Assembly: GCA_028689615.1 (NCBI GenBank)
Contig: JAQVCV010000010.1
Span: 1 to 64,000 of the forward strand
Source: Bacteroidales bacterium
GTDB lineage: Bacteria > Bacteroidota > Bacteroidia > Bacteroidales > TTA-H9
Length of the DNA: 64,000 nucleotides
Direction of reading: 5' to 3'
Part shown: positions 1 through 64,000 of the stretch, one piece after another
Layout: the number at the start of each line of letters is the position of its first letter
Position numbering within the stretch: position 1 is the stretch's first letter
Notes under the pieces: model-generated
What the model saw: the letters and a program-made list of their open reading frames with translations, nothing else
What the model was told of the DNA's origin: nothing
The model's database searches: none
Made by a program: the position numbers and the translations under genes

Positions 1-157
1 TTCGCCAAGTGTACACAGAGTCGTTTTTTTTCAAGAAGTGTTTTGTGGGCAGATGTTCTGTGTTTGTCTGGCCGTTTTCTGATTGTCGGGAAACAATTCG
101 CTCCGCCTGCAACCTCTACAGTTTCGGGCGGAGCAAAGAAAGAGGGGTTGTTAAAGA
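1..157. other. Non-coding left edge, downstream of lpdA
   Basis: No gene is visible here. It holds the 3' flank of the lipoamide dehydrogenase gene. An inverted repeat pairs positions 100-107 (GCTCCGCC) with 127-134 (GGCGGAGC). In the minus direction it is followed by a weak T-rich stretch, so it may be a weak terminator for lpdA. Confidence 0.5.
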
Positions 158-1549
158 TTAGATGTGTACCACCTCGCCGTAGGCAGCAGCCATGGCTTCC
201 ATCACCGCTTCGGAGAGGGTGGGGTGGGGGTGAACGGTGTCGATGATCTCGCGGCCTGTGCTTTCCAGTTTTCGGGCAGCCACGATTTCGGCGATCATCT
301 CCGTAACGTTTTCGCCAATCATGTGAGCGCCGAGGATTTCGCCATACTGAGCATCCACAATCACCTTCACGAAACCGTCTTTGGCACCGGCAGCGCTGGC
401 TTTGCCGCTGGCTGTGAAAGGGAACTTGCCCACTTTGATCTCGCGTCCGGTCTCGCGGGCTGCTTTTTCGGTCATTCCCACCGAGGCAATTTCGGGAGAA
501 GTGTAGGTGCATCCGGGTATGTTGCCGTAGTTGAGGGGCTCGGGATGGTGTCCGGCAATTTTCTCAACACAGATGATCCCTTCGTGCGAGGCCACGTGGG
601 CCAGAGCCGGACCATGAACGATGTCGCCAATGGCATAATAGCCCGGAACATTGGTGTTGTAGTAGTCGTCAACGGCTATTTTACCTTTTTCGTGAGCAAT
701 ACCAGTTTCCTCCAGACCGATTCCTTCGAGGTTTGTAGCTACTCCAACGGCAGAAAGTACGATCTCGGCTTCAACCACCTCTTCGCCTTTTTTGGTTTTG
801 ATGGTCACTTTGCAAAGATCGCCTGTGGTGTCAACAGCTTCCACCGAGGCATTGGTCATCACTTTGATGCCGGCTTTCTTGAACGACCGTTCGAGCTGCT
901 TCGACACCTCTTCGTCTTCCACCGGGACGATGTTGGGCATGAACTCCACAAGGGTCACCTCGGTGCCGATGGCATTGTAAAAATGGGCAAACTCTGAGCC
1001 GATGGCACCCGAACCCACCACCACCATCGATTTAGGCTGGGTTGGCAAAGTCATGGCCTGACGGTAACCGATAATTTTCACCCCATCTTGCTTCAGGTTG
1101 GGCAACTCGCGTGAGCGGGCTCCGGTGGCGATGATGATGTGGGAGGCCTGGTATTCGGTAGTTTGGCCGTTTTCGTCGGTCACTTCCACCACCTTGCCGG
1201 GCTTCACTTTGCCAAACCCCTTGATGTGGTCAACTTTATTCTTTTTGAAGAGGTACTGTATTCCGTTGCTCATGCCGGCAGCCACGTCGCGGCTGCGCTT
1301 CACCATGGCTTCGAAGTCGGGTTTTACATCTCCCTCTATCTTCACGCCGTAGTTGGCGGCATGCGAAGCGTATTGAAACACCTGGGCGCTTTTGAGCAGG
1401 GCTTTGGTGGGGATGCAACCCCAGTTGAGGCAGATACCACCGAGTTCGGCGCGTTCGACCACGGCTGTTTTCAGCCCGAGCTGTGAGCCACGAATGGCAG
1501 CCACGTAGCCACCGGGGCCACTGCCTATCACTATCAGATCGTAATTCAT
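158..1549 (-). CDS. lpdA: Dihydrolipoyl dehydrogenase (lipoamide dehydrogenase, E3)
   Basis: This cytoplasmic flavoenzyme reoxidises dihydrolipoamide with NAD+ and serves 2-oxoacid dehydrogenase complexes and/or the glycine cleavage system. The 463-residue product has the family's usual length. An N-terminal FAD-binding motif (GSGPGGYVAA) is followed by the redox-active disulfide in GGICLNWGCIPTK near residue 40. A second dinucleotide-binding motif (VVGSGAIGSEFA) lies near residue 180, and the C-terminal HPHPTLSEAVMEA carries the catalytic His-Glu pair. No E1 or E2 gene is adjacent, so which complex it serves cannot be read from this window. The assignment is firm for E3. Confidence 0.95.
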   Translation of the reverse strand: MNYDLIVIGSGPGGYVAAIRGSQLGLKTAVVERAELGGICLNWGCIPTKALLKSAQVFQYASHAANYGVKIEGDVKPDFEAMVKRSRDVAAGMSNGIQYLFKKNKVDHIKGFGKVKPGKVVEVTDENGQTTEYQASHIIIATGARSRELPNLKQDGVKIIGYRQAMTLPTQPKSMVVVGSGAIGSEFAHFYNAIGTEVTLVEFMPNIVPVEDEEVSKQLERSFKKAGIKVMTNASVEAVDTTGDLCKVTIKTKKGEEVVEAEIVLSAVGVATNLEGIGLEETGIAHEKGKIAVDDYYNTNVPGYYAIGDIVHGPALAHVASHEGIICVEKIAGHHPEPLNYGNIPGCTYTSPEIASVGMTEKAARETGREIKVGKFPFTASGKASAAGAKDGFVKVIVDAQYGEILGAHMIGENVTEMIAEIVAARKLESTGREIIDTVHPHPTLSEAVMEAMAAAYGEVVHI

Positions 1550-1621
1550 ATTGGTAAATCTAAAATATTATTTCGGAGTGCGAAAGTAACAATTCGTTGC
1601 CGAAGTTTGTTTCGTGATCCA

Positions 1622-2020
1622 TCAGCTCTGCATGCTTATCAGCTCCTCAATATCGGCGATGAATTTTTTTGCCGGCTTCGCAAGTTCTTTAATATAAGCC
1701 TCTTCGTATTCTACAAAGTCATCGTAATCACCTATCTGTCTTTTGTCGAACAGTTCAGAAAAATATTTCCCTGCATCTTTCGATAGTATTCCGGTTTTAA
1801 CAAAATGAAGTCCAAGCATTAGCCTGACCCCGTCGTGTGTTTTAACAATGATGTTGTGTTTGGTAAAGAGTGCAAGCACCGCATAATAACAAGCATAATA
1901 CAGCCGGTTGGCCGCAGTGATGTAAAAACCATGACCGATGAGAATGTCTATTTCAGCGAGTGTCTCTTTGGCTCTGGTCAGCCTGTACCGGATGATTGCG
2001 GTTTGCTGCTCTTGTTTCAT
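1622..2020 (-). CDS. HEPN-domain protein (probable toxin of a HEPN/MNT pair)
   Basis: A 132-residue all-helical protein with the HEPN signature AANRLYYACYYAVLALF near residues 36-52. It lies directly downstream of a minimal nucleotidyltransferase gene and overlaps it by 4 nt (TCAT on the + strand), the usual arrangement of HEPN/MNT two-gene modules. In characterised pairs the HEPN protein is an RNase toxin and the MNT partner blocks it by AMPylating a tyrosine. The canonical RNase motif (R, 4-6 residues, H) is not obvious. Its place seems taken by RQIGDY near residue 93, with Asp where His is expected, followed by Tyr. The family call is confident. Toxicity is inferred and may not hold. Confidence 0.8.
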   Translation of the reverse strand: MKQEQQTAIIRYRLTRAKETLAEIDILIGHGFYITAANRLYYACYYAVLALFTKHNIIVKTHDGVRLMLGLHFVKTGILSKDAGKYFSELFDKRQIGDYDDFVEYEEAYIKELAKPAKKFIADIEELISMQS

Positions 2021-2349
2021 TTTACCCTCACACCTTCCTTTGCGATGTTTTCATAGAATTGCGTCCCCTTGTGTCTGGTGTGCCATACAGTCCAGGGCAA
2101 TACTGTTAAGCTGATCAATTTTCCCGATTCCAGTTCAATATCATAGAGCGGGTTCCGAAGTTTTTGTTCATCAGCGTAGGAGAGTTTTTCCTTTTTCACC
2201 AGAATCAGCAGGTCATAGTCGGAGTTTTCGTTGAAGTCGCCTCTCGCCCGCGAACCGTAAAGAATTATCTCAGCATCAGGTTCAGTACTTTTCACGGTTT
2301 CCCTGATTTTTGTGATAAGAAGGCTCTTCAATGGGTCGAAAGGTTTCAT
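2017..2349 (-). CDS. MNT-type nucleotidyltransferase (probable antitoxin)
   Basis: A minimal nucleotidyltransferase of about 110 residues with the polymerase-beta motif GSRARGDFNENSDYDLLIL: a Gly-Ser pair followed by the Asp-x-Asp metal ligands. The open frame extends upstream to a TTG at 2367. I prefer the ATG at 2349 (MKPFDPLKSLL), because a Bacteroidota -7 box (TAACTTTG, minus strand, 2365-2372) overlaps the TTG. It is co-transcribed with the HEPN gene. In studied systems this partner transfers AMP to the HEPN tyrosine. It could also be a housekeeping-like orphan pair, which is common in Bacteroidota. Confidence 0.85.
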   Translation of the reverse strand: MKPFDPLKSLLITKIRETVKSTEPDAEIILYGSRARGDFNENSDYDLLILVKKEKLSYADEQKLRNPLYDIELESGKLISLTVLPWTVWHTRHKGTQFYENIAKEGVRVK

Positions 2350-2400
2350 GAAGGAATTTTTTCTCAAAGTTAATCTTTTTTGAAGATTTTGATTTTTGAT

Positions 2401-2871
2401 TTATTCAACCGGCAACTGCCTCTCAAAACCCTCTTCGAGCGAGATGAATGTTTCGGTAAGTGAAATTTCGGGGATCGATTGAATTTTTTCGACAATGATC
2501 TGTTTCAGGTGCTCGTTGTCGCGGCTGTATATTTTGATTAGAAGGGAATATTTGCCAGTGATGTGGTGGCATTCAACCACTTCCGGCACGTGGCTGATGC
2601 GGCGGAACACATCTTCATGGGTGCTGGACGACGACAGGTTGATTTGGATGCCGATGAACGCACAGGTGCGAAAACCCAGTCCGTTGGGGTGCACCAGCAA
2701 CTGCGAGCCACGAATCACGCCAGCTTCTTCCATTTTTTGTATCCGCTGATGGACGGCAGCTCCCGATACATGGCACAATCGGGCAATCTCCAGGTAAGGG
2801 GTGCGCGCGTTGGAGGCTAGAAACGAAAGGATGCGCCTGTCGAGGCTGTCAAGTTGAAAGCGATTCGTCAT
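2401..2871 (-). CDS. Lrp/AsnC-family transcriptional regulator
   Basis: A 156-residue protein of normal family length. The N-terminal winged helix-turn-helix (LDRRILSFLASNARTPYLEI, then a recognition helix around SGAAVHQRIQKMEEAGVI) is followed by an RAM/AsnC ligand-binding domain containing VPEVVECHHITGKYSLLIKI. Such proteins form dimers and octamers that sense amino acids. It diverges from the PLP-enzyme gene at 3073 across about 200 nt that hold that gene's promoter. A role in controlling that gene is the natural inference, but I found no clear operator repeat. Confidence 0.9.
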   Translation of the reverse strand: MTNRFQLDSLDRRILSFLASNARTPYLEIARLCHVSGAAVHQRIQKMEEAGVIRGSQLLVHPNGLGFRTCAFIGIQINLSSSSTHEDVFRRISHVPEVVECHHITGKYSLLIKIYSRDNEHLKQIIVEKIQSIPEISLTETFISLEEGFERQLPVE

Positions 2872-2969
2872 AAAGTGGTGTAGTTTGCTTATAAATTGCT
2901 GTAAAAATACAAGTTTTGGTGATAATTTTTCTGAATTTTGTTAACTTCAATCAGAAATCAAAAAAAAGG

Positions 2970-3000
2970 TTTGCCATTTTCGTTGGGGTGCTTATTTTTG
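2970..3000 (+). promoter_or_regulatory. Bacteroidota-type promoter of the PLP lyase gene
   Basis: TTTG at 2970-2973, a 19-nt spacer, then TATTTTTG at 2993-3000. This fits the phylum consensus and places the transcription start near 3007, about 66 nt before the ATG at 3073. It lies in the intergenic region shared with the divergent Lrp-type regulator. Confidence 0.6.
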
Positions 3001-3072
3001 CGCATTCGATTGCGGTAACGATTCCGCAACCGGTTGTTCTCTTTTAATGTCCTACATTTATTTTTGTATCAC

Positions 3073-4272
3073 ATGAAATTCGATCCGGTAAGCAACGTGT
3101 TTGAACTTTTGCAGTTTGGTGAGTTCGGCGGGGTGAATCCCTCCATCACCGATTCGGCAACCTACACCTTCATGAAAGCTGAGACCATGACCGAGACTTT
3201 TGAGGGAACAGCCGAGGGGTGCTTCCTCTATTCGCGACATTGGAATCCCAGCAACAAGTTTTTGGCCGATGCACTGGCTGCCATGGAAGGCACCGAAAGT
3301 GCATGGGTTACAGCCAGCGGGATGGGTGCCATCACCTGTGCCATCCTGCAGATTTGCCGTGCCGGCGACCACATTGTTAGCAGCCGCACGGTGTATGGCG
3401 GCACTTTTGCTTTCATGCAGAACTGGTTGCCCAAGTACAACATCGGGGTCACTTTTGTTGATCCTACCAACCTCGACGAGGTGAAGGCCGCCATGCGACC
3501 CAACACCCGGATGATTTACACCGAAACCATGAACAACCCGTTGCTCCAGATCAGCGATATCCCGGCCTTGTCGGAAATTGCCAACCAGCACGGAGCCAAA
3601 TTGGTGGTTGACAACACATTCACGCCCCTCATGGTGGCTCCCGCCCAGTTGGGGGCCCACATCGTGGTGTACAGCCTGACCAAGTTCATCAACGGGAAAA
3701 ACGATTGCGTGGGTGGTGCCATCTGCGCTCCGATAGAATTCATCAACGCCTTGTCGAATGTGAACGACGGCACCGCCATGTTGCTTGGTCCGGTGCTCGA
3801 CCCGCTTCGTTCGTCGTCAGTTCTTAAGAACCTTCACACACTACATATTCGAATGCAGAAGCACAGCCAGAACGCCATGTTTCTGGCTGCCCGCTTCCGC
3901 GAGTCGAACCTCCGTTTTTTATATCCTGGAATGGAAAATCATCCGGGCCATGAGCTGTTAAAACGGATGATGAACCCCGATTTTGGCTTTGGCGGCATGA
4001 TTGCCATTGATCTGGAAACAGCCGATAAGGCCAGCCGTTTCATGGAGTTGATGGAGGAGCGGGGTGTGGGCTACCTGGCCGTTAGCCTCGGTTACTTCAA
4101 AACCCTGTTCAGCAATTCAGGAAAGTCAACTTCATCGGAGGTGCCTGAAGATGAACAGAAAAAAATGGGATTGTCGGCAGGGCTTGTCCGGTTTTCGGTG
4201 GGTCTCGATCACGATATTGAACGCACCTGGCAAAAGATAAAATCGTGCCTTATTGATTTGAAAATGATTTGA
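3073..4272 (+). CDS. Cys/Met metabolism PLP-dependent enzyme (methionine gamma-lyase-like)
   Basis: A 399-residue fold-type I PLP enzyme of the cystathionine gamma-synthase/gamma-lyase family. The PLP lysine is in VVYSLTKFINGKND, the cofactor-nitrogen Asp is in LVVDNTFTPL, and the phosphate-binding segment is YSRHWNPSN. The start is the ATG at 3073 (MKFDPVSNVFEL). An upstream in-frame TTG at 3034 adds residues without family similarity. The position of the Cys typical of methionine gamma-lyases (YGC in the Pseudomonas enzyme) is Gly here (VYGGTF), as in gamma-synthases and cystathionine lyases, so the exact substrate is open. The divergent Lrp-type neighbour supports an amino acid catabolic role. 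Confidence 0.85.
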   Translation: MKFDPVSNVFELLQFGEFGGVNPSITDSATYTFMKAETMTETFEGTAEGCFLYSRHWNPSNKFLADALAAMEGTESAWVTASGMGAITCAILQICRAGDHIVSSRTVYGGTFAFMQNWLPKYNIGVTFVDPTNLDEVKAAMRPNTRMIYTETMNNPLLQISDIPALSEIANQHGAKLVVDNTFTPLMVAPAQLGAHIVVYSLTKFINGKNDCVGGAICAPIEFINALSNVNDGTAMLLGPVLDPLRSSSVLKNLHTLHIRMQKHSQNAMFLAARFRESNLRFLYPGMENHPGHELLKRMMNPDFGFGGMIAIDLETADKASRFMELMEERGVGYLAVSLGYFKTLFSNSGKSTSSEVPEDEQKKMGLSAGLVRFSVGLDHDIERTWQKIKSCLIDLKMI

Positions 4273-4359
4273 TTTGTTTTACTTTTTCTTTCCATCGCAG
4301 TGGGCGGCTCTGAACACAGGGGCCGCCGCTGCTGTTTTTATAGCTGATTAATTTAAAAC

Positions 4360-4827
4360 ATGATAGCGATGTCAATATTAAAACCAGGCGACCCGGCGCC
4401 CAATTTTTCCGGAACCGATCAGAACGGAAACACCGTAACGCTCAATGATTTCAAAGGAGAAAAACTGGTGGTTTATTTCTATCCCAAGGCCAACACGCCC
4501 GGATGCACTGCCGAATCGTGCTCGCTGAGCGACAACTACGAAGCCTTACTAAATCAGGGCTATAAGGTAATAGGCGTCAGTGCCGACACAGTAAAAGCCC
4601 AAAAAAACTTCTCCGATAAATATGGTTTTCCTTTCCCATTGTTAGCCGACACCGAAAAGCACATCATCAAGGCTTTTGGCGCCTGGGGTGAAAAAAAGAT
4701 GTACGGGAAAGCTTACGAAGGAATTATGCGCTACACGTTTCTGATTGATGAAAATGGTATCATTACCCGGGTTTTTGAAAAAGTGGATACTAAAAACCAT
4801 GCGCAGCAAATCATTGGAATATTGTAA
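4360..4827 (+). CDS. bcp: Thioredoxin-dependent thiol peroxidase (bacterioferritin comigratory protein)
   Basis: A 155-residue peroxiredoxin of the BCP/PrxQ group that reduces hydrogen peroxide and organic peroxides with thioredoxin. The peroxidatic cysteine lies in NTPGCTAESCSL (near residues 46-57), and the second Cys five residues later is the PrxQ-type resolving residue. The thioredoxin fold follows (KVIGVSADTVKAQKNF, FPFPLLADTEKHIIKAFG). Two in-frame ATGs exist, 4360 and 4369 (MSILKPGDPAPNF). The second matches family N-termini equally well. It lies 87 nt after the PLP enzyme gene and may be cotranscribed with it. Confidence 0.93.
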   Translation: MIAMSILKPGDPAPNFSGTDQNGNTVTLNDFKGEKLVVYFYPKANTPGCTAESCSLSDNYEALLNQGYKVIGVSADTVKAQKNFSDKYGFPFPLLADTEKHIIKAFGAWGEKKMYGKAYEGIMRYTFLIDENGIITRVFEKVDTKNHAQQIIGIL

Positions 4828-5087
4828 GTTAGATGTATATTTGTAAAGGCTGTGCGTTTTTTAAGCGATGAATTTATAAGTGTTTTAATACCGAACAGTG
4901 CTTTTGTTTTTTGGAAACATCTATATTTATAGATATGATTTTCCACAGTGTATGTATAATGTTGGTGTTGTAAATAACATGAATTCAGAGCATTGTGTGT
5001 GTGGGGGAATTTGTTTGTTTGTTTATGGCAGGTTTTTTGATTAAAAGGAATCGTTGAATTTGAATAAATTTAAAAAACTATATAATT
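4828..5087. other. AT-rich intergenic region
   Basis: 260 nt with no supported gene. It is rich in T and A and holds the leader of the lipoprotein gene at 5088. I see no clear hairpin or consensus promoter. Confidence 0.4.
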
Positions 5088-7061
5088 ATGAAAAAGCTAA
5101 AGTTATTCTTTCTGGCAATTCTTGGTGCAGGCATGGTGTTAACTTCATGCAAAAAGGATGAAACCACCGATCCAGTTGTGTCCGACGATGGCCTCACCTT
5201 ATCGGTAAACAGCGACGGAGCTTCCATTACTGCTCAGAGGGTTAAGTATCTTTACCTGCCCGTTTTTGACACCACCTATCAATACCTGTTTACGGGAAGT
5301 GGAGGTGGGAATTTTAAGTTTTCGCCCAACGTGCCAGCTTCAGATCCTGATCACATTTTTTATCTGGTAGCTGAGGTTGAATCTCCGGTCAGAAGTGGCA
5401 ACAGGATTTTGAGTGCTACTCATGTCACTGTTAACGGAAACCGGGCTTATGTTACCTACCACTACAACGAACCCGACGGAGCGCCTGTTTCGGCTGATCT
5501 TTATGAGGGACAAATTGATGTATTTGACATTACCAATCCTCGCGAACCTATTATTCTTCAGGAAGCTACTTCGAGTCGTGCCGATTTCAATACCATGTTT
5601 CTTGATTATGAAACCAACGGTTCGCAGCGCAGGCTTTGGTTGGGAGCTACCGATTATGGCGTGGGCGGAGCTGTTTTTCAGTTAAATCTGGTAGGAGAGA
5701 ATATCCCTGAACCTGCTGTAATGACGCGTACCAAAACTGCCCCGGGTAAATCGGTAAATGGATTGGTTCGGTCAGCCGACTGGCTTTATGCCTCTGCAGG
5801 GAGAACCGCTGGAGGTGTGTTTGCTCTTAATGTAAACAACAACCTGGCTATCGACAACATTCACGAGTTTACCAATGCCAAGTATGCTGCTGCCGATGGT
5901 GTGGTGGCTGGAAGCAAACATGTGGCGCTCAAGAGCGGCGACAATGCCGAGCTGCTTGTTTATGAAGTTGGTGCTGCTCACACTCTTCTCAGTACATTCC
6001 CTATAGGGAATATTCAACCTGAAGACGGTAAATCAGGGATTTTTATTAAAGACGACCTTGTTTGGGTTGCTATGGGTTACAGCGGATTGAAGGCCTTCAA
6101 TATCAATACCGGAGAGCTTGTGCACACCCTTTCTCCCTCCAACATGTCGGCCGAATCAATTACAAACGGAGTATCTCTCGACGAAGATTATGTGTATGTT
6201 GCCAACGGCTCGGGAGGTTTGTACCTGTGCCGGATCATTTCAGGGCAAACTGAATTGGAAGTTTTGGGTGTTTACAGCTATGGTGCTTCTGCCAATTATG
6301 TTACTGCCTCCGACAATTATATCTTTATCGCCAATGGCCGCGAAGGGTTGAAAATCCTGCGGAAAGGACTTCCCGGCGATTACACGGTGATTTGCGATTA
6401 CAACAACCAAGGAGTTCCAGAATGTCTCGAACCCAATCTCGATCCGTTATGTCCCAATTTGTTATCAAACATCGCTGCTGCACTTCCTGAATACCAGAAT
6501 GCACAAGTGGCACATCCTGAGTTTTTCCTTAACCCTAACCGCAACATTGTGTTGACCGAAGAGGCCACCATTTATGTTACTTTTATCAACGAAGGGGCAG
6601 GTTGGAAAAATTCGCTCGGAACTTACCACTACAACAGCGCAAATCCCCCGGCATCCATCACCGATTTTGTTGCAACCAAAATGCTTATTTATCCTAATGC
6701 ATCCAAACAGGGTTCGGGAGGAAGTCTGCTGCCCGGTAATATGATTCACCTGATGGGGACTTTTCCGGCAGGAACCTCTATAGGTTCGTTCCTGGTTGCC
6801 AATGCATGGAAAGGAATATCAACTTCTTATCCTACCGGATTGTCGGAAGGGCTTTATACCCATTACACCGATAAGCAGTTTAACCAGATCCCCAACCTGC
6901 AACAGTCGTTGTTGTTCTACGATGCTGAATGCGATGCTATTATACTTACTTTTGAAGATATTCTGGCTACTGGTGGCGACAAAGATTACAACGATTGCAT
7001 TTTTAAAGTGATTGTTGATCCGCCTACTGCCGTGAATACCGCGCTGTTAAATCAATTGTAG
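5088..7061 (+). CDS. Lipoprotein with beta-propeller-like repeats and a DUF4114-type C-terminus
   Basis: A 657-residue secreted lipoprotein. The signal peptide ends in a clear lipobox (VLTSC, Cys 21) followed by KKDETTDP. Residues about 100-430 contain repeated segments in which values are named and displayed (VYVANGSGGLYLCRI, IFIANGREGLKILRK). These resemble LVIVD-type beta-propeller repeats. The last 150 residues contain LTFEDILATGGDKDYNDCIF, whose acidic D-x-D-Y-N-D pattern is characteristic of DUF4114, probably a calcium-binding surface module. The protein is probably exposed on the outer membrane. A strong terminator follows. No enzymatic motif is visible and the function is unknown. Confidence 0.8.
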   Translation: MKKLKLFFLAILGAGMVLTSCKKDETTDPVVSDDGLTLSVNSDGASITAQRVKYLYLPVFDTTYQYLFTGSGGGNFKFSPNVPASDPDHIFYLVAEVESPVRSGNRILSATHVTVNGNRAYVTYHYNEPDGAPVSADLYEGQIDVFDITNPREPIILQEATSSRADFNTMFLDYETNGSQRRLWLGATDYGVGGAVFQLNLVGENIPEPAVMTRTKTAPGKSVNGLVRSADWLYASAGRTAGGVFALNVNNNLAIDNIHEFTNAKYAAADGVVAGSKHVALKSGDNAELLVYEVGAAHTLLSTFPIGNIQPEDGKSGIFIKDDLVWVAMGYSGLKAFNINTGELVHTLSPSNMSAESITNGVSLDEDYVYVANGSGGLYLCRIISGQTELEVLGVYSYGASANYVTASDNYIFIANGREGLKILRKGLPGDYTVICDYNNQGVPECLEPNLDPLCPNLLSNIAAALPEYQNAQVAHPEFFLNPNRNIVLTEEATIYVTFINEGAGWKNSLGTYHYNSANPPASITDFVATKMLIYPNASKQGSGGSLLPGNMIHLMGTFPAGTSIGSFLVANAWKGISTSYPTGLSEGLYTHYTDKQFNQIPNLQQSLLFYDAECDAIILTFEDILATGGDKDYNDCIFKVIVDPPTAVNTALLNQL

Positions 7062-7076
7062 GCTTTGTTAAATTTT

Positions 7077-7108
7077 AAAAAAAGCACCGGCTTGCCGGTG
7101 CTTTTTTT
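7077..7108 (+). terminator. Rho-independent terminator after the DUF4114 lipoprotein gene
   Basis: A GC-rich hairpin (GCACCGG, loop CTTG, CCGGTGC) flanked by A and T runs that extend the stem to 14 bp. It ends in eight T. It separates the lipoprotein gene from recA. Confidence 0.9.
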
Positions 7109-7119
7109 TGCATACCGGG

Positions 7120-7148
7120 TTGAAGTTCTCAAGGAATCGTTATCTTTG
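7120..7148 (+). promoter_or_regulatory. Bacteroidota-type promoter of recA
   Basis: TTG at 7120-7122, an 18-nt spacer, and TATCTTTG at 7141-7148, about 55 nt upstream of the recA ATG. No LexA-like palindrome was recognised, so SOS control cannot be claimed from the sequence. Confidence 0.6.
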
Positions 7149-7202
7149 GAATCAGACAAATGATTAGTTTTTTGACATTTTAAAATTTAATATCAGGATA
7201 TT

Positions 7203-8219
7203 ATGAAAGAAAAAGTTGAGCAGGTTCCCAATAACGAGAAATTGCAAAAGCTGAAAGCTTTGGAAGCTACCATCGGGACAATTGAAAAGAGTTATGGAAA
7301 AGGAAGCATCATGCGGCTGGGTGATGAGGTTGCCGAAGAAATACCCGTAATTCCCACAGGTAGCATTGCCCTTGACGCTGCCCTGGGGGTTGGTGGTTTG
7401 CCCAAAGGAAGAATTGTTGAGATATACGGGCCCGAGTCATCGGGAAAAACCACACTTGCACTTCATGCCATAGCTCAGGCCCAGAAGCAGGGAGGGATTG
7501 CTGCCTTTATTGATGCCGAACATGCTTTCGACAGGTTTTATGCCCAAAAATTGGGAGTGGATATTGAAAATCTGTTTGTTTCGCAACCCGACTATGGAGA
7601 GCAGGCTCTTGAAATTGCCGATAGCCTTATAAGATCGGGAGCCATTGACATTTTGGTTATCGACTCTGTTGCCGCGCTTACCCCTAAAAGTGAAATAGAA
7701 GGTGAAATGGGCGATTCAAAGGTTGGCCTTCAAGCCCGCCTGATGTCGCAGGCACTGCGGAAATTAACTGCCAACATCAGTCGCACCAAATCGTGCTGCA
7801 TCTTTATCAACCAATTACGTGAGAAAATTGGAGTGATGTTTGGCAACCCGGAAACCACTACAGGTGGTAATGCTTTGAAGTTCTATTCTTCGGTTCGTAT
7901 CGATATTAGAAAGTCAAGTCAAATCAAAGATGGTGATGTGGTCACAGGTAACAGGGTAAAGGTAAAAGTGGTTAAGAATAAGGTTGCTCCGCCTTTCCGT
8001 CAAGCCGAATTTGATGTGGTTTATGGCGAAGGAATCTCGTTGGTTGGAGAAATCATCGACCTGGGCGTCGAAATGAATATCATCAAAAAGAGCGGTTCCT
8101 GGTTTAGTTATGGCGATACCAAGCTTGGGCAGGGACGCGATGCTGTGAAACAGTTGTTGATTGACAACCCTGAATTGAGTGAAGAGATTGAAGCCAAGAT
8201 CCGCGTTAATCTCAAATAG
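7203..8219 (+). CDS. recA: Recombinase RecA
   Basis: The strand-exchange ATPase of homologous recombination, acting on single-stranded DNA in the cytoplasm. The 338-residue product carries Walker A ([14 protein letters not shown]), the catalytic Glu in DAEHAFD, Walker B ([12 protein letters not shown]), the DNA-binding L1 and L2 regions ([39 protein letters not shown]) and [11 protein letters not shown]. The C-terminal domain ends at [12 protein letters not shown]. It lacks the long acidic tail of E. coli RecA, so filament regulation may differ. It is monocistronic between two strong terminators. Confidence 0.98.
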
Positions 8220-8241
8220 TGGATCGTAGTTGGCAGGATTC

Positions 8242-8286
8242 TAACAAACATAAAAGGCGGGGTTTACCCGCCTTTTATGTTTGTTA
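8242..8286. terminator. Bidirectional terminator between recA and the VOC gene
   Basis: A perfect 20-bp inverted repeat with a 5-nt loop. Its core is GGCGGG/CCCGCC, flanked by A-rich and T-rich arms, so it can terminate both convergent transcripts. Confidence 0.9.
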
Positions 8287-8302
8287 TTAAACCAGGATTT
8301 TT

Positions 8303-9016
8303 TCAGGCTGTAAACATAAACATGTGGTATCCGGCCGGCGATTCAAGAACAGCATCGGTGATGCCAGTTTTGCATGGCGATTCAAGTTCGTAAGAAATGG
8401 GTACTCCCAATTCTTTCACCAATTTGATGCGGTCTTTCATGTCTTTTTCAAAATAGGTGAGCGCTGGCGACCGGAATGGATGATCCACAGTCCCTTGTCT
8501 GTATATCCCTACCTTGAACCAATCGTCGGAAAGGGTTACCCAGTTTTTTTCTTCAACTTTTCCATAAATAATTTGGTATCCAGCCTTTTCCCAAAAAGCT
8601 ACTGTGTCTTCAAAGTGTTCTGTTTCAAGGCTTAGTTCAAAAAAGGTTCCGCAAAGCCCCATTGAGCTGCCTCTAATCGGTTTTGGGGTGAAGTTGGGGC
8701 ATTTTAGCAAGGTGAGGCAGGTTCCCGATAAATCGCGGGCTGCCATCCGTTGTGGTGTTTTCCCCGGATCAAGCACCGATAAACCGGGATAAAGGGAAGC
8801 AACTTTTTTGGGGTCATCGCAAAGGTAAACCACCCCTGTTGAAATCTCTTCTGAGGTTGAAAGAGAAAGCACGAAGGTGCCATCTGTCAGGTATAAATCG
8901 TTGGGTATAGGGCCATCGGTAGTTTCCATTCCGATGCTTCTGAAAAATTTGCCCGAGACTGTTAAGTCTCTGACATTCAAATGAACCATTACCCCTTTGA
9001 CGTCATTTCGTTTCAT
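8303..9016 (-). CDS. VOC-superfamily (glyoxalase/dioxygenase-fold) protein, two domains
   Basis: About 237 residues in two vicinal-oxygen-chelate modules. The first runs from VKGVMVHLNVRDLTVSGKFFRSIGME. The second, from about residue 120, contains GLCGTFFELSLETEHFEDTV and WEKAGYQIIYGK and ends PAGYHMFMF. The start is the ATG at 9016 (MKRNDVKGVM). The longer frame begins at a TTG. Metal ligands typical of glyoxalase I are not convincing, so no substrate is proposed. It is convergent with recA and shares its terminator. Confidence 0.75.
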   Translation of the reverse strand: MKRNDVKGVMVHLNVRDLTVSGKFFRSIGMETTDGPIPNDLYLTDGTFVLSLSTSEEISTGVVYLCDDPKKVASLYPGLSVLDPGKTPQRMAARDLSGTCLTLLKCPNFTPKPIRGSSMGLCGTFFELSLETEHFEDTVAFWEKAGYQIIYGKVEEKNWVTLSDDWFKVGIYRQGTVDHPFRSPALTYFEKDMKDRIKLVKELGVPISYELESPCKTGITDAVLESPAGYHMFMFTA

Positions 9017-9308
9017 ATGGATCAACTATTTTTTTTCATGATTTGAGTGTGCAATTTACCAATTCTGTTGAAAGTAGCCACATCTGTTGCTTTATTTCTG
9101 TCGGATTTTCGGAGTGTAGTTTTGATGCATAGGGGTATTAGCTTTCATCGTTTTCATAATGGAAAAAACTTTTGTAAATATTTTTCCCTGGATTGTAGCT
9201 GTTTGATTGCATGTTCGTTGCAAAACAAGCTGAGGCTGAAACCATCCCAATGTCATGAACAACTTGCAGAACCTCGTAATGCACGAAGCCGGTGTTTTAA
9301 ATGTTACT
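9017..9308. other. Intergenic region without a supported gene
   Basis: About 290 nt between the VOC gene start and the GH3 gene end. One plus-strand frame opens here and runs into the antisense of the GH3 gene, but it has no protein-like composition. No RNA gene or clear terminator was recognised. Confidence 0.4.
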
Positions 9309-10490
9309 CTATTCCAGATTACTACGGGTTTCGATTTTTCTTTGTAGAGCGGTCAGCCTGTTGTACGATTCTGCGATTCGAGCCGGAGGTATTGTTCCGT
9401 CTGTTACCATTTTTTCCACCAAATCAATAGCTTGCCTGGCTATTTGGGGGTTGTAAACGCTCACATTATTTGAAAAAATCAGCAGGTCAACACCGGCATC
9501 AATAGCTTTTAGCAAGGCGGTTTCAAGGCTCCAGTTTTGGGTGATGGCTCCCATCATCATGTCGTCAGAAACTATAACCCCGTTGAAATGGAGCGAGTCG
9601 CGGAGGATGCGAGTCAACACTTTTTTTGAAAGTGTGGCTGGAAAGACGCTGTCAAGGTGGGCGTTGTAAACATGTGCTGTCATGATGGCGTCGCACAATC
9701 CGTTGGCAATGAGTTGGCTGTATGGTTCGAGCTCGATTGGTTTCCATGTTTGGGTTACATCAGTAAACCCGGCATGTGAATCGGTGGTGGAACTTCCATG
9801 GCCCGGAAAATGTTTATAGGTGGTGAGGATTCCGGCATTTTTCTGATGAGTATAGAAAATGGAAGCACAATTCACAACTACATCCGGATTTGCTGAAAAG
9901 CTTCTTCCCAATTTACCAATGACAGGGCATTCGGGATTGGTATTTAGATCGACAACAGGTGCGAAATTGAAATTAATGCCTGTCGATTTCACCATCTCGG
10001 CGGTTCGGGAGGCATAGAAAGCGGTGGAGTCGGGGTTGTTGAGGGCTCCAAGGTATTGGGCCGTAACTGTGGGCGGGAATCCATATTGGGGCTTCAATCT
10101 CGATACTTTCCCGCCTTCCTGATCGATGCCGATCAGCAAAGGTTGTCTGGATGCTTCCCGAAGGTTGGTCACCAGTTGTTTAACCTGTTCAAAAGAGCTG
10201 ATATTGCGGGGCCGGGTTCCACTAATGGCATCGTATTCATACAGTATAATGCCTCCCACTCCCAAGTCGCTTACCAGCATTTTCATCTCTTCGTTAAGCT
10301 CAGGCCCGGTGCCTCGTACGCCAACCATCAGCATTCTGGCAATTTGAGTTCTCAGATCGGGTGGTTGTTCGGTAGGATCATCGGAACAGGCTTGCGAACC
10401 TGAAATGCAAATGGGTATAATAAACAGGGCAATGAATGCTTTTTTGATCTCTGGGAGCCTGATGTTGATTTTAGGGTATGAATGAGACAT
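9309..10490 (-). CDS. Glycoside hydrolase family 3, beta-N-acetylhexosaminidase (NagZ-like)
   Basis: A 393-residue exported GH3 enzyme that probably removes N-acetylglucosamine from muropeptides. The NagZ-type loop KHFPGHGSSTTDSH carries the catalytic His/Asp general acid-base pair, and the nucleophile Asp is in FNGVIVSDDMMMGAI. LLIGIDQEGGKVSRL is the substrate-binding strand. The N-terminus has a hydrophobic segment ending in SGSQACSDDP. This is an imperfect lipobox with Cys near residue 35, so it is probably a periplasm-facing lipoprotein rather than cytosolic like E. coli NagZ. It overlaps the upstream serine-protease gene by 20 nt, implying translational coupling. Confidence 0.88.
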   Translation of the reverse strand: MSHSYPKINIRLPEIKKAFIALFIIPICISGSQACSDDPTEQPPDLRTQIARMLMVGVRGTGPELNEEMKMLVSDLGVGGIILYEYDAISGTRPRNISSFEQVKQLVTNLREASRQPLLIGIDQEGGKVSRLKPQYGFPPTVTAQYLGALNNPDSTAFYASRTAEMVKSTGINFNFAPVVDLNTNPECPVIGKLGRSFSANPDVVVNCASIFYTHQKNAGILTTYKHFPGHGSSTTDSHAGFTDVTQTWKPIELEPYSQLIANGLCDAIMTAHVYNAHLDSVFPATLSKKVLTRILRDSLHFNGVIVSDDMMMGAITQNWSLETALLKAIDAGVDLLIFSNNVSVYNPQIARQAIDLVEKMVTDGTIPPARIAESYNRLTALQRKIETRSNLE

Positions 10491-11490
10491 TATATCCTTG
10501 ATTTATAAGTGATTCACGATGGAAAATGAGCAGCCTGGTTAATGCCAGCGTTGAGGTGACAAAGGTAAGACCATAAGCCAATTCAGCACGTTGTTGTACA
10601 AAAACTTTGTCGGTATAAGGGATCAATGGCGGATAGCGATCGATGCCCGGGGTTCCGGCAGGGGTCAAAACAAGTTGTGGCGACGAGGGCGCGGATCTTC
10701 CTATTCCAATGGCTTCAAATTGTTGGCTGCTTAGGTTATAGGCAACGGTTAGCCCGCCACTAAAACCGGGATTGAATACTGCATCGAGCATGAAACTTCC
10801 CGTTTGATCCACATCGGGATTGTTGACAAGAGCTTCTGTAAGCATCTTATAACCAATTGGAAAGCCAAATACCCAGGCGCGGTTTCCCATCTCCAGTGCC
10901 GGGCTGCGATTGAGCGGGATGTTGAGAGCCGGAGGGGGTGTGATTCCTGGGGTAAGTTTGCCTCCCAACAAAGCTATATCGGCGCGTCGATCAGTCGCCA
11001 GAATTATAAGGCCTCCGGCCACTGGCAATTCTTTCACATAATTGATCTGGCTTTTTTTTATTGATACCGTGTAAATGAGTGCTTCGCCGGTGATGTCGGG
11101 TTCGTGGTAGGTGAAAACGGTGTCGGGGAAATCAACCACATGAGCGCAAGTAACAGCCAGAACGCGGTCGGGGGAATAACTCAGGATGGTAACGGTGCCG
11201 ATGACGCTCTCGGGCGTTCTGAAGGTGCTAACTGCTTGAGCTGAAAGGGCTGTGAAATCGCTGCTCTCGTTAATCCCGGCGTTTCGCGGGAATACCAATG
11301 TGGTGTATTCGGCGTAGCAACTAAGTTTTTTTACCGACTGGGCAATGGTGTGAAGTCTGGTCATCGCCGTTTCGTCAGGCAGAGCCATCGCGTACCCTCT
11401 TTGAAGGGTGGGCTTTTCCGGTCGGTCCTTCATGATGGTGCATCCAACGGCTGCCAGAGCCAATACAATCCCAATTGCCATCCATCTCAT
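10471..11490 (-). CDS. Trypsin-like serine protease lipoprotein
   Basis: About 339 residues. The preferred start is the ATG at 11490, giving a short signal peptide with lipobox Cys in LALAAVGCTIMKD. An ATG at 11559 would add 23 polar residues before it. A chymotrypsin-fold triad is visible: His in AVTCAHVVDFPD, Asp in RRADIALLGG, and Ser in NPGFSGGLTVAY. It could also be an inactive or regulatory relative, but all three residues are present. It sits between the helicase-nuclease and GH3 genes on the same strand, with small spacing or overlap. A cell-envelope role is likely. The substrate is unknown. Confidence 0.75.
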   Translation of the reverse strand: MRWMAIGIVLALAAVGCTIMKDRPEKPTLQRGYAMALPDETAMTRLHTIAQSVKKLSCYAEYTTLVFPRNAGINESSDFTALSAQAVSTFRTPESVIGTVTILSYSPDRVLAVTCAHVVDFPDTVFTYHEPDITGEALIYTVSIKKSQINYVKELPVAGGLIILATDRRADIALLGGKLTPGITPPPALNIPLNRSPALEMGNRAWVFGFPIGYKMLTEALVNNPDVDQTGSFMLDAVFNPGFSGGLTVAYNLSSQQFEAIGIGRSAPSSPQLVLTPAGTPGIDRYPPLIPYTDKVFVQQRAELAYGLTFVTSTLALTRLLIFHRESLINQGYNVSFIP

Positions 11491-11567
11491 AGGATGGTTG
11501 AATTCGTGAGATTGGTGTTTCTTCGTGGATTGGTGCCCTGTGTCGGCTTTTTTTCTCATAATTTCGG

Positions 11568-14500
11568 TTAATTTTCGATGGACATGGCAATGGGTGGAGT
11601 ATCCAAATAAACAAGTACCCCTTTTACATTGGGTAAACCCATTTCTTTCATCACTGTCATGTAGTTGCGTATCTGCTCCTGGTGTGAATCGTGTGGTTTG
11701 CCTGTTTTAAAATCGGCCACCAGTGTCTCTTTTGCTCCAATCCATACCCGATCGGGGCGTATCACTTTACCGTTGGGAAGCAACAATGGGGTTTCTGATT
11801 TGGTGATGCCTTCACCCGAGAATATTTTTTTACAGCTGTCTAGTTGCACAACCTGTTCTATTTGCCTGGTTAAAGAAATGGCTTCAGAATCTGATATTTG
11901 TTCCAATTGTTTTGCTCGTTCAATGGTTTGCAAAATGTCGTGGGAAGTTTGTATTTCCGACATCATTTTATGAACCCTTATGCCAAAGTTGATGGCTTTA
12001 GTTGTTTGAGCAGAAATGGGTTTGGTAGCTCCCATGTCCACGGTGGCTATGGTTTCTCTCCAGTCGTGACTTAGCTGAAGTGACCGTTCTGCCTGTGGTT
12101 CGCGAGTTGGGGTATTTTGAAGTGAGGGTAAATCCTGAAAAGGAAGCCCGATGATGAATGGATTTTCGGAGGCTCTTGATGGCCATCCTGCCTGTAGGGC
12201 TGATTTGATGATTGCGGCTGGTCCAGGGTTTTCCTTATTGTCTGGGGGTTCGTCTGCCAAAATCGTCAGCCTTTTGATGGCTCGTGTAAAAGCAACATAA
12301 AGGAGGTTGAGGGCGTCGAGGCGGCTTTTGTCTGTTTCGAGGGTGTAGTTAGCGGAAAAGGCAGTATTGGCGGCCTTGCGCGTCATTTTGACCCGGGCTG
12401 AAGGAAGGAGCTGGTCGCCGACCTCGATGTTGTAAATCCAGTCGTAGAGCCGCCCCGGCTTGATGGTATTGCCAATAAAAGGGAGAATAACCGCCCCGAA
12501 GGCAAGTCCTTTCGATTTGTGAATGGTTAGTACCTGAACAGCCTGGGTCCCATCGGGCAATTCTACCGATCGACGATGGCGTTGATCGTCCCACCACTCC
12601 AGAAACCCTGGTAATCCACGAAAATCTTTTTGTGAAAACTCCTGAACAGCGTCTAAAAAGAACTGAATATAAGGATCGTACACAGTGCTGAATCCTAAAA
12701 ACCGGATGATTGATTCGGCCAAATCGTAGATTGGGATGGTGAGCAGTTTTGCTTCATTCGACTTCAATTGGTTGATCAGAGAAGCAGCTTCGTCAGGTGT
12801 TGCTTGTTTCTCGTTTTGAATTAATTGGCTGAGCGACTCGCTATAAACCAGATTTTGTGGTTGCTGCAGCATTCTGAGTGCATTCACAAGGGTTGCAACT
12901 TTGGGAGAGGTGGCCAGCAGCAGCGATTCTGATGAAACAACAGGGATGTTGAGTTGCAGCAGATGCTGGGCAACCTGGGCGCAATCGTCGTTGCCACGGC
13001 ACAATACAGCCATTTCGGAATACGACAAGCCTTCAGCGTTGTACTGTCTGATTGCGTCGGTAATGTATTGAAGATGCACCTCTTTTCTGTTTGTATGACC
13101 TTCTTTTTTTACAAACCGCAATTCTACTCTGCCGGGGCCTTTTCCTTTAGCTGCTTTTTGGTCGAGGTTGTCGTAAACTGGTTTAAAAGTTCCTGGCAAT
13201 GTGTTGGATGCATGTCTGAAAAAGGTGTTGTTGAATTCTACTATCTCTTTTGATGATCGGAAGTTGGTGTTCAGGTCGTGGGGTTGAAAATGGAATTTCA
13301 GAGTTTGTTCAGCGTCGTCAAACCAAGGTGTGTCGGGTTTTTCAAATATCGACGGGAGTTGCTGGAATTGTTCGGTTTCTCCGTTCCTCCATCGGTAAAT
13401 AGATTGCTTGCTGTCGCCCACCACCAGCACTGTGGCAGAGCCGGGCAGGGCCGACGATGCAAGTGCATTGTGAGCAAGAGGCAGAAGGTTTCTCCATTGA
13501 ATGACAGAAGTGTCCTGGAATTCATCTACCAGGAAGTGCTTGTATCTCTCTCCCAGCCGAGCGTAAATGAAGGGGACAGGTTCGTTGAGCACAATCGAGG
13601 CAATTTTCCGGTTGAATTCGCTTAAATGTACCTGGTTGTTATCGCGGGCCACCTTTAACAGCAATTGGTCGAGCAACGATAGTGTGGCAGTGGGGAAGAA
13701 GTTTTCTGCAATGGCATTCAGAGTGTGGTATTGGAGCCGGTATTCATCGCTAAAAGATACAATTTGTTGCAATTCAGAAAGTATTCTTTGAGAGTGATTG
13801 TTCAGAACCTGCTTAATGGCAGGGCTGCATTTGGCTGCTTCGAGTTTACCTCCTCCTAAAACCTCGTTCACATAACTGTTGGCTTCAAGCTTGGAAAAGT
13901 CGTTTTTCACAATCCGGGCGATGTAGGCATAATAGCTTGCGTTTGAGCGACTTGTGTCGGTCTGTTCAATTCCGGATGATTTCATGAATTCAAGCAATGC
14001 AGTAGCTTTCGATCTGATTTCGTTTTCAAAGGCTGCTGCTGCGGCTCTGATAGCAGCATGAATCAGGAGAAAACGGGCAGGGCTAAGATTCCGCAGTGGT
14101 TCAGCTCCTTCGCGTTCTTTCTCATCGAAAAGTGAATTGGCAATATCCGCAAGCCCTTTTCTGATGTCCCATCCTTTTTCGTCGTCAACCAGAGTCTTTA
14201 CAAATCCTGATAACAAATCGGTTATCTGTTGATCGGTTCCCACTTTTTGAAGCAGTTCGCTAACAGCTCTGTCAATCATTGTATCGTTTTCGATTTCAAC
14301 CTCGAAACCAACAGGCAGTTGCAAATCAAAAGCGAAAGCCCTGACAACCCGATGCATGAAACTGTCGATGGTGTTTACGGCAAACTCGCTGTAATTGTGG
14401 ATGATAAGTTGTAAAACCCGTGCCGATCGCTCTTGTATTTCGTTTGCTGTTAGTCGTAAATCGTTGTCGTTTACTAAAATGCTAAGCAACGACGAGCTTT

Positions 14501-14696
14501 TTTGATCGCCGCGGGCAAGTTCTGCCAGTGTTTCCACGATGCGGCTTTTCATCTCGGTAGTGGCTTTGTTGGTGAAAGTAAGAGCCAGTACGTTTCTGAA
14601 CGCTAATGGATTTGCCAGAACTATTTTCAGGTATTCCTTCACAAGGGTGAAGGTTTTTCCCGATCCGGCCGATGATTTATAAACCAGGAAAGGCAT
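11568..14696 (-). CDS. UvrD/RecB-like helicase-nuclease (AddA-like)
   Basis: A 1042-residue superfamily 1 helicase for double-strand break processing. Walker A is at the extreme N-terminus (SSAGSGKTFTLVKEY), and motif Ia (LALTFTNKATTEMKSRI) follows. Walker B is FLVDEFQDTSVIQW, motif III VVGDSKQSIYRWR, motif V QVLTIHKSKGLAFG and motif VI LLYVAFTRAIKRL. The C-terminal 120 residues form a PD-(D/E)xK nuclease (RPDRVWIGAKETLVADFKTG), as in AddA and RecB. The partner AddB gene is not next to it: the upstream neighbour is on the opposite strand. It may be encoded elsewhere. The gene heads a minus-strand group with the protease and GH3 genes. Confidence 0.88.
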   Translation of the reverse strand: MPFLVYKSSAGSGKTFTLVKEYLKIVLANPLAFRNVLALTFTNKATTEMKSRIVETLAELARGDQKSSSLLSILVNDNDLRLTANEIQERSARVLQLIIHNYSEFAVNTIDSFMHRVVRAFAFDLQLPVGFEVEIENDTMIDRAVSELLQKVGTDQQITDLLSGFVKTLVDDEKGWDIRKGLADIANSLFDEKEREGAEPLRNLSPARFLLIHAAIRAAAAAFENEIRSKATALLEFMKSSGIEQTDTSRSNASYYAYIARIVKNDFSKLEANSYVNEVLGGGKLEAAKCSPAIKQVLNNHSQRILSELQQIVSFSDEYRLQYHTLNAIAENFFPTATLSLLDQLLLKVARDNNQVHLSEFNRKIASIVLNEPVPFIYARLGERYKHFLVDEFQDTSVIQWRNLLPLAHNALASSALPGSATVLVVGDSKQSIYRWRNGETEQFQQLPSIFEKPDTPWFDDAEQTLKFHFQPHDLNTNFRSSKEIVEFNNTFFRHASNTLPGTFKPVYDNLDQKAAKGKGPGRVELRFVKKEGHTNRKEVHLQYITDAIRQYNAEGLSYSEMAVLCRGNDDCAQVAQHLLQLNIPVVSSESLLLATSPKVATLVNALRMLQQPQNLVYSESLSQLIQNEKQATPDEAASLINQLKSNEAKLLTIPIYDLAESIIRFLGFSTVYDPYIQFFLDAVQEFSQKDFRGLPGFLEWWDDQRHRRSVELPDGTQAVQVLTIHKSKGLAFGAVILPFIGNTIKPGRLYDWIYNIEVGDQLLPSARVKMTRKAANTAFSANYTLETDKSRLDALNLLYVAFTRAIKRLTILADEPPDNKENPGPAAIIKSALQAGWPSRASENPFIIGLPFQDLPSLQNTPTREPQAERSLQLSHDWRETIATVDMGATKPISAQTTKAINFGIRVHKMMSEIQTSHDILQTIERAKQLEQISDSEAISLTRQIEQVVQLDSCKKIFSGEGITKSETPLLLPNGKVIRPDRVWIGAKETLVADFKTGKPHDSHQEQIRNYMTVMKEMGLPNVKGVLVYLDTPPIAMSIEN

Positions 14697-14743
14697 TCTG
14701 ATTAATTTGTGACTAAAATAAGGATAATTCCAACATCCGCTTT

Positions 14744-14751
14744 TATCTTTG
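14744..14751 (+). promoter_or_regulatory. -7 box (TATCTTTG) upstream of the M50 peptidase gene
   Basis: TATCTTTG matches the Bacteroidota -7 consensus and lies 26 nt before the ATG at 14778. It supports that start over the upstream in-frame GTG at 14709. Confidence 0.5.
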
Positions 14752-14777
14752 TGAACTCAAATAATATTCCGTACTGC

Positions 14778-15455
14778 ATGACAGAAGTTCAACTGGTGTA
14801 TTCTTTTTTATTGGGTGCCTTGATTCTGATGAAGATACCGTATTTGGGCAAAGCCCTCAGGGTTGTCAATACAATGGTGCACGAAACAGGCCACGCTTTG
14901 GTGGTGGTTGCCACCAGCGGTAAGGTGGTGAAAGTGGAATTGTTTGCCGATTTAAGCGGAACTACTCATGCTCAGAGCAGCAGCAAACTGGCTCTGGTTG
15001 CTACCAGTGTTGCCGGCTATGTTTTTGCCTCTTTTATGGCCTGGTTATCAGTTTTTATGGTTTTCAACGGGTTTTATAAATGGGTGATGGTGATCATGTT
15101 GACTTTTGCTGTCGTTAATCTGGTGTTTTATGTCCGAAATGGTTACGGGATGCTGTGGCTCGCTGTTTTCATCGTCGGCTGTGGTTTGGTGTTATCAAAA
15201 GGAGGGCTGCTGGCTGAAAAAATCCTGGCGACAGTCATCATGTCGTTGTTGCTGGTCGATTCTGTTCTTTCCACCATTGAGTTGTTGCTGATCTCTTTCA
15301 GGGAACCAAAGAAGGCTGGCGATGCGGCTCTGTTACAAAAGACCACCGGAGTTCCGGCTCAACTTTTTGCCTTGCTTTTTGTTGGTTTGGCTGTGTTGGC
15401 AGCTTATAATGCTGTTTCTGCATTTTTTCCACCTCTATCACTTTTGTTCAAATGA
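14778..15455 (+). CDS. M50-family (site-2-protease-like) membrane metallopeptidase
   Basis: A 225-residue multi-pass protein with the zinc motif HETGHAL near residue 36, within MVHETGHALVVVATSGKVVK, followed by about five hydrophobic helices. A later intramembrane Asp in LLLVDSVLSTIE could be the third ligand. This pattern fits the M50B-like family of small bacterial peptidases. The start is the ATG at 14778, supported by the upstream -7 box. Its last four bases overlap the start of the next small Cys-rich gene, so the two are probably translated together. The substrate is unknown. Confidence 0.8.
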   Translation: MTEVQLVYSFLLGALILMKIPYLGKALRVVNTMVHETGHALVVVATSGKVVKVELFADLSGTTHAQSSSKLALVATSVAGYVFASFMAWLSVFMVFNGFYKWVMVIMLTFAVVNLVFYVRNGYGMLWLAVFIVGCGLVLSKGGLLAEKILATVIMSLLLVDSVLSTIELLLISFREPKKAGDAALLQKTTGVPAQLFALLFVGLAVLAAYNAVSAFFPPLSLLFK

Positions 15456-15673
15456 TTCAGCAGGCAATAGTTGTATTGATAGTAGCAGGCGCTCTTTACT
15501 GGGTTGGTCTGGGGATTTACCGCCGTTTTCGGCCTGGTGAGAGCAATCCTTGCCACGGATGTGGGTCAACGTCGTGTGGTTCATGTGCTGTTGCTGAATT
15601 GAAGAAAGAGATGGAACAGAAAAAGAGCGAAAATAAACAACAAGGATTGTGGCAAATTGATAAAAATGTTTAA
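15452..15673 (+). CDS. FeoB-associated-type Cys-rich small membrane protein
   Basis: A 73-residue protein with one N-terminal transmembrane helix (about residues 4-22), a basic stretch (YRRFRPG), and then a cysteine cluster PCHGCGSTSCGSC around residues 33-45. It ends in a charged helical tail. This layout matches the FeoB-associated Cys-rich membrane protein family, usually linked to ferrous iron transport or metal handling. No feoA or feoB is nearby. Overlap with the M50 peptidase gene suggests a joint role in the membrane, which is inference. Confidence 0.7.
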   Translation: MIQQAIVVLIVAGALYWVGLGIYRRFRPGESNPCHGCGSTSCGSCAVAELKKEMEQKKSENKQQGLWQIDKNV

Positions 15674-15799
15674 TTTTGGGATGATTTGCCGATCGAAATA
15701 ATTGTTGTCTTGTTGTCAAAGAGCAGAAAAAGAACTTCTTGATAATACTTACTTTTTGATGGTGTGATATTTGATGTCAAAATTTAAAAATTGAGTGAA

Positions 15800-16141
15800 A
15801 TGATTGACAGGGAAACTTTCAACATGACCTATGAGAACTTCGATAAAGAAGTTGTGGTTGAGATTATTGATATTTTTATTTCGGAGTATGCCGACAGGAT
15901 GGGTGCCATCAGAAAGGCGCTTGATGAAGTCAATTTTGATGGACTTAACAAACACAGCCACAGTTTAAAAGGTGTTGTGGCTAATTTCTACGACGATCAA
16001 ACGCATCAATTGGCCCGTCAGATGGAAATGATGGGCAAAGAGCAAAAGACAGAGGGAGCCGAGGAGTTGTTTGGTCATCTCAAGTCGTCAACATTTGCTT
16101 TGGTTGAAGAATTGAAAGAGATTCGTAGCCTATATTTATAA
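15800..16141 (+). CDS. Histidine phosphotransfer (Hpt) domain protein
   Basis: A 113-residue helical protein whose only domain is Hpt. The phosphorylatable His lies in KHSHSLKGVVANF near residue 52, with the Lys-Gly typical of the family. Such proteins relay phosphate between hybrid sensor kinases and response regulators. The start is the ATG at 15800 (MIDRETFNMTYENF). An in-frame TTG three codons upstream is less likely. No kinase or receiver gene is adjacent, so its partners are elsewhere. Confidence 0.85.
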   Translation: MIDRETFNMTYENFDKEVVVEIIDIFISEYADRMGAIRKALDEVNFDGLNKHSHSLKGVVANFYDDQTHQLARQMEMMGKEQKTEGAEELFGHLKSSTFALVEELKEIRSLYL

Positions 16142-16181
16142 GATAGTTTCATGGCTGTTTACAGCCAATTGATATGCAAAA

Positions 16182-16216
16182 GGCGAAGCCGATTCTTAGT
16201 CGGCTTCGCCCTTTTT
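16182..16216. terminator. Terminator between the Hpt and TPR lipoprotein genes
   Basis: An 11-bp GC-rich stem (GGCGAAGCCGA with TCGGCTTCGCC), a 7-nt loop and a CTTTTT tail. On the opposite strand the stem is followed by TTTTGC, so it may work in both directions for these convergent genes. Confidence 0.85.
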
Positions 16217-16236
16217 GTAAAACAAAATCAGATTGA

Positions 16237-17256
16237 TTAATTGAGCCGTCTGATGGCTTCGTTGGCTTTCTGATGATCGGGGGCAATGCGAAGTACTGCC
16301 TGATAATCAGCAACCGCTTTTTCTTTATCACCGCTCAGCTCGTAAGCATAACCTCTGTTATACATGGCGTTAGTATATTCTGGCGATATCTCGAGCGTTT
16401 GACTGAACAGGCTGATGGCTTTCTCGTAGTCTTCTTCAACAATCATTGCAATGTAGCCCTTGTTGTAAAGTGCATCGCGGAAACGGGGATTGAGTTTTAA
16501 AACTGTGTCGTAAGCAGCAATTGCTTTCTGGTAAACACCGTTTTCCTGATAGAAAAAGCCTGTCAGATACCAGGCTGCCTGGCTTTCGGGCTTTATTCTG
16601 ATGGCATTTTTCAGGTAACCTTCTGCCAGATCGTTTTGCTTTCCGTCGTACAAGAGCCCCAGCCTAAGCCAGGCATCAAAATGTTGCGGGTTTTGAGTTG
16701 TGGTTTTCATAAGGTTTTTGATGGCGGCCAGCGTGTCGCCTTTTTCCAGAAAAGTGACACCAGCAACGAAATAGGCTTCTGGGTTGACTGGCATTTGCCT
16801 GATGGCTTCATCGGCCAGTTTGATGGCTTCGTCGTAATTCTTGAAAACGAGATAGAAGCGGGCATGAGCCACTTTAGCTTCGTTGTCGTCAGGATTGATG
16901 GCTCTGGCTTTCAACAAGGCTTTCTCGGCTTCCGGAAATTTTCCCTTAAGCTGGTACACTTCTGCCAGCGCAATGTATATACGGGGCTGAAGTGAATCAA
17001 GAGTCAATGCCCGTCTGACATCCGATAATGCAGAGTCAGCCATGTTTTGTTCTGAATACCAACGGGCTCTGTCGATGTAGCCTTGAGGATTGTCGGGATG
17101 GGTTTCAATGGCCGTGTTGAGGGCTTGCAGAACCAACGGGATGGAATCGGCGTTGTTTGACGATTCAGTCGTAGTGGTTTGTTGGCACCGTGTGAACAGT
17201 ACACCGAAAAGGATGGCAGCCACAAGCGCGGGAAGTAGCAATCGGATTGGTTTCAT
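16237..17256 (-). CDS. TPR-repeat lipoprotein
   Basis: A 339-residue protein. The hydrophobic N-terminus is followed by Cys 24 (GVLFTRCQQTTTTESS), a probable lipoprotein signal. The rest is a series of about eight tetratricopeptide repeats with the usual small/aromatic pattern (ARWYSEQNMADSALSDVRRA, GRLY-type ends, AMYNRGYAYELSGDKEKAVA). TPR proteins act as scaffolds. Neighbours do not reveal the partner. A -7 box (TAACTTTG) lies on the minus strand at 17278-17285. Confidence 0.82.
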   Translation of the reverse strand: MKPIRLLLPALVAAILFGVLFTRCQQTTTTESSNNADSIPLVLQALNTAIETHPDNPQGYIDRARWYSEQNMADSALSDVRRALTLDSLQPRIYIALAEVYQLKGKFPEAEKALLKARAINPDDNEAKVAHARFYLVFKNYDEAIKLADEAIRQMPVNPEAYFVAGVTFLEKGDTLAAIKNLMKTTTQNPQHFDAWLRLGLLYDGKQNDLAEGYLKNAIRIKPESQAAWYLTGFFYQENGVYQKAIAAYDTVLKLNPRFRDALYNKGYIAMIVEEDYEKAISLFSQTLEISPEYTNAMYNRGYAYELSGDKEKAVADYQAVLRIAPDHQKANEAIRRLN

Positions 17257-17467
17257 GAGTCAGTATTATTTCGGCTACAAAGTTAGATACTTATAGCCAA
17301 GACGCAAAACCATGCTCTTATGTATTACGGTTGTTAATAGCAGCGCGAAATGAATTGAATGGATGGTGGTTCAGTAGGGTTTAGCCCCTTTTCTCACGAG
17401 CCTGATCAATACTTCGTTTTGCGGCTCTCACCTATGGGGCAGGGGAAGAGCCTTCGTCTTAATTTAC

Positions 17468-17475
17468 TACCTTTG
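17468..17475 (+). promoter_or_regulatory. -7 box (TACCTTTG) of parE
   Basis: TACCTTTG is an exact match to the Bacteroidota -7 consensus, 22 nt upstream of the parE ATG. A clear -33 element was not seen. Confidence 0.5.
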
Positions 17476-17497
17476 CCCTAATCTTTGGAACTCCATT

Positions 17498-19354
17498 ATG
17501 GCAGAAAATATTTCTCAGGTTGTTCAGTATGACGACGATAGTATTCGATCGCTCGATTGGAAGGAGCATATCAGACTCCGTCCGGGTATGTATATCGGCA
17601 AGCTTGGCGACGGTTCATCGCAAGACGATGGTATTTATGTTCTCATAAAGGAGGTGGTTGATAACTCCATTGATGAGTTCGTGATGGGCAATGGCCGCCA
17701 GATTGATATCACAGTGCAGGAGGGGCGCGTTACGGTACGCGACTATGGTCGGGGAATACCCTTATCGAAGGTCGAAGATTGCGTTTCGAAAATCAATACC
17801 GGAGCCAAATACGACTCCAAGGCTTTTAAAAAGTCGGTGGGGCTCAATGGCGTTGGCTTGAAAGCCGTGAATGCCCTCTCATCGTGGTTCCGCATTCAAA
17901 GCATTCGCGACGGGATGACCAAAGTGATGGAATACCGTCAGGGTGAGTTGGTTGAGAATTCTGGTGAAGAGTTGTGCAGCCTTAATTCTGGTACCATCGT
18001 GAATTTCATCCCCGACGAATCCATCTTTCAGGGATACCACTTCATCAGGGAGTATGTCGAAAAACTGATCTGGAATTATGCCTTTTTGAATACCGGACTC
18101 ACCATCAATTTCAACGGACAGAAATACCTGGCCAAAAACGGCCTGCTCGACTTGTTGAATGTCAACATGGACGATGAACCCATTTACCCCGTGGTTCATA
18201 TCAGGGAAGAGGATTTCGAGTGCGCCTTCACTCATGGCGCCGCCCATTATGGTGAGGAGTATTATTCGTTCGTCAACGGGCAACATACAACCCAGGGAGG
18301 CACTCACCAGCAGGCTTTCAGAGAGGCTTTCGTGCGAACCGTGCGCGAATTTTACAAAAAGGATTACGATACCAGCGACATCCGCACAGGACTGGTCGCA
18401 GCCATTAGCATAAAGATCCAGGAACCCGTCTTCGAGTCACAGACCAAAACCAAACTTGGATCGAATTACATGGAAGAGGGCGGGCAGTCGGTGAGCCGCT
18501 TCATTGGCGATATCATCAAGAAACATCTTGATAACTATCTCCATATGAATCAGGAGACTGCCGAACTGATGCAGCGGAAAATCCTTCAGAGCGAGAAGGA
18601 ACGAAAGGAGATGGCCGGCATCAAAAAGGCGGCCCGCGAAAGCATCAAGAAGGTGAGCCTCCACAACAAAAAACTTCGCGATTGCCGGATTCATTACAAT
18701 TCAAACCACGAGCGCAAACTCGACACCACCCTGTTTATCACCGAGGGCGATTCGGCCAGCGGCTCCATCACCAAGGCGCGCGATGTGAACACACAGGCGG
18801 TGTTCAGCCTCAAAGGGAAACCCCTCAACAGTTATGGCATGTCGAAAAAGGTGGTTTACGAGAACGAAGAATTCAACCTGCTGCAATCGGCACTCAACCT
18901 CGAAGAGGGGCTCGAAGGGTTGCGCTACAACAACGTGGTGGTAGCCACCGACGCCGATGTTGACGGGATGCACATCCGCCTGTTGCTGCTCACTTTCTTC
19001 CTCCAGTTCTACCCCGATCTGGTGCGTGGCGGGCATCTCTACATACTCCAAACACCTTTGTTCAGGGTGCGAAACAAGCAAAAAACCTTCTATTGCTACA
19101 CCCCCGAGGAACGTGTGAATGCGATTGCATCAACGGGTAAAAACCCTGAGATCACCCGTTTCAAAGGACTTGGGGAGATTTCGCCCGATGAATTTAAGCA
19201 CTTCATCGGACCCAAGATGCGCCTCGACCCCGTGCTCCTGCGCAAAGACCACTCGGTAGCCGAAACGCTGGCGTTCTACATGGGGAAAAATACTCCTGAA
19301 CGGCAGCAGTTTATCATCGAAAACCTGAGAGACGAAGAGGCCGAAGTGGCTTGA
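17498..19354 (+). CDS. parE: Type IIA topoisomerase subunit B (topoisomerase IV subunit B)
   Basis: A 618-residue ATPase subunit that decatenates or relaxes DNA together with an A subunit. GHKL ATPase motifs are present: [10 protein letters not shown] with the catalytic Glu region, [10 protein letters not shown], and [15 protein letters not shown]. The TOPRIM domain has [12 protein letters not shown] and the DADVDGMHI metal site. The C-terminus ends with the usual FKGLGEI and [11 protein letters not shown] segments. Length and the [17 protein letters not shown] start fit ParE rather than the longer GyrB. Unusually, no subunit A gene follows. The downstream genes encode secreted T9SS proteins. 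Confidence 0.92.
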
Positions 19355-19469
19355 AAAAGTGGATTCATACGCTGCCAAACTGAGTCAGTTACCATCATTC
19401 GCGCCTGACTGTTAACCGCACTCATCCGGGAAAACCAATTTTAAACTTGACTTTAAGACAATTATGCGA

Positions 19470-19499
19470 TTGAAAATTCTTCAACTTTGAGTATCTTTG
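19470..19499 (+). promoter_or_regulatory. Bacteroidota-type promoter of the first Asp-box protein gene
   Basis: TTG at 19470-19472, a 19-nt spacer and TATCTTTG at 19492-19499, ending 28 nt before the ATG at 19528. It separates this transcription unit from parE. Confidence 0.6.
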
Positions 19500-19527
19500 A
19501 AAGTTCAATGATTAAAAAGATATAAAG

Positions 19528-21765
19528 ATGAAAAGTCAAGTTTCTTTAGGTTTGTTGCTGTTTATTACCGGTATCTCTTTTTCTCAGGAAATATTGTGGA
19601 AGAATCCTGCCCCGATAGGGGAATCCTACAACGTTCTCCAGTTCGCCAATTCGCTGCATGGTGTGGCTGCGGGTCAAAACGGAGCACTTATTTACACATT
19701 CGATGGAGGCCATACCTGGTCGGTTTCAACAGGCAATGACAAATCATCGGTTGTTGATTTGGACATTGTGAACGACTCGGTTGTGTTTGCCTGCACTCAA
19801 CGCAAGATACTGCAATCAACGGATGGGGGGATTTCGTGGGAAACTGTTCATTCCAATGATACATCAGGGTTTTTGAAAATCTCATTCAGTTCAAGCCAGA
19901 TTGGTTATGCCCTTTGCGATACTGCCGATGGCTATTACGACAGAGTGATTGCTTCGACTACAGATGGAGGCCGCAACTGGGAGTTGCTGGAACATGAGGA
20001 GTTGAAAGAAAACCGTTTAAACGACATTGAAGTAGCCGACGATTCCTCGGCTGTTGTGGTAAGCAATGATGCGATTTTTACCTCTCACGACGGGCTCCGG
20101 CGTTTTTCAAAATATGGGTACGATTGTTTGGGTGGAATGGACGTGGTGAAATATGCCGGAAACGGGTTGTGGTATGCCGCCGGTGGTCGCAACATGTGCA
20201 AGCCCTTTGATACTGGAGTGATTCTTTCGTCAACAGATAATGGAGACACCTGGAATGAGATCAGTCAGCCATCTACAACGCATTATTTTTGTCTTGATGC
20301 CAAAGGTGATGTTATAGTTGCATCCGGGATGAGCGGTTTTGGAGATGGTCATCCCGAAGTGGTTGTTTCTGTGGATGGTGGGCAAAACTGGCAGATTCGT
20401 CAGGTGCCGGAGCATTCGGGACTCATAGTCAATGGGATAGCTTTGCTCAACGACACAACCATTCAACTGACGAATGCTAACAACATCCTTCGGTCTTCTG
20501 ATCTTGGGGCTACCTGGCAACCTTATAAAGGAACCTACTTTGGCGATCTCCTGACCGGAGTGATGGTTGATTCTCAAACAGCTTATTTCGCCGGGCGAAA
20601 ATACTCAGGCCAGTTCATTGCTTCCGATGAATATGATGGCGTGTTGAACCTAACCCGTGATGGAGGCCAATCTTGGGAACAACAACAGCCTATAGCTTAC
20701 CCAATTGTGGATCTGGCAACCAGAGGTGCTTCAGAACTGTTGTTACTGTATTCGAAATCAAATGGTGATGCCGGGCTGCTCTATTCCGGCGATCATGCTT
20801 CCACCTGGAATGATCTGAATATCAGTGTTCCTGGTAATGCATTCAAACTTTTCTGGCCCGAACAACAAACTGTGTTTCTATCCAATAAGGTGTATGATCT
20901 GTCTGTTTCTCAACTTAGAACAACCCTGTTTAGATCGTCGGATATGGGTCAATCGTTTGTACAGGTACTTTTTCCCGAAAACGCCCTAATCAATAATTTT
21001 GTTGCCGTCACCGGGCTGCACCTTTTTGCATCAGGAACCATAGGCGGAATTGGCGGCTTTTTTAGTACCCACGATGGAGGTGAAAGCTGGCAATTCAATG
21101 AATTGCCAGGTTCAAGCTCCTCCAACGCCATTTTTGCCCCTTCCGATTCGTTGGTTTTCGTTTCGGCAAAAGTTTCCGGTATAGAGGGTATTTGGCGGTA
21201 CAGTTTTGAGTCCACAGATTGGCATCGCGTTTTTTCAGGAGGCGATTCAATACAATCTGTTATAAACCTGTGGTTTTCCAGTTCATTAGAAGGAAAGGTC
21301 CTGGCGAATGATTCCATTTTCAACCAAAGACTATTCTCGACAACTGACGGTGGAAATACCTGGAAGGAAGTCCTTAACTCATATGGTATTCAAGGTTTTT
21401 GTTTTCAATCCGCCGATTCTGGGTATTTGTTTGGGTTAGACGGACGCCTGATTCAGGTACTTCCCGATCAGAATACAGCCATTGTTGACAGGAGGATGCT
21501 TGTTGCCGAAGATGTCAAGATGAGTGTATCCCCTTATCCGGCAGGGAAACAGGTCGTGATTCGTTTCGAAAATCCATTACCTGCCCCCATTCATTTGTCG
21601 TTTTCAGATCTTGCCGGACGTAAACTTACCGAAGTAAAAGCTTCATCATGCGAAGCTTCATCGGGCATTGTAATGAACACCTCCCACTTCAGCAGTGGGT
21701 TCTATATTCTTACAGTTCGTTCATCATCATTCAAACATGCGGTTAAAGTCTTCATAAACAATTAA
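19528..21765 (+). CDS. Secreted Asp-box (BNR/YCF48-like) protein with T9SS sorting domain
   Basis: A 745-residue exported protein. A signal peptide ends near ITGISFS. The body carries about ten Asp-box turns of the form T-x-D-G-G-x-T-W (TFDGGHTW, STDGGISW, TTDGGRNW, SVDGGQNW, THDGGESW, TTDGGNTW). These are typical of sialidase-like or Vps10/YCF48-like beta-propellers. The last 80 residues resemble a type A sorting domain (MSVSPYPAGKQVVIRFENPL ... SGFYILTVRSS), so it probably crosses the outer membrane via T9SS. No sialidase catalytic set was identified. It is followed after 5 nt by a paralogue. Confidence 0.82.
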   Translation: MKSQVSLGLLLFITGISFSQEILWKNPAPIGESYNVLQFANSLHGVAAGQNGALIYTFDGGHTWSVSTGNDKSSVVDLDIVNDSVVFACTQRKILQSTDGGISWETVHSNDTSGFLKISFSSSQIGYALCDTADGYYDRVIASTTDGGRNWELLEHEELKENRLNDIEVADDSSAVVVSNDAIFTSHDGLRRFSKYGYDCLGGMDVVKYAGNGLWYAAGGRNMCKPFDTGVILSSTDNGDTWNEISQPSTTHYFCLDAKGDVIVASGMSGFGDGHPEVVVSVDGGQNWQIRQVPEHSGLIVNGIALLNDTTIQLTNANNILRSSDLGATWQPYKGTYFGDLLTGVMVDSQTAYFAGRKYSGQFIASDEYDGVLNLTRDGGQSWEQQQPIAYPIVDLATRGASELLLLYSKSNGDAGLLYSGDHASTWNDLNISVPGNAFKLFWPEQQTVFLSNKVYDLSVSQLRTTLFRSSDMGQSFVQVLFPENALINNFVAVTGLHLFASGTIGGIGGFFSTHDGGESWQFNELPGSSSSNAIFAPSDSLVFVSAKVSGIEGIWRYSFESTDWHRVFSGGDSIQSVINLWFSSSLEGKVLANDSIFNQRLFSTTDGGNTWKEVLNSYGIQGFCFQSADSGYLFGLDGRLIQVLPDQNTAIVDRRMLVAEDVKMSVSPYPAGKQVVIRFENPLPAPIHLSFSDLAGRKLTEVKASSCEASSGIVMNTSHFSSGFYILTVRSSSFKHAVKVFINN

Positions 21766-21770
21766 ATACT

Positions 21771-23963
21771 ATGAGAAAAGCGATCATTCTGGCAATTTTC
21801 ATTCTCAGTTACCAAATTTCCAACGCCCAATGGGAGTGGCAAAATCCCAAACCACAGGGCTACCACTTCTCGTCGATCGCTTTTTGTGACAACGACAACG
21901 GGATCGCTGTTGGCAAGTATGGCACCCTGCTCAAAACCACCGATGGCGGAGAGACGTGGAACCTGATGCCACGCCTGGGTGAAACTCCGTTACTGGAAGT
22001 TGTCTCCCCAGATTCGGCTGCCTATCTAATCTTTTCTGATAACTGTATCTATAAATCAGTTGATTATGGACAAACATGGGCAGTAATTAGCCATTTCAAC
22101 GGGCTTTATCCATATGGAAAAATTCAATTCCTGAACGAAAATACCGGCCTGGCCTATAAGTGCTATTCAGAAGGAAACACTTTGTTTAAATCGTCGGACG
22201 GAGGTGTTATCTGGACTCCAAAACTTCAAACCGCGCATAACCTTGTACTAAGTTTAGCCTTTTCAGATTCGCAAAACGGCATTGTGATAACCCCCGATTC
22301 ACTCTATCGCACCTCCGATGGAGCCGAAACCTTTTTAACAGATAATCATGTACTTCAACAAATGCATCCTTTTGCTGTGGAATATGCCGGCCAGGAGGTT
22401 TTTTATTTGTCGGCAGGAACATACCAAAACAACGGCAACATCGAGTCATGTACCTTGTTGAAAAGCACCGACAATGGAACCTCCTGGATCACGGTTGGCG
22501 ACAACACAGCACCACTCAGTAAGCTCTATTTTGTTGATTCTCACTGGGGATTTGGATTCAATTGCACCGAAGACTACGCCGATATGTACCAGACTACCGA
22601 CGGGGGAATTACCTGGGAATACATGAATCGGCTCGATGATACCCGACCGGAGATCACAATTGTGGATTCCGCAACCCTGTTTTTAAAAAGCGGTTGGAAG
22701 ATCTTTAAATGGCGGGGTCAGGAAGCAGGTTGGGAACAAATGCTTCAAGGTTCAGATTATTCCTTTTTCGGCATGCAATTTCTGAATGAAACTGTGGGAT
22801 ACGCGGGCAGCACCTCAGGAAAAGTGCTAAAAACCAGCGATGGTGGTAAAACGTGGATTCCAAAGGCTGTTACAGCCTATTCATGGTTTGACCACGAAGT
22901 GTCGTTTGCCGATGTAAACAACGGATTGGTATCAACCTACGACACCCTCTTTGTTACCCACGATGGTGCCGAAACCTGGTATGCCATCGCCGATCCCCTC
23001 ACCACTTCTCGGGAGAGTATTACCAGTATTGATTATGCCGACCCGGCAACGGCTTATCTCTTAGCAAGAGTCACAAATGCCCAACACATCATCACCGGAT
23101 ATAAATTGCTACGCTCGGTTGATACTCTTCAAACCTGGACTGAATTGCCAATACCCTTCGGACGTTACGCTGACATGGTGTTTCTTGATGCATCGACTGG
23201 CTTTCTTACAGGCTGTTATGATATGCAAAACTACAGCGATGGTTTTATCCTGAAAACCACCGACGGCGGACAAAACTGGTCTGAATTGGAGAATAACTAC
23301 AACACTCAAGGCACATTCACAAAGATTCAGTTAATTGATGAGAACACAGGAGTGGTTGAATTTACCAATCATGGTGTTAAAACAGTATTATTACCCGTTA
23401 GAAACGGGATCGTATCCAATCACCCACTCTGGTCACATTCCGACGACACCTATGCCGCTTATAATCCTCATCCGTTTCACTTTTCCACACTGCAATCGGG
23501 TTTCGTCTTTTACCAGGATGATCTTTACCGACTACAAACAGACTCGCTTTGGGGTCCTTCCTGGAGCCTGATCGACAAATTCCCGGGTTTTGTTGATCTC
23601 TGTTTTTCATCGCCAACCAACGGGTTCCTTTATCAGGGCAATAAGCTGATCCACCTGAGTCCTGATGCAAACCCCATGGTCATCGAACCGGTTTTGTCGT
23701 CCGATCAACCCTCAAGGATCGGGGTTACGCCCGTTCCGGCAACCGATCGGCTGGTATTCACATATACCGGTAAAGTGGAAATGGCTGCCGATCTGACGCT
23801 TGTTAATCTTCAGGGGCAAAGCGTAATACACACATCAAATGTGGTATTTGCACCGGGAATTGGGTTTTCCCTCGATGTCTCCCATGTGCCGGCAGGCATT
23901 TATCTCTACCGGTTTGCTCATGAAAAGGGCCTCATCACCGGCAAAGTTATAATATCCAGATAA
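21771..23963 (+). CDS. Secreted Asp-box (BNR/YCF48-like) protein with T9SS sorting domain, paralogue
   Basis: 730 residues and the same architecture as its upstream neighbour: signal peptide ending near SNAQ, repeated Asp-boxes (TTDGGETW, SVDYGQTW, TTDGGITW, TSDGGKTW, TTDGGQNW), and a C-terminal sorting domain (IGVTPVPATDRLVFTYTGKV ... PAGIYLYRF). The opening WEWQNPKPQGYHFSSIAF parallels WKNPAPIGESYNVLQFA of the first protein, which points to a tandem duplication that has since diverged. The 5-nt gap suggests one operon. The function is unknown, probably cell-surface adhesion or binding. Confidence 0.82.
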   Translation: MRKAIILAIFILSYQISNAQWEWQNPKPQGYHFSSIAFCDNDNGIAVGKYGTLLKTTDGGETWNLMPRLGETPLLEVVSPDSAAYLIFSDNCIYKSVDYGQTWAVISHFNGLYPYGKIQFLNENTGLAYKCYSEGNTLFKSSDGGVIWTPKLQTAHNLVLSLAFSDSQNGIVITPDSLYRTSDGAETFLTDNHVLQQMHPFAVEYAGQEVFYLSAGTYQNNGNIESCTLLKSTDNGTSWITVGDNTAPLSKLYFVDSHWGFGFNCTEDYADMYQTTDGGITWEYMNRLDDTRPEITIVDSATLFLKSGWKIFKWRGQEAGWEQMLQGSDYSFFGMQFLNETVGYAGSTSGKVLKTSDGGKTWIPKAVTAYSWFDHEVSFADVNNGLVSTYDTLFVTHDGAETWYAIADPLTTSRESITSIDYADPATAYLLARVTNAQHIITGYKLLRSVDTLQTWTELPIPFGRYADMVFLDASTGFLTGCYDMQNYSDGFILKTTDGGQNWSELENNYNTQGTFTKIQLIDENTGVVEFTNHGVKTVLLPVRNGIVSNHPLWSHSDDTYAAYNPHPFHFSTLQSGFVFYQDDLYRLQTDSLWGPSWSLIDKFPGFVDLCFSSPTNGFLYQGNKLIHLSPDANPMVIEPVLSSDQPSRIGVTPVPATDRLVFTYTGKVEMAADLTLVNLQGQSVIHTSNVVFAPGIGFSLDVSHVPAGIYLYRFAHEKGLITGKVIISR

Positions 23964-23980
23964 TCACTGTATTTAACATC

Positions 23981-24023
23981 CAACCATGCAAATTGAAACT
24001 TTAAGTTTCAATTTGCATGGTTG
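23981..24023. terminator. 43-nt perfect palindrome downstream of the Asp-box operon
   Basis: A 21-bp perfect inverted repeat around a single central T (CAACCATGCAAATTGAAAC on the left, its complement on the right). It is followed by the T-rich TTGTTTGTTT, so it can act as a terminator for the Asp-box operon. The stem is not GC-rich. A further copy of the right arm's ATTTGCATGGT occurs at 24043-24053. It could also be a protein-binding or repeat element. Confidence 0.6.
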
Positions 24024-24173
24024 TTTGTTTCGATAGCCATAGATTTGCATGGTAAATATTATCCGATTGCTGGGTCCAACTTGTTGCAGAATATGGAAAT
24101 TCCCAACCGAAAAGGGAATTCCGAACGAAATGCACCAAAGGTAAACCCGAAAAAGTCTTCAACAAAACCCCCT

Positions 24174-26372
24174 ATGCCCATCTACCTCGATTACAACGCC
24201 ACCACCCCCGTGGCACCCGAAGCGGCCGACGCCATGCGCCCTTTTCTCGAAACCATCTTTGGAAATCCTTCAAGTGGCCACTCTTTTGGTGTGAATGCCC
24301 GAATGGCCGTCGAAAAAGCCCGAAGTCAGGTGGCCGCCCTCCTCGGCTGCGATACCGACGAAATCGTGTTTACCAGCGGAGGATCTGAGTCGAATAACAT
24401 GGCCATCAAAGGGATAGCCTACAAACGGCAACACATCGGCCGACACATCATCACCACCGCCATCGAACACCCCGCTGTGCTTGAGGTGTGCGCTTTTCTG
24501 GAGACGCAGGGGTTTCAAATCACCCGCGTCGGGGTAGATGAGTACGGGATGGTTTCGTCCGAAGCGATTGGCGCCGCCATCCGCCCCGACACCATCCTCA
24601 TCAGCGTGATGCATGCCAACAACGAGACCGGAACCCTTCAACCCATCGGAGCCATTGGCCGGATCGCCCGCCAGCATGGCATTGCCTTTCACTGCGATGC
24701 CGCACAGAGCGTGGGGAAAGTGTCGGTGAGGGTTCACGACCTCGGTGTTGACCTTCTTTCGGTGGCCGGCCATAAACTCTATGCCCCTAAAGGGATCGGC
24801 GTGCTGTATATTCGTCGCGGTACAGAACTCGAAAAGCTGATTCATGGTGCCGACCATGAACGTAATTTGCGTGCCGGCACCGAAAACATTCTCGAAATAG
24901 CTGGTCTGGGCAAAGCCTGCGAACTGGCGGAGAAGGGGCTGGAGCAGCAGGCCGGGCACATGATGCGCTTGCGCGACCGTCTGCACGAGGCCATCACGAG
25001 CCGCGTGGCAGAGGTGAAACTCAACGGTCACCCCGTTGAAAAACTTCCCAATACCCTCAGCCTTAGCTTCAGGAATGTGGAAGCCAACACGCTGCTTTCA
25101 GAATTGAGTGATGTGGCTGCCTCGGCCGGAGCCGCCTGTCATTCGGGCGATGTGAAGGTAAGCCACGTACTGGCCGCCATGCGACTCCCCGAAGACTGGG
25201 CCATGGGAACCATCCGTTTTTCAACCGGCAGGTACCTTACCGACGACGATGTTGACCGTGCCGCGGCAGAGGTGTCGGATGCCGTAAACCGTTTACGGGC
25301 CGGAAAAGCCGATGTGCAACAGGTGGCAGACGCCGGAATCCGCCTTACCCATTTCACCCACGGCATGGGCTGTGCCTGCAAGCTGCGTCCGCAACTGCTG
25401 GAAGAGGTGCTGAAAAACATCCCCGTCATGCCATGTCCCGACCTTCTGGTTGGCCCCGAAACCTCCGACGATGCTGCCGTTTACCGTCTCACCGACGACC
25501 TGGCCCTGGTTGAAACCCTCGATTTCTTCACCCCGATTGTTGACGACCCTTACATGTTCGGTGCCATCGCAGCCGCCAATGCCCTGAGCGATGTGTATGC
25601 CATGGGAGCCCGCCCTTTGTTTGCCCTCAACATCGCCGCCTTCCCGTCGAACCGGCTGCCGATGTCGGTGCTCGAAGCCATCCTGCGTGGTGCGTCCGAC
25701 AAAGCTGCCGAAGCCGGAATTCCTATCGTGGGCGGCCATACCGTTGACGACACCGAACCCAAATTCGGGCTGGCCGTTACCGGGGTGGTTCATCCTGATA
25801 AAATACTGACCAACAAAGGAGCCCGACCCGGCGACCTGCTTATCCTCACCAAACCCATCGGCACAGGAATCATCAGCACAGCGGTGAAACAAGGGGTTGC
25901 CACCGAAGAGCAGGCCCGGCTTTCAGCCGGAACCATGGCTGCCCTCAACAGGCAGGCTGCCGAAACCATGGCCTCCTTCGCGGTGACTGCCTGCACCGAT
26001 ATCACTGGTTTCGGACTGCTCGGCCACCTGCGCGAGATGGCCGAAGGGGCCGGTGTCACCATCGTTGTGAAGGCTTCTGATGTTCCGTTGCTGCCCGGAG
26101 CCCTGAACGTGGCCGAAGCCGGCATCATCCCGGGCGGCACCCGCGACAACCTCAGTCATGTGGCACCGGTCACCCACTTTCACGAGAGCATCACCACAGC
26201 ACAACGCTTGGTGCTGGCTGATGCCCAGACATCAGGCGGGCTGGTGATAGCTCTTCCCCGAAAAGAAGCTTCAGACTTGGTATCTCTGCTAAAGCAGGCC
26301 GGTGTTGCAGAAGCAATGGTGATTGGCGAAGTGCATGATAGGGGCGATTGGGTGCTGGTGGTTGAGGGATGA
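24174..26372 (+). CDS. selD: Cysteine desulfurase - selenide, water dikinase fusion (NifS/IscS-SelD)
   Basis: One 732-residue chain with two complete enzymes. Residues 1 to about 375 form a NifS/IscS-class cysteine desulfurase: YLDYNATTP start, EHPAVLE, DAAQSVGK, PLP Lys in SVAGHKLYAPKG, and catalytic Cys in SAGAACHSGD. Residues about 385-732 form SelD: the glycine-rich HGMGCACKLRP with catalytic Cys and Lys, SDDAAVY, LVETLDFFTPIVDDPYMFG and GGHTVDDTEPKFG. The likely job is to take selenium from selenocysteine (or sulfur from cysteine) and hand it directly to SelD to make selenophosphate. The start is the ATG at 24174. In-frame ATG 24093 and TTG 24021 would add N-terminal residues without family similarity. 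The Cys positions are ordinary Cys codons, with no in-frame TGA. Confidence 0.9.
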   Translation: MPIYLDYNATTPVAPEAADAMRPFLETIFGNPSSGHSFGVNARMAVEKARSQVAALLGCDTDEIVFTSGGSESNNMAIKGIAYKRQHIGRHIITTAIEHPAVLEVCAFLETQGFQITRVGVDEYGMVSSEAIGAAIRPDTILISVMHANNETGTLQPIGAIGRIARQHGIAFHCDAAQSVGKVSVRVHDLGVDLLSVAGHKLYAPKGIGVLYIRRGTELEKLIHGADHERNLRAGTENILEIAGLGKACELAEKGLEQQAGHMMRLRDRLHEAITSRVAEVKLNGHPVEKLPNTLSLSFRNVEANTLLSELSDVAASAGAACHSGDVKVSHVLAAMRLPEDWAMGTIRFSTGRYLTDDDVDRAAAEVSDAVNRLRAGKADVQQVADAGIRLTHFTHGMGCACKLRPQLLEEVLKNIPVMPCPDLLVGPETSDDAAVYRLTDDLALVETLDFFTPIVDDPYMFGAIAAANALSDVYAMGARPLFALNIAAFPSNRLPMSVLEAILRGASDKAAEAGIPIVGGHTVDDTEPKFGLAVTGVVHPDKILTNKGARPGDLLILTKPIGTGIISTAVKQGVATEEQARLSAGTMAALNRQAAETMASFAVTACTDITGFGLLGHLREMAEGAGVTIVVKASDVPLLPGALNVAEAGIIPGGTRDNLSHVAPVTHFHESITTAQRLVLADAQTSGGLVIALPRKEASDLVSLLKQAGVAEAMVIGEVHDRGDWVLVVEG

Positions 26373-26629
26373 TTTAAATGCCCTGCAAGTAACTGTCTTG
26401 TGGGTTTTAATAGTCTCTTAACTAATGAATTGCCAGAATCCGAAGTGCAGAATGGATTTTCTGTTGGTTAATTGAAAGTAAGCTTTTTGTCTATTTAATC
26501 CTGTTTGATCCTATAGAATTGTTATGTCTTTAGGAGGTTTGTTTAATCTCTCGCGAAGTTTTAATATTTTTGCCTTCTGATAGAAATGGGGGAGCTTTGT
26601 GATATTTTGTGCTAATTATTTTTTTTGAA
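26373..26629. other. AT-rich intergenic region
   Basis: 257 nt without a supported gene. It becomes very T-rich towards the barrel-protein start at 26630. I recognised no promoter consensus or hairpin. Confidence 0.4.
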
Positions 26630-27226
26630 ATGATAATAAAACGTTTTCTGGGTCTGAAAGTGATTTCCTTAATCATTATTTCTGTGTTTGCTTTAAAGGC
26701 TCATTCGCAAATTGAATTTATTAAGGAGCGGAAAAGAAATTTTGCTTTTTCAACTTCCTACACTACGCTTAACAACAACTACCCTGATAAATATATCTCT
26801 GGGAAGTTAGCATTCAGAATTTCAGAGATGGTATCTCTTGCCGCCACAACAGAAATTGTTCCCGATATGACACACGATAATGTTGCATTCGGGCCTCAGA
26901 TAACTGTTCAAACTCCCCGGTCGGTTCCTGTAAATCTGGTCTTTTCGCTAGGATTAACTTCTACTTTTTCAGATAGAAACTCAAGGGGCTCGATGCCCAT
27001 TTCGTTATCAACGTTTTTTACTCATGATTTTTCGTTAAAAACACGGCTGTTTCCGACAATAGGAACTGGAATTTTACTGAGGGATGGGGGAAAAGCCTCC
27101 TTTATCTTCGCCGGATTTGCTCTTGGATATTCTTTAAATCAGCGGGCTAACCTATTGGTTAACGCGTCATTGTCCTATTGTAAAGATGAATTTAGCCCAT
27201 CAATCGGATTGGGTATTGTTTTGTAA
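26630..27226 (+). CDS. Predicted outer-membrane beta-barrel protein
   Basis: A 198-residue protein of unknown family. The signal peptide is MIIKRFLGLKVISLIIISVF followed by cleavage near KAHSQ. The mature part alternates hydrophobic and polar residues with aromatic strand ends (AFSTSYTTLNNNYPDKYISG; LVNASLSYCKDEFSPSIGLG), as in small barrels. It ends GIVL rather than in a C-terminal aromatic. The start is the ATG at 26630. The frame opens upstream at a GTG. Confidence 0.6.
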   Translation: MIIKRFLGLKVISLIIISVFALKAHSQIEFIKERKRNFAFSTSYTTLNNNYPDKYISGKLAFRISEMVSLAATTEIVPDMTHDNVAFGPQITVQTPRSVPVNLVFSLGLTSTFSDRNSRGSMPISLSTFFTHDFSLKTRLFPTIGTGILLRDGGKASFIFAGFALGYSLNQRANLLVNASLSYCKDEFSPSIGLGIVL

Positions 27227-27622
27227 AATGAAGTGCAAGGGTTGTTTTTGAAATGGCGGAATACATCCGGTTGCTTGAGTTCTGGTCAAGAAAAGTGTCC
27301 TGTACTTGCCATGACTGATTTGCGATTGTTAATCAGTCATCTTCTCAATTCTCCAGACTCCGGTCAAAGAACATGTAAGAATCGATTGCACAGTACTTTA
27401 ATTCTGACGAATCAAAAATTTCTAATTTCTGTAACTCAATTATCTAACCAGGGGCAATTCGCTCGAATATCGATGGGGGTAATTGTCATAACACAATGAG
27501 GCCTGTCAGTTTCATATTTCCCTACCTTTGTCCTGCTGCAACTCTTGCCCGTAGCCCGGATTGGTTATACAAAATGGGTATAAGGCAACGCTTGTTGTTT
27601 TCTCATCATCATTCAGTTAACT
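27227..27622. other. Intergenic region of 396 nt before tex
   Basis: An 88-codon frame at 27233-27499 has no recognisable protein features and a TTG start, and I do not support it as a gene. A 10-bp inverted repeat with a 10-nt loop lies at 27311-27340 (ATGACTGATT and AATCAGTCAT) and could end the upstream transcript. A -7 box TACCTTTG lies at 27523-27530, about 93 nt before the tex ATG. Confidence 0.5.
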
Positions 27623-29755
27623 ATGATTGACTTTTCATCCATCATCGCCCGCGAACTTTCGCTCAACCCCGAATTCACCCTCAACGTCATCAACCTGCTG
27701 GCCGATGGAGCCACCGTGCCTTTCATCGCGCGTTACCGCAAAGAGATGACCGGCAGCATGGACGAGGTGGCCATCATGGCCATCCGCGACCGGCTGCACC
27801 AGCTTCAGGAGTTGGCCAAGCGTCGCGAAACGGTGCTCAACTCCATTGGAGAACAGGGAAAGCTCTCCGCTGAGCTTCGTCGCCAGGTAGAGGAGGCTCC
27901 CACTATGGCTGTGCTTGAAGATCTGTACCTGCCCTTCCGGCCCAAACGGCGAACCCGCGCTACCATCGCCCGTGAAAAGGGTCTGGAGCCGCTGGCCAAA
28001 CAACTCATGGCCCAGCATCACGATGTGCGCCCCGAACTGGTGAGTCGCAAATACATCTCCGACGAGAAAGGTGTGGCCGATGAGGATGCGGCCCTGGCCG
28101 GTGCCCGCGACATCATGGCCGAGTGGATCAGCGAGAATGCCATAGCCCGACACAAGCTGAGGCAATTGTTTCAGCGTGGTGCCATGATGCGGTCGAAGGT
28201 TGCCAAAGGCAAAGAGGAGGAGGGCGAGAAATACCAAATCTATTTCGACGCTGAAGAAAAGGCTTCGCGGGCTCCTTCACATCGTGTGCTGGCCATGTTA
28301 CGCGGTGAGGCAGAAGGGTTTCTGAAGCTTAGCATCGAGCCGTCGGCAATCGAGGCTGTAGAGTTGCTCGAAAGGTTGTTCGTGCGCAACCAGTCGGCTT
28401 CTGCCAGCCAGGTGCAGTCGGCAGCCTTCGACAGTTACAAGAGGCTGATTCAGCCATCGCTCGAAACCGAAATGAGGCAAATGCTCAAGGAGAGAGCCGA
28501 TGCAGAAGCCATTCGCGTTTTTGCCGAAAACCTCAGGCAGTTGCTGATGGCTGCCCCGTTGCGTGGTCGCAATGTGTTGGCCATCGATCCCGGGTTCCGT
28601 ACCGGGTGCAAGGTGGTGTGCCTCGATGCCAACGGAAAACTGTTGCACAACGAAACCATCTACCCCCACCCACCCGAGAACAAAGTGAAGGATAGCGCGG
28701 CTAAAATCAGGAGCCTTGTAAATGCTTATCGAATTACTGCCATTGCAGTTGGCAATGGCACTGCCGGACGCGAAACCGAAGCCTTCATCCGCCACATCCC
28801 TTTCGAGGGCGACATGGTGGCTGTGATGGTTAACGAAGCCGGTGCATCGGTTTATTCTGCCTCGGCAGTGGCACGTGAAGAGTTTCCCGATTACGATGTC
28901 ACAGTTCGTGGAGCAGTTTCAATTGGCCGCCGCCTGATTGATCCTTTAGCCGAACTGGTGAAGATTGATCCCAAATCAATAGGCGTAGGGCAATACCAGC
29001 ACGATGTTGATCAAAATGCTCTGCAGGGGAGCCTCAACGATGTGGTGGTCAATTGTGTGAATCAGGTAGGTGTTGATTTGAACACGGCCAGCAAGGAGTT
29101 GCTCACCTACGTGTCGGGCATCGGTCCGGCTCTTGCAAAAAGCATCGTCGATTACAGAGTCAAAAATGGTGGATTTAAATCGAGGAGGGAGTTGATCAAG
29201 GTGCCCCGGCTGGGCGAAAAGGCTTTCGAGCAGGCTGCTGGTTTCCTCAGAATTCCTGGCGCTGCCAACCCTTTGGATGCATCGGCCGTGCACCCCGAGA
29301 GTTATCCGGTGGTAGATGCCATGGTTTCAAAACTGGGCGTCACTGTTGCCAACCTGATGAATTCGGTTGAATTACGCGAAAAACTCAACCTCGCAGAGTT
29401 TGTGACCGAAAGGGTGGGTCTTCCAACCCTTACCGATATCATGGCAGAGTTATCGAAGCCCGGTCGTGATCCTCGCAACGCCTACGAGGTGTTCGAGTTC
29501 GACCGCAACGTGCATTCTGTTGCCGATTTGGTTGTGGGCATGGAATTGCCGGGCATCATTACCAACATCACCAACTTTGGTGCTTTCGTGGATATTGGCG
29601 TTCACCAGGACGGACTGGTGCACGTGAGCCAGCTTGCCGACCGTTTCGTGCGCGACCCCAACGAGGTGGTCAGCCTCAACCAGAAAGTGATGGTGAGGGT
29701 GCTCGAAGTTGATGTTGCTCGCAAACGAATCAACCTCACCATGAAGAAGAAATAG
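27623..29755 (+). CDS. tex: Tex-family RNA-binding transcription accessory protein
   Basis: A 710-residue cytoplasmic nucleic-acid-binding protein. It starts IDFSSIIARELSLNPEF, with the Tex N-terminal helices (TVPFIARYRKEMTGSMDE). A YqgF/RNase H-like domain occupies about residues 315-450 (VLAIDPGFRTGCKVVCLD). Helix-hairpin-helix segments follow (LLTYVSGIGPALAKSIVDYR; FKSRRELIKVPRLGEKAFEQ), and a C-terminal S1 domain from about residue 635 (GIITNITNFGAFVDIGVHQD). Length and order are standard. The role is modulation of transcription and RNA turnover. Codon use is GC-rich relative to the flanking barrel genes, as expected for a conserved housekeeping gene. Confidence 0.95.
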   Translation: MIDFSSIIARELSLNPEFTLNVINLLADGATVPFIARYRKEMTGSMDEVAIMAIRDRLHQLQELAKRRETVLNSIGEQGKLSAELRRQVEEAPTMAVLEDLYLPFRPKRRTRATIAREKGLEPLAKQLMAQHHDVRPELVSRKYISDEKGVADEDAALAGARDIMAEWISENAIARHKLRQLFQRGAMMRSKVAKGKEEEGEKYQIYFDAEEKASRAPSHRVLAMLRGEAEGFLKLSIEPSAIEAVELLERLFVRNQSASASQVQSAAFDSYKRLIQPSLETEMRQMLKERADAEAIRVFAENLRQLLMAAPLRGRNVLAIDPGFRTGCKVVCLDANGKLLHNETIYPHPPENKVKDSAAKIRSLVNAYRITAIAVGNGTAGRETEAFIRHIPFEGDMVAVMVNEAGASVYSASAVAREEFPDYDVTVRGAVSIGRRLIDPLAELVKIDPKSIGVGQYQHDVDQNALQGSLNDVVVNCVNQVGVDLNTASKELLTYVSGIGPALAKSIVDYRVKNGGFKSRRELIKVPRLGEKAFEQAAGFLRIPGAANPLDASAVHPESYPVVDAMVSKLGVTVANLMNSVELREKLNLAEFVTERVGLPTLTDIMAELSKPGRDPRNAYEVFEFDRNVHSVADLVVGMELPGIITNITNFGAFVDIGVHQDGLVHVSQLADRFVRDPNEVVSLNQKVMVRVLEVDVARKRINLTMKKK

Positions 29756-29821
29756 AAGGACTCCCGCTCTTCTGCAATATGGGAATGGAGCCTTCGTTAT
29801 TACATATTAAATCAGATTTGA

Positions 29822-30520
29822 ATGAAACGTTTTTTTCTTTGGGCGTTTATAGCCTTTTTTGGATCGTCGCTAAGTCAGGCTCAGGTTTTTAAAGGAATGC
29901 TCCTGGGTGGTTTTAATTTAACGCAAGTTGAAGGCGACGAGGTTTATGGGTTTAACAGGTTGGGAGCTAATGTAGGAGCAGGGGTTTTCCTGCCAATCGA
30001 TAACAAATGGGGTGTAAGTCTTGAGGCTCTTTTTACTCAGAAAGGGGCTTACCAGGGCGATCAGTATTTGCAGTACGACAGTTTGGGTGAGCGTGTAACA
30101 GGTTCATACGATTTGAGGCTTGATTATGTGGAAATACCTGTTTTGGCACATTTTACGGATCGCAATAGAATTACTGCAGGGATTGGCTTCTCTTATTCGC
30201 GTTTGATTGGAGTTACCGAAAAAGAGCACGGTAAACTAATTGAAACTACTACAGTAAACAACGGTCCTTACAGTAAATCTGATTACGCTCTCCTGGGTGA
30301 TTTAAGGGTGAAGCTTTACCCCAGTATTTTGCTGAATTTCCGATACAGCTACTCGCTGTCAAGCATCAGAACACGTGATTTTTACAACCTGACTGGCACG
30401 TTTCTTCGAACTCGCGAACAATTCAACAGCACCCTCACCCTGCGCCTGATCTGGATGTTTAACGACGGTGGACTGACCCTTTCCAATGTAAATAAAGCCA
30501 ACAACGTAACCGAAGAGTGA
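29822..30520 (+). CDS. Porin-family outer-membrane beta-barrel protein (PorT/OMP_b-brl-like)
   Basis: 232 residues. The signal peptide MKRFFLWAFIAFFGSSLSQA precedes QVFKGMLLGGFNLTQVEGDE, a common start of Bacteroidota barrel proteins of the OMP_b-brl family. Regular alternating strands follow (WGVSLEALFTQKGAYQ; LDYVEIPVLAHFTDRNRITA; ILLNFRYSYSLSSI) up to RLIWMF. It lies 66 nt after tex and is followed by a strong bidirectional terminator. The function of the family is mostly unknown. Confidence 0.75.
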   Translation: MKRFFLWAFIAFFGSSLSQAQVFKGMLLGGFNLTQVEGDEVYGFNRLGANVGAGVFLPIDNKWGVSLEALFTQKGAYQGDQYLQYDSLGERVTGSYDLRLDYVEIPVLAHFTDRNRITAGIGFSYSRLIGVTEKEHGKLIETTTVNNGPYSKSDYALLGDLRVKLYPSILLNFRYSYSLSSIRTRDFYNLTGTFLRTREQFNSTLTLRLIWMFNDGGLTLSNVNKANNVTEE

Positions 30521-30536
30521 TCTTGCTATAAAAATG

Positions 30537-30575
30537 ATATGGAGAGGGGCAACCGCAGGTTGCCCCTCTCCATAT
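30537..30575. terminator. Bidirectional terminator between two convergent genes
   Basis: A perfect 18-bp stem (ATATGGAGAGGGGCAACC with its complement) and a GCA loop. It is GC-rich, followed by TTTTC on the plus strand and by a run of T (complement of AAAA at 30531-30534) on the minus strand. Confidence 0.88.
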
Positions 30576-30589
30576 TTTCAGAGAATTGT

Positions 30590-31609
30590 TTACTGCTTGA
30601 TGAATCTTGTCTTATGGTCGCCTTTTTCAGTTGTAACAACTAACAGGTATAGTCCTGAATCCAATCCGGTCAGATTGATTTCGGGATTGACTGAATTCAT
30701 TTGCAACACTCTCAATCCATTCGTATTGAAAACAGTTAGCTGTTTTATGCTTTCATTTTCGCGCAACACAATTTTCAGATTATTGGTTGCCGGGTTGGGC
30801 GATACCGACACAATGGCTTCTGAATGTTTCGGTTCTTCCACCGAAGTCACAATCTGGGTGATTATCCAAAATGCCTCGGCAAGCAGGATTTGCATATTCT
30901 CATCAGAATCCATCAGAGCAGGATCAAAGAAATAGGTAAATTGAACATTTCCGGGCATGGTGCCGTTCCATTTCGCGATGGCGGCATAATAAGTGTCGAA
31001 AACATAGCCCTGCGGTCCCAGGGAATACAGAGGGAACGCCTCTGCATTTGGTATGCAGGCATCAACCCACCAGGCTGTCGGGAATTGCCACTGAATGGGG
31101 GTGATAAACGTTTGGGCGAAACTCCCCTCCACGTTGTCGAGTTGAGCCACACCCAGCCCTCCGTCGTCGCCGTATGATTGGGCATGGTATTCCTGAAGGC
31201 CAAGGTAATCGTACATGAAATCGCCTTCGGAAAAGATCGTCGGAGCCACCCACCGGTCGTAAAGAATGTCGGTGCCAATCAGCCAAATTCCTTTGCCGGG
31301 CATTTCGATCCACGCCTTCAGGTCAGCATTATCCGTATCGTTCCCGTTCCAGAGTTGAAGTGCTACCCCGTCTGAAGAACAATACCAGATAATAATGCTG
31401 TAGGGCTCCATTTCTGTCAGTGTAGGACTGCGCAACGAGTCAGCAGCATTGAATACATCGTATATGATTCCCATGGCCGACAAATTCGACAACACTGCGT
31501 TTGTGTTGGCCGTATTTACTTTATTGTCGTTTACAAACAGCGTATAATACTGTGCGTTTAGGGTGGTTCCGGCAAGCAGCAGAATCAGGAAGAGTGTCTT
31601 GTGTTTCAT
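30590..31609 (-). CDS. Secreted protein with T9SS type A sorting domain
   Basis: 339 residues from the ATG at 31609 (MKHKTLFLILLLAGTTLNAQ, a signal peptide). A longer frame reaching 31678 is not preferred. The N-terminal 250 residues alternate strands and helices (YSIIIWYCSSDGVALQLWNG; ADLKAWIEMPGKGIWLIG) and may form a class I amidotransferase-like Rossmann fold. No catalytic triad is evident. The C-terminus is a clear T9SS domain (VSVSPNPATNNLKIVLRENE ... GLDSGLYLLVVTTEKG). Probably surface-attached or released. The function is unknown. Confidence 0.75.
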   Translation of the reverse strand: MKHKTLFLILLLAGTTLNAQYYTLFVNDNKVNTANTNAVLSNLSAMGIIYDVFNAADSLRSPTLTEMEPYSIIIWYCSSDGVALQLWNGNDTDNADLKAWIEMPGKGIWLIGTDILYDRWVAPTIFSEGDFMYDYLGLQEYHAQSYGDDGGLGVAQLDNVEGSFAQTFITPIQWQFPTAWWVDACIPNAEAFPLYSLGPQGYVFDTYYAAIAKWNGTMPGNVQFTYFFDPALMDSDENMQILLAEAFWIITQIVTSVEEPKHSEAIVSVSPNPATNNLKIVLRENESIKQLTVFNTNGLRVLQMNSVNPEINLTGLDSGLYLLVVTTEKGDHKTRFIKQ

Positions 31610-31679
31610 TCGATCATAATTATTAAAAGTGAATGTATTGAAATAGTAAAAGTAGGCATTTTTTATTACCCAAAACAAT

Positions 31680-31709
31680 TTTGGTACGCCCTGAATTTTT
31701 GTAACTTTG
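31680..31709 (+). promoter_or_regulatory. Bacteroidota-type promoter of the DUF985 gene
   Basis: TTTG at 31680-31683, an 18-nt spacer and TAACTTTG at 31702-31709, an exact -7 match. The predicted transcript starts near 31716, which excludes the in-frame TTG at 31707 as a start codon and leaves a leader of about 12 nt. Confidence 0.65.
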
Positions 31710-31727
31710 TGTCTCTTTTTGAATTAT

Positions 31728-32225
31728 ATGACTGCACACGATTGGATAGATCATTTATCAATGAAGCCACATCCCGAAGGAGGCTGGTTTTCGGAGTCGT
31801 ACTCCCAGGCTCCCATGTTTTTGCCAAAACTCTCTGCACAGCATTATTCTGGTGAGCGTCGACTCTATTCGTCGATTTACTACCTGTTGGAGGAGGGTGA
31901 TTTTTCGGCTTTTCACCAGCTCGAAACCGATGAGATGTGGCATCATTATCATGGGGGAGTGTTGAGAGTTTTCATGATTGATTCGTCTGGTTCATTAACT
32001 GTGAGACGGCTTGGTGGAGATGCAGCAGGAGGTGCTGTTTTTCAGTTGCTTGTTCCGCATCATACTTGGTTTGCTGTTGAACCGGAGGCCGGTTCTGGTT
32101 TTGCATTATGCGGATGCACCCTTACGCCAGGGTATAGTGATGACGATTTCAGAATGGCAAAGAGAGACGAGTTGATAGAAATTTTTCCCCTGCATAGCGA
32201 TTTGATCAAACGGTTGACAAGGTGA
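31728..32225 (+). CDS. Cupin-fold protein of the DUF985 family
   Basis: 165 residues with the DUF985 pattern: HPEGGWFSESY near residue 12, LYSSIYYLLEEGDFSAFHQL, DEMWHHYHGG, and the closing FALCGCTLTPGYSDDDF. The conserved His and Glu residues sit in a small-molecule-binding cupin barrel. The yeast family member YML079w is structurally known but its reaction is not. The start is the ATG at 31728, fixed by the promoter just upstream. It is followed after 111 nt by a small HAD protein on the same strand. Confidence 0.88.
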   Translation: MTAHDWIDHLSMKPHPEGGWFSESYSQAPMFLPKLSAQHYSGERRLYSSIYYLLEEGDFSAFHQLETDEMWHHYHGGVLRVFMIDSSGSLTVRRLGGDAAGGAVFQLLVPHHTWFAVEPEAGSGFALCGCTLTPGYSDDDFRMAKRDELIEIFPLHSDLIKRLTR

Positions 32226-32336
32226 TTGCAAGAAATCAGATTGTTGCAATGGCGCCGAACAATTGTAGAATCTTGCAGTACCCGGGCAACAAATCGCAAT
32301 GCGTGTTGTTAGAATAGCAAGCAGTAACATCAGACT

Positions 32337-32807
32337 ATGATTAATATAAATATCCCTGGTTTTAAGTCACTTGAAATAAATCACTTGGTTTTTGATTTCA
32401 ATGGTACGCTGGGCCTCGACGGTACCCTTCTGGCGGGGGTGGCAGAAGAGTTAAACCGATTGGCAATTCATTTGGAAATTCATATCGTTACTGCCGATAC
32501 CAACGAGAATGTGAGAGAAATACTTGATGGAGTGAATTGCAGGATTGTAGTAGTTGAAGGGGAAAAACAAGACTACCAGAAGGCAGCCTATGTTGAATCA
32601 ATAGGCCCATGCCGGTGTGTTGTGTTTGGCAATGGTCGCAACGACAGGCTGATGTTGCAGAAAGCTGCTTTAGGAGTTGCAATTTTGGGTCCCGAGGGTG
32701 CTGCTATTGGAGCGCTTTTCGCTGCCGATGTGGTTGTTACCGATATTTTGGATGCCATTGATCTGTTGCGCATGCCTTCAAGATTGATAGCCACTTTAAG
32801 AAATTAA
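32337..32807 (+). CDS. Small HAD-superfamily protein (soluble P-type-ATPase-like)
   Basis: A 156-residue minimal HAD fold. Motif I is VFDFNGTLGLDG: the nucleophile Asp is present and the second Asp is replaced by Asn. Motif II is IHIVTADTNENV, and motif IV is VVFGNGRNDRLMLQKA followed by GVAILGPEGA. This matches the family of cytosolic proteins that resemble the phosphorylation domain of P-type ATPases and lack membrane helices. The change of the second Asp usually argues against ordinary phosphatase acid-base chemistry. A terminator follows. Confidence 0.8.
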   Translation: MININIPGFKSLEINHLVFDFNGTLGLDGTLLAGVAEELNRLAIHLEIHIVTADTNENVREILDGVNCRIVVVEGEKQDYQKAAYVESIGPCRCVVFGNGRNDRLMLQKAALGVAILGPEGAAIGALFAADVVVTDILDAIDLLRMPSRLIATLRN

Positions 32808-32840
32808 AAAAAGAGGAACTTCGGGTTCCTCTTTTTTTTT
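32806..32840 (+). terminator. Terminator after the small HAD gene
   Basis: The stem AGAGGAAC/GTTCCTCT, with A-run and T-run extensions, closes a TTCG-type loop and is followed by nine or more T. The convergent ferritin-like gene ends 20 nt beyond, so it may serve both. Confidence 0.85.
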
Positions 32841-32859
32841 GAGTGGAACTTCTGGCTAT

Positions 32860-33366
32860 CTAGAATGGCCAGAATTGGTTGTCGTTCCAAATTTCCTCCT
32901 TTAATTCGTTGTTGAGGTTTTGAAGAATCTCGTGGTGCCCTTTTTCCCAATCAGCTAAAATTTGATAGAGTTCGCGCTCTTTTGGGTCATCGGTTTCAGC
33001 TGCACGGTCTGAGTAAACTTTTACTGCGCGCAATTCAAAATCCATGGCAGCGGCAATGGCAGCAGCTTCATAACTTGCTGCATTCACCTGTTTTTTAAAT
33101 TCTTCAGAAAGCACTTTCATCGCCACTTCTTCAGCATCGTTGTGAGTTGGTGATTCGGGTTTAAGAAATTCGTCGGTTTTTACGAAATGAGCAAATTGTG
33201 TGCTTAAATATTTGATGTGTTCGTCTTCTTCCTCGGCCATGAGGGTGAAGATTTTTTGTGCGGCCTCGCTTTTGGTTGAGGCAGCGGCGTTTGAATAGAA
33301 GGCTTTTCCTCTGCGTTCCAGTAGGATAGCTTCTTTTAGGATGTGAATAGCTCTGTTTTTATCCAT
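32860..33366 (-). CDS. Ferritin-like (rubrerythrin-related) diiron protein
   Basis: A 168-residue four-helix protein. Diiron ligand helices are visible: EAILLERRGKAFYSNAAAST, the E-x-x-H in LMAEEEDEHIKYLSTQF, ELRAVKVYSDRAAET and LADWEKGHHEIL. There is no rubredoxin domain. Such proteins detoxify peroxide or store iron in anaerobes. The final residues NDQFWPF recur in close relatives. Confidence 0.82.
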   Translation of the reverse strand: MDKNRAIHILKEAILLERRGKAFYSNAAASTKSEAAQKIFTLMAEEEDEHIKYLSTQFAHFVKTDEFLKPESPTHNDAEEVAMKVLSEEFKKQVNAASYEAAAIAAAMDFELRAVKVYSDRAAETDDPKERELYQILADWEKGHHEILQNLNNELKEEIWNDNQFWPF

Positions 33367-33498
33367 GATGTGTTTATTTTAGGGGATTTGTAAATAAACA
33401 ACATTTCCCCGGTTTTGTCGCATTCTTGTGAAAAGGTTTTGATGATAAAGGAGAAGATTGGGGTTGTTAAAAGCATAAATTTGCAGCAAATTTATGGA

Positions 33499-33915
33499 AT
33501 GATGCAAAAAACGATAGCTCACTCTGGTGTCGTCACATCGATCAAGGGTAAGCAACTAGAGGTAACCATTTTGTCACAATCGGCCTGCGTTTCGTGTCAG
33601 GTAAAGGGGGCATGCTCTGTTTCTGATGTTGCTGAGAAAATTGTGGAAGTTGATATGCCTCCATCCCGTCAGTTGGCGGTTGGTGATCATGTGACCGTGG
33701 TAATGGATCGTTCGGGTGGTCTCAGAGCAGTGATGCTGGGTTATTTTTACCCGTTTATTCTGATGATCCTTGTGCTTTTTACAATGCACGCTTTGACAGG
33801 TAACGAGGGGTTGGCGGGCCTGTCAGCTATAGGATCGCTGGTGCCTTACTATCTGCTTCTGCACGTGTTTAATCACCGAATCAAGTCGAAGTTTCAATTT
33901 AGAATCAAGGAATAG
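33499..33915 (+). CDS. rseC: RseC/MucC-family protein
   Basis: A 138-residue membrane protein. The start is the ATG at 33499 (MMQKTIAHSGVVTS). The N-terminal cytosolic part carries four cysteines (SACVSCQVKGACSVSD), and two transmembrane helices follow (about residues 80-125). RseC-family genes precede the rnf operon in many Bacteroidota, and in E. coli RseC is tied to the SoxR-reducing system made of Rsx/Rnf proteins. A role in electron transfer or assembly of the RNF complex is the likely reading. About 270 nt separate it from rnfB, so it may have a separate promoter. Confidence 0.85.
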   Translation: MMQKTIAHSGVVTSIKGKQLEVTILSQSACVSCQVKGACSVSDVAEKIVEVDMPPSRQLAVGDHVTVVMDRSGGLRAVMLGYFYPFILMILVLFTMHALTGNEGLAGLSAIGSLVPYYLLLHVFNHRIKSKFQFRIKE

Positions 33916-34183
33916 CCTGTCTGGGGTTAATCCCTTTCCCGATAAAGGTCATAATTTAGACTCTGTCTATTTAGAGAATCATAAGTTGTTGAAATGCAAA
34001 ATATTGGTTTTGTGCTGTGTTTTGTATGTTGAATTTTTACAGCTGTAGATAGCTGTTTTTCAGTAGTAAAACCTCTTGAGTATTGGTGTTTTTCCGGAAT
34101 AACAGTTTCCATATTTGTTTTTACATTTGTCAGGCTTTAGAGATTCATCAAAATCTGTTGGTTCACCCTAAAAAAAACCTACT
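33916..34183. other. Intergenic region between rseC and rnfB
   Basis: 268 nt without a gene. A -7-like box TACATTTG lies at 34122-34129, about 55 nt before the rnfB start, and is probably the rnf operon promoter. No strong hairpin was recognised. Confidence 0.45.
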
Positions 34184-35047
34184 GTGAACGAAGTAATATT
34201 ATATTCATTAGTCTCATTGGCCGGGATTGGGTCAGTGATGGCTGTAGTTTTGTATTTTGTAGCCCAAAAGTTTAAAGTTATTGAGGATCCGCGTATCGAC
34301 GATGTAGAAGCCTCTTTGCCCGGAGCTAATTGTGGTGGATGTGGTTTTGCAGGCTGTCGCAATTTTGCAGAGGCTCTTGTTAAGAACGAATCATTGGAGG
34401 GGCTCAATTGTCCTGTTGGTGGGTCTGCCACCATGACGGTAGTTGCTGAAATAATGGGTCTTGCGGCCGATGCATCTGAGCCTAAGATTGCCGTTGTAAG
34501 ATGTAATGGAAGCCGCAGTCATGCTCCTGCCAAAGTTGTTCTCGATGGTGTTTCGAGTTGTGCCTTTGCGCACAGTCTTTTCTCTGGTGAAAGTGGTTGC
34601 CCCAACGGTTGCCTGGGATTAGGCGATTGTGTGACCAGTTGTCAGTTCGACGCCATTCACATCGACCCTCAAACTGGCTTACCCGTGGTCAACGAGAAGT
34701 GTGTTGCCTGTGGTGCCTGTGTTAAGGCTTGCCCACGAGGGGTGATTGAACTCAGGAACAAAGGGAAAAAAGATCGACGGATTTTTGTCAGTTGCATCAA
34801 TACAGAGAAGGGAGCCGTTGCCAAGAAAAATTGTGAAGTGGCTTGCATTGGCTGTGGGAAATGTGTAAAAGCTTGCCCATTTGAGGCTATCACTCTTTCC
34901 AACAATCTGGCTTACATTGACTTTGAAAAGTGTAAACTGTGCCGCAAATGTGTCGCAGAATGCCCCACCGGAGCCATCCACGAATTGAACTTCCCGCCCC
35001 GCAAAGAGGCTGCACCTGCCGAAGCTTTAACCGAAGCCAACGGATAA
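34184..35047 (+). CDS. rnfB: RNF complex subunit B (ferredoxin-binding Fe-S subunit)
   Basis: 287 residues. It starts at a GTG (VNEVILYSLVSLAGIGSVMA). The N-terminal transmembrane helix precedes the RnfB-type 4Fe-4S motif NCGGCGFAGCRNFAEAL with the fourth Cys in LNCPVGG. Next come a Cys-rich segment (SGCPNGCLGLGDCVTSC) and three ferredoxin-type clusters (CVACGACVKACPRG, CIGCGKCVKACPFE, CKLCRKCVAECPTG). RnfB takes electrons from ferredoxin and passes them to the membrane core. It is the first gene of rnfBCDGEA. Confidence 0.95.
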   Translation: MNEVILYSLVSLAGIGSVMAVVLYFVAQKFKVIEDPRIDDVEASLPGANCGGCGFAGCRNFAEALVKNESLEGLNCPVGGSATMTVVAEIMGLAADASEPKIAVVRCNGSRSHAPAKVVLDGVSSCAFAHSLFSGESGCPNGCLGLGDCVTSCQFDAIHIDPQTGLPVVNEKCVACGACVKACPRGVIELRNKGKKDRRIFVSCINTEKGAVAKKNCEVACIGCGKCVKACPFEAITLSNNLAYIDFEKCKLCRKCVAECPTGAIHELNFPPRKEAAPAEALTEANG

Positions 35048-35088
35048 TTGATGTTTGTTTTAAGTTTAACAATTTGAAGCGATTACTC

Positions 35089-36420
35089 TTGAAAACATTT
35101 AACATGGGTGGAGTTCACCCCGAAGAGAATAAATTATCGGCCACAAAGCCAATAGAGGTCTTCCCCCTGCCTCAAAAAGTTTACATCCCCTTAAGTCAGA
35201 GTCTTGGTGCACCTTCAAAGCCTGTTGTAAAAAAGGGCGACACAGTTAAAGTGGGCCAGCTAATAGCTCAGGGCGAGTCTTTTATATCGTCAAACATCCA
35301 CTCGTCGGTGTCGGGCAAGGTTTCCAAAATCGACGATTATCCCGATGCATCGGGTTATCGCCGTCAGGCTGTCTTTATTGATGTTGAAGGCGATGAATGG
35401 GAAGAATCCATCGATCGTTCTCCCGTGCTGATACGCGAATGCAACTTATCTGCCGAAGAGATCACAGCCCGTATAAAGGCCGCTGGCATCGTTGGTTTGG
35501 GTGGTGCTACTTTCCCTTCGCACGTGAAGTTGATGGTCCCAAACGGGAAAAAACCTGAGTACCTTATCATTAACGGCGTAGAATGTGAACCTTACCTGAC
35601 CTCAGATCATAGGTTGATGCTGGAGAAAGGTGAGGAGATGATGGTGGGAATCAGTATTTTGATGAAAGGACTTGGAGTGAGTAAGGCTCTGATAGGGGTT
35701 GAGAATAACAAACCCGATGCCATCTCCCATTTGCAAAAGCTTGCTCAGTCGTGGCCCGGGGTCGAGGTTCATCCGTTGAAAGTTCAGTATCCGCAAGGAG
35801 GTGAAAAGCAATTGATAAAGGCTTTGGTTAACCGTGAAGTTCCTTCAGGGAAACTTCCCATCGAGGTGGGTTGCGTGGTGAACAACGTGGGGACCGCCTT
35901 CGCGGTTTATGAAGCTATTCAGAAAAACAAGCCTCTTTTCGAACGGGTTGTTACAGTCACTGGTAAGGCAATTCCCCGCCCGGCCAACTATTTGGTACGA
36001 GTTGGTACGCTTGTTTCTGAGCTTTTAATGCAATCAGGCTACGACGAAAACAAATCGGGTAAGGTGATTAACGGTGGACCTATGATGGGTAAAGCGTTGT
36101 CAACCATCGAGGTCCCTGTTGTTAAAGGATCTTCAGGGATTTTGGTTATGCCTGAACAAGAATCGCGTAGAATGAAAGAGGTCAATTGCATCAGGTGTTC
36201 CCGATGTGCATCGGCTTGCCCGATGGGGCTGGAGCCCTACCTGTTGGCCACCATGTCTTCGCTGAGCATGATCGAAAGCGTTGAAAATGAAAGAATCATG
36301 GATTGCATTGAGTGCGGTTCCTGCCAATACACCTGTCCCTCTGGACGTCAACTACTCGACTACATCAGAGTAGGAAAAGGGGCAGTTGGAAAAATGATCA
36401 GAGCCAGAAGTGCCAAATAA
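35089..36420 (+). CDS. rnfC: RNF complex subunit C (NADH-binding)
   Basis: About 443 residues. RnfC holds FMN and the NAD(H) site and two 4Fe-4S clusters, seen as CIRCSRCASACPMG and CIECGSCQYTCPSG near the C-terminus. The nucleotide-binding stretch is GLGGATFPSHVKLMVP followed by INGVECEPYLTSDHRLMLE. Family members start LKTF, a glycine pair, then HPxENK. That pattern begins here at a TTG (35089, LKTFNMGGVHPEENK). The nearest ATG, at 35104, would cut this motif. The frame is open further upstream over rnfB but without similarity. Confidence 0.94.
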   Translation: MKTFNMGGVHPEENKLSATKPIEVFPLPQKVYIPLSQSLGAPSKPVVKKGDTVKVGQLIAQGESFISSNIHSSVSGKVSKIDDYPDASGYRRQAVFIDVEGDEWEESIDRSPVLIRECNLSAEEITARIKAAGIVGLGGATFPSHVKLMVPNGKKPEYLIINGVECEPYLTSDHRLMLEKGEEMMVGISILMKGLGVSKALIGVENNKPDAISHLQKLAQSWPGVEVHPLKVQYPQGGEKQLIKALVNREVPSGKLPIEVGCVVNNVGTAFAVYEAIQKNKPLFERVVTVTGKAIPRPANYLVRVGTLVSELLMQSGYDENKSGKVINGGPMMGKALSTIEVPVVKGSSGILVMPEQESRRMKEVNCIRCSRCASACPMGLEPYLLATMSSLSMIESVENERIMDCIECGSCQYTCPSGRQLLDYIRVGKGAVGKMIRARSAK

Positions 36421-36456
36421 TTAAAAAGATGTTAAACTGATATAATTAATAAGGTA

Positions 36457-37452
36457 ATGAATTTACTTACCATTTCAGGTTCACCGCATGTTCACAACGA
36501 TCAGTCCGTCAAAAAGATCATGTTTGGTGTGATCATTTCGCTGATACCCGCCATGCTGGTGTCGTTTTACTTTTTTGGGTTGCCTTCCATCATCCTCACG
36601 CTTACTGCTGTGATATCATGCGCCCTTTTTGAATTTCTGATTCAAAAGTATCTTCTTCATACCGAGCCATCGGTTACCGACGGATCGGCTATGCTTACCG
36701 GTCTGCTTCTCGCCTTCAATGTACCCTCCAATCTGCCGATCTGGATGATGATCGTGGGATCTTTGGTAGCTATAGGTATTGGTAAGATGTCGTTTGGTGG
36801 CTTAGGCAAAAACCCTTTCAATCCGGCTTTGGTCGGACGGGTGTTTCTTCTGATCTCCTTTCCGGTTGATATGACAAGCTGGCCGCTGCCTCAGAATTTT
36901 ACTACGTCGTTAACCGATGTTGTTACCGGCCCCACCCCACTGGGCATTGTGAAGGAAGGGCTGAAGAAAGGCGATGCTATGGCTGACCTAATGACTCAGG
37001 TTCCCGATTATGTTAATCTGCTTTTGGGAAATATGGGTGGTTCCATCGGCGAGGTTTCTGCTTTGGCAATCATAATTGGTGGATTGTATATGCTTGTTAA
37101 AAAGATTATAAGCTGGCACATTCCGGTGGCTTTCATCGGTTCGGTTTTGGTGTTTGCCGCCATTCTGAATTTAGTAAACCCTGCCTTGTATGTTAATCCG
37201 CTGTTTCATCTTGTAACCGGTGGTTTGATGTTGGGCGCCATCTATATGGCCACTGATATGGTCACCTCACCCATGAGCGCCTTGTCAATGATCATTTATG
37301 GGGTGGGCTGTGGTATTCTCACGGTCCTTATCAGGGTTTTTGGGGCATATCCCGAAGGAGTTTCGTTTGCCATTCTTATTATGAATGCCCTTACCCCTAT
37401 CCTTAACAAATATATCAAACCCAAAAGGTTTGGTGAAGTTGTAGCCGCTTAA
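36457..37452 (+). CDS. rnfD: RNF complex subunit D
   Basis: A 331-residue integral membrane protein with about nine to ten helices. It carries covalent FMN in studied complexes. The probable attachment site is the Thr in AIYMATDMVTSPMS near residue 270, and LLLAFNVPSNLPIW is a family motif. It forms the transmembrane flavin path with RnfG. Confidence 0.94.
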   Translation: MNLLTISGSPHVHNDQSVKKIMFGVIISLIPAMLVSFYFFGLPSIILTLTAVISCALFEFLIQKYLLHTEPSVTDGSAMLTGLLLAFNVPSNLPIWMMIVGSLVAIGIGKMSFGGLGKNPFNPALVGRVFLLISFPVDMTSWPLPQNFTTSLTDVVTGPTPLGIVKEGLKKGDAMADLMTQVPDYVNLLLGNMGGSIGEVSALAIIIGGLYMLVKKIISWHIPVAFIGSVLVFAAILNLVNPALYVNPLFHLVTGGLMLGAIYMATDMVTSPMSALSMIIYGVGCGILTVLIRVFGAYPEGVSFAILIMNALTPILNKYIKPKRFGEVVAA

Positions 37453-37475
37453 TCACGAATTTAACAGGAATTAAA

Positions 37476-38090
37476 ATGGCACAAAAAGAGTCGAATTTTT
37501 TGAATATGTTCCTCACCCTTCTGGTGATCACTGGTGTGGCTGCACTGGCTTTAGGAGGTGTTTATACCGTGACGAAAGCGCCAATCGAGGCAGCTAAAAA
37601 GGCAAAACAGGAAGCAGCCATTCAAATGGTGGTGCCGGGCTTTGCTAATAAACCCGGAGATGAAGCAATTGAACTAACCAGCGATGACGGACTGCCTCTG
37701 AAGTTGTTCCCGGCGCGCGATGCTTCTGGTGCACTTATCGGAGTTGCGATGGAAACCGTTACTATGAAAGGTTTCAGTGGCGAAATCAAAGTGATGGTTG
37801 GTTTTAAGCCAGATGGCGAAGTGATTAATTATCAGGTGCTCGAGCATAAAGAAACGCCCGGGCTAGGTACAAAGATGGCTGATTGGTTTAAAACTGATGT
37901 AAAAAAACAAAGCATTCTTGGAAAGAACCCATCGAATACCAATTTTACTGTGTCAAAAGATGGCACAGGTGGTGAAGTTGATGCCATCACAGCTGCCACA
38001 ATCAGCAGCCGTGCCTTTCTCGATGCTGTCACACGCGCTCACAAGGCTTTTATGGATTATCAAACCAAACAGGGAGGACAGTTACAATGA
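37476..38090 (+). CDS. rnfG: RNF complex subunit G
   Basis: 204 residues with one N-terminal membrane helix and an extracytoplasmic FMN-binding domain. The flavinylation motif is [17 protein letters not shown] near residue 170, and the acceptor is the Thr of AATIS. Gly of the general S/T-G-A-T motif is Ala here. [15 protein letters not shown] is the second conserved segment. The gene overlaps rnfE by 4 nt. Confidence 0.94.
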
Positions 38091-38668
38091 ATCAAATGAA
38101 AAATTTTACAAAAGGGTTTCTCACCGAAAACCCCGTTCTGGTATTGCTTCTTGGTATGTGTCCCACGCTGGGAGTGACCACTTCTGCCATGAATGGCCTG
38201 GGGATGGGATTGGCAACAACGTTCGTACTGGTGGCCTCCAATGTGGTTGTTTCTTTGGTGAAAGATCTGATACCAGGGAAAGTTAGAATTCCCTCTTTTA
38301 TAGTAATCATAGCCTCTTTCGTTACAATTGTAGAGCTTTTGATGCAGGCTTATATGCCGGCCCTGTTCGATTCTTTGGGTTTGTTTATCCCTCTTATCGT
38401 GGTAAACTGTATTGTTCTCGGCCGTGCGGAGGCATTTGCTTCCAAAAACAACGTGGCTTCATCTGCCGTCGATGGCTTGGGGATGGGGCTTGGATTCGCC
38501 TTCGCTCTTACCATGTTAGGTAGCATTCGCGAGATACTTGGAGGTGGTGCCATTTTCGGAATGAAACTTATAGCCGGAGATGGAATCTTGGTGTTCATCT
38601 TAGCACCCGGTGCTTTTATCGCGTTGGGATATTTGATCGCACTGATACAAAAGCTGCGCAAAGTCTGA
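38087..38668 (+). CDS. rnfE: RNF complex subunit E
   Basis: A 193-residue six-helix membrane protein, paralogous to RnfA. It contains [20 protein letters not shown], with the Cys that coordinates the intramembrane 2Fe-2S centre shared with RnfA, and the [18 protein letters not shown] segment with the second Cys. It is translationally coupled to rnfG. Confidence 0.95.
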
Positions 38669-38694
38669 CAAACAATCTGTAATATCAAGTAAAC

Positions 38695-39267
38695 ATGGAA
38701 TATATCATCATAATCATCAGTGCCATCTTTGTTAACAACATAGTGCTGGCACAATTTCTGGGAATTTGCCCTTTCCTTGGTGTTTCAAAGAAATTGGAAA
38801 CAGCAGTGGGAATGGGAGCTGCTGTAGTTTTTGTTATGGCACTGGCTACTCTTGTTACCTGGCTTGTTCAATTCTACATTTTAAATCCTCTTGGTATCGG
38901 ATACCTTCAAACCATCTCTTTCATCCTGATTATTGCAGCTTTGGTTCAGATGGTGGAGATCATTCTTAAAAAGGTTTCCCCGTCGCTGTATCAGGCTCTC
39001 GGAATATTCCTCCCTTTGATTACAACCAACTGCGCTGTACTTGGGGTGGCTATTCTTACCATTCAAAAAGATTACAGTCTGTTGCAAGGGGTTGTTTTCG
39101 CAATCGCTAATGCGCTCGGGTTTACTTTTGCCCTGGTTATTTTCTCCGGAATTCGTGAACATCTTGATCTAATGGAGGTTCCCAAAGGTATGAGAGGTGT
39201 GCCTATAGCCTTGGTTACAGCCGGAATTCTTGCCTTGGCTTTCATGGGGTTTGCCGGCCTTGTTTAA
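38695..39267 (+). CDS. rnfA: RNF complex subunit A
   Basis: A 190-residue six-helix protein with FVNNIVLAQFLGICPFLGVS and LPLITTNCAVLGVAIL, the two conserved Cys segments that match those of RnfE in inverted topology. It is the last gene of the operon and is followed by a terminator. The set B, C, D, G, E, A is complete, so a functional ferredoxin:NAD+ oxidoreductase pump is expected. Confidence 0.95.
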   Translation: MEYIIIIISAIFVNNIVLAQFLGICPFLGVSKKLETAVGMGAAVVFVMALATLVTWLVQFYILNPLGIGYLQTISFILIIAALVQMVEIILKKVSPSLYQALGIFLPLITTNCAVLGVAILTIQKDYSLLQGVVFAIANALGFTFALVIFSGIREHLDLMEVPKGMRGVPIALVTAGILALAFMGFAGLV

Positions 39268-39287
39268 TTTGAAAATCTAAGATCGTA

Positions 39288-39323
39288 AACCGGTGGGAAC
39301 GGGCGTTCCTGCCGGTTTTTTTT
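39288..39323 (+). terminator. Terminator of the rnf operon
   Basis: The hairpin AACCGG-GGAACG with CGTTCC-CCGGTT has a 2-nt internal mismatch and is followed by a run of T. Confidence 0.8.
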
Positions 39324-39397
39324 ATCAACCTGCTTGTTTTTGTACCTTTGCATTTTACCCGCCATTTTATTAGCTAATATCCTTATCCTTTTTGTTT

Positions 39398-40108
39398 ATG
39401 CCTCCTCTAATTCACTTCGAAAATGTTGACATCTTTCAGCGCGATTTGCTGGTATTGAAAGAGGTGTCTCTTTCTGTAAGCAATGGAGAATTTGTTTACC
39501 TGATTGGGAAAACAGGCTCTGGCAAAAGCAGCCTGTTAAAAACTATGTACGCCGAACTTCCGGTTCAGGGTGGATTGGCGTTTGTTGCCGGATACAGCCT
39601 CGTGGAATTAAAAAGAAGTGAAGTACCGCACCTTAGGCGAAAACTCGGAATTGTTTTTCAGGATTTTCAACTGCTCAACGACAGATCGGTTACTGATAAT
39701 CTTTTGTTTGTAATGAAGGCTACTGGTTGGAGTGATAAAAAATTAATGAACGAGCGGGCCGAGGAGGTTTTACAGAGCGTTGGACTTTCAACCAAAGGCT
39801 ATAAAATGCCTCATCAATTATCAGGAGGGGAACAGCAAAGGGTGTCAATTGCCCGGGCATTAATTAACAATCCGGAAATTATTCTTGCCGATGAACCTAC
39901 CGGAAATCTTGATCCTGAAACTTCAGCGGGGATTATGGTCTTGCTTCGCGATATCAGTCTGACAGGCAGATCCGTGTTAATGGCTACCCACAACTACAAC
40001 CTGATCAAACGGTTCCCTTCACGTGTTTTTCGCATTGAGAACGGGTTGGTTATCGACGATCCAATCGAATCGTATGAAGGGTCGCCTGAAAACGACCACG
40101 ACTCTTGA
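39398..40108 (+). CDS. ftsE: FtsE-like ABC transporter ATP-binding protein
   Basis: A 236-residue ABC ATPase: Walker A IGKTGSGKSSLLK, Q-loop GIVFQDFQLL, signature LSGGEQQRVSIARAL, Walker B EIILADEPTGNLDPE and the switch His in MATHNYNLIKRF. The fit is to the FtsE/LolD group, and FtsE is favoured by the NGEFVYLIG and LKRSEVPHLRRKLGIVF segments. FtsE pairs with FtsX to activate cell-wall hydrolases at division. No ftsX is adjacent here. A -7 box TACCTTTG lies at 39343-39350. The start is the ATG at 39398. Confidence 0.85.
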   Translation: MPPLIHFENVDIFQRDLLVLKEVSLSVSNGEFVYLIGKTGSGKSSLLKTMYAELPVQGGLAFVAGYSLVELKRSEVPHLRRKLGIVFQDFQLLNDRSVTDNLLFVMKATGWSDKKLMNERAEEVLQSVGLSTKGYKMPHQLSGGEQQRVSIARALINNPEIILADEPTGNLDPETSAGIMVLLRDISLTGRSVLMATHNYNLIKRFPSRVFRIENGLVIDDPIESYEGSPENDHDS

Positions 40109-40109
40109 T

Positions 40110-40679
40110 CTAGCTCATTTCTATAGTTTCTGATTCAAGCGAGGTGATTTTCACGAGCGATTCAACAAGATAATCCTGGCTTCGAAGCCAATCACCTCCA
40201 CCTTGAAACACTTTCTCGATCACAATTCCAAAACCACCTACAACCACTCCTGCACCGGAACAGATATTTAGGATCGCCCTGGTTGTGTTTCCATGTGCCA
40301 AAAAATCGTCGATAAATAAAACAGATTCTCCTTTCGTAAGGTATTCGCAGCTGATAACCATTTGATAACTGTTTCCTTTGGTGAACGACACAACTTCTGC
40401 ACCATAATAATTGTTGGCCATGGTCACCGGAATTCTCTTTTTGGCAAAAACCATAGGAATATTCATGAGGTAGGCGGTTAACAAAGCGGGGGCAATGCCA
40501 CTTGATTCAACAGTAAGTATCTTGTCAACTCTTATATGACTAAATCGGTGTGCAAATTCTTGCGCGATTTGCATCATCAATTGCGGATCTACCTGGTGGT
40601 TCAACAAACCGTCCACTTTAAGAATCCCTCCGGGCAAACACCGTGCATCATTTAAAATCCTGTTCTTTAATGTCACCAT
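40110..40679 (-). CDS. xpt: Xanthine phosphoribosyltransferase
   Basis: About 189 residues, start ATG at 40679 (MVTLKNRILNDARC). It has the PRPP-binding motif SVLFIDDFLAHGNTTRAI, the base-recognition region DKILTVESSGIAPALLTAYL and the flexible-loop segment RIPVTMANNYYGAEVVSFTK of the Xpt family. It salvages xanthine to XMP. The gene end faces ftsE. Its start overlaps the end of the upstream glycosyltransferase gene by about 30 nt. No purine riboswitch was seen upstream, where such genes often carry one. Confidence 0.92.
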   Translation of the reverse strand: MVTLKNRILNDARCLPGGILKVDGLLNHQVDPQLMMQIAQEFAHRFSHIRVDKILTVESSGIAPALLTAYLMNIPMVFAKKRIPVTMANNYYGAEVVSFTKGNSYQMVISCEYLTKGESVLFIDDFLAHGNTTRAILNICSGAGVVVGGFGIVIEKVFQGGGDWLRSQDYLVESLVKITSLESETIEMS

Positions 40680-41826
40680 TGCAATTCTGTTTTGAATCAA
40701 ATATTAAAAGAATCAGTTTTTCGATATTTTGGTTGTTGTTGAAGGGGGCTAAAAGGGTTATGCGTTTTTGCAGGTCTGAAGCAGTAAAGGGTTGCTTCAT
40801 CAGCCTTTCTGCTTGTGTTTTTATTTCCTTTACGCTGTTGGCCACATAGCAGGCAGGCTCAAGATGGGTTCCTGAAAGCATTTTGCTGTTGGCCACACAG
40901 TGTCGCCCGTTGAAAAGGGTGTTGAGAAGCTTGAGTTTAAGTCCTGTGGCTTGAAATGTAAACATCAGATTCACCTGTGCCCCGGCAATGAGCTTATCCA
41001 TTTCTTCCTGAGATGGATTGGCTATTAGTTTTGCATTCCTGTGTTTTTTGACCAGATTTGTTAGCTTTTTCGGAGGATCCATTCCGGCTATAACCAAAGG
41101 GAAATCGCTCTCCTTCATCACCTTGGTAAGAAGGAATTGTGCCGCTCTGTAATTTTCTGAAACTGATAGTTTGCCGTGGTACAGCATATAGTTTCCTTCA
41201 CCATGGGCAGATGAAACTTTGTCGTTGGCATGAAAACTCGGGATGTATAGTACCCGCTTGAGGGGGAAGTGGGTGGCTAAATAGCGATTGTCTTCCTGCG
41301 ATACAGTAAGGATAAGGTCGGCATGCTGAAGTTTCTTTTGAAACAATCTGAGCTTGAGTGCTTCAGTCAGGAAAAAAAATTTCTTCGCCAGATTCTTTTC
41401 TGCCTTGGCCAAATGGATATAATAATGGTGCTCAATGTTGCTTTCGCGGTAAATTTTGAGCCGGTTTCTTAGCCTGGGATGGTTGATCAGGCTGCAGGTA
41501 TGCAATCCCTCGAAGAGGATGGGGTGGTTGTCGTTGACAAGGTTGGAGAGTAAGTCGGGATGCTTTCGGCTTGCTACCACATAAGGTCTTACCGACAAGT
41601 TAGCTCCAATACCAGTTCTCCTGGGGTAGTAATATACTTGAGAGCAGTATTGACGGAGCTCTTCCTGAATACCCCTTCCATATTCGAAGCAATGAAGGGT
41701 GATGTGTACTCCTTTCTGATGCAGCCACCTGATTTTGTGAAAAACATCGATAACACCGCCATAATTGGCCGGAAAAGGGACGTCGAAAGCTACGATGTGA
41801 AGGTATTTACCTGATGAATTTTCCAT
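40648..41826 (-). CDS. Family 4-like glycosyltransferase
   Basis: 392 residues from the ATG at 41826 (MENSSGKYLHIVAFDVPFP). The frame opens about 30 codons earlier, inside the next gene. It has a GT-B fold: the N-terminal domain opens with PFPANYGGVIDVFHKIRWL and the C-terminal domain has MLYHGKLSVSENYRAA and PLVIAGMDPPKKL. The acidic E-x7-E motif region (GLKLKLLNTLFNGRHCVAN) is modified. It probably transfers sugars to a cell-surface glycan. Paired with the upstream glycosyltransferase gene by 20-nt overlap. Confidence 0.72.
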   Translation of the reverse strand: MENSSGKYLHIVAFDVPFPANYGGVIDVFHKIRWLHQKGVHITLHCFEYGRGIQEELRQYCSQVYYYPRRTGIGANLSVRPYVVASRKHPDLLSNLVNDNHPILFEGLHTCSLINHPRLRNRLKIYRESNIEHHYYIHLAKAEKNLAKKFFFLTEALKLRLFQKKLQHADLILTVSQEDNRYLATHFPLKRVLYIPSFHANDKVSSAHGEGNYMLYHGKLSVSENYRAAQFLLTKVMKESDFPLVIAGMDPPKKLTNLVKKHRNAKLIANPSQEEMDKLIAGAQVNLMFTFQATGLKLKLLNTLFNGRHCVANSKMLSGTHLEPACYVANSVKEIKTQAERLMKQPFTASDLQKRITLLAPFNNNQNIEKLILLIFDSKQNCNGDIKEQDFK

Positions 41827-42937
41827 AGATTTCTCTAAGTGTATGTTCTTGGTTTTCCCAGCATAAAACTTTGGCGGCGTCCAGGCAGTTTTGCCGCCAT
41901 TGTTGGTAGCGGGCAACGTTGGTAATCATCTCGTCAATTCTTTCTGCTATGTGCTTTGGATCGTGTGAATCGATGAAACTGCCAATTTGGTATTGGTTCA
42001 CTACTTTTTCTATCTCAGGCAACCTGCTGGCTAATACAGGAACTCCTGATTGAATGTAATCAAACAATTTGTTTGGTAAGCTGAACCGGTAGTTTGGGTT
42101 TGTGTCTTTATCGAGTGTTGCTCCAACAATTGCTGAAGCAGTTATTCGACGTAACTGGTCGTAAGGCACTCTGTCGATGATGGTTACATTATGGTGTAGT
42201 CCAAGTTCTTCTTTTTTCTCGCGCAGCAAAGGAAAAACATCACCCGATCCTACGATGATTAGCTGAGCCTGTGTAACATAAGCCATAGCTTGAATCAGTT
42301 CTTCAGCTCCGCGGTCAATGTTGATTCCTGCTCCCTGAAGGATTACAAAAGGTAAAGAGGATGGCAGGTTGAGTTCTGCCATAGTCAATCGGGGAGCCGG
42401 AGGTTGGAATAACGGCAGGTTTTTAACAACTTGAACTGGGATGTGGTATCGCTGGAAGTAGGCTTCAGCGATGCTGTTGTTTACAGTGATAACATCTTTT
42501 AGTGTCGGGAAAATGATGCGTTCAATCCACAACCATACGTTTCTTACCCTGGGGCGGTTGATGAGTTCTGGAGTCTCTGTATAGAATTCATGAGAATCGT
42601 ATATCAATTCGGCTCCTTTGATTTTAGATGCAAGCCATGCAGCGGGGAGAGTGTCAAGATCGTTGGCAACTGCTATCTCGAACTTTGTGCTCAATAGTTT
42701 GAAAAACAGGCGAATGTTGTATTCAGCGTAAAACAGGGGTCCTTTCCTGAAGAAGAGCTTCATTCTGATGCAAGTGTGTCTCTTGGGTGTAAGAGGTGTG
42801 CTCCAGGGTAGTTTCCGCCCTATCAATGTAACAAAAAAACCCATCTGCAACAAACTGTTACAGACTTTTTCAACACGCTGGTCGGTCGCCAGATCGTTGG
42901 TTACGCTTAATACAACTCGTGATTTATGGGGTTTCAT
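41807..42937 (-). CDS. Group 1 (GT4-like) glycosyltransferase
   Basis: A 376-residue GT-B enzyme: the opening VVLSVTNDLATDQRVEKVCN, then ELIYDSHEFYTETPEL, and a C-terminal domain with AQLIIVGSGDVFPLL and FSLPNKLFDYIQSGVPVLAS (the E/D-x-x-x-G acceptor-sugar site region). It probably acts in cytoplasmic synthesis of capsule or lipid-linked glycan. It forms a pair with the downstream glycosyltransferase. The terminator of proS separates it from that gene. Confidence 0.8.
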   Translation of the reverse strand: MKPHKSRVVLSVTNDLATDQRVEKVCNSLLQMGFFVTLIGRKLPWSTPLTPKRHTCIRMKLFFRKGPLFYAEYNIRLFFKLLSTKFEIAVANDLDTLPAAWLASKIKGAELIYDSHEFYTETPELINRPRVRNVWLWIERIIFPTLKDVITVNNSIAEAYFQRYHIPVQVVKNLPLFQPPAPRLTMAELNLPSSLPFVILQGAGINIDRGAEELIQAMAYVTQAQLIIVGSGDVFPLLREKKEELGLHHNVTIIDRVPYDQLRRITASAIVGATLDKDTNPNYRFSLPNKLFDYIQSGVPVLASRLPEIEKVVNQYQIGSFIDSHDPKHIAERIDEMITNVARYQQWRQNCLDAAKVLCWENQEHTLREIYGKFIR

Positions 42938-42957
42938 GGCATGAACACCATATTAAA

Positions 42958-42989
42958 ACGGCGCTGACTTTTGTTTAGTGCAGCGCCGT
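42958..42989 (-). terminator. Terminator after proS
   Basis: A 9-bp GC-rich stem (ACGGCGCTG with CAGCGCCGT) and a 14-nt loop. On the minus strand the stem is followed by TTTTAAT. Confidence 0.8.
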
Positions 42990-43000
42990 GTTGGTTTTTT

Positions 43001-44473
43001 TTAGTAGGCCCGGGCAAACACAACTCTGTGAGGCGATGGGTTTCCTGTAAGGATGCATTTCCCTTCTTCCTGTTCGGGTTCGAGCGGAATGAGTCTTATA
43101 GTAGCTTTGGTAAGTTCTTTGATTTTTTGTTCTGTCTCGGGGGTTCCATCCCAATGGGCTTTAACAAAGCCTCCTTCGTCAAGCCTGACGATGAAGTCTT
43201 CCCAGGTATCAGCAGTCTTGGTATTCAATTCGCGGTATTCCTTAGCTCTTTCAAACAGATTGGTTTGGATTTGTTCCAGCAGGTTGATGATATGTTCTTC
43301 GAGTTGTTCGAGCGGCACTATCTCTTTGGTCAGGAGGTCGCGGCGGGCAACTTCAGCAGTCCCATTTTCCAGATCGCGGGGGCCGATAGCTACCCTTACC
43401 GGAACGCCTTTAAATTCGTATTCGTTAAATTTCCATCCGGGTGTATAGGAGTCACGTGTGTCGTATTTCACACTGATTCCTTTGGCTTTTAGGGCATTAA
43501 TCAACGAATCAACTTTTTCGCTAATGGGAGCGAGTTGTTCAATTTTTTTATAGATGGGTACAATAGCCACTTGGATTGGAGCCAGTTTAGGGGGTAAAAC
43601 AAGGCCGTGATCGTCGGAGTGCGACATGATGAGTGCTCCCATCAGGCGGGTGGAAACTCCCCATGAAGTAGCCCAAACATAATCGAGTTGGTTTTCGCGG
43701 CTAAGGAATTTCACATCAAAGGCTTTGGCGAAATTCTGCCCCAGAAAGTGAGATGTTCCCGCCTGAAGCGCCTTGCCATCCTGCATCAATGCTTCAATGC
43801 AAAAGGTCTCTACTGCCCCTGCAAATCGTTCGTTGGGCGATTTTACCCCTTTTAAAACCGGAACAGCCATCCATTTTTCTGCAAATGTTGCATACACATC
43901 AAGCATTTGCCTGGCCTCCGACAGAGCCTCGTCGGATGTAGCATGAGCTGTATGGCCCTCCTGCCACAGAAATTCGGCAGTGCGAAGAAATAAACGGGTG
44001 CGCATCTCCCACCTCACAACATTAGCCCATTGGTTTACCAGGATAGGCAAGTCGCGGTATGATTGAATCCAGTTTCGGTAGGTGTCCCAAATTATCGTTT
44101 CTGAGGTGGGCCTCACAATGAGTTCTTCTTCCAGCTTGGCTTCCGGATCAACAACCACACCTTGTCCGTTCGGGTCGTTTTTAAGCCGATAATGCGTTAC
44201 AACGGCGCACTCCTTGGCAAAGCCTTCAACATGACTCGCCTCTTTGCTGAAAAACGACTTGGGAATGAAGATAGGAAAGTAGGCATTCACATGACCGGTC
44301 TCCTTGAACATGGCATCAAGAGCCTGTTGCATCTTTTCCCAAATGGCATAACCATAGGGTTTTATAACCATACAACCCCTAACAGCAGAGTTTTCTGCAA
44401 GGTCGGCTTTGATTACAAGGTCGTTGTACCATTGCGAATAGTTTTCTTCGCGTGTGGTGAAATTTTTAGCCAT
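43001..44473 (-). CDS. proS: Prolyl-tRNA synthetase (archaeal/eukaryotic-like type)
   Basis: 490 residues. Class II motifs are clear: motif 2 [20 protein letters not shown], the [19 protein letters not shown] segment, and motif 3 near [20 protein letters not shown]. The anticodon-binding domain follows (VAIVPIYKK) and the protein ends with a zinc-binding-like C-terminal domain ([20 protein letters not shown]). There is no editing insertion domain (INS) between motifs 2 and 3, which fits the type common to Bacteroidota and eukaryotes. A -7 box TACCTTTG is on the minus strand at 44545-44552. Confidence 0.95.
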
Positions 44474-44667
44474 AGCTTATGTTGGTATGAAATTTGGTAT
44501 TTTCCAGTTATTCAGGTGCCTTGAAAACACCCGGATTTAGCCGGCAAAGGTAACAAATTTGCTGGAATCGACAGGAGTAAGACGATGCCTATCCGCTCTG
44601 GCTCTTTATTCCAGAATCAATTTGATGCCATCTGCCTTTTTCACGAATTAAACTGGAGGAGTGTCCT

Positions 44668-46215
44668 ATGAAAACCAAATTATTATTTCTGATCGCGGGA
44701 GTGGCTTTGTTCACTTCATGTACATCGGCCTATATGGCGTCTGCCCCTTACGATGATGTTTACTTCATCCCGGGTCAGGCAAACATTAGCTCTGTGGAAA
44801 AGGATGCCGACACTCGGGTTGCTTTTCCTTCAAAACGATCATCTGAAAATGATGATCGCCAACAGTTCGACCAGGTTCCCGATAACCGTGATTTTGCCCG
44901 TCAGCAGCAAAGTTATTCTGATTATGAATTGCCTGAAGATGATACAACCGCTCGTCCGATGGTGTCAGATTATAACTATTCCTACGATGACGACTATTAC
45001 GTTGATAACGATTACGATTATTCGGTTCGTATCAAGAGGTTTCATAGGCCGTTCGCAACTGTTAGTTATTACGATGACTTTTATACTGATTATTATTGGT
45101 ACACCGGCGATCCGTGGTATTCGAGCTGGTATTTTGGCCCCCAATTTGGGATGAGCCTTAATTGGGGCTGGGGATCCATTGGCTGGGGATCGCCGTGGTA
45201 TTCTTCCTGGTACAGCCCGTGGTATTCGCCGTGGTATTCACCTTGGTATGGCTACGGGTATAGCAGTTACTGGTTGGGATATCAGCATGGATACTGGAAT
45301 GGGTACTGGAATGGACATTGGAACAACGGTGGGTCTGTGTGGCACGATAACCATTATTATGGACCACGACACAACAGGGGGGCAAGCAATGGAGCCATTT
45401 CGTCAGGCATTGGTAATCATACCGGTAATTCCAGTGGCCTTACTGGCCGAAGGACTGCTGCTTCGCTCAATCAGCGAACTTCAGCAGAGGGTGTAAATCC
45501 GGCCACACCCCGAAACAGCCAGGCTCGCACAGCCGCATCAAAGGCAAACCAGAATCAGAATAGTGTTGCAGATCCTGAAAGTCAAAATCCTGTTGTTTCA
45601 TTGGAACAGCAACGAACAGCTGCTTCTTTGCGTCAGAATCCAAACAGCCGGGCCGACAATCAGTCTGATGTTCAAACCCAGCGAACCCGCGATGCCAATG
45701 AGCTTAGCCGCGCTCGTAATGCTTCTGATCAACAACGCGCAGCCGGAGCTCAGCAGAGGTATGCCAATCCACAGGGAAACGGCGAGAATGGTTATAGATA
45801 CAGCCGCTACCGCCGGTCTGCAACAAACAATGGTGATTGGGTGGGTGGTACCACCACTCCTCAAACCCGCACCTACACTGCACCCAGTCAAAACCGGACA
45901 CGGTCAAGCGATGAATATAGCAGACCTTCTTCCTCCCAAACACAAAGCCAAGCAAGGCCTTCGCCAACCCAACGTCAGGGTTATACTGCTCCTCGTTCCG
46001 ACAACCAGTCAACCCGTCCGGCACGTATTCAACAAAACAACACGCAGCCTCAGAACCGCTCCTCTCACCAGGCTGCTCCTACACGTTCTGAGTCTTACAG
46101 CACCCCCTCACGCTCAAGCAGCCCCTCTTCAGGAAGCTATAGCTCTCCGTCGAGGTCATCTTCGCCGGCTTCATCTGGTAGCAATGGGAGTTCAGGTGGT
46201 GGCAGGCGCAGATAA
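44668..46215 (+). CDS. Low-complexity Trp/Tyr-rich lipoprotein
   Basis: 515 residues. Signal peptide with lipobox (ALFTSCTSAYMA, Cys 18). An acidic Tyr-rich region (residues about 85-125) is followed by a Gly/Trp/Tyr-rich block (about 145-235) with SPWY repeats and YWNGYWNGHWNN. The C-terminal half is a long disordered Gln/Asn/Ser/Arg-rich tail ending GGGRRR. No enzymatic domain is visible. The Arg-rich tail might bind polysaccharide, nucleic acid or peptidoglycan. It is probably cotranscribed with the following outer-membrane channel gene (34-nt gap). Its function is unknown. Confidence 0.8.
   Translation: MKTKLLFLIAGVALFTSCTSAYMASAPYDDVYFIPGQANISSVEKDADTRVAFPSKRSSENDDRQQFDQVPDNRDFARQQQSYSDYELPEDDTTARPMVSDYNYSYDDDYYVDNDYDYSVRIKRFHRPFATVSYYDDFYTDYYWYTGDPWYSSWYFGPQFGMSLNWGWGSIGWGSPWYSSWYSPWYSPWYSPWYGYGYSSYWLGYQHGYWNGYWNGHWNNGGSVWHDNHYYGPRHNRGASNGAISSGIGNHTGNSSGLTGRRTAASLNQRTSAEGVNPATPRNSQARTAASKANQNQNSVADPESQNPVVSLEQQRTAASLRQNPNSRADNQSDVQTQRTRDANELSRARNASDQQRAAGAQQRYANPQGNGENGYRYSRYRRSATNNGDWVGGTTTPQTRTYTAPSQNRTRSSDEYSRPSSSQTQSQARPSPTQRQGYTAPRSDNQSTRPARIQQNNTQPQNRSSHQAAPTRSESYSTPSRSSSPSSGSYSSPSRSSSPASSGSNGSSGGGRRR
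45190..45249 (+). repeat. 12-nt tandem repeat (five units) inside the Trp/Tyr-rich gene
   Basis: Five imperfect 12-nt units (consensus TCGCCGTGGTAT) in the reading frame encode SPWY, SSWY, SPWY, SPWY, SPWY. Copy number changes would keep frame and alter the Trp/Tyr block. Confidence 0.8.
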
Positions 46216-46249
46216 AAATGACTCCGAAACTAATTTAAAATTCTAACCT

Positions 46250-47704
46250 ATGAAAAAGATAAATCTCATTGTAGCAGGATTGTTATCGACCACAATGGTG
46301 TTGGCTCAAAATGCCACAGATGTTTTGAGATATTCAACGGTGAATTATACCGGAACTGCACGTTCTGCCGCTATGGGCAATGCATTTGGTGCTTTAGGTG
46401 CCGATTTCTCTACCTTAAGTATTAATCCGGCAGGAATAGCTGTTTACAAGACTTCCGAAGCTTTATTCTCTCCCTCTCTGTTTCAGGGAAAAACAACATC
46501 AGTGTTTTTTAACAAAGGGGGCGAGGATGAAAAATACAACTTCAATATAGCATCAGCCGGGGTTGTATTAACCGGCGACATCCCTAACCGCCTCGAGCAA
46601 CCCGGGTGGAGAAACATCCAATTTGGATTTGGTGTCAACCGTCTTGCTAACTACAACAACAGATTGATGATACGTGGATTTAATTCGCAGAATTCGCTTC
46701 TTACGTCTTATGTTGATTACGCCGACCACTATGGAGTGGCCGATGGATCGCCCGAGGATTTGGCTGTCAGGGCAAATTTGATTTGGTACGATTCAACGGA
46801 CGGTTATTACCACAACGACTTGCCTTGGGGTGGCATTGAACAACTAAAGAGTATTACCACCGAAGGTTATATGAACGAAATGGTTCTTTCAGCCGGGGCC
46901 AATTACAACGATCGGGTTTATATCGGGGTAACTTTGGGTATTCCTTACTTTAGTTATTACGAGTTAAGCTCTTTTACTGAAACTGATGTAGAAAATCGTA
47001 GCGAGTATTTCAATTCGTTTACATTGCATGAGAGCCTCGAAACCTCTGGTACGGGTGTTAATCTGAAACTTGGGGTGATAGTACGCCCCTCCAATTGGTT
47101 AAGGGTTGGCGCTGCTTACCACACCCCTACTTTCTTTACCAGTGTTCAGGAGACCTACAGTAGTAAAATCGACTCTTATTTTGATAAAGACTACGATGAC
47201 ATGCATGTTTCGTCGCAGATTGGTGATTATCAATACGATATTACTACTCCGTCAAAACTGATCGGTTCTATGGCATTCATCATTGGGAACGTGGCAACTC
47301 TTAGCGCCGATTATCAATATGTTGATTATGGGAATGCCCGTATCAGACCAACAGGTGAATTCAGTGATGTGAATGACGCAGTTAGTTATAGCTATAAAGC
47401 CCAGAACATTGTCAGGCTTGGCGCTGAGTATCGCTACGGTCCGTTTAGTTTCAGAGGTGGATTTGGCTTTGCTGATTCTCCTTTCGATCATAAACTGAAC
47501 GATGGTGAGAAAATTAATTTATCCGCGGGATTGGGCTACCGCGAAAAGGATTTCTTCGTTGATCTGGCTTACGTTCATTCCAAACAATCAGAAGATTATT
47601 ATTTGTATCATATTATTGATACAGAGTATTATAATTCTTCTCCGGTTGCCACTTCCGATTTGATTTCGAATAATTTTATGCTTACTTTTGGTTTTAAGTT
47701 TTGA
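46250..47704 (+). CDS. OmpP1/FadL-family outer-membrane transport protein
   Basis: 484 residues. The signal peptide ends at MVLAQ. The N-terminal segment TGTARSAAMGNAFGALGADF is the hallmark of FadL/OmpP1 channels (the STAR-AMGNA type region that plugs the barrel), followed by INPAGIAVYKTSE. Many beta strands follow and the protein ends with the aromatic GFKF. It probably transports hydrophobic molecules across the outer membrane. The nearby Trp/Tyr-rich lipoprotein may be a partner. Confidence 0.88.
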   Translation: MKKINLIVAGLLSTTMVLAQNATDVLRYSTVNYTGTARSAAMGNAFGALGADFSTLSINPAGIAVYKTSEALFSPSLFQGKTTSVFFNKGGEDEKYNFNIASAGVVLTGDIPNRLEQPGWRNIQFGFGVNRLANYNNRLMIRGFNSQNSLLTSYVDYADHYGVADGSPEDLAVRANLIWYDSTDGYYHNDLPWGGIEQLKSITTEGYMNEMVLSAGANYNDRVYIGVTLGIPYFSYYELSSFTETDVENRSEYFNSFTLHESLETSGTGVNLKLGVIVRPSNWLRVGAAYHTPTFFTSVQETYSSKIDSYFDKDYDDMHVSSQIGDYQYDITTPSKLIGSMAFIIGNVATLSADYQYVDYGNARIRPTGEFSDVNDAVSYSYKAQNIVRLGAEYRYGPFSFRGGFGFADSPFDHKLNDGEKINLSAGLGYREKDFFVDLAYVHSKQSEDYYLYHIIDTEYYNSSPVATSDLISNNFMLTFGFKF

Positions 47705-47729
47705 TTTTGGTTTAACATCTCAGAAAAGA

Positions 47730-47758
47730 AAAGAGGCTGTCCGTTGGATAGCCTCTTT
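47730..47758. terminator. Terminator between the FadL-like gene and ridA
   Basis: AAAGAGGCT-GTCC, loop GTT, GGAT-AGCCTCTTT: a 13-bp stem with one G-T pair. The A/T arms provide T runs on both strands for the convergent genes. Confidence 0.85.
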
Positions 47759-47783
47759 CATTTGAAAACTTCTGCCAGGTTGT

Positions 47784-48161
47784 TTATCGAACGGCAATAC
47801 ACTCTATTTCAACCAAAACACCTAAGGGAAGTTTCACAACACCAAATGCTGCTCTGGCGGGTGGTTCTTGGTTGAAGTAGGTGGCGTAAACTTCATTCAT
47901 GGCTGCAAAGTTGGCCATATCGCTAAGCAAGCAGGTGCATTTAACAACATTGCCCAGTGTAAGTCCGGCTTCTTGTAATATGGCTTCCATGTTTTTTAGA
48001 ACCCTGTCGGTTTGTTCTTTAATGCCCCCTTCAACAACCTGACCTGTGGAAGGATCAATGGGGATTTGTCCGGATACGAAAAGCATCCCGTTGGCTTCAA
48101 TAGCTTGGCTGTAGGGACCTACTGCTTTTGGAGCATTGTTGGTGTGGATGATTTTTTTCAT
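47784..48161 (-). CDS. ridA: RidA-family reactive imine deaminase
   Basis: 125 residues, start ATG at 48161 (MKKIIHTNNAPKAVGPYSQA). It carries the Rid signature AVGPYSQA, LFVSGQIPIDP, and the terminal EPPARAAFGVVKLPLG and EIECIAVR, with the catalytic Arg. RidA hydrolyses 2-aminoacrylate and related imines, which protects PLP enzymes such as the class IV aminotransferase next door. Same strand as pabC, 47 nt downstream. Confidence 0.95.
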   Translation of the reverse strand: MKKIIHTNNAPKAVGPYSQAIEANGMLFVSGQIPIDPSTGQVVEGGIKEQTDRVLKNMEAILQEAGLTLGNVVKCTCLLSDMANFAAMNEVYATYFNQEPPARAAFGVVKLPLGVLVEIECIAVR

Positions 48162-48208
48162 CTTTTTTTGTTTTAAAATTTCAAACAAAGTTAGCCTTTT
48201 GTTTTTTA

Positions 48209-48805
48209 CTACAGGCAGATGGTTTGTATGGGTCTGATCTGTAATGGATCAAACCCGAGGAGCGCATTAACGGGAATCCATCCCTGATACAGGCTTAAAC
48301 TTCTGAGAGTGATGTTGGCCTGTACAACAATCTGATTCTTTATAAGCTTGTCTATCATTGTGCCACGAAGAAGAGGGGTGGATGGGGTGTGGTAAATATG
48401 GTCTCTTACTAAAACAATATTGGCATAGCTTAAATCGGTAACCATGTTGTTTTTAACAATCAGGATATCATCACAATCGCCTTTCTGTCCGCGCAAATGC
48501 TCCAGATGGGTTCTGTCGGTGTTTTTGTATGTGTAGTTAATGGAGTTGTCGATCAATACTTTGAGCGATGTAAGGGGCCGTGGTTTGTAGGGTTCTGTTC
48601 TGAAATCTGTTGGTTTGCCATCGTAGTCGATTCTTAATCTGTGTGTTCCCTTTGTTGGCCTGATGTGCTTGTGGATGAACTCACTCACCGAGAATTCGTC
48701 TTGAAGAAAGTGTTCACGCAGAGTGCGGTTGATTCGGGCCTGGTGAAATTCTAGATTTAGTGGTGACCCGTTCTCAATTCTTATAGTTTCAAACCACAGG
48801 GACAT
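48209..48805 (-). CDS. pabC: Aminodeoxychorismate lyase (class IV aminotransferase fold)
   Basis: 198 residues of a short class IV PLP enzyme. The opening LWFETIRIENGSPLNLEFHQ, the PLP-lysine region YKNTDRTHLEHL, and VTDLSYANIVLV, the characteristic S/T-N-I/L strand, are visible. It is placed directly after pabB with a 17-nt overlap, so it most likely converts aminodeoxychorismate to p-aminobenzoate and pyruvate. On sequence alone a branched-chain or D-amino acid aminotransferase would also be possible, but the context decides. Confidence 0.88.
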   Translation of the reverse strand: MSLWFETIRIENGSPLNLEFHQARINRTLREHFLQDEFSVSEFIHKHIRPTKGTHRLRIDYDGKPTDFRTEPYKPRPLTSLKVLIDNSINYTYKNTDRTHLEHLRGQKGDCDDILIVKNNMVTDLSYANIVLVRDHIYHTPSTPLLRGTMIDKLIKNQIVVQANITLRSLSLYQGWIPVNALLGFDPLQIRPIQTICL

Positions 48806-49787
48806 ATACTTTCTTGTTTGCTTCTTCGAATTCGCTGTCGATTTCGCTCCTGATTGTTATCCCTCCACCGCTTTTGTAGAAAAATATCCCTTTGTGTGTT
48901 TGCTCTAAAAATCTGATTAAAACGCAACTATCAACAGTCTGCCCATCGAACACTCCAAACACACCGGTATAATATCCCCGGCTGTGAGATTCTGAATCGA
49001 GAATTATCTCAACTGTTTTTTCTTTAGGTGCACCACAGATACTTCCTGCAGGGAGAAGCTTGTAAAGTATATCACCTATTTGACCCTGCCAACCTTTCGG
49101 AAGTGAGCCAGATACTTCTGAACTCATTTGTAGCAATTTTCTCCCTTGTGCTTCAATGGTATCAATGAATTTTGCCCTGCTAACAGCCACTTTTTGGGCA
49201 ACCTGATTAAGGTCATTCCTTATCAGGTCGGTTATGGTGTTGTGTTCCGCAATTTCTTTTGGGTTGTTTCGCAGGCTGTGTTCGGCATTGGGAACTGAGG
49301 CATCAATGGTCCCTTTCATTGGAAACGATCTGATGGTGTTGTCATGAATTGTAATAAAAGTTTCTGGGCTGAAACAAATGAAATTGCTTTGATAGAGTAC
49401 CTGGTATTTTGAATTCAGTCTTCCAAAAAGGGTTTCAGGAGAATAATTGGTTATTACTCTTGTTGAAATGGTATAGTTTGTCAGGTAGCTGTTCCCGTGG
49501 GTCAGGTTTTGCATAACTGTTTTATACCCTTTCTTATAGTCAGCAAATTTTGACGGCTTAGGATGAAAAACCGGTGCGTCAGGCAGTGCTGCCTGTATAG
49601 GCGGTACGATACTGGCATTCGGAAAAATGAAATAGAGGCCATTGTTTTGGCATTGACTTAAGGGTAATACAACGGGCTGCTCTGATAAAAAATCAATCAA
49701 GAACGCAAATGGTACTCTTTCTGAACCCAGGAGGTTCATTTTGTTTCTGGCCCATTCGCTTTGAGGTTTGGCAATCCATTTATTCAT
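48789..49787 (-). CDS. pabB: Aminodeoxychorismate synthase component I
   Basis: 332 residues, shorter than E. coli PabB (about 450), with most of the N-terminal tryptophan-binding part missing. The chorismate-binding core is intact: SFPMKGTIDASVP, LIRNDLNQVAQ, LLPAGSICGAPKEKTVEII and SRGYYTGVFGVFDG with the catalytic acidic residues. It forms aminodeoxychorismate from chorismate with ammonia from PabA. The -7 box TAGCTTTG on the minus strand (49792-49799) ends 5 nt before the ATG, so the transcript would be nearly leaderless. The first alternative Met lies 16 codons further in. Confidence 0.92.
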   Translation of the reverse strand: MNKWIAKPQSEWARNKMNLLGSERVPFAFLIDFLSEQPVVLPLSQCQNNGLYFIFPNASIVPPIQAALPDAPVFHPKPSKFADYKKGYKTVMQNLTHGNSYLTNYTISTRVITNYSPETLFGRLNSKYQVLYQSNFICFSPETFITIHDNTIRSFPMKGTIDASVPNAEHSLRNNPKEIAEHNTITDLIRNDLNQVAQKVAVSRAKFIDTIEAQGRKLLQMSSEVSGSLPKGWQGQIGDILYKLLPAGSICGAPKEKTVEIILDSESHSRGYYTGVFGVFDGQTVDSCVLIRFLEQTHKGIFFYKSGGGITIRSEIDSEFEEANKKVYVPVV

Positions 49788-49831
49788 GGTGCAAAGCTAT
49801 GAATTAGTGAAAATACTTTATGCCCTTTGTT

Positions 49832-49839
49832 TACCTTTG
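49832..49839 (+). promoter_or_regulatory. -7 box (TACCTTTG) of pabA
   Basis: TACCTTTG matches the Bacteroidota consensus, 15 nt before the ATG at 49855. It supports that start over the ATG at 49768, which lies inside the opposite-strand pabB. The divergent pabB -7 box sits at 49792-49799. Confidence 0.55.
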
Positions 49840-49854
49840 CTCAGTTTTTCGTCT

Positions 49855-50424
49855 ATGAAACTATTGGTATTCGATAACCACGATTCATTTACTTACAACC
49901 TGGTTCAGATTATCAGGGAGTGGGGCAAATGTAGTTATTCTGTGTTGACCAGCGAGAAGTTGATAAACATCGATATCATGGATTTTGATAAGATGCTTGT
50001 TTCACCCGGACCTGGTCTGCCTTCTGATAACCCAAGGTTAATGGCTGCCATTAAACAAGCTTCGCTTAAAATGCCTGTTTTGGGTGTGTGTCTGGGGCAT
50101 CAAGCCATAGCCGAAGCCTTTGGGGGTAAGTTGGTTCGTGCTAAATCAATTTATCACGGTGAGGATTCCCTGGTTGTTGTTGAACCATGTGGTTCGGAGT
50201 TGTTTAAAGGCTTGCCGGGTCGTTTTTCCGTAGGAAGATACCATTCATGGGTAGTTGATCCTCGTTTCCCTTCAGTGGATCTGTCTGTTACAGCACGGAC
50301 GGAAGATGGAACTATTATGGCTCTTCAGCATAAAAAACTTCCCGTTTTTGGCGTCCAGTTTCATCCCGAATCCATCATGACCCCTTTGGGTGCAAAATTG
50401 GTTAGAAACTGGCTGGAACTTTAG
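49855..50424 (+). CDS. pabA: Glutamine amidotransferase, component II of aminodeoxychorismate/anthranilate synthase
   Basis: 189 residues of a class I (triad) amidotransferase: FDNHDSFTYNLVQIIREWG start, the oxyanion strand MLVSPGPGLPSD, the nucleophile Cys in GVCLGHQAIAEAFGG, and the His-Glu pair in FGVQFHPESI. It releases ammonia from glutamine for PabB. The family is shared with TrpG, but divergence from pabB across 67 nt favours PabA. Its 3' end overlaps the opposite-strand symporter gene by 23 nt. Confidence 0.93.
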   Translation: MKLLVFDNHDSFTYNLVQIIREWGKCSYSVLTSEKLINIDIMDFDKMLVSPGPGLPSDNPRLMAAIKQASLKMPVLGVCLGHQAIAEAFGGKLVRAKSIYHGEDSLVVVEPCGSELFKGLPGRFSVGRYHSWVVDPRFPSVDLSVTARTEDGTIMALQHKKLPVFGVQFHPESIMTPLGAKLVRNWLEL

Positions 50425-51913
50425 TCCAATCTCTACTTTGTTGTGGCAGAAGCCACAATCCGAGAAAAGTGAGGAATCCATTTAATAAAAGTAGTTCAAA
50501 TCCAAATCGATATCCATTTAGCAATTGTTCGGAGTAGCTGTTTATCAAGAAAGTAATAATAGGAGAAACAATTGCAACAACCGGTATTAGTCTGGTTTTT
50601 GGCATCCGTTTGCAAAACAATCCGAAGCTGAACAAACCGAGTAATGGGCCGTATGTATAACCTGCCATAGTGAAAACGGCATTGATTACACTGCTGTTAT
50701 TTAGTGCTTTAAATACTACAATGGTTGCCATTACCACCACCGACACAGCTATATGCACCTGATACCGGGTCTTTTTCTGCCTCGGATCTTGTAGTTCTTT
50801 AATGTTCATGATATCAATACAGAAGGAAGTAGTGAGTGCCGTCATCGCGGAATCTGCACTCGAGAAGGCGGCGGCAATCACCCCAACGATGAATACCATG
50901 GCTGCCAATCCTCCCAGATAGTTCATGGCTAGGAGTGGGTAAAGTGCATCAGTATGAACGTATTGGTTGGTGGCCTGGTTGAGCATGAATCCATGGGAAT
51001 CAGTAAAATTCAATCCCATTTGTTGGATGTACAAATACATTAAGGCTCCCATGAACAAGAACAAAAGATTCGCTGGTAAAAGAGTAAGACTAAAGGTAAC
51101 CATGTTTTTCTGAGCGTCAGCCAACGACCGGCATGTCAGGTTTTTTTGCATCATATTCTGGTCCAGTCCGGTCATAACAATTGCAATAAAGGCTCCTGAC
51201 AAAAATTGCTTGAAGAAATGGTAAGGAGATTTCCAATCCCAGTTAAAGACTGTGGTTAGCTCTGAATCTGATAAACTTTTTACAGCCTGTGGAACTGATA
51301 AGTCCATTTTCCCTAAAAGTATTACTATGGTTAGAGCCACAGCAAGAAGCATGAAAACTGTTTGCAGGGTATCGGTCCACACTATAGTTTTGATTCCGCT
51401 GCGGTAAGTATATAACCAAATCAGCAAAATTGTGATAGCAACTGATAATTCAAAGGGGATGTTGTAATGACTAAAAACAGCAATTTGCAAAACCATAGCT
51501 GCCAGAAAGAGTCGGAATGAGGCCCCAATGGTTTGTGAGATCAGGAAAAAAACCGCCCCGGTTTTGTAGGCAGGCCTGCCGAATCGATCACCCAGGTAGG
51601 TGTAAATGGAGATCAGGCTTCGCTTATAGTAAACCGGCATTAAAACAAACGCAATCACAGCATATCCTGCCAAATACCCGATCACGAGTTGAAAGTATTG
51701 AAAACCAATGTTGCCAACTTCACCAGGAATGGAGATAAGTGTAACACCCGATAGACTTGCTCCAATCATGCCAAATGCAACAAGGTACCAGGGTGACTGG
51801 CGGTTGGCTGTAAAAAATGTCTGATTATCTCCTTTTCCTGCGGTAAATTTGGCAATTAAAAGCAAAAGGCCAAAATACAATGCTATAACTATGAGTATGA
51901 TATGAGGATTCAT
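50402..51913 (-). CDS. Sodium:solute symporter family transporter
   Basis: A 503-residue membrane protein with about thirteen helices and the SSS fold. It carries GASLSGVTLISIPGEVGNIGF, containing the sodium-site region, and FSSADSAMTALTTSFCIDI, which resembles the Ser-rich conserved helix. It starts 4 nt inside the upstream NamZ-type gene, so both are coupled. The likely substrate is a sugar or amino sugar. Import of N-acetylmuramic acid released by its partner is a reasonable inference. Confidence 0.88.
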   Translation of the reverse strand: MNPHIILIVIALYFGLLLLIAKFTAGKGDNQTFFTANRQSPWYLVAFGMIGASLSGVTLISIPGEVGNIGFQYFQLVIGYLAGYAVIAFVLMPVYYKRSLISIYTYLGDRFGRPAYKTGAVFFLISQTIGASFRLFLAAMVLQIAVFSHYNIPFELSVAITILLIWLYTYRSGIKTIVWTDTLQTVFMLLAVALTIVILLGKMDLSVPQAVKSLSDSELTTVFNWDWKSPYHFFKQFLSGAFIAIVMTGLDQNMMQKNLTCRSLADAQKNMVTFSLTLLPANLLFLFMGALMYLYIQQMGLNFTDSHGFMLNQATNQYVHTDALYPLLAMNYLGGLAAMVFIVGVIAAAFSSADSAMTALTTSFCIDIMNIKELQDPRQKKTRYQVHIAVSVVVMATIVVFKALNNSSVINAVFTMAGYTYGPLLGLFSFGLFCKRMPKTRLIPVVAIVSPIITFLINSYSEQLLNGYRFGFELLLLNGFLTFLGLWLLPQQSRDWTKVPASF

Positions 51914-53139
51914 GGAATTAGTTCGGACTTATCTTTATAAAGAAGGTATTTTGATCGGGAAGCGCGGAAACTGTCCAGTTTTGGTTTCCAGCTTGCGCGG
52001 ATTTCTTCTTCAGTTGATCCATTTTGAATCATTTTTCTGAATTTATCTCCTCCTGCTAGTTTGTCAAAAAATTGAGCTCTTTCAAAAAAACTTTTTTTAT
52101 CGTTGAATTTCTTGAAAAAGTCGAGCAGAAAACTCAGATCAATTCTGGATAGCGAAGAGAAATTTCTCAGATCTCTTCCATAACACTGCACACCTTTTTG
52201 TGGCGGGTTGGTTGATACATGTGGGATGGGTTGGGGGGTGAAGTGAAATCGACCAAATGAGGTGTCAGGGTATCCCACTACCTGAAATGGGTAGGGTGTG
52301 CCTCGTCCAATACTGACAGGCGTAGCCTCAAAAAAACACAAGGAAGGATAAAGATTGATGGATTGCATGTTGGGCAAGTTCGGCGAAGGGGCAATCGGGA
52401 GCGAAATTTTTTGTCCATGATGGTAGTTTGCAACCGGAATGATGTCCATGAGAAGTTTTGAACTGTTTTGTATCCAATGTTCTCCGGCAATCATCCGGGC
52501 CAATTCTCCTGGTGTCATGGCATAAACAACTGGTATTGGATGCATCCCGACAAATGACCTGAAAGCTGTATCCAGCACAGGACCATCGATGTAGTGGTCG
52601 TTCGGATTGGGCCTGTCAAGAATCAGAAGTTTTTTCCCATTCAATGCACAGGCTTCCATAATATAGTGCATTGTTGAGATGTAGGTGTAGAATCTAACAC
52701 CTACATCTTGAATGTCGTAGATCACCATGTCAATTTCTTTCAATTGACTGTCGCGTGGTTTTTTAATGCTTCCATAAAGCGAAATCACCCGTATCCCTGT
52801 TTTCGCGTCTGTAGAATCATCAATAAGTTCTCCATCAGCAGCATTGCCACGGAAACCATGTTCGGGAGCGAAAATTGCTTTGATCGAGGCTCCAAGTTTG
52901 AGGAGGGTATCAACCAAGTGTGTATTGCCAACCACAGAAGTGTGGTTCACAACCAGTGCAAGGTTTTTCCCTTTCAGCACAGGGGTGTACAAGTGGAGTT
53001 GTTCAGCTCCCGGAAGAGTTTTGCAGCACACGGTGTCAGCAATGCAGGCCTCATGCCCGTGCTGAAACATCTGGTTTTGACCATGCGATGTGTAGCAATA
53101 CCAAAAGAAAACTAACAAGGGGATAATGTTGCCAATCAT
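51910..53139 (-). CDS. DUF1343/NamZ-type exo-beta-N-acetylmuramidase
   Basis: A 409-residue exported protein, signal peptide MIGNIIPLLVFFWYCYTSHG. It has the DUF1343 segments NLALVVNHTSVVGNTHLVD, IKAIFAPEHGFRGNAADGE, DMVIYDIQDVGVRFYTYIST, LILDRPNPN and RGTPYPFQVVG. Members such as NamZ of Bacillus remove non-reducing MurNAc from peptidoglycan fragments. With the symporter it probably forms a muropeptide-recycling pair, while the NagZ-like GH3 at 9.3-10.5 kb would handle GlcNAc ends. A signal Cys is not present, so it is likely periplasmic. Confidence 0.88.
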   Translation of the reverse strand: MIGNIIPLLVFFWYCYTSHGQNQMFQHGHEACIADTVCCKTLPGAEQLHLYTPVLKGKNLALVVNHTSVVGNTHLVDTLLKLGASIKAIFAPEHGFRGNAADGELIDDSTDAKTGIRVISLYGSIKKPRDSQLKEIDMVIYDIQDVGVRFYTYISTMHYIMEACALNGKKLLILDRPNPNDHYIDGPVLDTAFRSFVGMHPIPVVYAMTPGELARMIAGEHWIQNSSKLLMDIIPVANYHHGQKISLPIAPSPNLPNMQSINLYPSLCFFEATPVSIGRGTPYPFQVVGYPDTSFGRFHFTPQPIPHVSTNPPQKGVQCYGRDLRNFSSLSRIDLSFLLDFFKKFNDKKSFFERAQFFDKLAGGDKFRKMIQNGSTEEEIRASWKPKLDSFRASRSKYLLYKDKSELIP

Positions 53140-53269
53140 TCAACAAAAATACTGAAAACATCTTTTCCTTACCGACCTCACTGGAAGATGTTTTGTTGTT
53201 GATTTGTAGTTGTCTGGGGTTATGGTGTCTCGTTTGCACGTTTTTTTTAATGAAGAAAATCCGATTTTC

Positions 53270-53299
53270 TTGATTTTTTCATCTCTCTTTGTATATTTG
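53270..53299 (+). promoter_or_regulatory. Bacteroidota-type promoter of the porin-nrfHA operon
   Basis: TTG at 53270-53272, a 19-nt spacer and TATATTTG at 53292-53299, about 42 nt before the ATG. A short palindrome TATTTGCAAATA overlaps the -7 box and a related half-site (CAAATA) recurs downstream. It may be a regulator site. Confidence 0.55.
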
Positions 53300-53341
53300 C
53301 AAATAAGTATTCAAATACCAAATAAATGAATAAGCTATACC

Positions 53342-54601
53342 ATGAGAAAAGAATTTACCATTGCAATGATTTTGTTACTTCTGCTGCATTTTGAAGTAAA
53401 ATCACAGTTTTCATTAGATGCAGAATTGCGTCCGCGGAGCGAATACCGCCACGGTTTTAAGTCGCTCTTCTCTTCGTCTGATGAGGCTGCTTTTTTTGTG
53501 GCGCAACGTACGAGGTTGAGTGCTAACTACCTTACCGAAAAACTTTCGATGAAGATCAGTCTTCAAGATGTTAGGGTTTGGGGTGATGTCCCACAATTGT
53601 CTGTCAACGATAAACCGTTTATGGTGCATCAGGCATGGGCAGAGTACAAATTTTCACAGGTTTTTTCTGTTAAGGTAGGCCGTCAGGAAATTAGCTATGA
53701 CGACCAGAGGATTCTTGGGGCGGTTGATTGGACACAGCAGGGACGAAGCCACGATGCAGCTTTGTTGCGTATGTCGAAAGGAAAATGGAAAGGCGATTTT
53801 GGAGTGGCTTTTAATCAGGATTCTGAAAAGCTTTCAGGCACAGTGCTAACCTTGAAAGGGACTTATAAGGCTTTACAGTATTTCTGGGGGCATTACCAAA
53901 ACGGGAGTTTTGGTTTGAGCTTGTTGGCCTTAAACAATGGCATACAGTACGAAAACAAAGCCGATACTACTTTTAAAACTGTTTACAGCCAAACAATTGG
54001 AACCAGAATTACCTATGCTGCAGAACAGTTTTTAGTCAACGGGGCTGCCTATTGGCAGGGTGGTAAATCAGGAGCAGATAAAGAGTTGTCGGCTTGGTAC
54101 GCTTCAGCCGAGTTTGGCATTAAACCGATCAGGGGTTTCTCTGGAATGCTTGGTGTGGAGATGCTTTCAGGAAATAGTATGAGTAAGCCTTCAACTGCTG
54201 ATAATGCTTTCACCCCATTATATGGAACCAACCATAAATTCAATGGCTTTATGGATTATTTTTATGTTGGGAATCATATTGGAAATGTTGGGCTTGAGGA
54301 TTATTACATTAATTTAGCTTATAATTATGGGAAATCTCAGATAAGTTTCGTTCCCCATCTCTTTAGAGCTCAAGGTGATGTTGTTGATAGTAAATCAGGC
54401 GAAGTTCTGAGTAAAAACCTGGGTGTTGAGCTTGATCTTACTTTTTCTCATAAAGTGTCTGATGATTTTATGCTGCAGGCTGGTTATTCTCAGATGTTTG
54501 CACAGGATGCTTTGGCTGTTTTAAAGGGGGGAGATGTTGAGACTACTCAAAATTGGGTATGGTTGATGCTCACTTTTAAGCCGGTATTGTTTAAAAATTA
54601 G
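53342..54601 (+). CDS. Alginate-export-like outer-membrane porin
   Basis: 419 residues. The signal peptide ends near HFEVKSQ. The body opens FSLDAELRPRSEYRHGFKSL and QRTRLSANYLTEKLSMKISL, then VGRQEISYDDQRILGAVDWT. These strands match the alginate-export type of 16 to 18-strand porin. It ends LMLTFKPVLFKN. It is the first gene of the nrf operon (20 nt before nrfH), so it may admit nitrite or another anion into the periplasm rather than transport alginate. Confidence 0.78.
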   Translation: MRKEFTIAMILLLLLHFEVKSQFSLDAELRPRSEYRHGFKSLFSSSDEAAFFVAQRTRLSANYLTEKLSMKISLQDVRVWGDVPQLSVNDKPFMVHQAWAEYKFSQVFSVKVGRQEISYDDQRILGAVDWTQQGRSHDAALLRMSKGKWKGDFGVAFNQDSEKLSGTVLTLKGTYKALQYFWGHYQNGSFGLSLLALNNGIQYENKADTTFKTVYSQTIGTRITYAAEQFLVNGAAYWQGGKSGADKELSAWYASAEFGIKPIRGFSGMLGVEMLSGNSMSKPSTADNAFTPLYGTNHKFNGFMDYFYVGNHIGNVGLEDYYINLAYNYGKSQISFVPHLFRAQGDVVDSKSGEVLSKNLGVELDLTFSHKVSDDFMLQAGYSQMFAQDALAVLKGGDVETTQNWVWLMLTFKPVLFKN

Positions 54602-54621
54602 TTGCCCTAAATGAATACATT

Positions 54622-55233
54622 ATGAGTTTAAAAGCACTTATCGATTTTTTTATCCCACCTCCAAAATGGAGGTTGGCAGCAAGTCTGACAGGTGGTATTT
54701 TGATTGGTTTAATGGCCTTCTTATTTCGTATAAGCAATGCTACCTCCTACCTGGGCGATGCCCCTGAGACCTGTGTCAATTGCCATGTAATGCAACCACA
54801 ATTTGCTACATGGTTCCACAGCTCTCATCGTGAGGTTGCTACATGCAACGATTGCCATGTGCCTCATAACAACTTTGCAAATAAATATTACTTTAAAGCA
54901 AAGGATGGCCTGAGGCACGCAACTATGTTTACCCTCAGAGCCGAGCCTCAGGTTATGCGCATCGGTGACGATGGAAAAGAGGTGGTCCAAAAAAACTGTA
55001 TCCGCTGCCATTCCGACTTGCTTGATGACCCTCTAATGGCAGGTTACGAACAACAATTTAATGTTCATCGTACTGACAGGCCTTGTTGGGATTGTCATCG
55101 GGAAATCCCTCACGGTAGAGTTACCAGCCTTGCTTCAACATTCAATACACATGTTTCTAAACACCCTGATCCTGTCCCTCAATGGATACACAATTTGCTT
55201 AAAAAAGAAGTTAACAATAATAAAATTAAATAG
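54622..55233 (+). CDS. nrfH: Cytochrome c nitrite reductase small subunit (NrfH)
   Basis: 203 residues. An N-terminal membrane anchor (about residues 17-38) is followed by four haem c sites: CVNCH, CNDCH, CIRCH and CWDCH. NrfH (NapC/NirT family) takes electrons from menaquinol and passes them to NrfA. It is directly followed by nrfA (2-nt gap). The first haem has the family's Met ligand (CVNCHVM). Confidence 0.95.
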   Translation: MSLKALIDFFIPPPKWRLAASLTGGILIGLMAFLFRISNATSYLGDAPETCVNCHVMQPQFATWFHSSHREVATCNDCHVPHNNFANKYYFKAKDGLRHATMFTLRAEPQVMRIGDDGKEVVQKNCIRCHSDLLDDPLMAGYEQQFNVHRTDRPCWDCHREIPHGRVTSLASTFNTHVSKHPDPVPQWIHNLLKKEVNNNKIK

Positions 55234-55235
55234 TT

Positions 55236-56738
55236 ATGAAATCAGAATCTAAAAAAAGAACCTTTTCTACCTGGATCATTTTTGGTGTGACCGTGGTAGT
55301 TGTTTTCCTCCTGGGCCTTCTTGCCGCCAGCATCGTGGACCGTAGAGCCGAAGGCGAATTTGTTTACAAGCCTAAAGCCTCTTTCGAACCTCAGGAGACC
55401 CGAAATCAGGTATGGGGTATTAACTTCCCAAGAGAATACCAAAGTTATATGAAAACCGCCGATACTACTTTCCGAAGTAAATATAATGGTAGTGCGATGA
55501 TCGATATGCTTGCAGTTGATCCACGTTTGGTTGTGCTTTGGGCAGGTTATGGATTTTCTAAAGATTACAACCAGGGACGTGGTCATGCTTATGCCATAAA
55601 AGATGTCGTGAATTCGTTAAGAACAGGTGCACCAAAGTCGGCCGAAGACGGACCTATGCCTTCAACCTGTTGGACATGTAAAAGTCCGGATGTGGTAAGG
55701 GTTATGAGTGAAAAGGGCGTGAGAGAATACTATACCGGTACCTGGGCTTCACTGGGTCACGAAATTGTTAATCCGATCGGTTGTGCCGATTGTCATGACC
55801 CTCAAAGCATGAATCTTAGAATTACACGTCCAACATTAATTGAAGCCTTCCAGCGTCAAGGAAAGGATATTACCAAGGTTAGCCATCAGGAGATGAGGTC
55901 GCTCGTCTGTGCACAATGCCATGTTGAATACTACTTTGATAAAAGTGACAAAAAGAGCAACTACCTCACCCTGCCTTGGGATGGCGGCATGACAATGGAG
56001 GCTATGGAGGCCTATTATGACAACCTGGGTTTCTCTGATTGGACTCATGCTTTAAGCAAGGCTCCTATGCTTAAAGCACAACATCCCGATTATGAACTAT
56101 ATACAATGGGTGTACATGCCGACAGAGGGGTTAGCTGCGCCGATTGCCACATGCCATACAAATCGGAGGGGGGACAAAAATTTACAGATCATCACATTCA
56201 AAGTCCTTTAAACAATGTGGCAAATTCTTGCCAGGTTTGCCACAGAGAGGAGACCGCCAAACTCATTGCCAATGTTTTTGAGCGCCAGGATAAAATTATT
56301 GAAAACAGGGACAAGTTGGAGGAGTTGCTTGTTAGGGCTCACACAGAAGCAAAACTTGCCTGGGATAAGGGAGCAACTGAGCAAATGATGTCAGGAGCTT
56401 TAACCGATATCAGGCATGCTCAATGGCGTTGGGACTATGCAGCAGCAAGTCACGGCGCTTCATTTCATGCACCATTGGAAACATCCAGGGTGATCTCAAA
56501 AGGTATCGAGAAGGCTCAGGAGGCTAGATTAAAGCTAACCCGTGTTTTAAATGCTTTAGGCGTGGTTGATGAAGTGCCTTATCCTGATATTGACACCAAG
56601 GAGAAAGCGCAGGCATACATTGGTCTGCCGGCTGAAAAACTTAAGGCCGATAAAAACGAGTTCCTGAAAACAATGCTCCCGCAGTGGGTAGAAGCTGCCA
56701 AAGTAAGGGAATCGGGCTGGAAGGTGACCTATCTCTAG
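55236..56738 (+). CDS. nrfA: Ammonia-forming cytochrome c nitrite reductase (NrfA)
   Basis: A 500-residue periplasmic pentahaem enzyme that reduces nitrite to ammonium with six electrons. The active-site haem motif with Lys ligand is CWTCK (residues about 145-149). The other haem sites are CADCH (twice), CAQCH and CQVCH. The AQCHVEYYF segment holds the Tyr and Glu that bind calcium at the active site, and the distal His lies in KFTDHHIQSP. The uncleaved N-terminal helix may stay as membrane anchor. A hairpin terminator follows. No regulator gene is nearby. Confidence 0.96.
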   Translation: MKSESKKRTFSTWIIFGVTVVVVFLLGLLAASIVDRRAEGEFVYKPKASFEPQETRNQVWGINFPREYQSYMKTADTTFRSKYNGSAMIDMLAVDPRLVVLWAGYGFSKDYNQGRGHAYAIKDVVNSLRTGAPKSAEDGPMPSTCWTCKSPDVVRVMSEKGVREYYTGTWASLGHEIVNPIGCADCHDPQSMNLRITRPTLIEAFQRQGKDITKVSHQEMRSLVCAQCHVEYYFDKSDKKSNYLTLPWDGGMTMEAMEAYYDNLGFSDWTHALSKAPMLKAQHPDYELYTMGVHADRGVSCADCHMPYKSEGGQKFTDHHIQSPLNNVANSCQVCHREETAKLIANVFERQDKIIENRDKLEELLVRAHTEAKLAWDKGATEQMMSGALTDIRHAQWRWDYAAASHGASFHAPLETSRVISKGIEKAQEARLKLTRVLNALGVVDEVPYPDIDTKEKAQAYIGLPAEKLKADKNEFLKTMLPQWVEAAKVRESGWKVTYL

Positions 56739-56769
56739 TACCGGTTTCTTGAAAATGTTAATTTTTCAT

Positions 56770-56810
56770 GTGACACTGCTCTGTAAAGTGAGAGGTGTCA
56801 CTTTATTTTT
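56770..56810 (+). terminator. Terminator of the nrf operon
   Basis: The stem GTGACAC/GTGTCAC with an 18-nt loop is followed by TTTATTTTT. It separates the nrf genes from the sigma-CHAT block. Confidence 0.7.
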
Positions 56811-56943
56811 GGAAAAAACTAAAAAAAAATTTACCTTTGACGCGTTTTTTTTTTCTCTCTCTAAATTGTTCACCTGGATTATGTTATCTTTTTGAAAATT
56901 CTCTTGTGTGATGCTTTAGGCACGTTTTTTTCTGGTTTTTTGC

Positions 56944-56999
56944 CAAAAAATGGGCCAGGGGGGGGGTCACCTTTTTACAAAAATCGACATTAATATATA
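56944..56999 (+). repeat. Conserved 56-nt G9 element, left copy
   Basis: CAAAAAA, a GGGC block, nine G at 56958-56966, then TCACCTTTTTAC and GACATTAATATATA. It matches the right copy (63099-63154, opposite strand) at 51 of 56 positions by hand alignment without gaps. A second conserved block (TGTGATCGTGACGAAG, 57003-57018) follows at once. The copy lies directly before the sigma gene's GTG start codons. It may be a promoter/operator, a leader element or a duplicated segment. Confidence 0.8.
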
Positions 57000-57009
57000 T
57001 AGTGTGATC

Positions 57010-57591
57010 GTGACGAAGTTTTCTACGGAACAAATTTTAGAAGGAATCGTTAGTAACGACACACATGTGCTCGAGCATATTTATCGTTCTTTCTTTCCGA
57101 AAACTCTGGTTTATGTCAGATCAAATGGAGGTACCCGCGAAGATGCCTACGACGTGTTTCAGGAATCAGTTGTAATAGTACTTCAAAGGGTGCGAAAAGA
57201 ACCTTTGGTGCTGAATTGTTCATTCGAGACCTATTTGATATCGATCGTTAAAATACTTTTTTATCACATGCGTTTAAGCGCTAAAAAACGAAATGCCGTT
57301 TTGTTGGATTACGAAAAGCTTACCGAGGAGATAGAAGAGATTGATGGCGAATTTCTCGAAACCTACAGACAGAACCAAATGTCAAACATCATACAGCGGC
57401 ATTTTATAGATCTGAGTGAAGGGTGCCAAACCCTGCTTCGACTCTATATTGAACGGGTCTCTATACGAGAAATCGCTGACATGATGGGTGTAAGCGAAGG
57501 TTTTGTTAAGAAGAAGAAATATGCGTGTAAGCAAAAATTAATTAAACGTGTCATGGCCGACTTCGGCTCAAAAGAATTTTTTTATGAATAA
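57010..57591 (+). CDS. ECF-type RNA polymerase sigma factor
   Basis: About 193 residues. Region 2 is FSTEQILEGIVSNDTHVLEH, followed by AYDVFQESVVIVLQRV, and region 4 (about residues 120-190) has CQTLLRLYIERVSIREIADM and GVSEGFVKKKKYACKQKLIK, a helix-turn-helix. I place the start at GTG 57010 (or GTG 57004) because the ATG at 56950 lies inside the conserved 56-nt element, where the other copy has no ATG. The gene's end overlaps the downstream membrane protein gene by 8 nt, typical of sigma/anti-sigma pairs. Confidence 0.82.
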   Translation: MTKFSTEQILEGIVSNDTHVLEHIYRSFFPKTLVYVRSNGGTREDAYDVFQESVVIVLQRVRKEPLVLNCSFETYLISIVKILFYHMRLSAKKRNAVLLDYEKLTEEIEEIDGEFLETYRQNQMSNIIQRHFIDLSEGCQTLLRLYIERVSIREIADMMGVSEGFVKKKKYACKQKLIKRVMADFGSKEFFYE

Positions 57592-58324
57592 TCAAACCGA
57601 CGAGCAGTTGTTAAATGGTTTTCTTGCTGGAAGCCTTAATCAAAGCGAAATCAAGGATTTGTCTACACGCCGGATGACCAATCCCGATTTGGACCGAAAA
57701 CTTAGGCTGGCGTCAGCCATCGACGATCCGCTTTTAGATTGGCAATCGTTGCAACTTCGTAAAAAACTTGCCGATATCCACAAAAAGGAGGACTCTTATA
57801 GCGGGCTTTTTTATTCATTTGTAAAAAGGAAATTTGCAGTACCTGCCGCAGCTGCTATGTTTGTAATTCTTGTAGGGGTAGTTTACTTTTTCAGCAATTC
57901 TCCAGTCAATAGTGATAACCTATACGCTGCTTACTACGAGCCTGTGAAGCCGTTTTTCATGCAGCGTTCTACAAATGTGGTTGCTGATGAGTCCACAGAT
58001 TTTGCGCGTGGCATGCAATGCTATGATTCCAAAAATTTTTCTGATGCTGCTAAGTTGCTATCCGGTCAGGCTGGCAATATGGCTGCTCGTTTTTACCTGG
58101 CGATCTCGATGATGGAACTTGGTGATTTTAAGAAAGCTTCTGAAAACCTGAGTGTTGTTGCTGCCGATCAGTCGAACCTTTTCAACGATCAAGCTACATG
58201 GTATCTGGCTTTATCTTATCTTAAGATGGGTGATATAGAGAAAACTCGAACAGAACTCAAACGAATTGCCTCTGCTCAAAGTTACTACAACGATAAAGCA
58301 CTTGAACTTCTGGAAGAATTGTAG
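57584..58324 (+). CDS. Membrane protein with TPR-like domain, probable anti-sigma factor
   Basis: 246 residues from the ATG at 57584 (MNNQTDEQLLNGFLAGSL). The cytoplasmic N-terminal 80 residues resemble sigma-binding segments of Bacteroidota anti-sigma factors (LLNGFLAGSLNQSEIKDLST). One transmembrane helix lies at about residues 84-103 (FAVPAAAAMFVILVGVVYFF). The C-terminal 140 residues form a TPR-like helical repeat domain (FARGMQCYDSKNFSDAAKLL ... FYLAISMMELGDFKKASE). With Lys/Arg before the helix, the TPR part should be periplasmic. The 8-nt overlap with the sigma gene supports a sigma/anti-sigma pair. The role is inferred. Confidence 0.72.
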   Translation: MNNQTDEQLLNGFLAGSLNQSEIKDLSTRRMTNPDLDRKLRLASAIDDPLLDWQSLQLRKKLADIHKKEDSYSGLFYSFVKRKFAVPAAAAMFVILVGVVYFFSNSPVNSDNLYAAYYEPVKPFFMQRSTNVVADESTDFARGMQCYDSKNFSDAAKLLSGQAGNMAARFYLAISMMELGDFKKASENLSVVAADQSNLFNDQATWYLALSYLKMGDIEKTRTELKRIASAQSYYNDKALELLEEL

Positions 58325-58362
58325 CCTGATTAGTTTTTTGTTCTGTATGCCATTGAATCAAA

Positions 58363-61300
58363 TTAAAGTTTACCCCGTGCTTTCTTAACGATCACGAACA
58401 AGGCTCCTAGAAGCAATATTGAAAGCGTTAAAATCGTATAGGGTAACCTCTTTTGTTCGCTTAGCGAAACAATGGGTTGGTTTGAGCCAATCATTACATA
58501 CGATGACCAGAAATAAGGATGAGATCTTAACCTGTCAGCCTGTTCCAGATAGTTTAGTTTTGCCTGCTTCAGTGCGTTATCAATTGGCTCTCCTTGGATC
58601 AGGTTGTTGTAGAAGATGGGCATCAAACCCGATGCAGACTCATCCTCAGCTTCCCATAAAGTCATTACAACCGAAGGAACTCCCGAATAAATGAATCCAC
58701 GAGCAAGGCTCATAACACCTTCTCCGTTAATTAATTGCCCTATTCCTGTGTTGCAGCTACTCAATACAGCTAATCTGGCGTTGAGATCCAGGTTGTAAAC
58801 TTCATAAGCGTTTAGCATCTGATCTTCTGTGCTGTCGGGAATATTTGAAAATATCATTTTGCTGTACATCGGGTTGTCTTTGTCAATCATGGTATGAAGA
58901 GCCAGATGTAAAATTTCATAATCGCCAGATATTTTTTTGAATACCCGTTCTGTTGCCTGCTCTTTCATGAATATCTCACCTCCACTGATAGTGTTTGAGA
59001 TCTGTCTCACCTCCTCCCGAATCCCGGGGATGTCTCGTAGAGCAAGTACATCGGAGATTGTATCTTTTGTTGTTGCTTCTCTGTTTTGGTAAATTGGCGC
59101 AAAGCCAATAAAGGGTTTCTGCCCGCTTTTCTTCTTGGGATTGCTAATGTAATTTTGGGAAGCAGTGTAACTGTAGCGGATCGTATAGTGTTTTAAAAGA
59201 TAGTCCAAGGTGTGGTAATCAGGTATCTTTGATTTGGGCAAGGCCCTGATCAGGGTTTCGAAAGGGATGTATCCGAGTATGCCATCAGGTATGATTATCA
59301 AATGAGATGAATGAATGTGCGGAATGCTCGGCTCAATTAATGTTTTATAGAGCAATAAAGAAGATTTGGTATAAGCCGAAAACCTTTCATTAGGCTCTCC
59401 AAGCAGCCCATGCCTGATATTGTCAATATATCCGGATACTAAAATTGGAAAATCGCTTTTCAAGGGGGTTGTATGAAGCAAGAATGTGTCTTTAGAAAGA
59501 ATAAAGGTGTATAATAAATCGTTGGTGAGAGAGTATTCAATGATGGTTTCGTTTGATAGTTTATCACGTAATTCTTTAACTGATAACATTTTATTACCAT
59601 ATCTGTTAGACTGGATATTTAGATTCGAATCTTTTGTTTTTGTCATCACCAATTCCAGCTCTTGCTCTAGTTCAAAAAGCTTTTCTCTCCAAAGGTCGAT
59701 TTTTGAAAGTTTTGGATTCTCCATTTTGTATTCATCATAAATCAGCTTTTTATATCCAGCGATGTTGTTTCTGAGCTTTCGAGCCTCCGATTGTTGATTC
59801 CTTTTAGTTTTATCTTTATAGTTGATGCCTTCGCGATCGTTGAGTCCTGCCATTAAGATAGCCGACTTTCCATTCTCAGCAAATCTAAAAGCCTCTGACA
59901 GATAATAATTGTCACCAGTTACATTGTATAAGGTGGTAGTGGTGCGTAAGGCTCCAGCCAGATACTCGCGCAATCTGCTGCTGATTGCCAAGTTGCTTTC
60001 CTCTGAACTCATTTGGTTGCGAATCTGGTTGATTACGTTAGAAGTAGTTTTGTAATTATTGAAACTTAAATATAAGTCTTTGAGTTGATTATTGGTTTTA
60101 TATAACCTATAAAATGCATCTCCTTTTCCTGCCAATGCATTCATTAGGTAATAATCTGGTGATTGAAAGGAGGTGGATGGGCTTGTATGAGGATTTGATT
60201 CGTTGAATCCATCTTCCAAAGATAACAATGCGTTGTGATAATATTGAAGTCCTTCTGTCAGATTTTCCTGGTTTAAGGCCAGCTCTCCAAGTCTTAGATA
60301 GCATCCGGCTACGTCCCTGTTTTTTTCTCCAAAAAGCTGTTTATTAATCTTTAAGGCTTTTTTGTAATAATTTGCTGCTAATTTGTTTTGTCCTGTTGTG
60401 TGTAAAAAGTTGCCATACTGTAAATAGCTTGCTGATAACTCGTAGTGAAATTTGCCATATTTGGCTTCTGCCATCTCGATAGCTTTTAAAAAATTCTTTT
60501 CAGCCTGATCGTATTCCTGCAGGGCTTCCAGACTTCGACCTAAATTCCTGTAAGTTTTTATGTTATTTAATGCTGACTCACTTCCTGATAAACTAGCCAT
60601 GTAGTAGTCAACAGATTTTTTATACTCCTGTCTGATGAAATATATGTGCCCAATGTTCATCTCAATCTCCTTTATCCGTGGATGCCCGGGGCTTTTTCGG
60701 CGAAGCATGCTAAGGGATTTGTTGTAGTACATCAGGGCTCTTTCGTAATCTCCAGATAAGCTGTAAAGATTCCCTTTCAAATTGTAAACGATGTCTATTT
60801 CTGTTGTTTCTACTTTTTTTAAACTTAAAAGGAGTGATTCAGCTGTATTCAACATGTTGAATGCAGAATCAAGGTTCCCAAGTGTGGTTTCTGTTTGACC
60901 CAGGTTAAGAAATGCAAGTGCAATGTTTTGAATATCTGTCGATTGTCCTCCATTTTGCTTTTCAGCTAATGATCTTAGTTGATAGTCTCTGGCTTTACTG
61001 TAATCACCCATTCTTGCAAAAGTAATCCCCAGATTTTCATGATATTTGGCGAGAAGTGCTGTCTTATTTTCTTTTTTGGAGGCTAATGAGTTGATTGCTA
61101 AGTTTAAGTTTTGAATTGATTCTGTAAAACGCTCCATGTTTGAATAGGCCATTCCTAAATTATTGTAGGTAACCGATAAAGAGGTGTCGTTGTCAGCGAG
61201 GACAGTTCTTTTAATCTCCAGAGACTTCTTTAGCAGGTTAATAGCTGCGAAATTCTCGTTGAAAATGATTTTAAGTGTCCCCTGCAAGTGTTTTATATCA

Positions 61301-61650
61301 CCCAGAAGTAACGGAGAATTAAGTTTCCAATTGGAATATAGACTGTCTGCAGAGCCAATGGATGATTGAGAGAGTTGAAACTCTCTGTTGTTTTTATACA
61401 GAGTGGCTAGTTTGAACAAGGCCGCTACGTATCCTTCATGGTTTTTGGCCTCTGAGAGCGATTTTAATGCTTGTATGTAAACCTTTTTAGCCTCTTCGGT
61501 TTTGCCAATTTTCTCCAGCCTTGCCGCTTCTTTTTGCCATTCAGGAATAACATCTGGATTGAAAACAGCCTGTAGGGTGGGGGTGTATATAAAGAAAAAC
61601 AGTAAAGTTGTCAAAACAACAACAAACAATACGATGGCTTTCAGTCGCAT
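58363..61650 (-). CDS. TPR-CHAT protein (caspase-like peptidase) with two membrane anchors
   Basis: 1095 residues. An N-terminal hydrophobic helix (residues 4-23) is followed by about ten TPRs (residues about 35-480), a helical spacer (about 500-690), and a C-terminal CHAT peptidase domain. The catalytic dyad is His 919 (EILHLALHTMID) and Cys 966 (LAVLSSCNTGIGQLINGEG). A second membrane helix lies near residues 1067-1087 (YTILTLSILLLGALFVIVKK) before a short basic tail. If both helices span the inner membrane, TPR and CHAT lie in the periplasm. A -7-like box (TAAATTTG, minus strand, 61715-61722) precedes it. It is convergent with the sigma/anti-sigma genes (38-nt gap) and fits a protease that acts on the membrane TPR protein. 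Confidence 0.82.
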   Translation of the reverse strand: MRLKAIVLFVVVLTTLLFFFIYTPTLQAVFNPDVIPEWQKEAARLEKIGKTEEAKKVYIQALKSLSEAKNHEGYVAALFKLATLYKNNREFQLSQSSIGSADSLYSNWKLNSPLLLGDIKHLQGTLKIIFNENFAAINLLKKSLEIKRTVLADNDTSLSVTYNNLGMAYSNMERFTESIQNLNLAINSLASKKENKTALLAKYHENLGITFARMGDYSKARDYQLRSLAEKQNGGQSTDIQNIALAFLNLGQTETTLGNLDSAFNMLNTAESLLLSLKKVETTEIDIVYNLKGNLYSLSGDYERALMYYNKSLSMLRRKSPGHPRIKEIEMNIGHIYFIRQEYKKSVDYYMASLSGSESALNNIKTYRNLGRSLEALQEYDQAEKNFLKAIEMAEAKYGKFHYELSASYLQYGNFLHTTGQNKLAANYYKKALKINKQLFGEKNRDVAGCYLRLGELALNQENLTEGLQYYHNALLSLEDGFNESNPHTSPSTSFQSPDYYLMNALAGKGDAFYRLYKTNNQLKDLYLSFNNYKTTSNVINQIRNQMSSEESNLAISSRLREYLAGALRTTTTLYNVTGDNYYLSEAFRFAENGKSAILMAGLNDREGINYKDKTKRNQQSEARKLRNNIAGYKKLIYDEYKMENPKLSKIDLWREKLFELEQELELVMTKTKDSNLNIQSNRYGNKMLSVKELRDKLSNETIIEYSLTNDLLYTFILSKDTFLLHTTPLKSDFPILVSGYIDNIRHGLLGEPNERFSAYTKSSLLLYKTLIEPSIPHIHSSHLIIIPDGILGYIPFETLIRALPKSKIPDYHTLDYLLKHYTIRYSYTASQNYISNPKKKSGQKPFIGFAPIYQNREATTKDTISDVLALRDIPGIREEVRQISNTISGGEIFMKEQATERVFKKISGDYEILHLALHTMIDKDNPMYSKMIFSNIPDSTEDQMLNAYEVYNLDLNARLAVLSSCNTGIGQLINGEGVMSLARGFIYSGVPSVVMTLWEAEDESASGLMPIFYNNLIQGEPIDNALKQAKLNYLEQADRLRSHPYFWSSYVMIGSNQPIVSLSEQKRLPYTILTLSILLLGALFVIVKKARGKL

Positions 61651-61762
61651 CAGTAATCGAAGAGTTAACAGTTAGCAGTAGTTATTAAACGGATCAATTC
61701 CCGTTCAGTGTTTGCAAATTTATATCTTTCGGTCTTGTTGTGCTAATAAAGTTTATAAAAAA

Positions 61763-61789
61763 AGGCGGCACATCCGCAGAAGGCCGCCT
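61763..61789 (-). terminator. Terminator after the dockerin/T9SS protein gene
   Basis: The stem AGGCGGC/GCCGCCT with a 13-nt loop, followed on the minus strand by TTTTTT. It ends the 61809 gene before the CHAT promoter. Confidence 0.85.
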
Positions 61790-61808
61790 ATTTTTGATTT
61801 AGGTTAGG

Positions 61809-62993
61809 TTAACGTCCTATAAATAGCTTCCCTGTTGTCGATAGTTCTGGGGTGGTGGCTAACCGCAATCGATAGGTAACAACCGATTCGTTGTTCCTGA
61901 GGTCGATTATTCGGCTATAGGTGTTGCTCCCTGGATTTACCGAAAATTCCTGAGATGCAACAAGGCGTCCTGAAAGATCAAATATGTCCAAAACCGCATG
62001 CTGTTGAGCTTCGGATACAATTGATACATGAAGCGTGTTCCCTTGTAGATAGATTTGATGATTCATTTCAATCTCAGAAACCGTTGTTGCTGCCGAAGTT
62101 TTTAAGGTAACATTCTCAACAACCTCACCGTTGCTTGAAATGAAATGGCTCTCTATGGCTGGTGTTAGCAAAATGTTATTCCCTGATAAAGTGAATATTA
62201 CACTTCCGGCAATTAAATTAACCGGTTTAGCATCTTCTGCCATCCAGGTAATTCTTAATTGCTGGTCTTTAATTGTATATTGACATCCAGGAAGTTGAGA
62301 TTCAAGGCTGAGGATCGATGTTTGTTCATCGAGGTCAAAAACCAGTACAAAACCTGTAACCGAATTATCCTTTGCCAGTATAATGTTTTGATTGTCATAA
62401 GAATTAGCTCCATTAACATCCATAAAGACCGATGCATGATTACCTATAGTCAGATTGGGAACATAAGTACCGTTTACATCAGCTGCCGACGTTCCTCCCA
62501 TATTGGTATTGTCTTTCAGTCCTGTGGTAACAGTTGCTGAAGTAAAAAACCAATCGCCCGCTGGGAAAGGGTATCCGTTTAAAAACCATCCTATTACAAT
62601 GGTTGTGTAGTCATCCCATCCTACCTGACCGTCGCCAGTTACATCAGCAGCAACTTGTTGTATGGGAGATAGATTGGTGAATCCCAGAAGGTGAAGAAGC
62701 ACAAGATACGAGTCGGTTAGTGTTACACCTCCTGCCGATAATGTTGTAGAAGCGTTGAGCTCATAGGTGCCATCAGGAATGTTAAGGAAGGTGTATTTTC
62801 CTGCATTATCAGTGTTTACAGTTGCTATCACCTCACCTGACATAGTTGTCATGGTTACCTGTGATGATGGAATAGGTTTGGAAGGATTGTTGTGATACAA
62901 AAGGTATCCTTCAACTGTGTTCTGTGCAAAAGCGCCAGAAACAAAAGCAAGTAACGAAAAAGAGATCAGTAAAAGATTAGTTTTTAATTTCAT
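61809..62993 (-). CDS. Secreted dockerin/cohesin-like protein with T9SS sorting domain
   Basis: 394 residues from the ATG at 62993 (MKLKTNLLLISFSLLAFVSG, a signal peptide). It has an N-terminal carboxypeptidase-regulatory-like beta sandwich (residues about 25-90: VEGYLLYHNNP ... GKYTFLNIPDGTYEL), then a type I dockerin-like segment (VAADVTGDGQVGWDDYTTIV) with calcium-loop Asp spacing, then a cohesin-like beta domain (VTGFVLVFDLDEQTSIL ... VNLIAGSVIFTL). The last 80 residues resemble a T9SS domain (LHVSIVSEAQQHAVLDIFDL). It is probably a surface adhesin or scaffold. The right copy of the G9 element lies upstream of it. Confidence 0.8.
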   Translation of the reverse strand: MKLKTNLLLISFSLLAFVSGAFAQNTVEGYLLYHNNPSKPIPSSQVTMTTMSGEVIATVNTDNAGKYTFLNIPDGTYELNASTTLSAGGVTLTDSYLVLLHLLGFTNLSPIQQVAADVTGDGQVGWDDYTTIVIGWFLNGYPFPAGDWFFTSATVTTGLKDNTNMGGTSAADVNGTYVPNLTIGNHASVFMDVNGANSYDNQNIILAKDNSVTGFVLVFDLDEQTSILSLESQLPGCQYTIKDQQLRITWMAEDAKPVNLIAGSVIFTLSGNNILLTPAIESHFISSNGEVVENVTLKTSAATTVSEIEMNHQIYLQGNTLHVSIVSEAQQHAVLDIFDLSGRLVASQEFSVNPGSNTYSRIIDLRNNESVVTYRLRLATTPELSTTGKLFIGR

Positions 62994-63002
62994 GGTGAAC
63001 AA

Positions 63003-63643
63003 GTTTAGGTTTAGTATGAAATAATCAGTATTTTCTATAATTTGGAAAGGTAAAGGTACGAACAGGTTTCTTAATCACAATCACAACCAATACGTGCCTA
63101 TATATTAATGTCAATTTTGGTAAAAAGGTGACCCCCCCCCAAGCCCTTTTTTTGACTTTTTTTTAAAACACATGTTGATTTTATTTATGTGATATGATGT
63201 AATGCAAATAATATCAAGTTATTGTGATCAGGATTGTGATGAAAATTTTTTTTCATTTTTTTTCATTTCAAATGTGATAAATTGCACTTAATGCTCAGTT
63301 TAACCTTGGATTTTCAACCTGAATTCTTTTTGGGTTGTTTTGGCACCCCCAGTTTAGTTGTTTTGTTCAGCTTTTGTTATGAAAATTGCCGAAATAGTCG
63401 AGTCAGTCCTCGTTAAAATCCTACTATTTTGCTATCTCACTGAATACAAGTGTTATTATGCCTTTTGAGTGTTTCGTTTTGGTGATACAGTTCAGATGCC
63501 AGGTTAAATCACTCAAAGAAATACCATTTAAGGATAGAGGCTGCATACTTGTTTCAAATTTTTATGCTGGTTAGTAAATATTTGAATGAAAATTTATACC
63601 TTTGCGCCCTATTATTAATTTAACCAAGGAAGAGGTATTTGTT
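63003..63643. other. Intergenic region of about 640 nt between two divergent transcription units
   Basis: No gene is supported. It holds the right G9 element (63099-63154), the second conserved block (63070-63085), a -7-like box TACCTTTA (minus strand, about 63050-63058) for the dockerin gene, and the rpsU -7 box TACCTTTG at 63597-63604. The middle part (63160-63560) is AT-rich and featureless. Confidence 0.5.
63099..63154 (-). repeat. Conserved 56-nt G9 element, right copy
   Basis: Reverse complement of the left copy with 51 of 56 matches by hand; the nine-G run (nine C at 63132-63140 on the plus strand) is the same length. Both copies point inward. Downstream on the minus strand lies TGTGATTGTGATTAAG (63070-63085), matching the block next to the left copy but 13 nt further away. 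The start codon of the dockerin gene is about 105 nt downstream. Confidence 0.8.
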
Positions 63644-63838
63644 ATGATTATTGTTCCTGTAAAAGAAGGCGAAAGCATCGACAGAGCTTTGAAAAAACTC
63701 AAACGCAAATTTGAAAAAACCGGTGTAGTCAGAGAATTACGGGCTCGCCAGAAATTCACCAAACCCTCAGTTATTGCTAGGGAACGTCGTTTGAAAGCAA
63801 TTTATGTTCAGCAGTTGCGTGCTGCCGAGGAAGCTTAA
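63644..63838 (+). CDS. rpsU: 30S ribosomal protein S21
   Basis: 64 residues starting at ATG 63644 (MIIVPVKEGESIDRALKKLK), a typical S21 sequence with the RELRARQKFTKPS segment and a helical basic C-terminus. S21 joins the platform of the small subunit near the anti-Shine-Dalgarno region. It has its own promoter (-7 box TACCTTTG at 63597-63604) and a terminator at 63866-63890. The following gene is a Xer recombinase, as in most Bacteroidota. Confidence 0.95.
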   Translation: MIIVPVKEGESIDRALKKLKRKFEKTGVVRELRARQKFTKPSVIARERRLKAIYVQQLRAAEEA

Positions 63839-63865
63839 TTGCTTAGCTAGGGACAAATCAAAAAG

Positions 63866-63895
63866 AAGGCTTGCCGGTAAGGCAGGCCTTTTTTT
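63866..63895 (+). terminator. Terminator after rpsU
   Basis: The stem AAGGCTTGCC with GGCAGGCCTT (one G-T pair) and loop GGTAA is followed by seven T. Confidence 0.85.
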
Positions 63896-63931
63896 ATCTA
63901 TCTTAGCCTGTTAGAGTAAAAAGGTTCTCCT

Positions 63932-64000
63932 ATGGAAGATTATTTTCAATATCTCTCTTTTGAAAAGCGATACTCCAATCATACGATAAAAGCCTACAAG
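63932..64000 (+). CDS. Tyrosine recombinase (Xer type), N-terminal fragment cut by the window edge
   Basis: Only 23 codons are inside the window (MEDYFQYLSFEKRYSNHTIK, then AYK). The pattern F-x2-YL-x4-EKRYSxHTxxAY is the SAM-like N-terminus of XerC/XerD recombinases, which resolve chromosome dimers. The position right after rpsU agrees with the usual Bacteroidota order. The catalytic part is outside the window. Confidence 0.8.
   Translation, partial: MEDYFQYLSFEKRYSNHTIKAYK

Follow-up and report, generated by a model that had tools for sequence, protein, structure and literature searches.

A putative ECF sigma factor switch, controlled by a CHAT protease, for a surface protein of the type IX secretion system

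Organisation and conservation of the module

How might a sigma factor be held, released and directed to its targets when its gene lies beside those of a membrane protein, a protease and a secreted protein? The question is raised by four genes near the end of the window, the 64,000-nucleotide stretch of Bacteroidales DNA analysed here. The explanation that we favour, and consider probable as a whole, is an autoregulated, protease-controlled ECF sigma factor switch for a surface protein exported by the type IX secretion system (T9SS).

The sigma factor gene (57004..57591, + strand) belongs to the ECF group (TIGR02937, E 7e-16; Sigma70_r4_2, E 8e-6) and has orthologues in seven relatives. Its start is probably GTG 57004 or 57010; the open reading frame as listed, from 56950, reads through a promoter element described below. 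The next gene (57584..58324, + strand; start ATG 57584) overlaps the sigma factor gene and encodes a putative anti-sigma factor of 246 amino acids. Convergent with this pair is the gene for a TPR-CHAT protease of 1095 amino acids (58363..61650, − strand; CHAT E 3.5e-58). This arrangement had been proposed in the initial annotation. Profile matches and reading frames agree with a sigma factor gene overlapping that of a one-pass membrane TPR protein, and the helices at both ends of the TPR-CHAT protein are predicted to be of membrane type. The catalytic residues, His919 (58896-58894, − strand) and Cys966 (58755-58753, − strand), are exactly where the annotation had placed them.

The fourth gene (61809..62993, − strand) encodes the surface protein, recognised from a family alignment (A6), PDB profile matches and the domains of its orthologues. 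The alignment contains a signal peptide followed by SdrD-B-like, dockerin-like, cohesin-like and sorting domains. The PDB profiles matched were those of SdrD, dockerins, the cohesin 2xdh and a chain that may be a T9SS C-terminal domain. The sorting domain of the window copy falls below the cut-off (TIGR04183, E 0.07), and Por_Secre_tail (PF18962), Dockerin_1 and Cohesin are above it in orthologues. By its sequence, the protein is a type A cargo of the T9SS; the assignment, which had also been part of the initial annotation, holds because orthologues at the same position score up to 6e-12. Elsewhere the gene is arranged differently. In other families it is divergent beside the sigma factor gene, with the promoter element still present, and one locus (L164) has the order T9SS-CHAT-CHAT, without a sigma factor gene.

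A conserved neighbourhood in relatives was the prediction on which the earlier proposal had been staked, and it was found. The whole four-gene module, with its paired promoter elements, recurs with full synteny in relatives, and the neighbourhood of sigma factor, anti-sigma factor and CHAT genes is kept across the family, the order and the phylum Bacteroidota. The sigma factor gene lies directly upstream at 45 of 56 anti-sigma loci. A CHAT gene is within 6 kb at 30 of the 56 loci with enough flanking DNA, and about half have none.

Paired promoter elements and the probable sigma factor regulon

Two elements, overlooked in the initial annotation, lie at the ends of the module and point inwards. 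They are identical at 50 of 56 positions. Promoter element 1 (56951..57001, + strand; model R1, 63 bits, E 2e-18) is directly upstream of the sigma factor gene and consists of a G-tract, GTCACCTTTTTAC, then GACATTAATATATA. It also precedes the orthologous sigma factor genes of relatives. Promoter element 2 (63098..63150, − strand; model R1, 58.7 bits, E 6e-17) is upstream of the T9SS protein gene and was found at the same position in four relatives of the family, and in other families. The common form of the promoter is G-tract/GTNACC/GACATTAATA. In a distant genome of 3.2 Mb (G123), the element occurs exactly twice, at the sigma factor and T9SS genes of the module. The window genome has seven element sites, and four beyond the module precede T9SS operons. 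Consensus sigma-70 promoters and terminators were no more frequent in the module than in shuffled sequence.

Within a locus, the two promoters match each other far better than promoters of different loci do (2 of 40,320 permutations). Because the promoters are paired and matched by locus, the sigma factor very probably drives its own gene and that of the surface protein. The suggestion that it turns on a surface gene thus gains strong support. Giant T9SS proteins that share the C-terminal cassette were also considered as further targets; they found no support in G123, whose two elements are both at module genes.

Inverted elements flanking the window module could also be the terminal repeats of a mobile unit, and the cluster a transposed island. 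Such an origin is hardly credible, and we rejected it. Other copies of the element are single and upstream of T9SS operons, its orientation follows the downstream gene, and it is kept where the T9SS gene is divergent beside the sigma factor gene. Element variants match within loci, and there is no transposase gene among the open reading frames inside the module. Hence, we treat the elements as promoters.

A putative membrane anti-sigma factor and a predicted periplasmic CHAT protease

The putative anti-sigma factor is modelled (AlphaFold2, pLDDT 88) as an N-terminal helical domain, one transmembrane helix, a periplasmic linker and a TPR domain. In the numbering of alignment A4, to which 2 is added for the full-length protein, the N-terminal helices span residues 4-13, 18-30 and 32-69, the transmembrane helix spans 83-102 and the TPR domain begins at 132. 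A single transmembrane helix is predicted in 64 of 75 family members. Perlabentimonas, too, encodes a relative of the protein (L087). The TPR fold matches that of YbgF (Z 15.7), and the TPR part took up all matches in fold searches with the protein. The N-terminal 93 amino acids matched no Pfam family at E 1, and no FecR-type Pfam match was obtained for the protein. Since the N-terminal domain matches no Pfam family, what speaks for the proposed anti-sigma role is the order of the genes, the topology of the protein and its helical fold. These correspond to the class I layout: a gene directly after that of the sigma factor, one transmembrane helix and a small helical N-terminal domain.

The model of the CHAT protease (AlphaFold2, pLDDT 83) has predicted membrane anchors at its N- and C-terminus. 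Its fold matches those of Csx29 (Z 29.9) and the separase ctSPD (5fby; Z 25.4, 321 residues, rmsd 3.6). A PDB profile search matched DdvA alone, weakly, and no separase. The caspase-haemoglobinase fold together with the His and Cys residues places the protein in clan CD. Asp1003 is also invariant; its candidate counterpart in separase is the arginine-binding Asp2151.

CHAT proteins linked to sigma factor genes form one clade with an intact His/Cys dyad. Most have a hydrophobic N-terminal anchor. A C-terminal anchor is present in 28 of 31, compared with 9 of 38 unlinked CHAT proteins, and is followed by a basic tail. The anchors and the tail predict that these proteases are periplasmic; a cytoplasmic CHAT would have counted against the earlier proposal. 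The second CHAT gene of the window genome (C102) was considered as part of a further sigma module and rejected. Its divergent neighbours resembled sigma and anti-sigma factors by eye only; neither had a Pfam match, and the first had no homologue in the compared loci.

By gene content, the CHAT protease is tied to this putative anti-sigma family. Among genomes of the order, all 37 with a strong anti-sigma match encode a CHAT, and 52 have neither (co-occurrence 37:0:30:52, P 1e-12). The otherwise variable linker of the anti-sigma factor has one conserved spot, Arg-Ser-Gly/Ala (Arg in 47 of 50 sequences, Ser in 39 of 50). The arginine is present in 70 of 72 sequences across the order and in 34 of 36 across the phylum. 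The spot is missing in all three relatives from genomes without a CHAT (two families), an arginine in the linker being not rare by chance. Arg-Ser-Gly/Ala is a candidate cleavage site, with the candidate scissile bond between Arg128 and Ser129 (57965..57970, + strand). Taken together, co-occurrence, matching topology and the Arg-Ser-Gly/Ala spot give indirect support to a cut of the anti-sigma factor by the CHAT. The initial annotation had put the cut inside the periplasmic TPR part; the conserved spot moves the predicted cut to the juxtamembrane linker.

In the switch that we propose, the membrane anti-sigma factor would hold, and so inhibit, the sigma factor. The separase-like TPR-CHAT, with both ends in the inner membrane and facing the periplasm, would cut after Arg128, in the juxtamembrane linker. 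A second cut, within the membrane and of the RseP type, would then probably free the sigma factor; an RseP homologue is present. From the shared promoter, the freed sigma factor would transcribe the operon that encodes it, the adjacent dockerin/cohesin-like T9SS gene and, in the window genome, several other T9SS operons. The parts of this scheme read from sequence are the module and how it is conserved, the pairing of the promoters, the topology, the catalytic dyad and the Arg-Ser spot. A wider version, whose chances we judge to be even, is that separase-like membrane CHAT proteins across the phylum are Arg-specific site-1 proteases for the large TPR anti-sigma family. Each member of that family would run a near-private regulon, itself and a dockerin/cohesin surface protein, and the TPR domains may take the secretion state of this protein as their signal.

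The protease might instead process the periplasmic T9SS protein, or others, or control their quality, with another protease or binding alone inactivating the anti-sigma factor. In many loci the CHAT gene is in tandem behind the T9SS gene, and sometimes, as in L164, it accompanies that gene alone. Furthermore, one related peptidase of clan CD, PorU, is already at work in the T9SS. We nevertheless regard this role as unlikely: the Arg-Ser spot sits in the anti-sigma linker, and a strong anti-sigma match is accompanied by a CHAT in each of 37 genomes, whereas the T9SS family was found in fewer genomes (35 of 119 at E 1e-20). The CHAT therefore tracks the anti-sigma factor better. The TPR domains of the two proteins might also form a stable periplasmic complex in which the CHAT is a binding co-sensor and catalysis is secondary. 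TPR domains do bind proteins, and DdvA of Myxococcus carries a CHAT domain, which may act as a scaffold, within the anti-sigma chain. A pure scaffold would not need the His/Cys dyad, however, which all 21 module CHATs compared retain without change. The conserved spot is moreover in a flexible linker and not solely in the TPR domain. Such a scaffold is, in our estimate, very unlikely.

Comparison with known CHAT and sigma factor systems

The closest parallel is the type III-E CASP system of Csx29 (a TPR-CHAT protein), Csx30 and CASP-sigma (PMC10028731, PMC9729208). Both systems combine a TPR-CHAT protease bearing a His/Cys dyad, a sigma factor inhibitor and an ECF sigma factor, and both have sigma factor sites within their own locus. 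Conversely, the reading frames between 50 and 64 kb of the window include none for Cas7-11. Here, unlike in type III-E, both the CHAT and the inhibitor are membrane proteins, and the periplasm is where they are predicted to meet; the candidate inhibitor has one transmembrane helix and a TPR domain, and differs in this from soluble inhibitors of the Csx30 type. The regulon is a T9SS surface protein and not defence. The reported cut of Csx30 by Csx29 does not follow an arginine, so the Arg specificity predicted here cannot be assumed for CHAT proteases. The initial annotation had proposed type III-E logic without CRISPR. The neighbourhood, CHAT topology and sigma factor control support this in part; the predicted place of the cut and the extent of novelty need correction.

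Outside type III-E, a CHAT domain is tied to a sigma factor in DdvA-DdvS of Myxococcus xanthus (PDB 8rot, 8rw5; PMC4374960; PMC12288465). There too an ECF sigma factor is paired with a transmembrane anti-sigma factor involving a CHAT, the switch works without a CRISPR guide complex, and the ddvS promoter needs DdvS. However, DdvA unites anti-sigma, transmembrane and CHAT parts in one chain; in the loci mapped here they are separate membrane protein genes. DdvS governs a phage-defence island, not T9SS surface proteins. ECF54 sigma factors also have CHAT-domain genes beside them, and proteolytic control has been proposed (PMC8999054), but the group is described as having no anti-sigma factor (PMC8999054), and one is present here.

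The one-pass anti-sigma factor, the predicted site-1 cut in a periplasmic juxtamembrane segment and the RseP homologue resemble regulated intramembrane proteolysis of the RseA/RsiW type. A separase-like CHAT would take the place of DegS (as in Escherichia coli) or of the other known site-1 proteases. In PorXY-SigP of Porphyromonas gingivalis, an ECF sigma factor is likewise linked to the T9SS (PMC4800418, PMC7712824). SigP is under the control of a two-component system and itself controls the secretion machinery; in the present module, control would lie with a membrane anti-sigma factor and a CHAT, and the target would be a cargo protein.

The combination had been thought undescribed as a system. 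Links between CHAT proteins and sigma factors are already known from DdvA, ECF54 and type III-E, so this stands only for the present form. No description of the module was found in the literature searched, mostly open-access papers, and a split, membrane-anchored, T9SS-linked and phylum-wide CHAT-sigma form appears to be undescribed there. If the proposal is true, periplasmic CHAT proteases gain a function and a substrate, and T9SS surface proteins a dedicated regulator. The logic of a protease freeing a sigma factor, as in type III-E and DdvA, would extend to a phylum-wide form that is anchored in the membrane and free of CRISPR. On this view, the type III-E module may have been put together from an older CHAT-sigma switch.

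Organisation and conservation of the module

The ECF sigma factor gene lies on the forward strand, from position 57004 or 57010 to 57591. It overlaps a gene (57584–58324) for a TPR protein of 246 residues; this putative anti-sigma factor has a single membrane helix besides its TPR domain. The TPR-CHAT gene (58363–61650, 1095 residues) is convergent, on the minus strand, as is the gene for a secreted T9SS protein (61809–62993). Genes for NrfH- and NrfA-like multihaem cytochromes (nitrite reduction; 54622–56738) immediately precede the module. A Cas7-11 gene is absent from the surrounding ORFs in the window.

Relatives of the TPR protein were detected by profile search in 86 of 198 genomes of the order, and the profile also matched other classes of the phylum. 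Fifty-six loci had enough flanking DNA for the neighbourhood to be assessed. The sigma gene was directly 5' of the TPR protein gene in 45, and a CHAT gene was within 6 kb in 30, being convergent and downstream in 23 of those 30. We also counted from the CHAT side, using 119 genomes from different genera. Here, 36 of 150 CHAT domains lie within 6 kb of the anti-sigma family and 26 end within 600 bp of it, convergently. Across these genomes, a strong anti-sigma match was accompanied by CHAT in 37 and was never found alone; 30 had only CHAT and 52 had neither (Fisher 1e-12, treating genomes as independent and ignoring kinship). Hence, the presence of CHAT and anti-sigma in a genome is linked even without adjacency. 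Elsewhere in the phylum, 48 genomes had the anti-sigma family, and 44 of these also had CHAT, often nearby. The initial annotation had grouped this sigma type, the TPR membrane protein and TPR-CHAT in the window; the counts show that they also occur together across genomes.

The CHAT protease and a candidate cleavage site

Residues His919 and Cys966, given for the CHAT protein in the initial annotation, are exactly so placed in the window sequence, and none of the 21 CHATs aligned departs from the catalytic His and Cys. For the window CHAT, the modelled structure (pLDDT 83) resembles those of Csx29 (Z 29.9) and separase (Z 25.4). Foldseek also matched DdvA, the Myxococcus transmembrane anti-sigma factor with a CHAT domain within it. 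In a tree whose alignment included the C-terminal columns, sigma-linked CHATs form one supported group (39 rows, SH-aLRT 98). Two sigma-linked CHATs, from same-direction genes and without a C-terminal anchor, fall outside. The mark of this group is a basic-tailed membrane helix at the C-terminus, which 28 of the 31 linked CHATs have, against 9 of the 38 unlinked ones (P 3e-8), with three changes on the tree. Taking this anchor together with the N-terminal membrane helix, the positive-inside rule places the TPR and CHAT parts in the periplasm; we infer that both are periplasmic.

Three genomes (G033, G054 and G024) encode 12–18 CHAT domains each, mostly away from this anti-sigma family. The window genome has a second CHAT protein (locus L037, contig C102) with a signal peptide and without the C-terminal anchor. 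Its gene is divergent from two genes encoding 284 and 248 aa proteins, the latter with one membrane helix by eye. Neither matched a Pfam family; the layout is like that of sigma and anti-sigma genes.

The model of the anti-sigma candidate (pLDDT 88) has three helices at the N-terminus, then the membrane helix, and TPRs joined to it by a flexible linker. Across 50 sequences this linker varies, with Arg-Ser-Gly/Ala as the exception (Arg in 47, Ser in 39). Among sequences from CHAT-bearing genomes, Arg occurs in the linker stretch in 70 of 72 across the order and 34 of 36 across the phylum. It occurs in none of three sequences from CHAT-less genomes; these controls are few and represent two families, and an Arg at some position of such a stretch is not rare by chance. 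Column conservation is the stronger argument for the Arg-Ser spot. Separases, the nearest eukaryotic relatives, cleave after Arg; Csx29 lacks their Arg-binding Asp and cuts Csx30 elsewhere. Hence, Arg128-Ser129 remains a predicted candidate site.

Paired promoter elements and the T9SS protein

The initial annotation overlooked a paired 56-bp element in the module flanks. The copies match at 50 of 56 positions; one is directly 5' of the sigma gene, the other 5' of the secreted-protein gene, and each is oriented toward its own downstream gene. Two congeners and two further genera of the family have both copies, again at the sigma and secreted-protein genes. Within each relative the two copies carry the same variant (GTTACCTTTT..GACATTAATATA in the congeners). 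Beyond the family, the motif GTTACCTTTT-N9-GNATTAATA lies shortly 5' of many sigma genes and linked T9SS genes. At eight loci from different families, with sites chosen by motif and partly by eye, sigma and T9SS promoters from the same locus resembled each other more than cross-locus pairs (mean score 18.4 versus 9.3), a match reached by 2 of 40,320 permutations. In the 3.2 Mb of genome G123, the locus-specific pattern, with as many as three mismatches allowed, has exactly two sites, those at the sigma and T9SS genes. The simplest reading is that the sigma factor is autoregulated, with the T9SS protein as its main direct target.

A whole-genome search found five additional copies in the window genome. 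Four stand before operons with T9SS sorting-domain proteins and the fifth points at a contig end. In one such operon (locus L026, contig C5, 5099–5575) the element is followed by a LytTR-type DNA-binding-like gene, possibly a second regulator under the sigma factor, and then T9SS-protein genes. At L022 (3147–4160, contig C79), L023 (5012–5838, C87) and L024 (5962–6769, C58), also from this genome, the element precedes a conserved stretch of ~0.75–0.95 kb that has no convincing gene and lies ahead of the first T9SS-protein ORF. This stretch may be an extended leader or what is left of a decayed gene. The module elements open with a run of 6–10 G (56957–56966 and 63131–63140), just upstream of the −35-like region. 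Its length varies between copies and relatives, and it has the same place in loci L047–L050; it could change by slippage (phase variation).

The T9SS proteins form one family with a signal peptide, SdrD-B-like domain, dockerin-like motif, cohesin-like domain and sorting domain. At the loci mapped, full-length members adjoin CHAT or stand divergent from sigma. With dockerin-like and cohesin-like parts in one chain, they could, speculatively, join head to tail into surface assemblies. In some genomes the C-terminal cassette also terminates giant secreted proteins, the longest of about 6,500 residues. In G059, G101, G102 and G123, as many as 15 or more giant T9SS proteins in a single genome end in this 385-residue SdrD-dockerin-cohesin-sorting cassette, with open frames to 6,522 codons. 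At locus L164 (399–8456) a T9SS dockerin protein gene is followed by two tandem CHAT genes; no sigma gene was found in the 12.6 kb examined.

Proposed mechanism and comparison with known systems

The module, its conservation, promoters and topology are read or predicted from sequence; from there, we infer sigma inhibition by the TPR protein, cutting by CHAT and release. In the most likely scheme, the TPR protein would hold the sigma factor at the membrane. A periplasmic or outer-membrane signal would let CHAT cut the linker after Arg128, and RseP, of which a homologue is present, would finish the release. The freed sigma factor would then upregulate the operon that encodes it, together with the surface protein.

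The initial annotation suggested that this combination may be undescribed. No description of the split, membrane-anchored, T9SS-linked form was found in the literature searched, which covered few subscription papers. Conversely, links between CHAT and sigma factors are known from DdvA-DdvS and ECF54; for the latter, CHAT is among the proteases proposed to exert control, with no anti-sigma factor involved (PMC8999054). The module would work like type III-E Csx29/Csx30/CASP-sigma but has no Cas7-11, the defining feature of III-E, among its surrounding ORFs. It would likewise resemble DdvA-DdvS in its working, but without the single-chain CHAT anti-sigma factor that defines DdvA. Hence, we rate the split, membrane-anchored, T9SS-linked form as a variant of the CHAT-sigma principle already known from type III-E and DdvA-DdvS.
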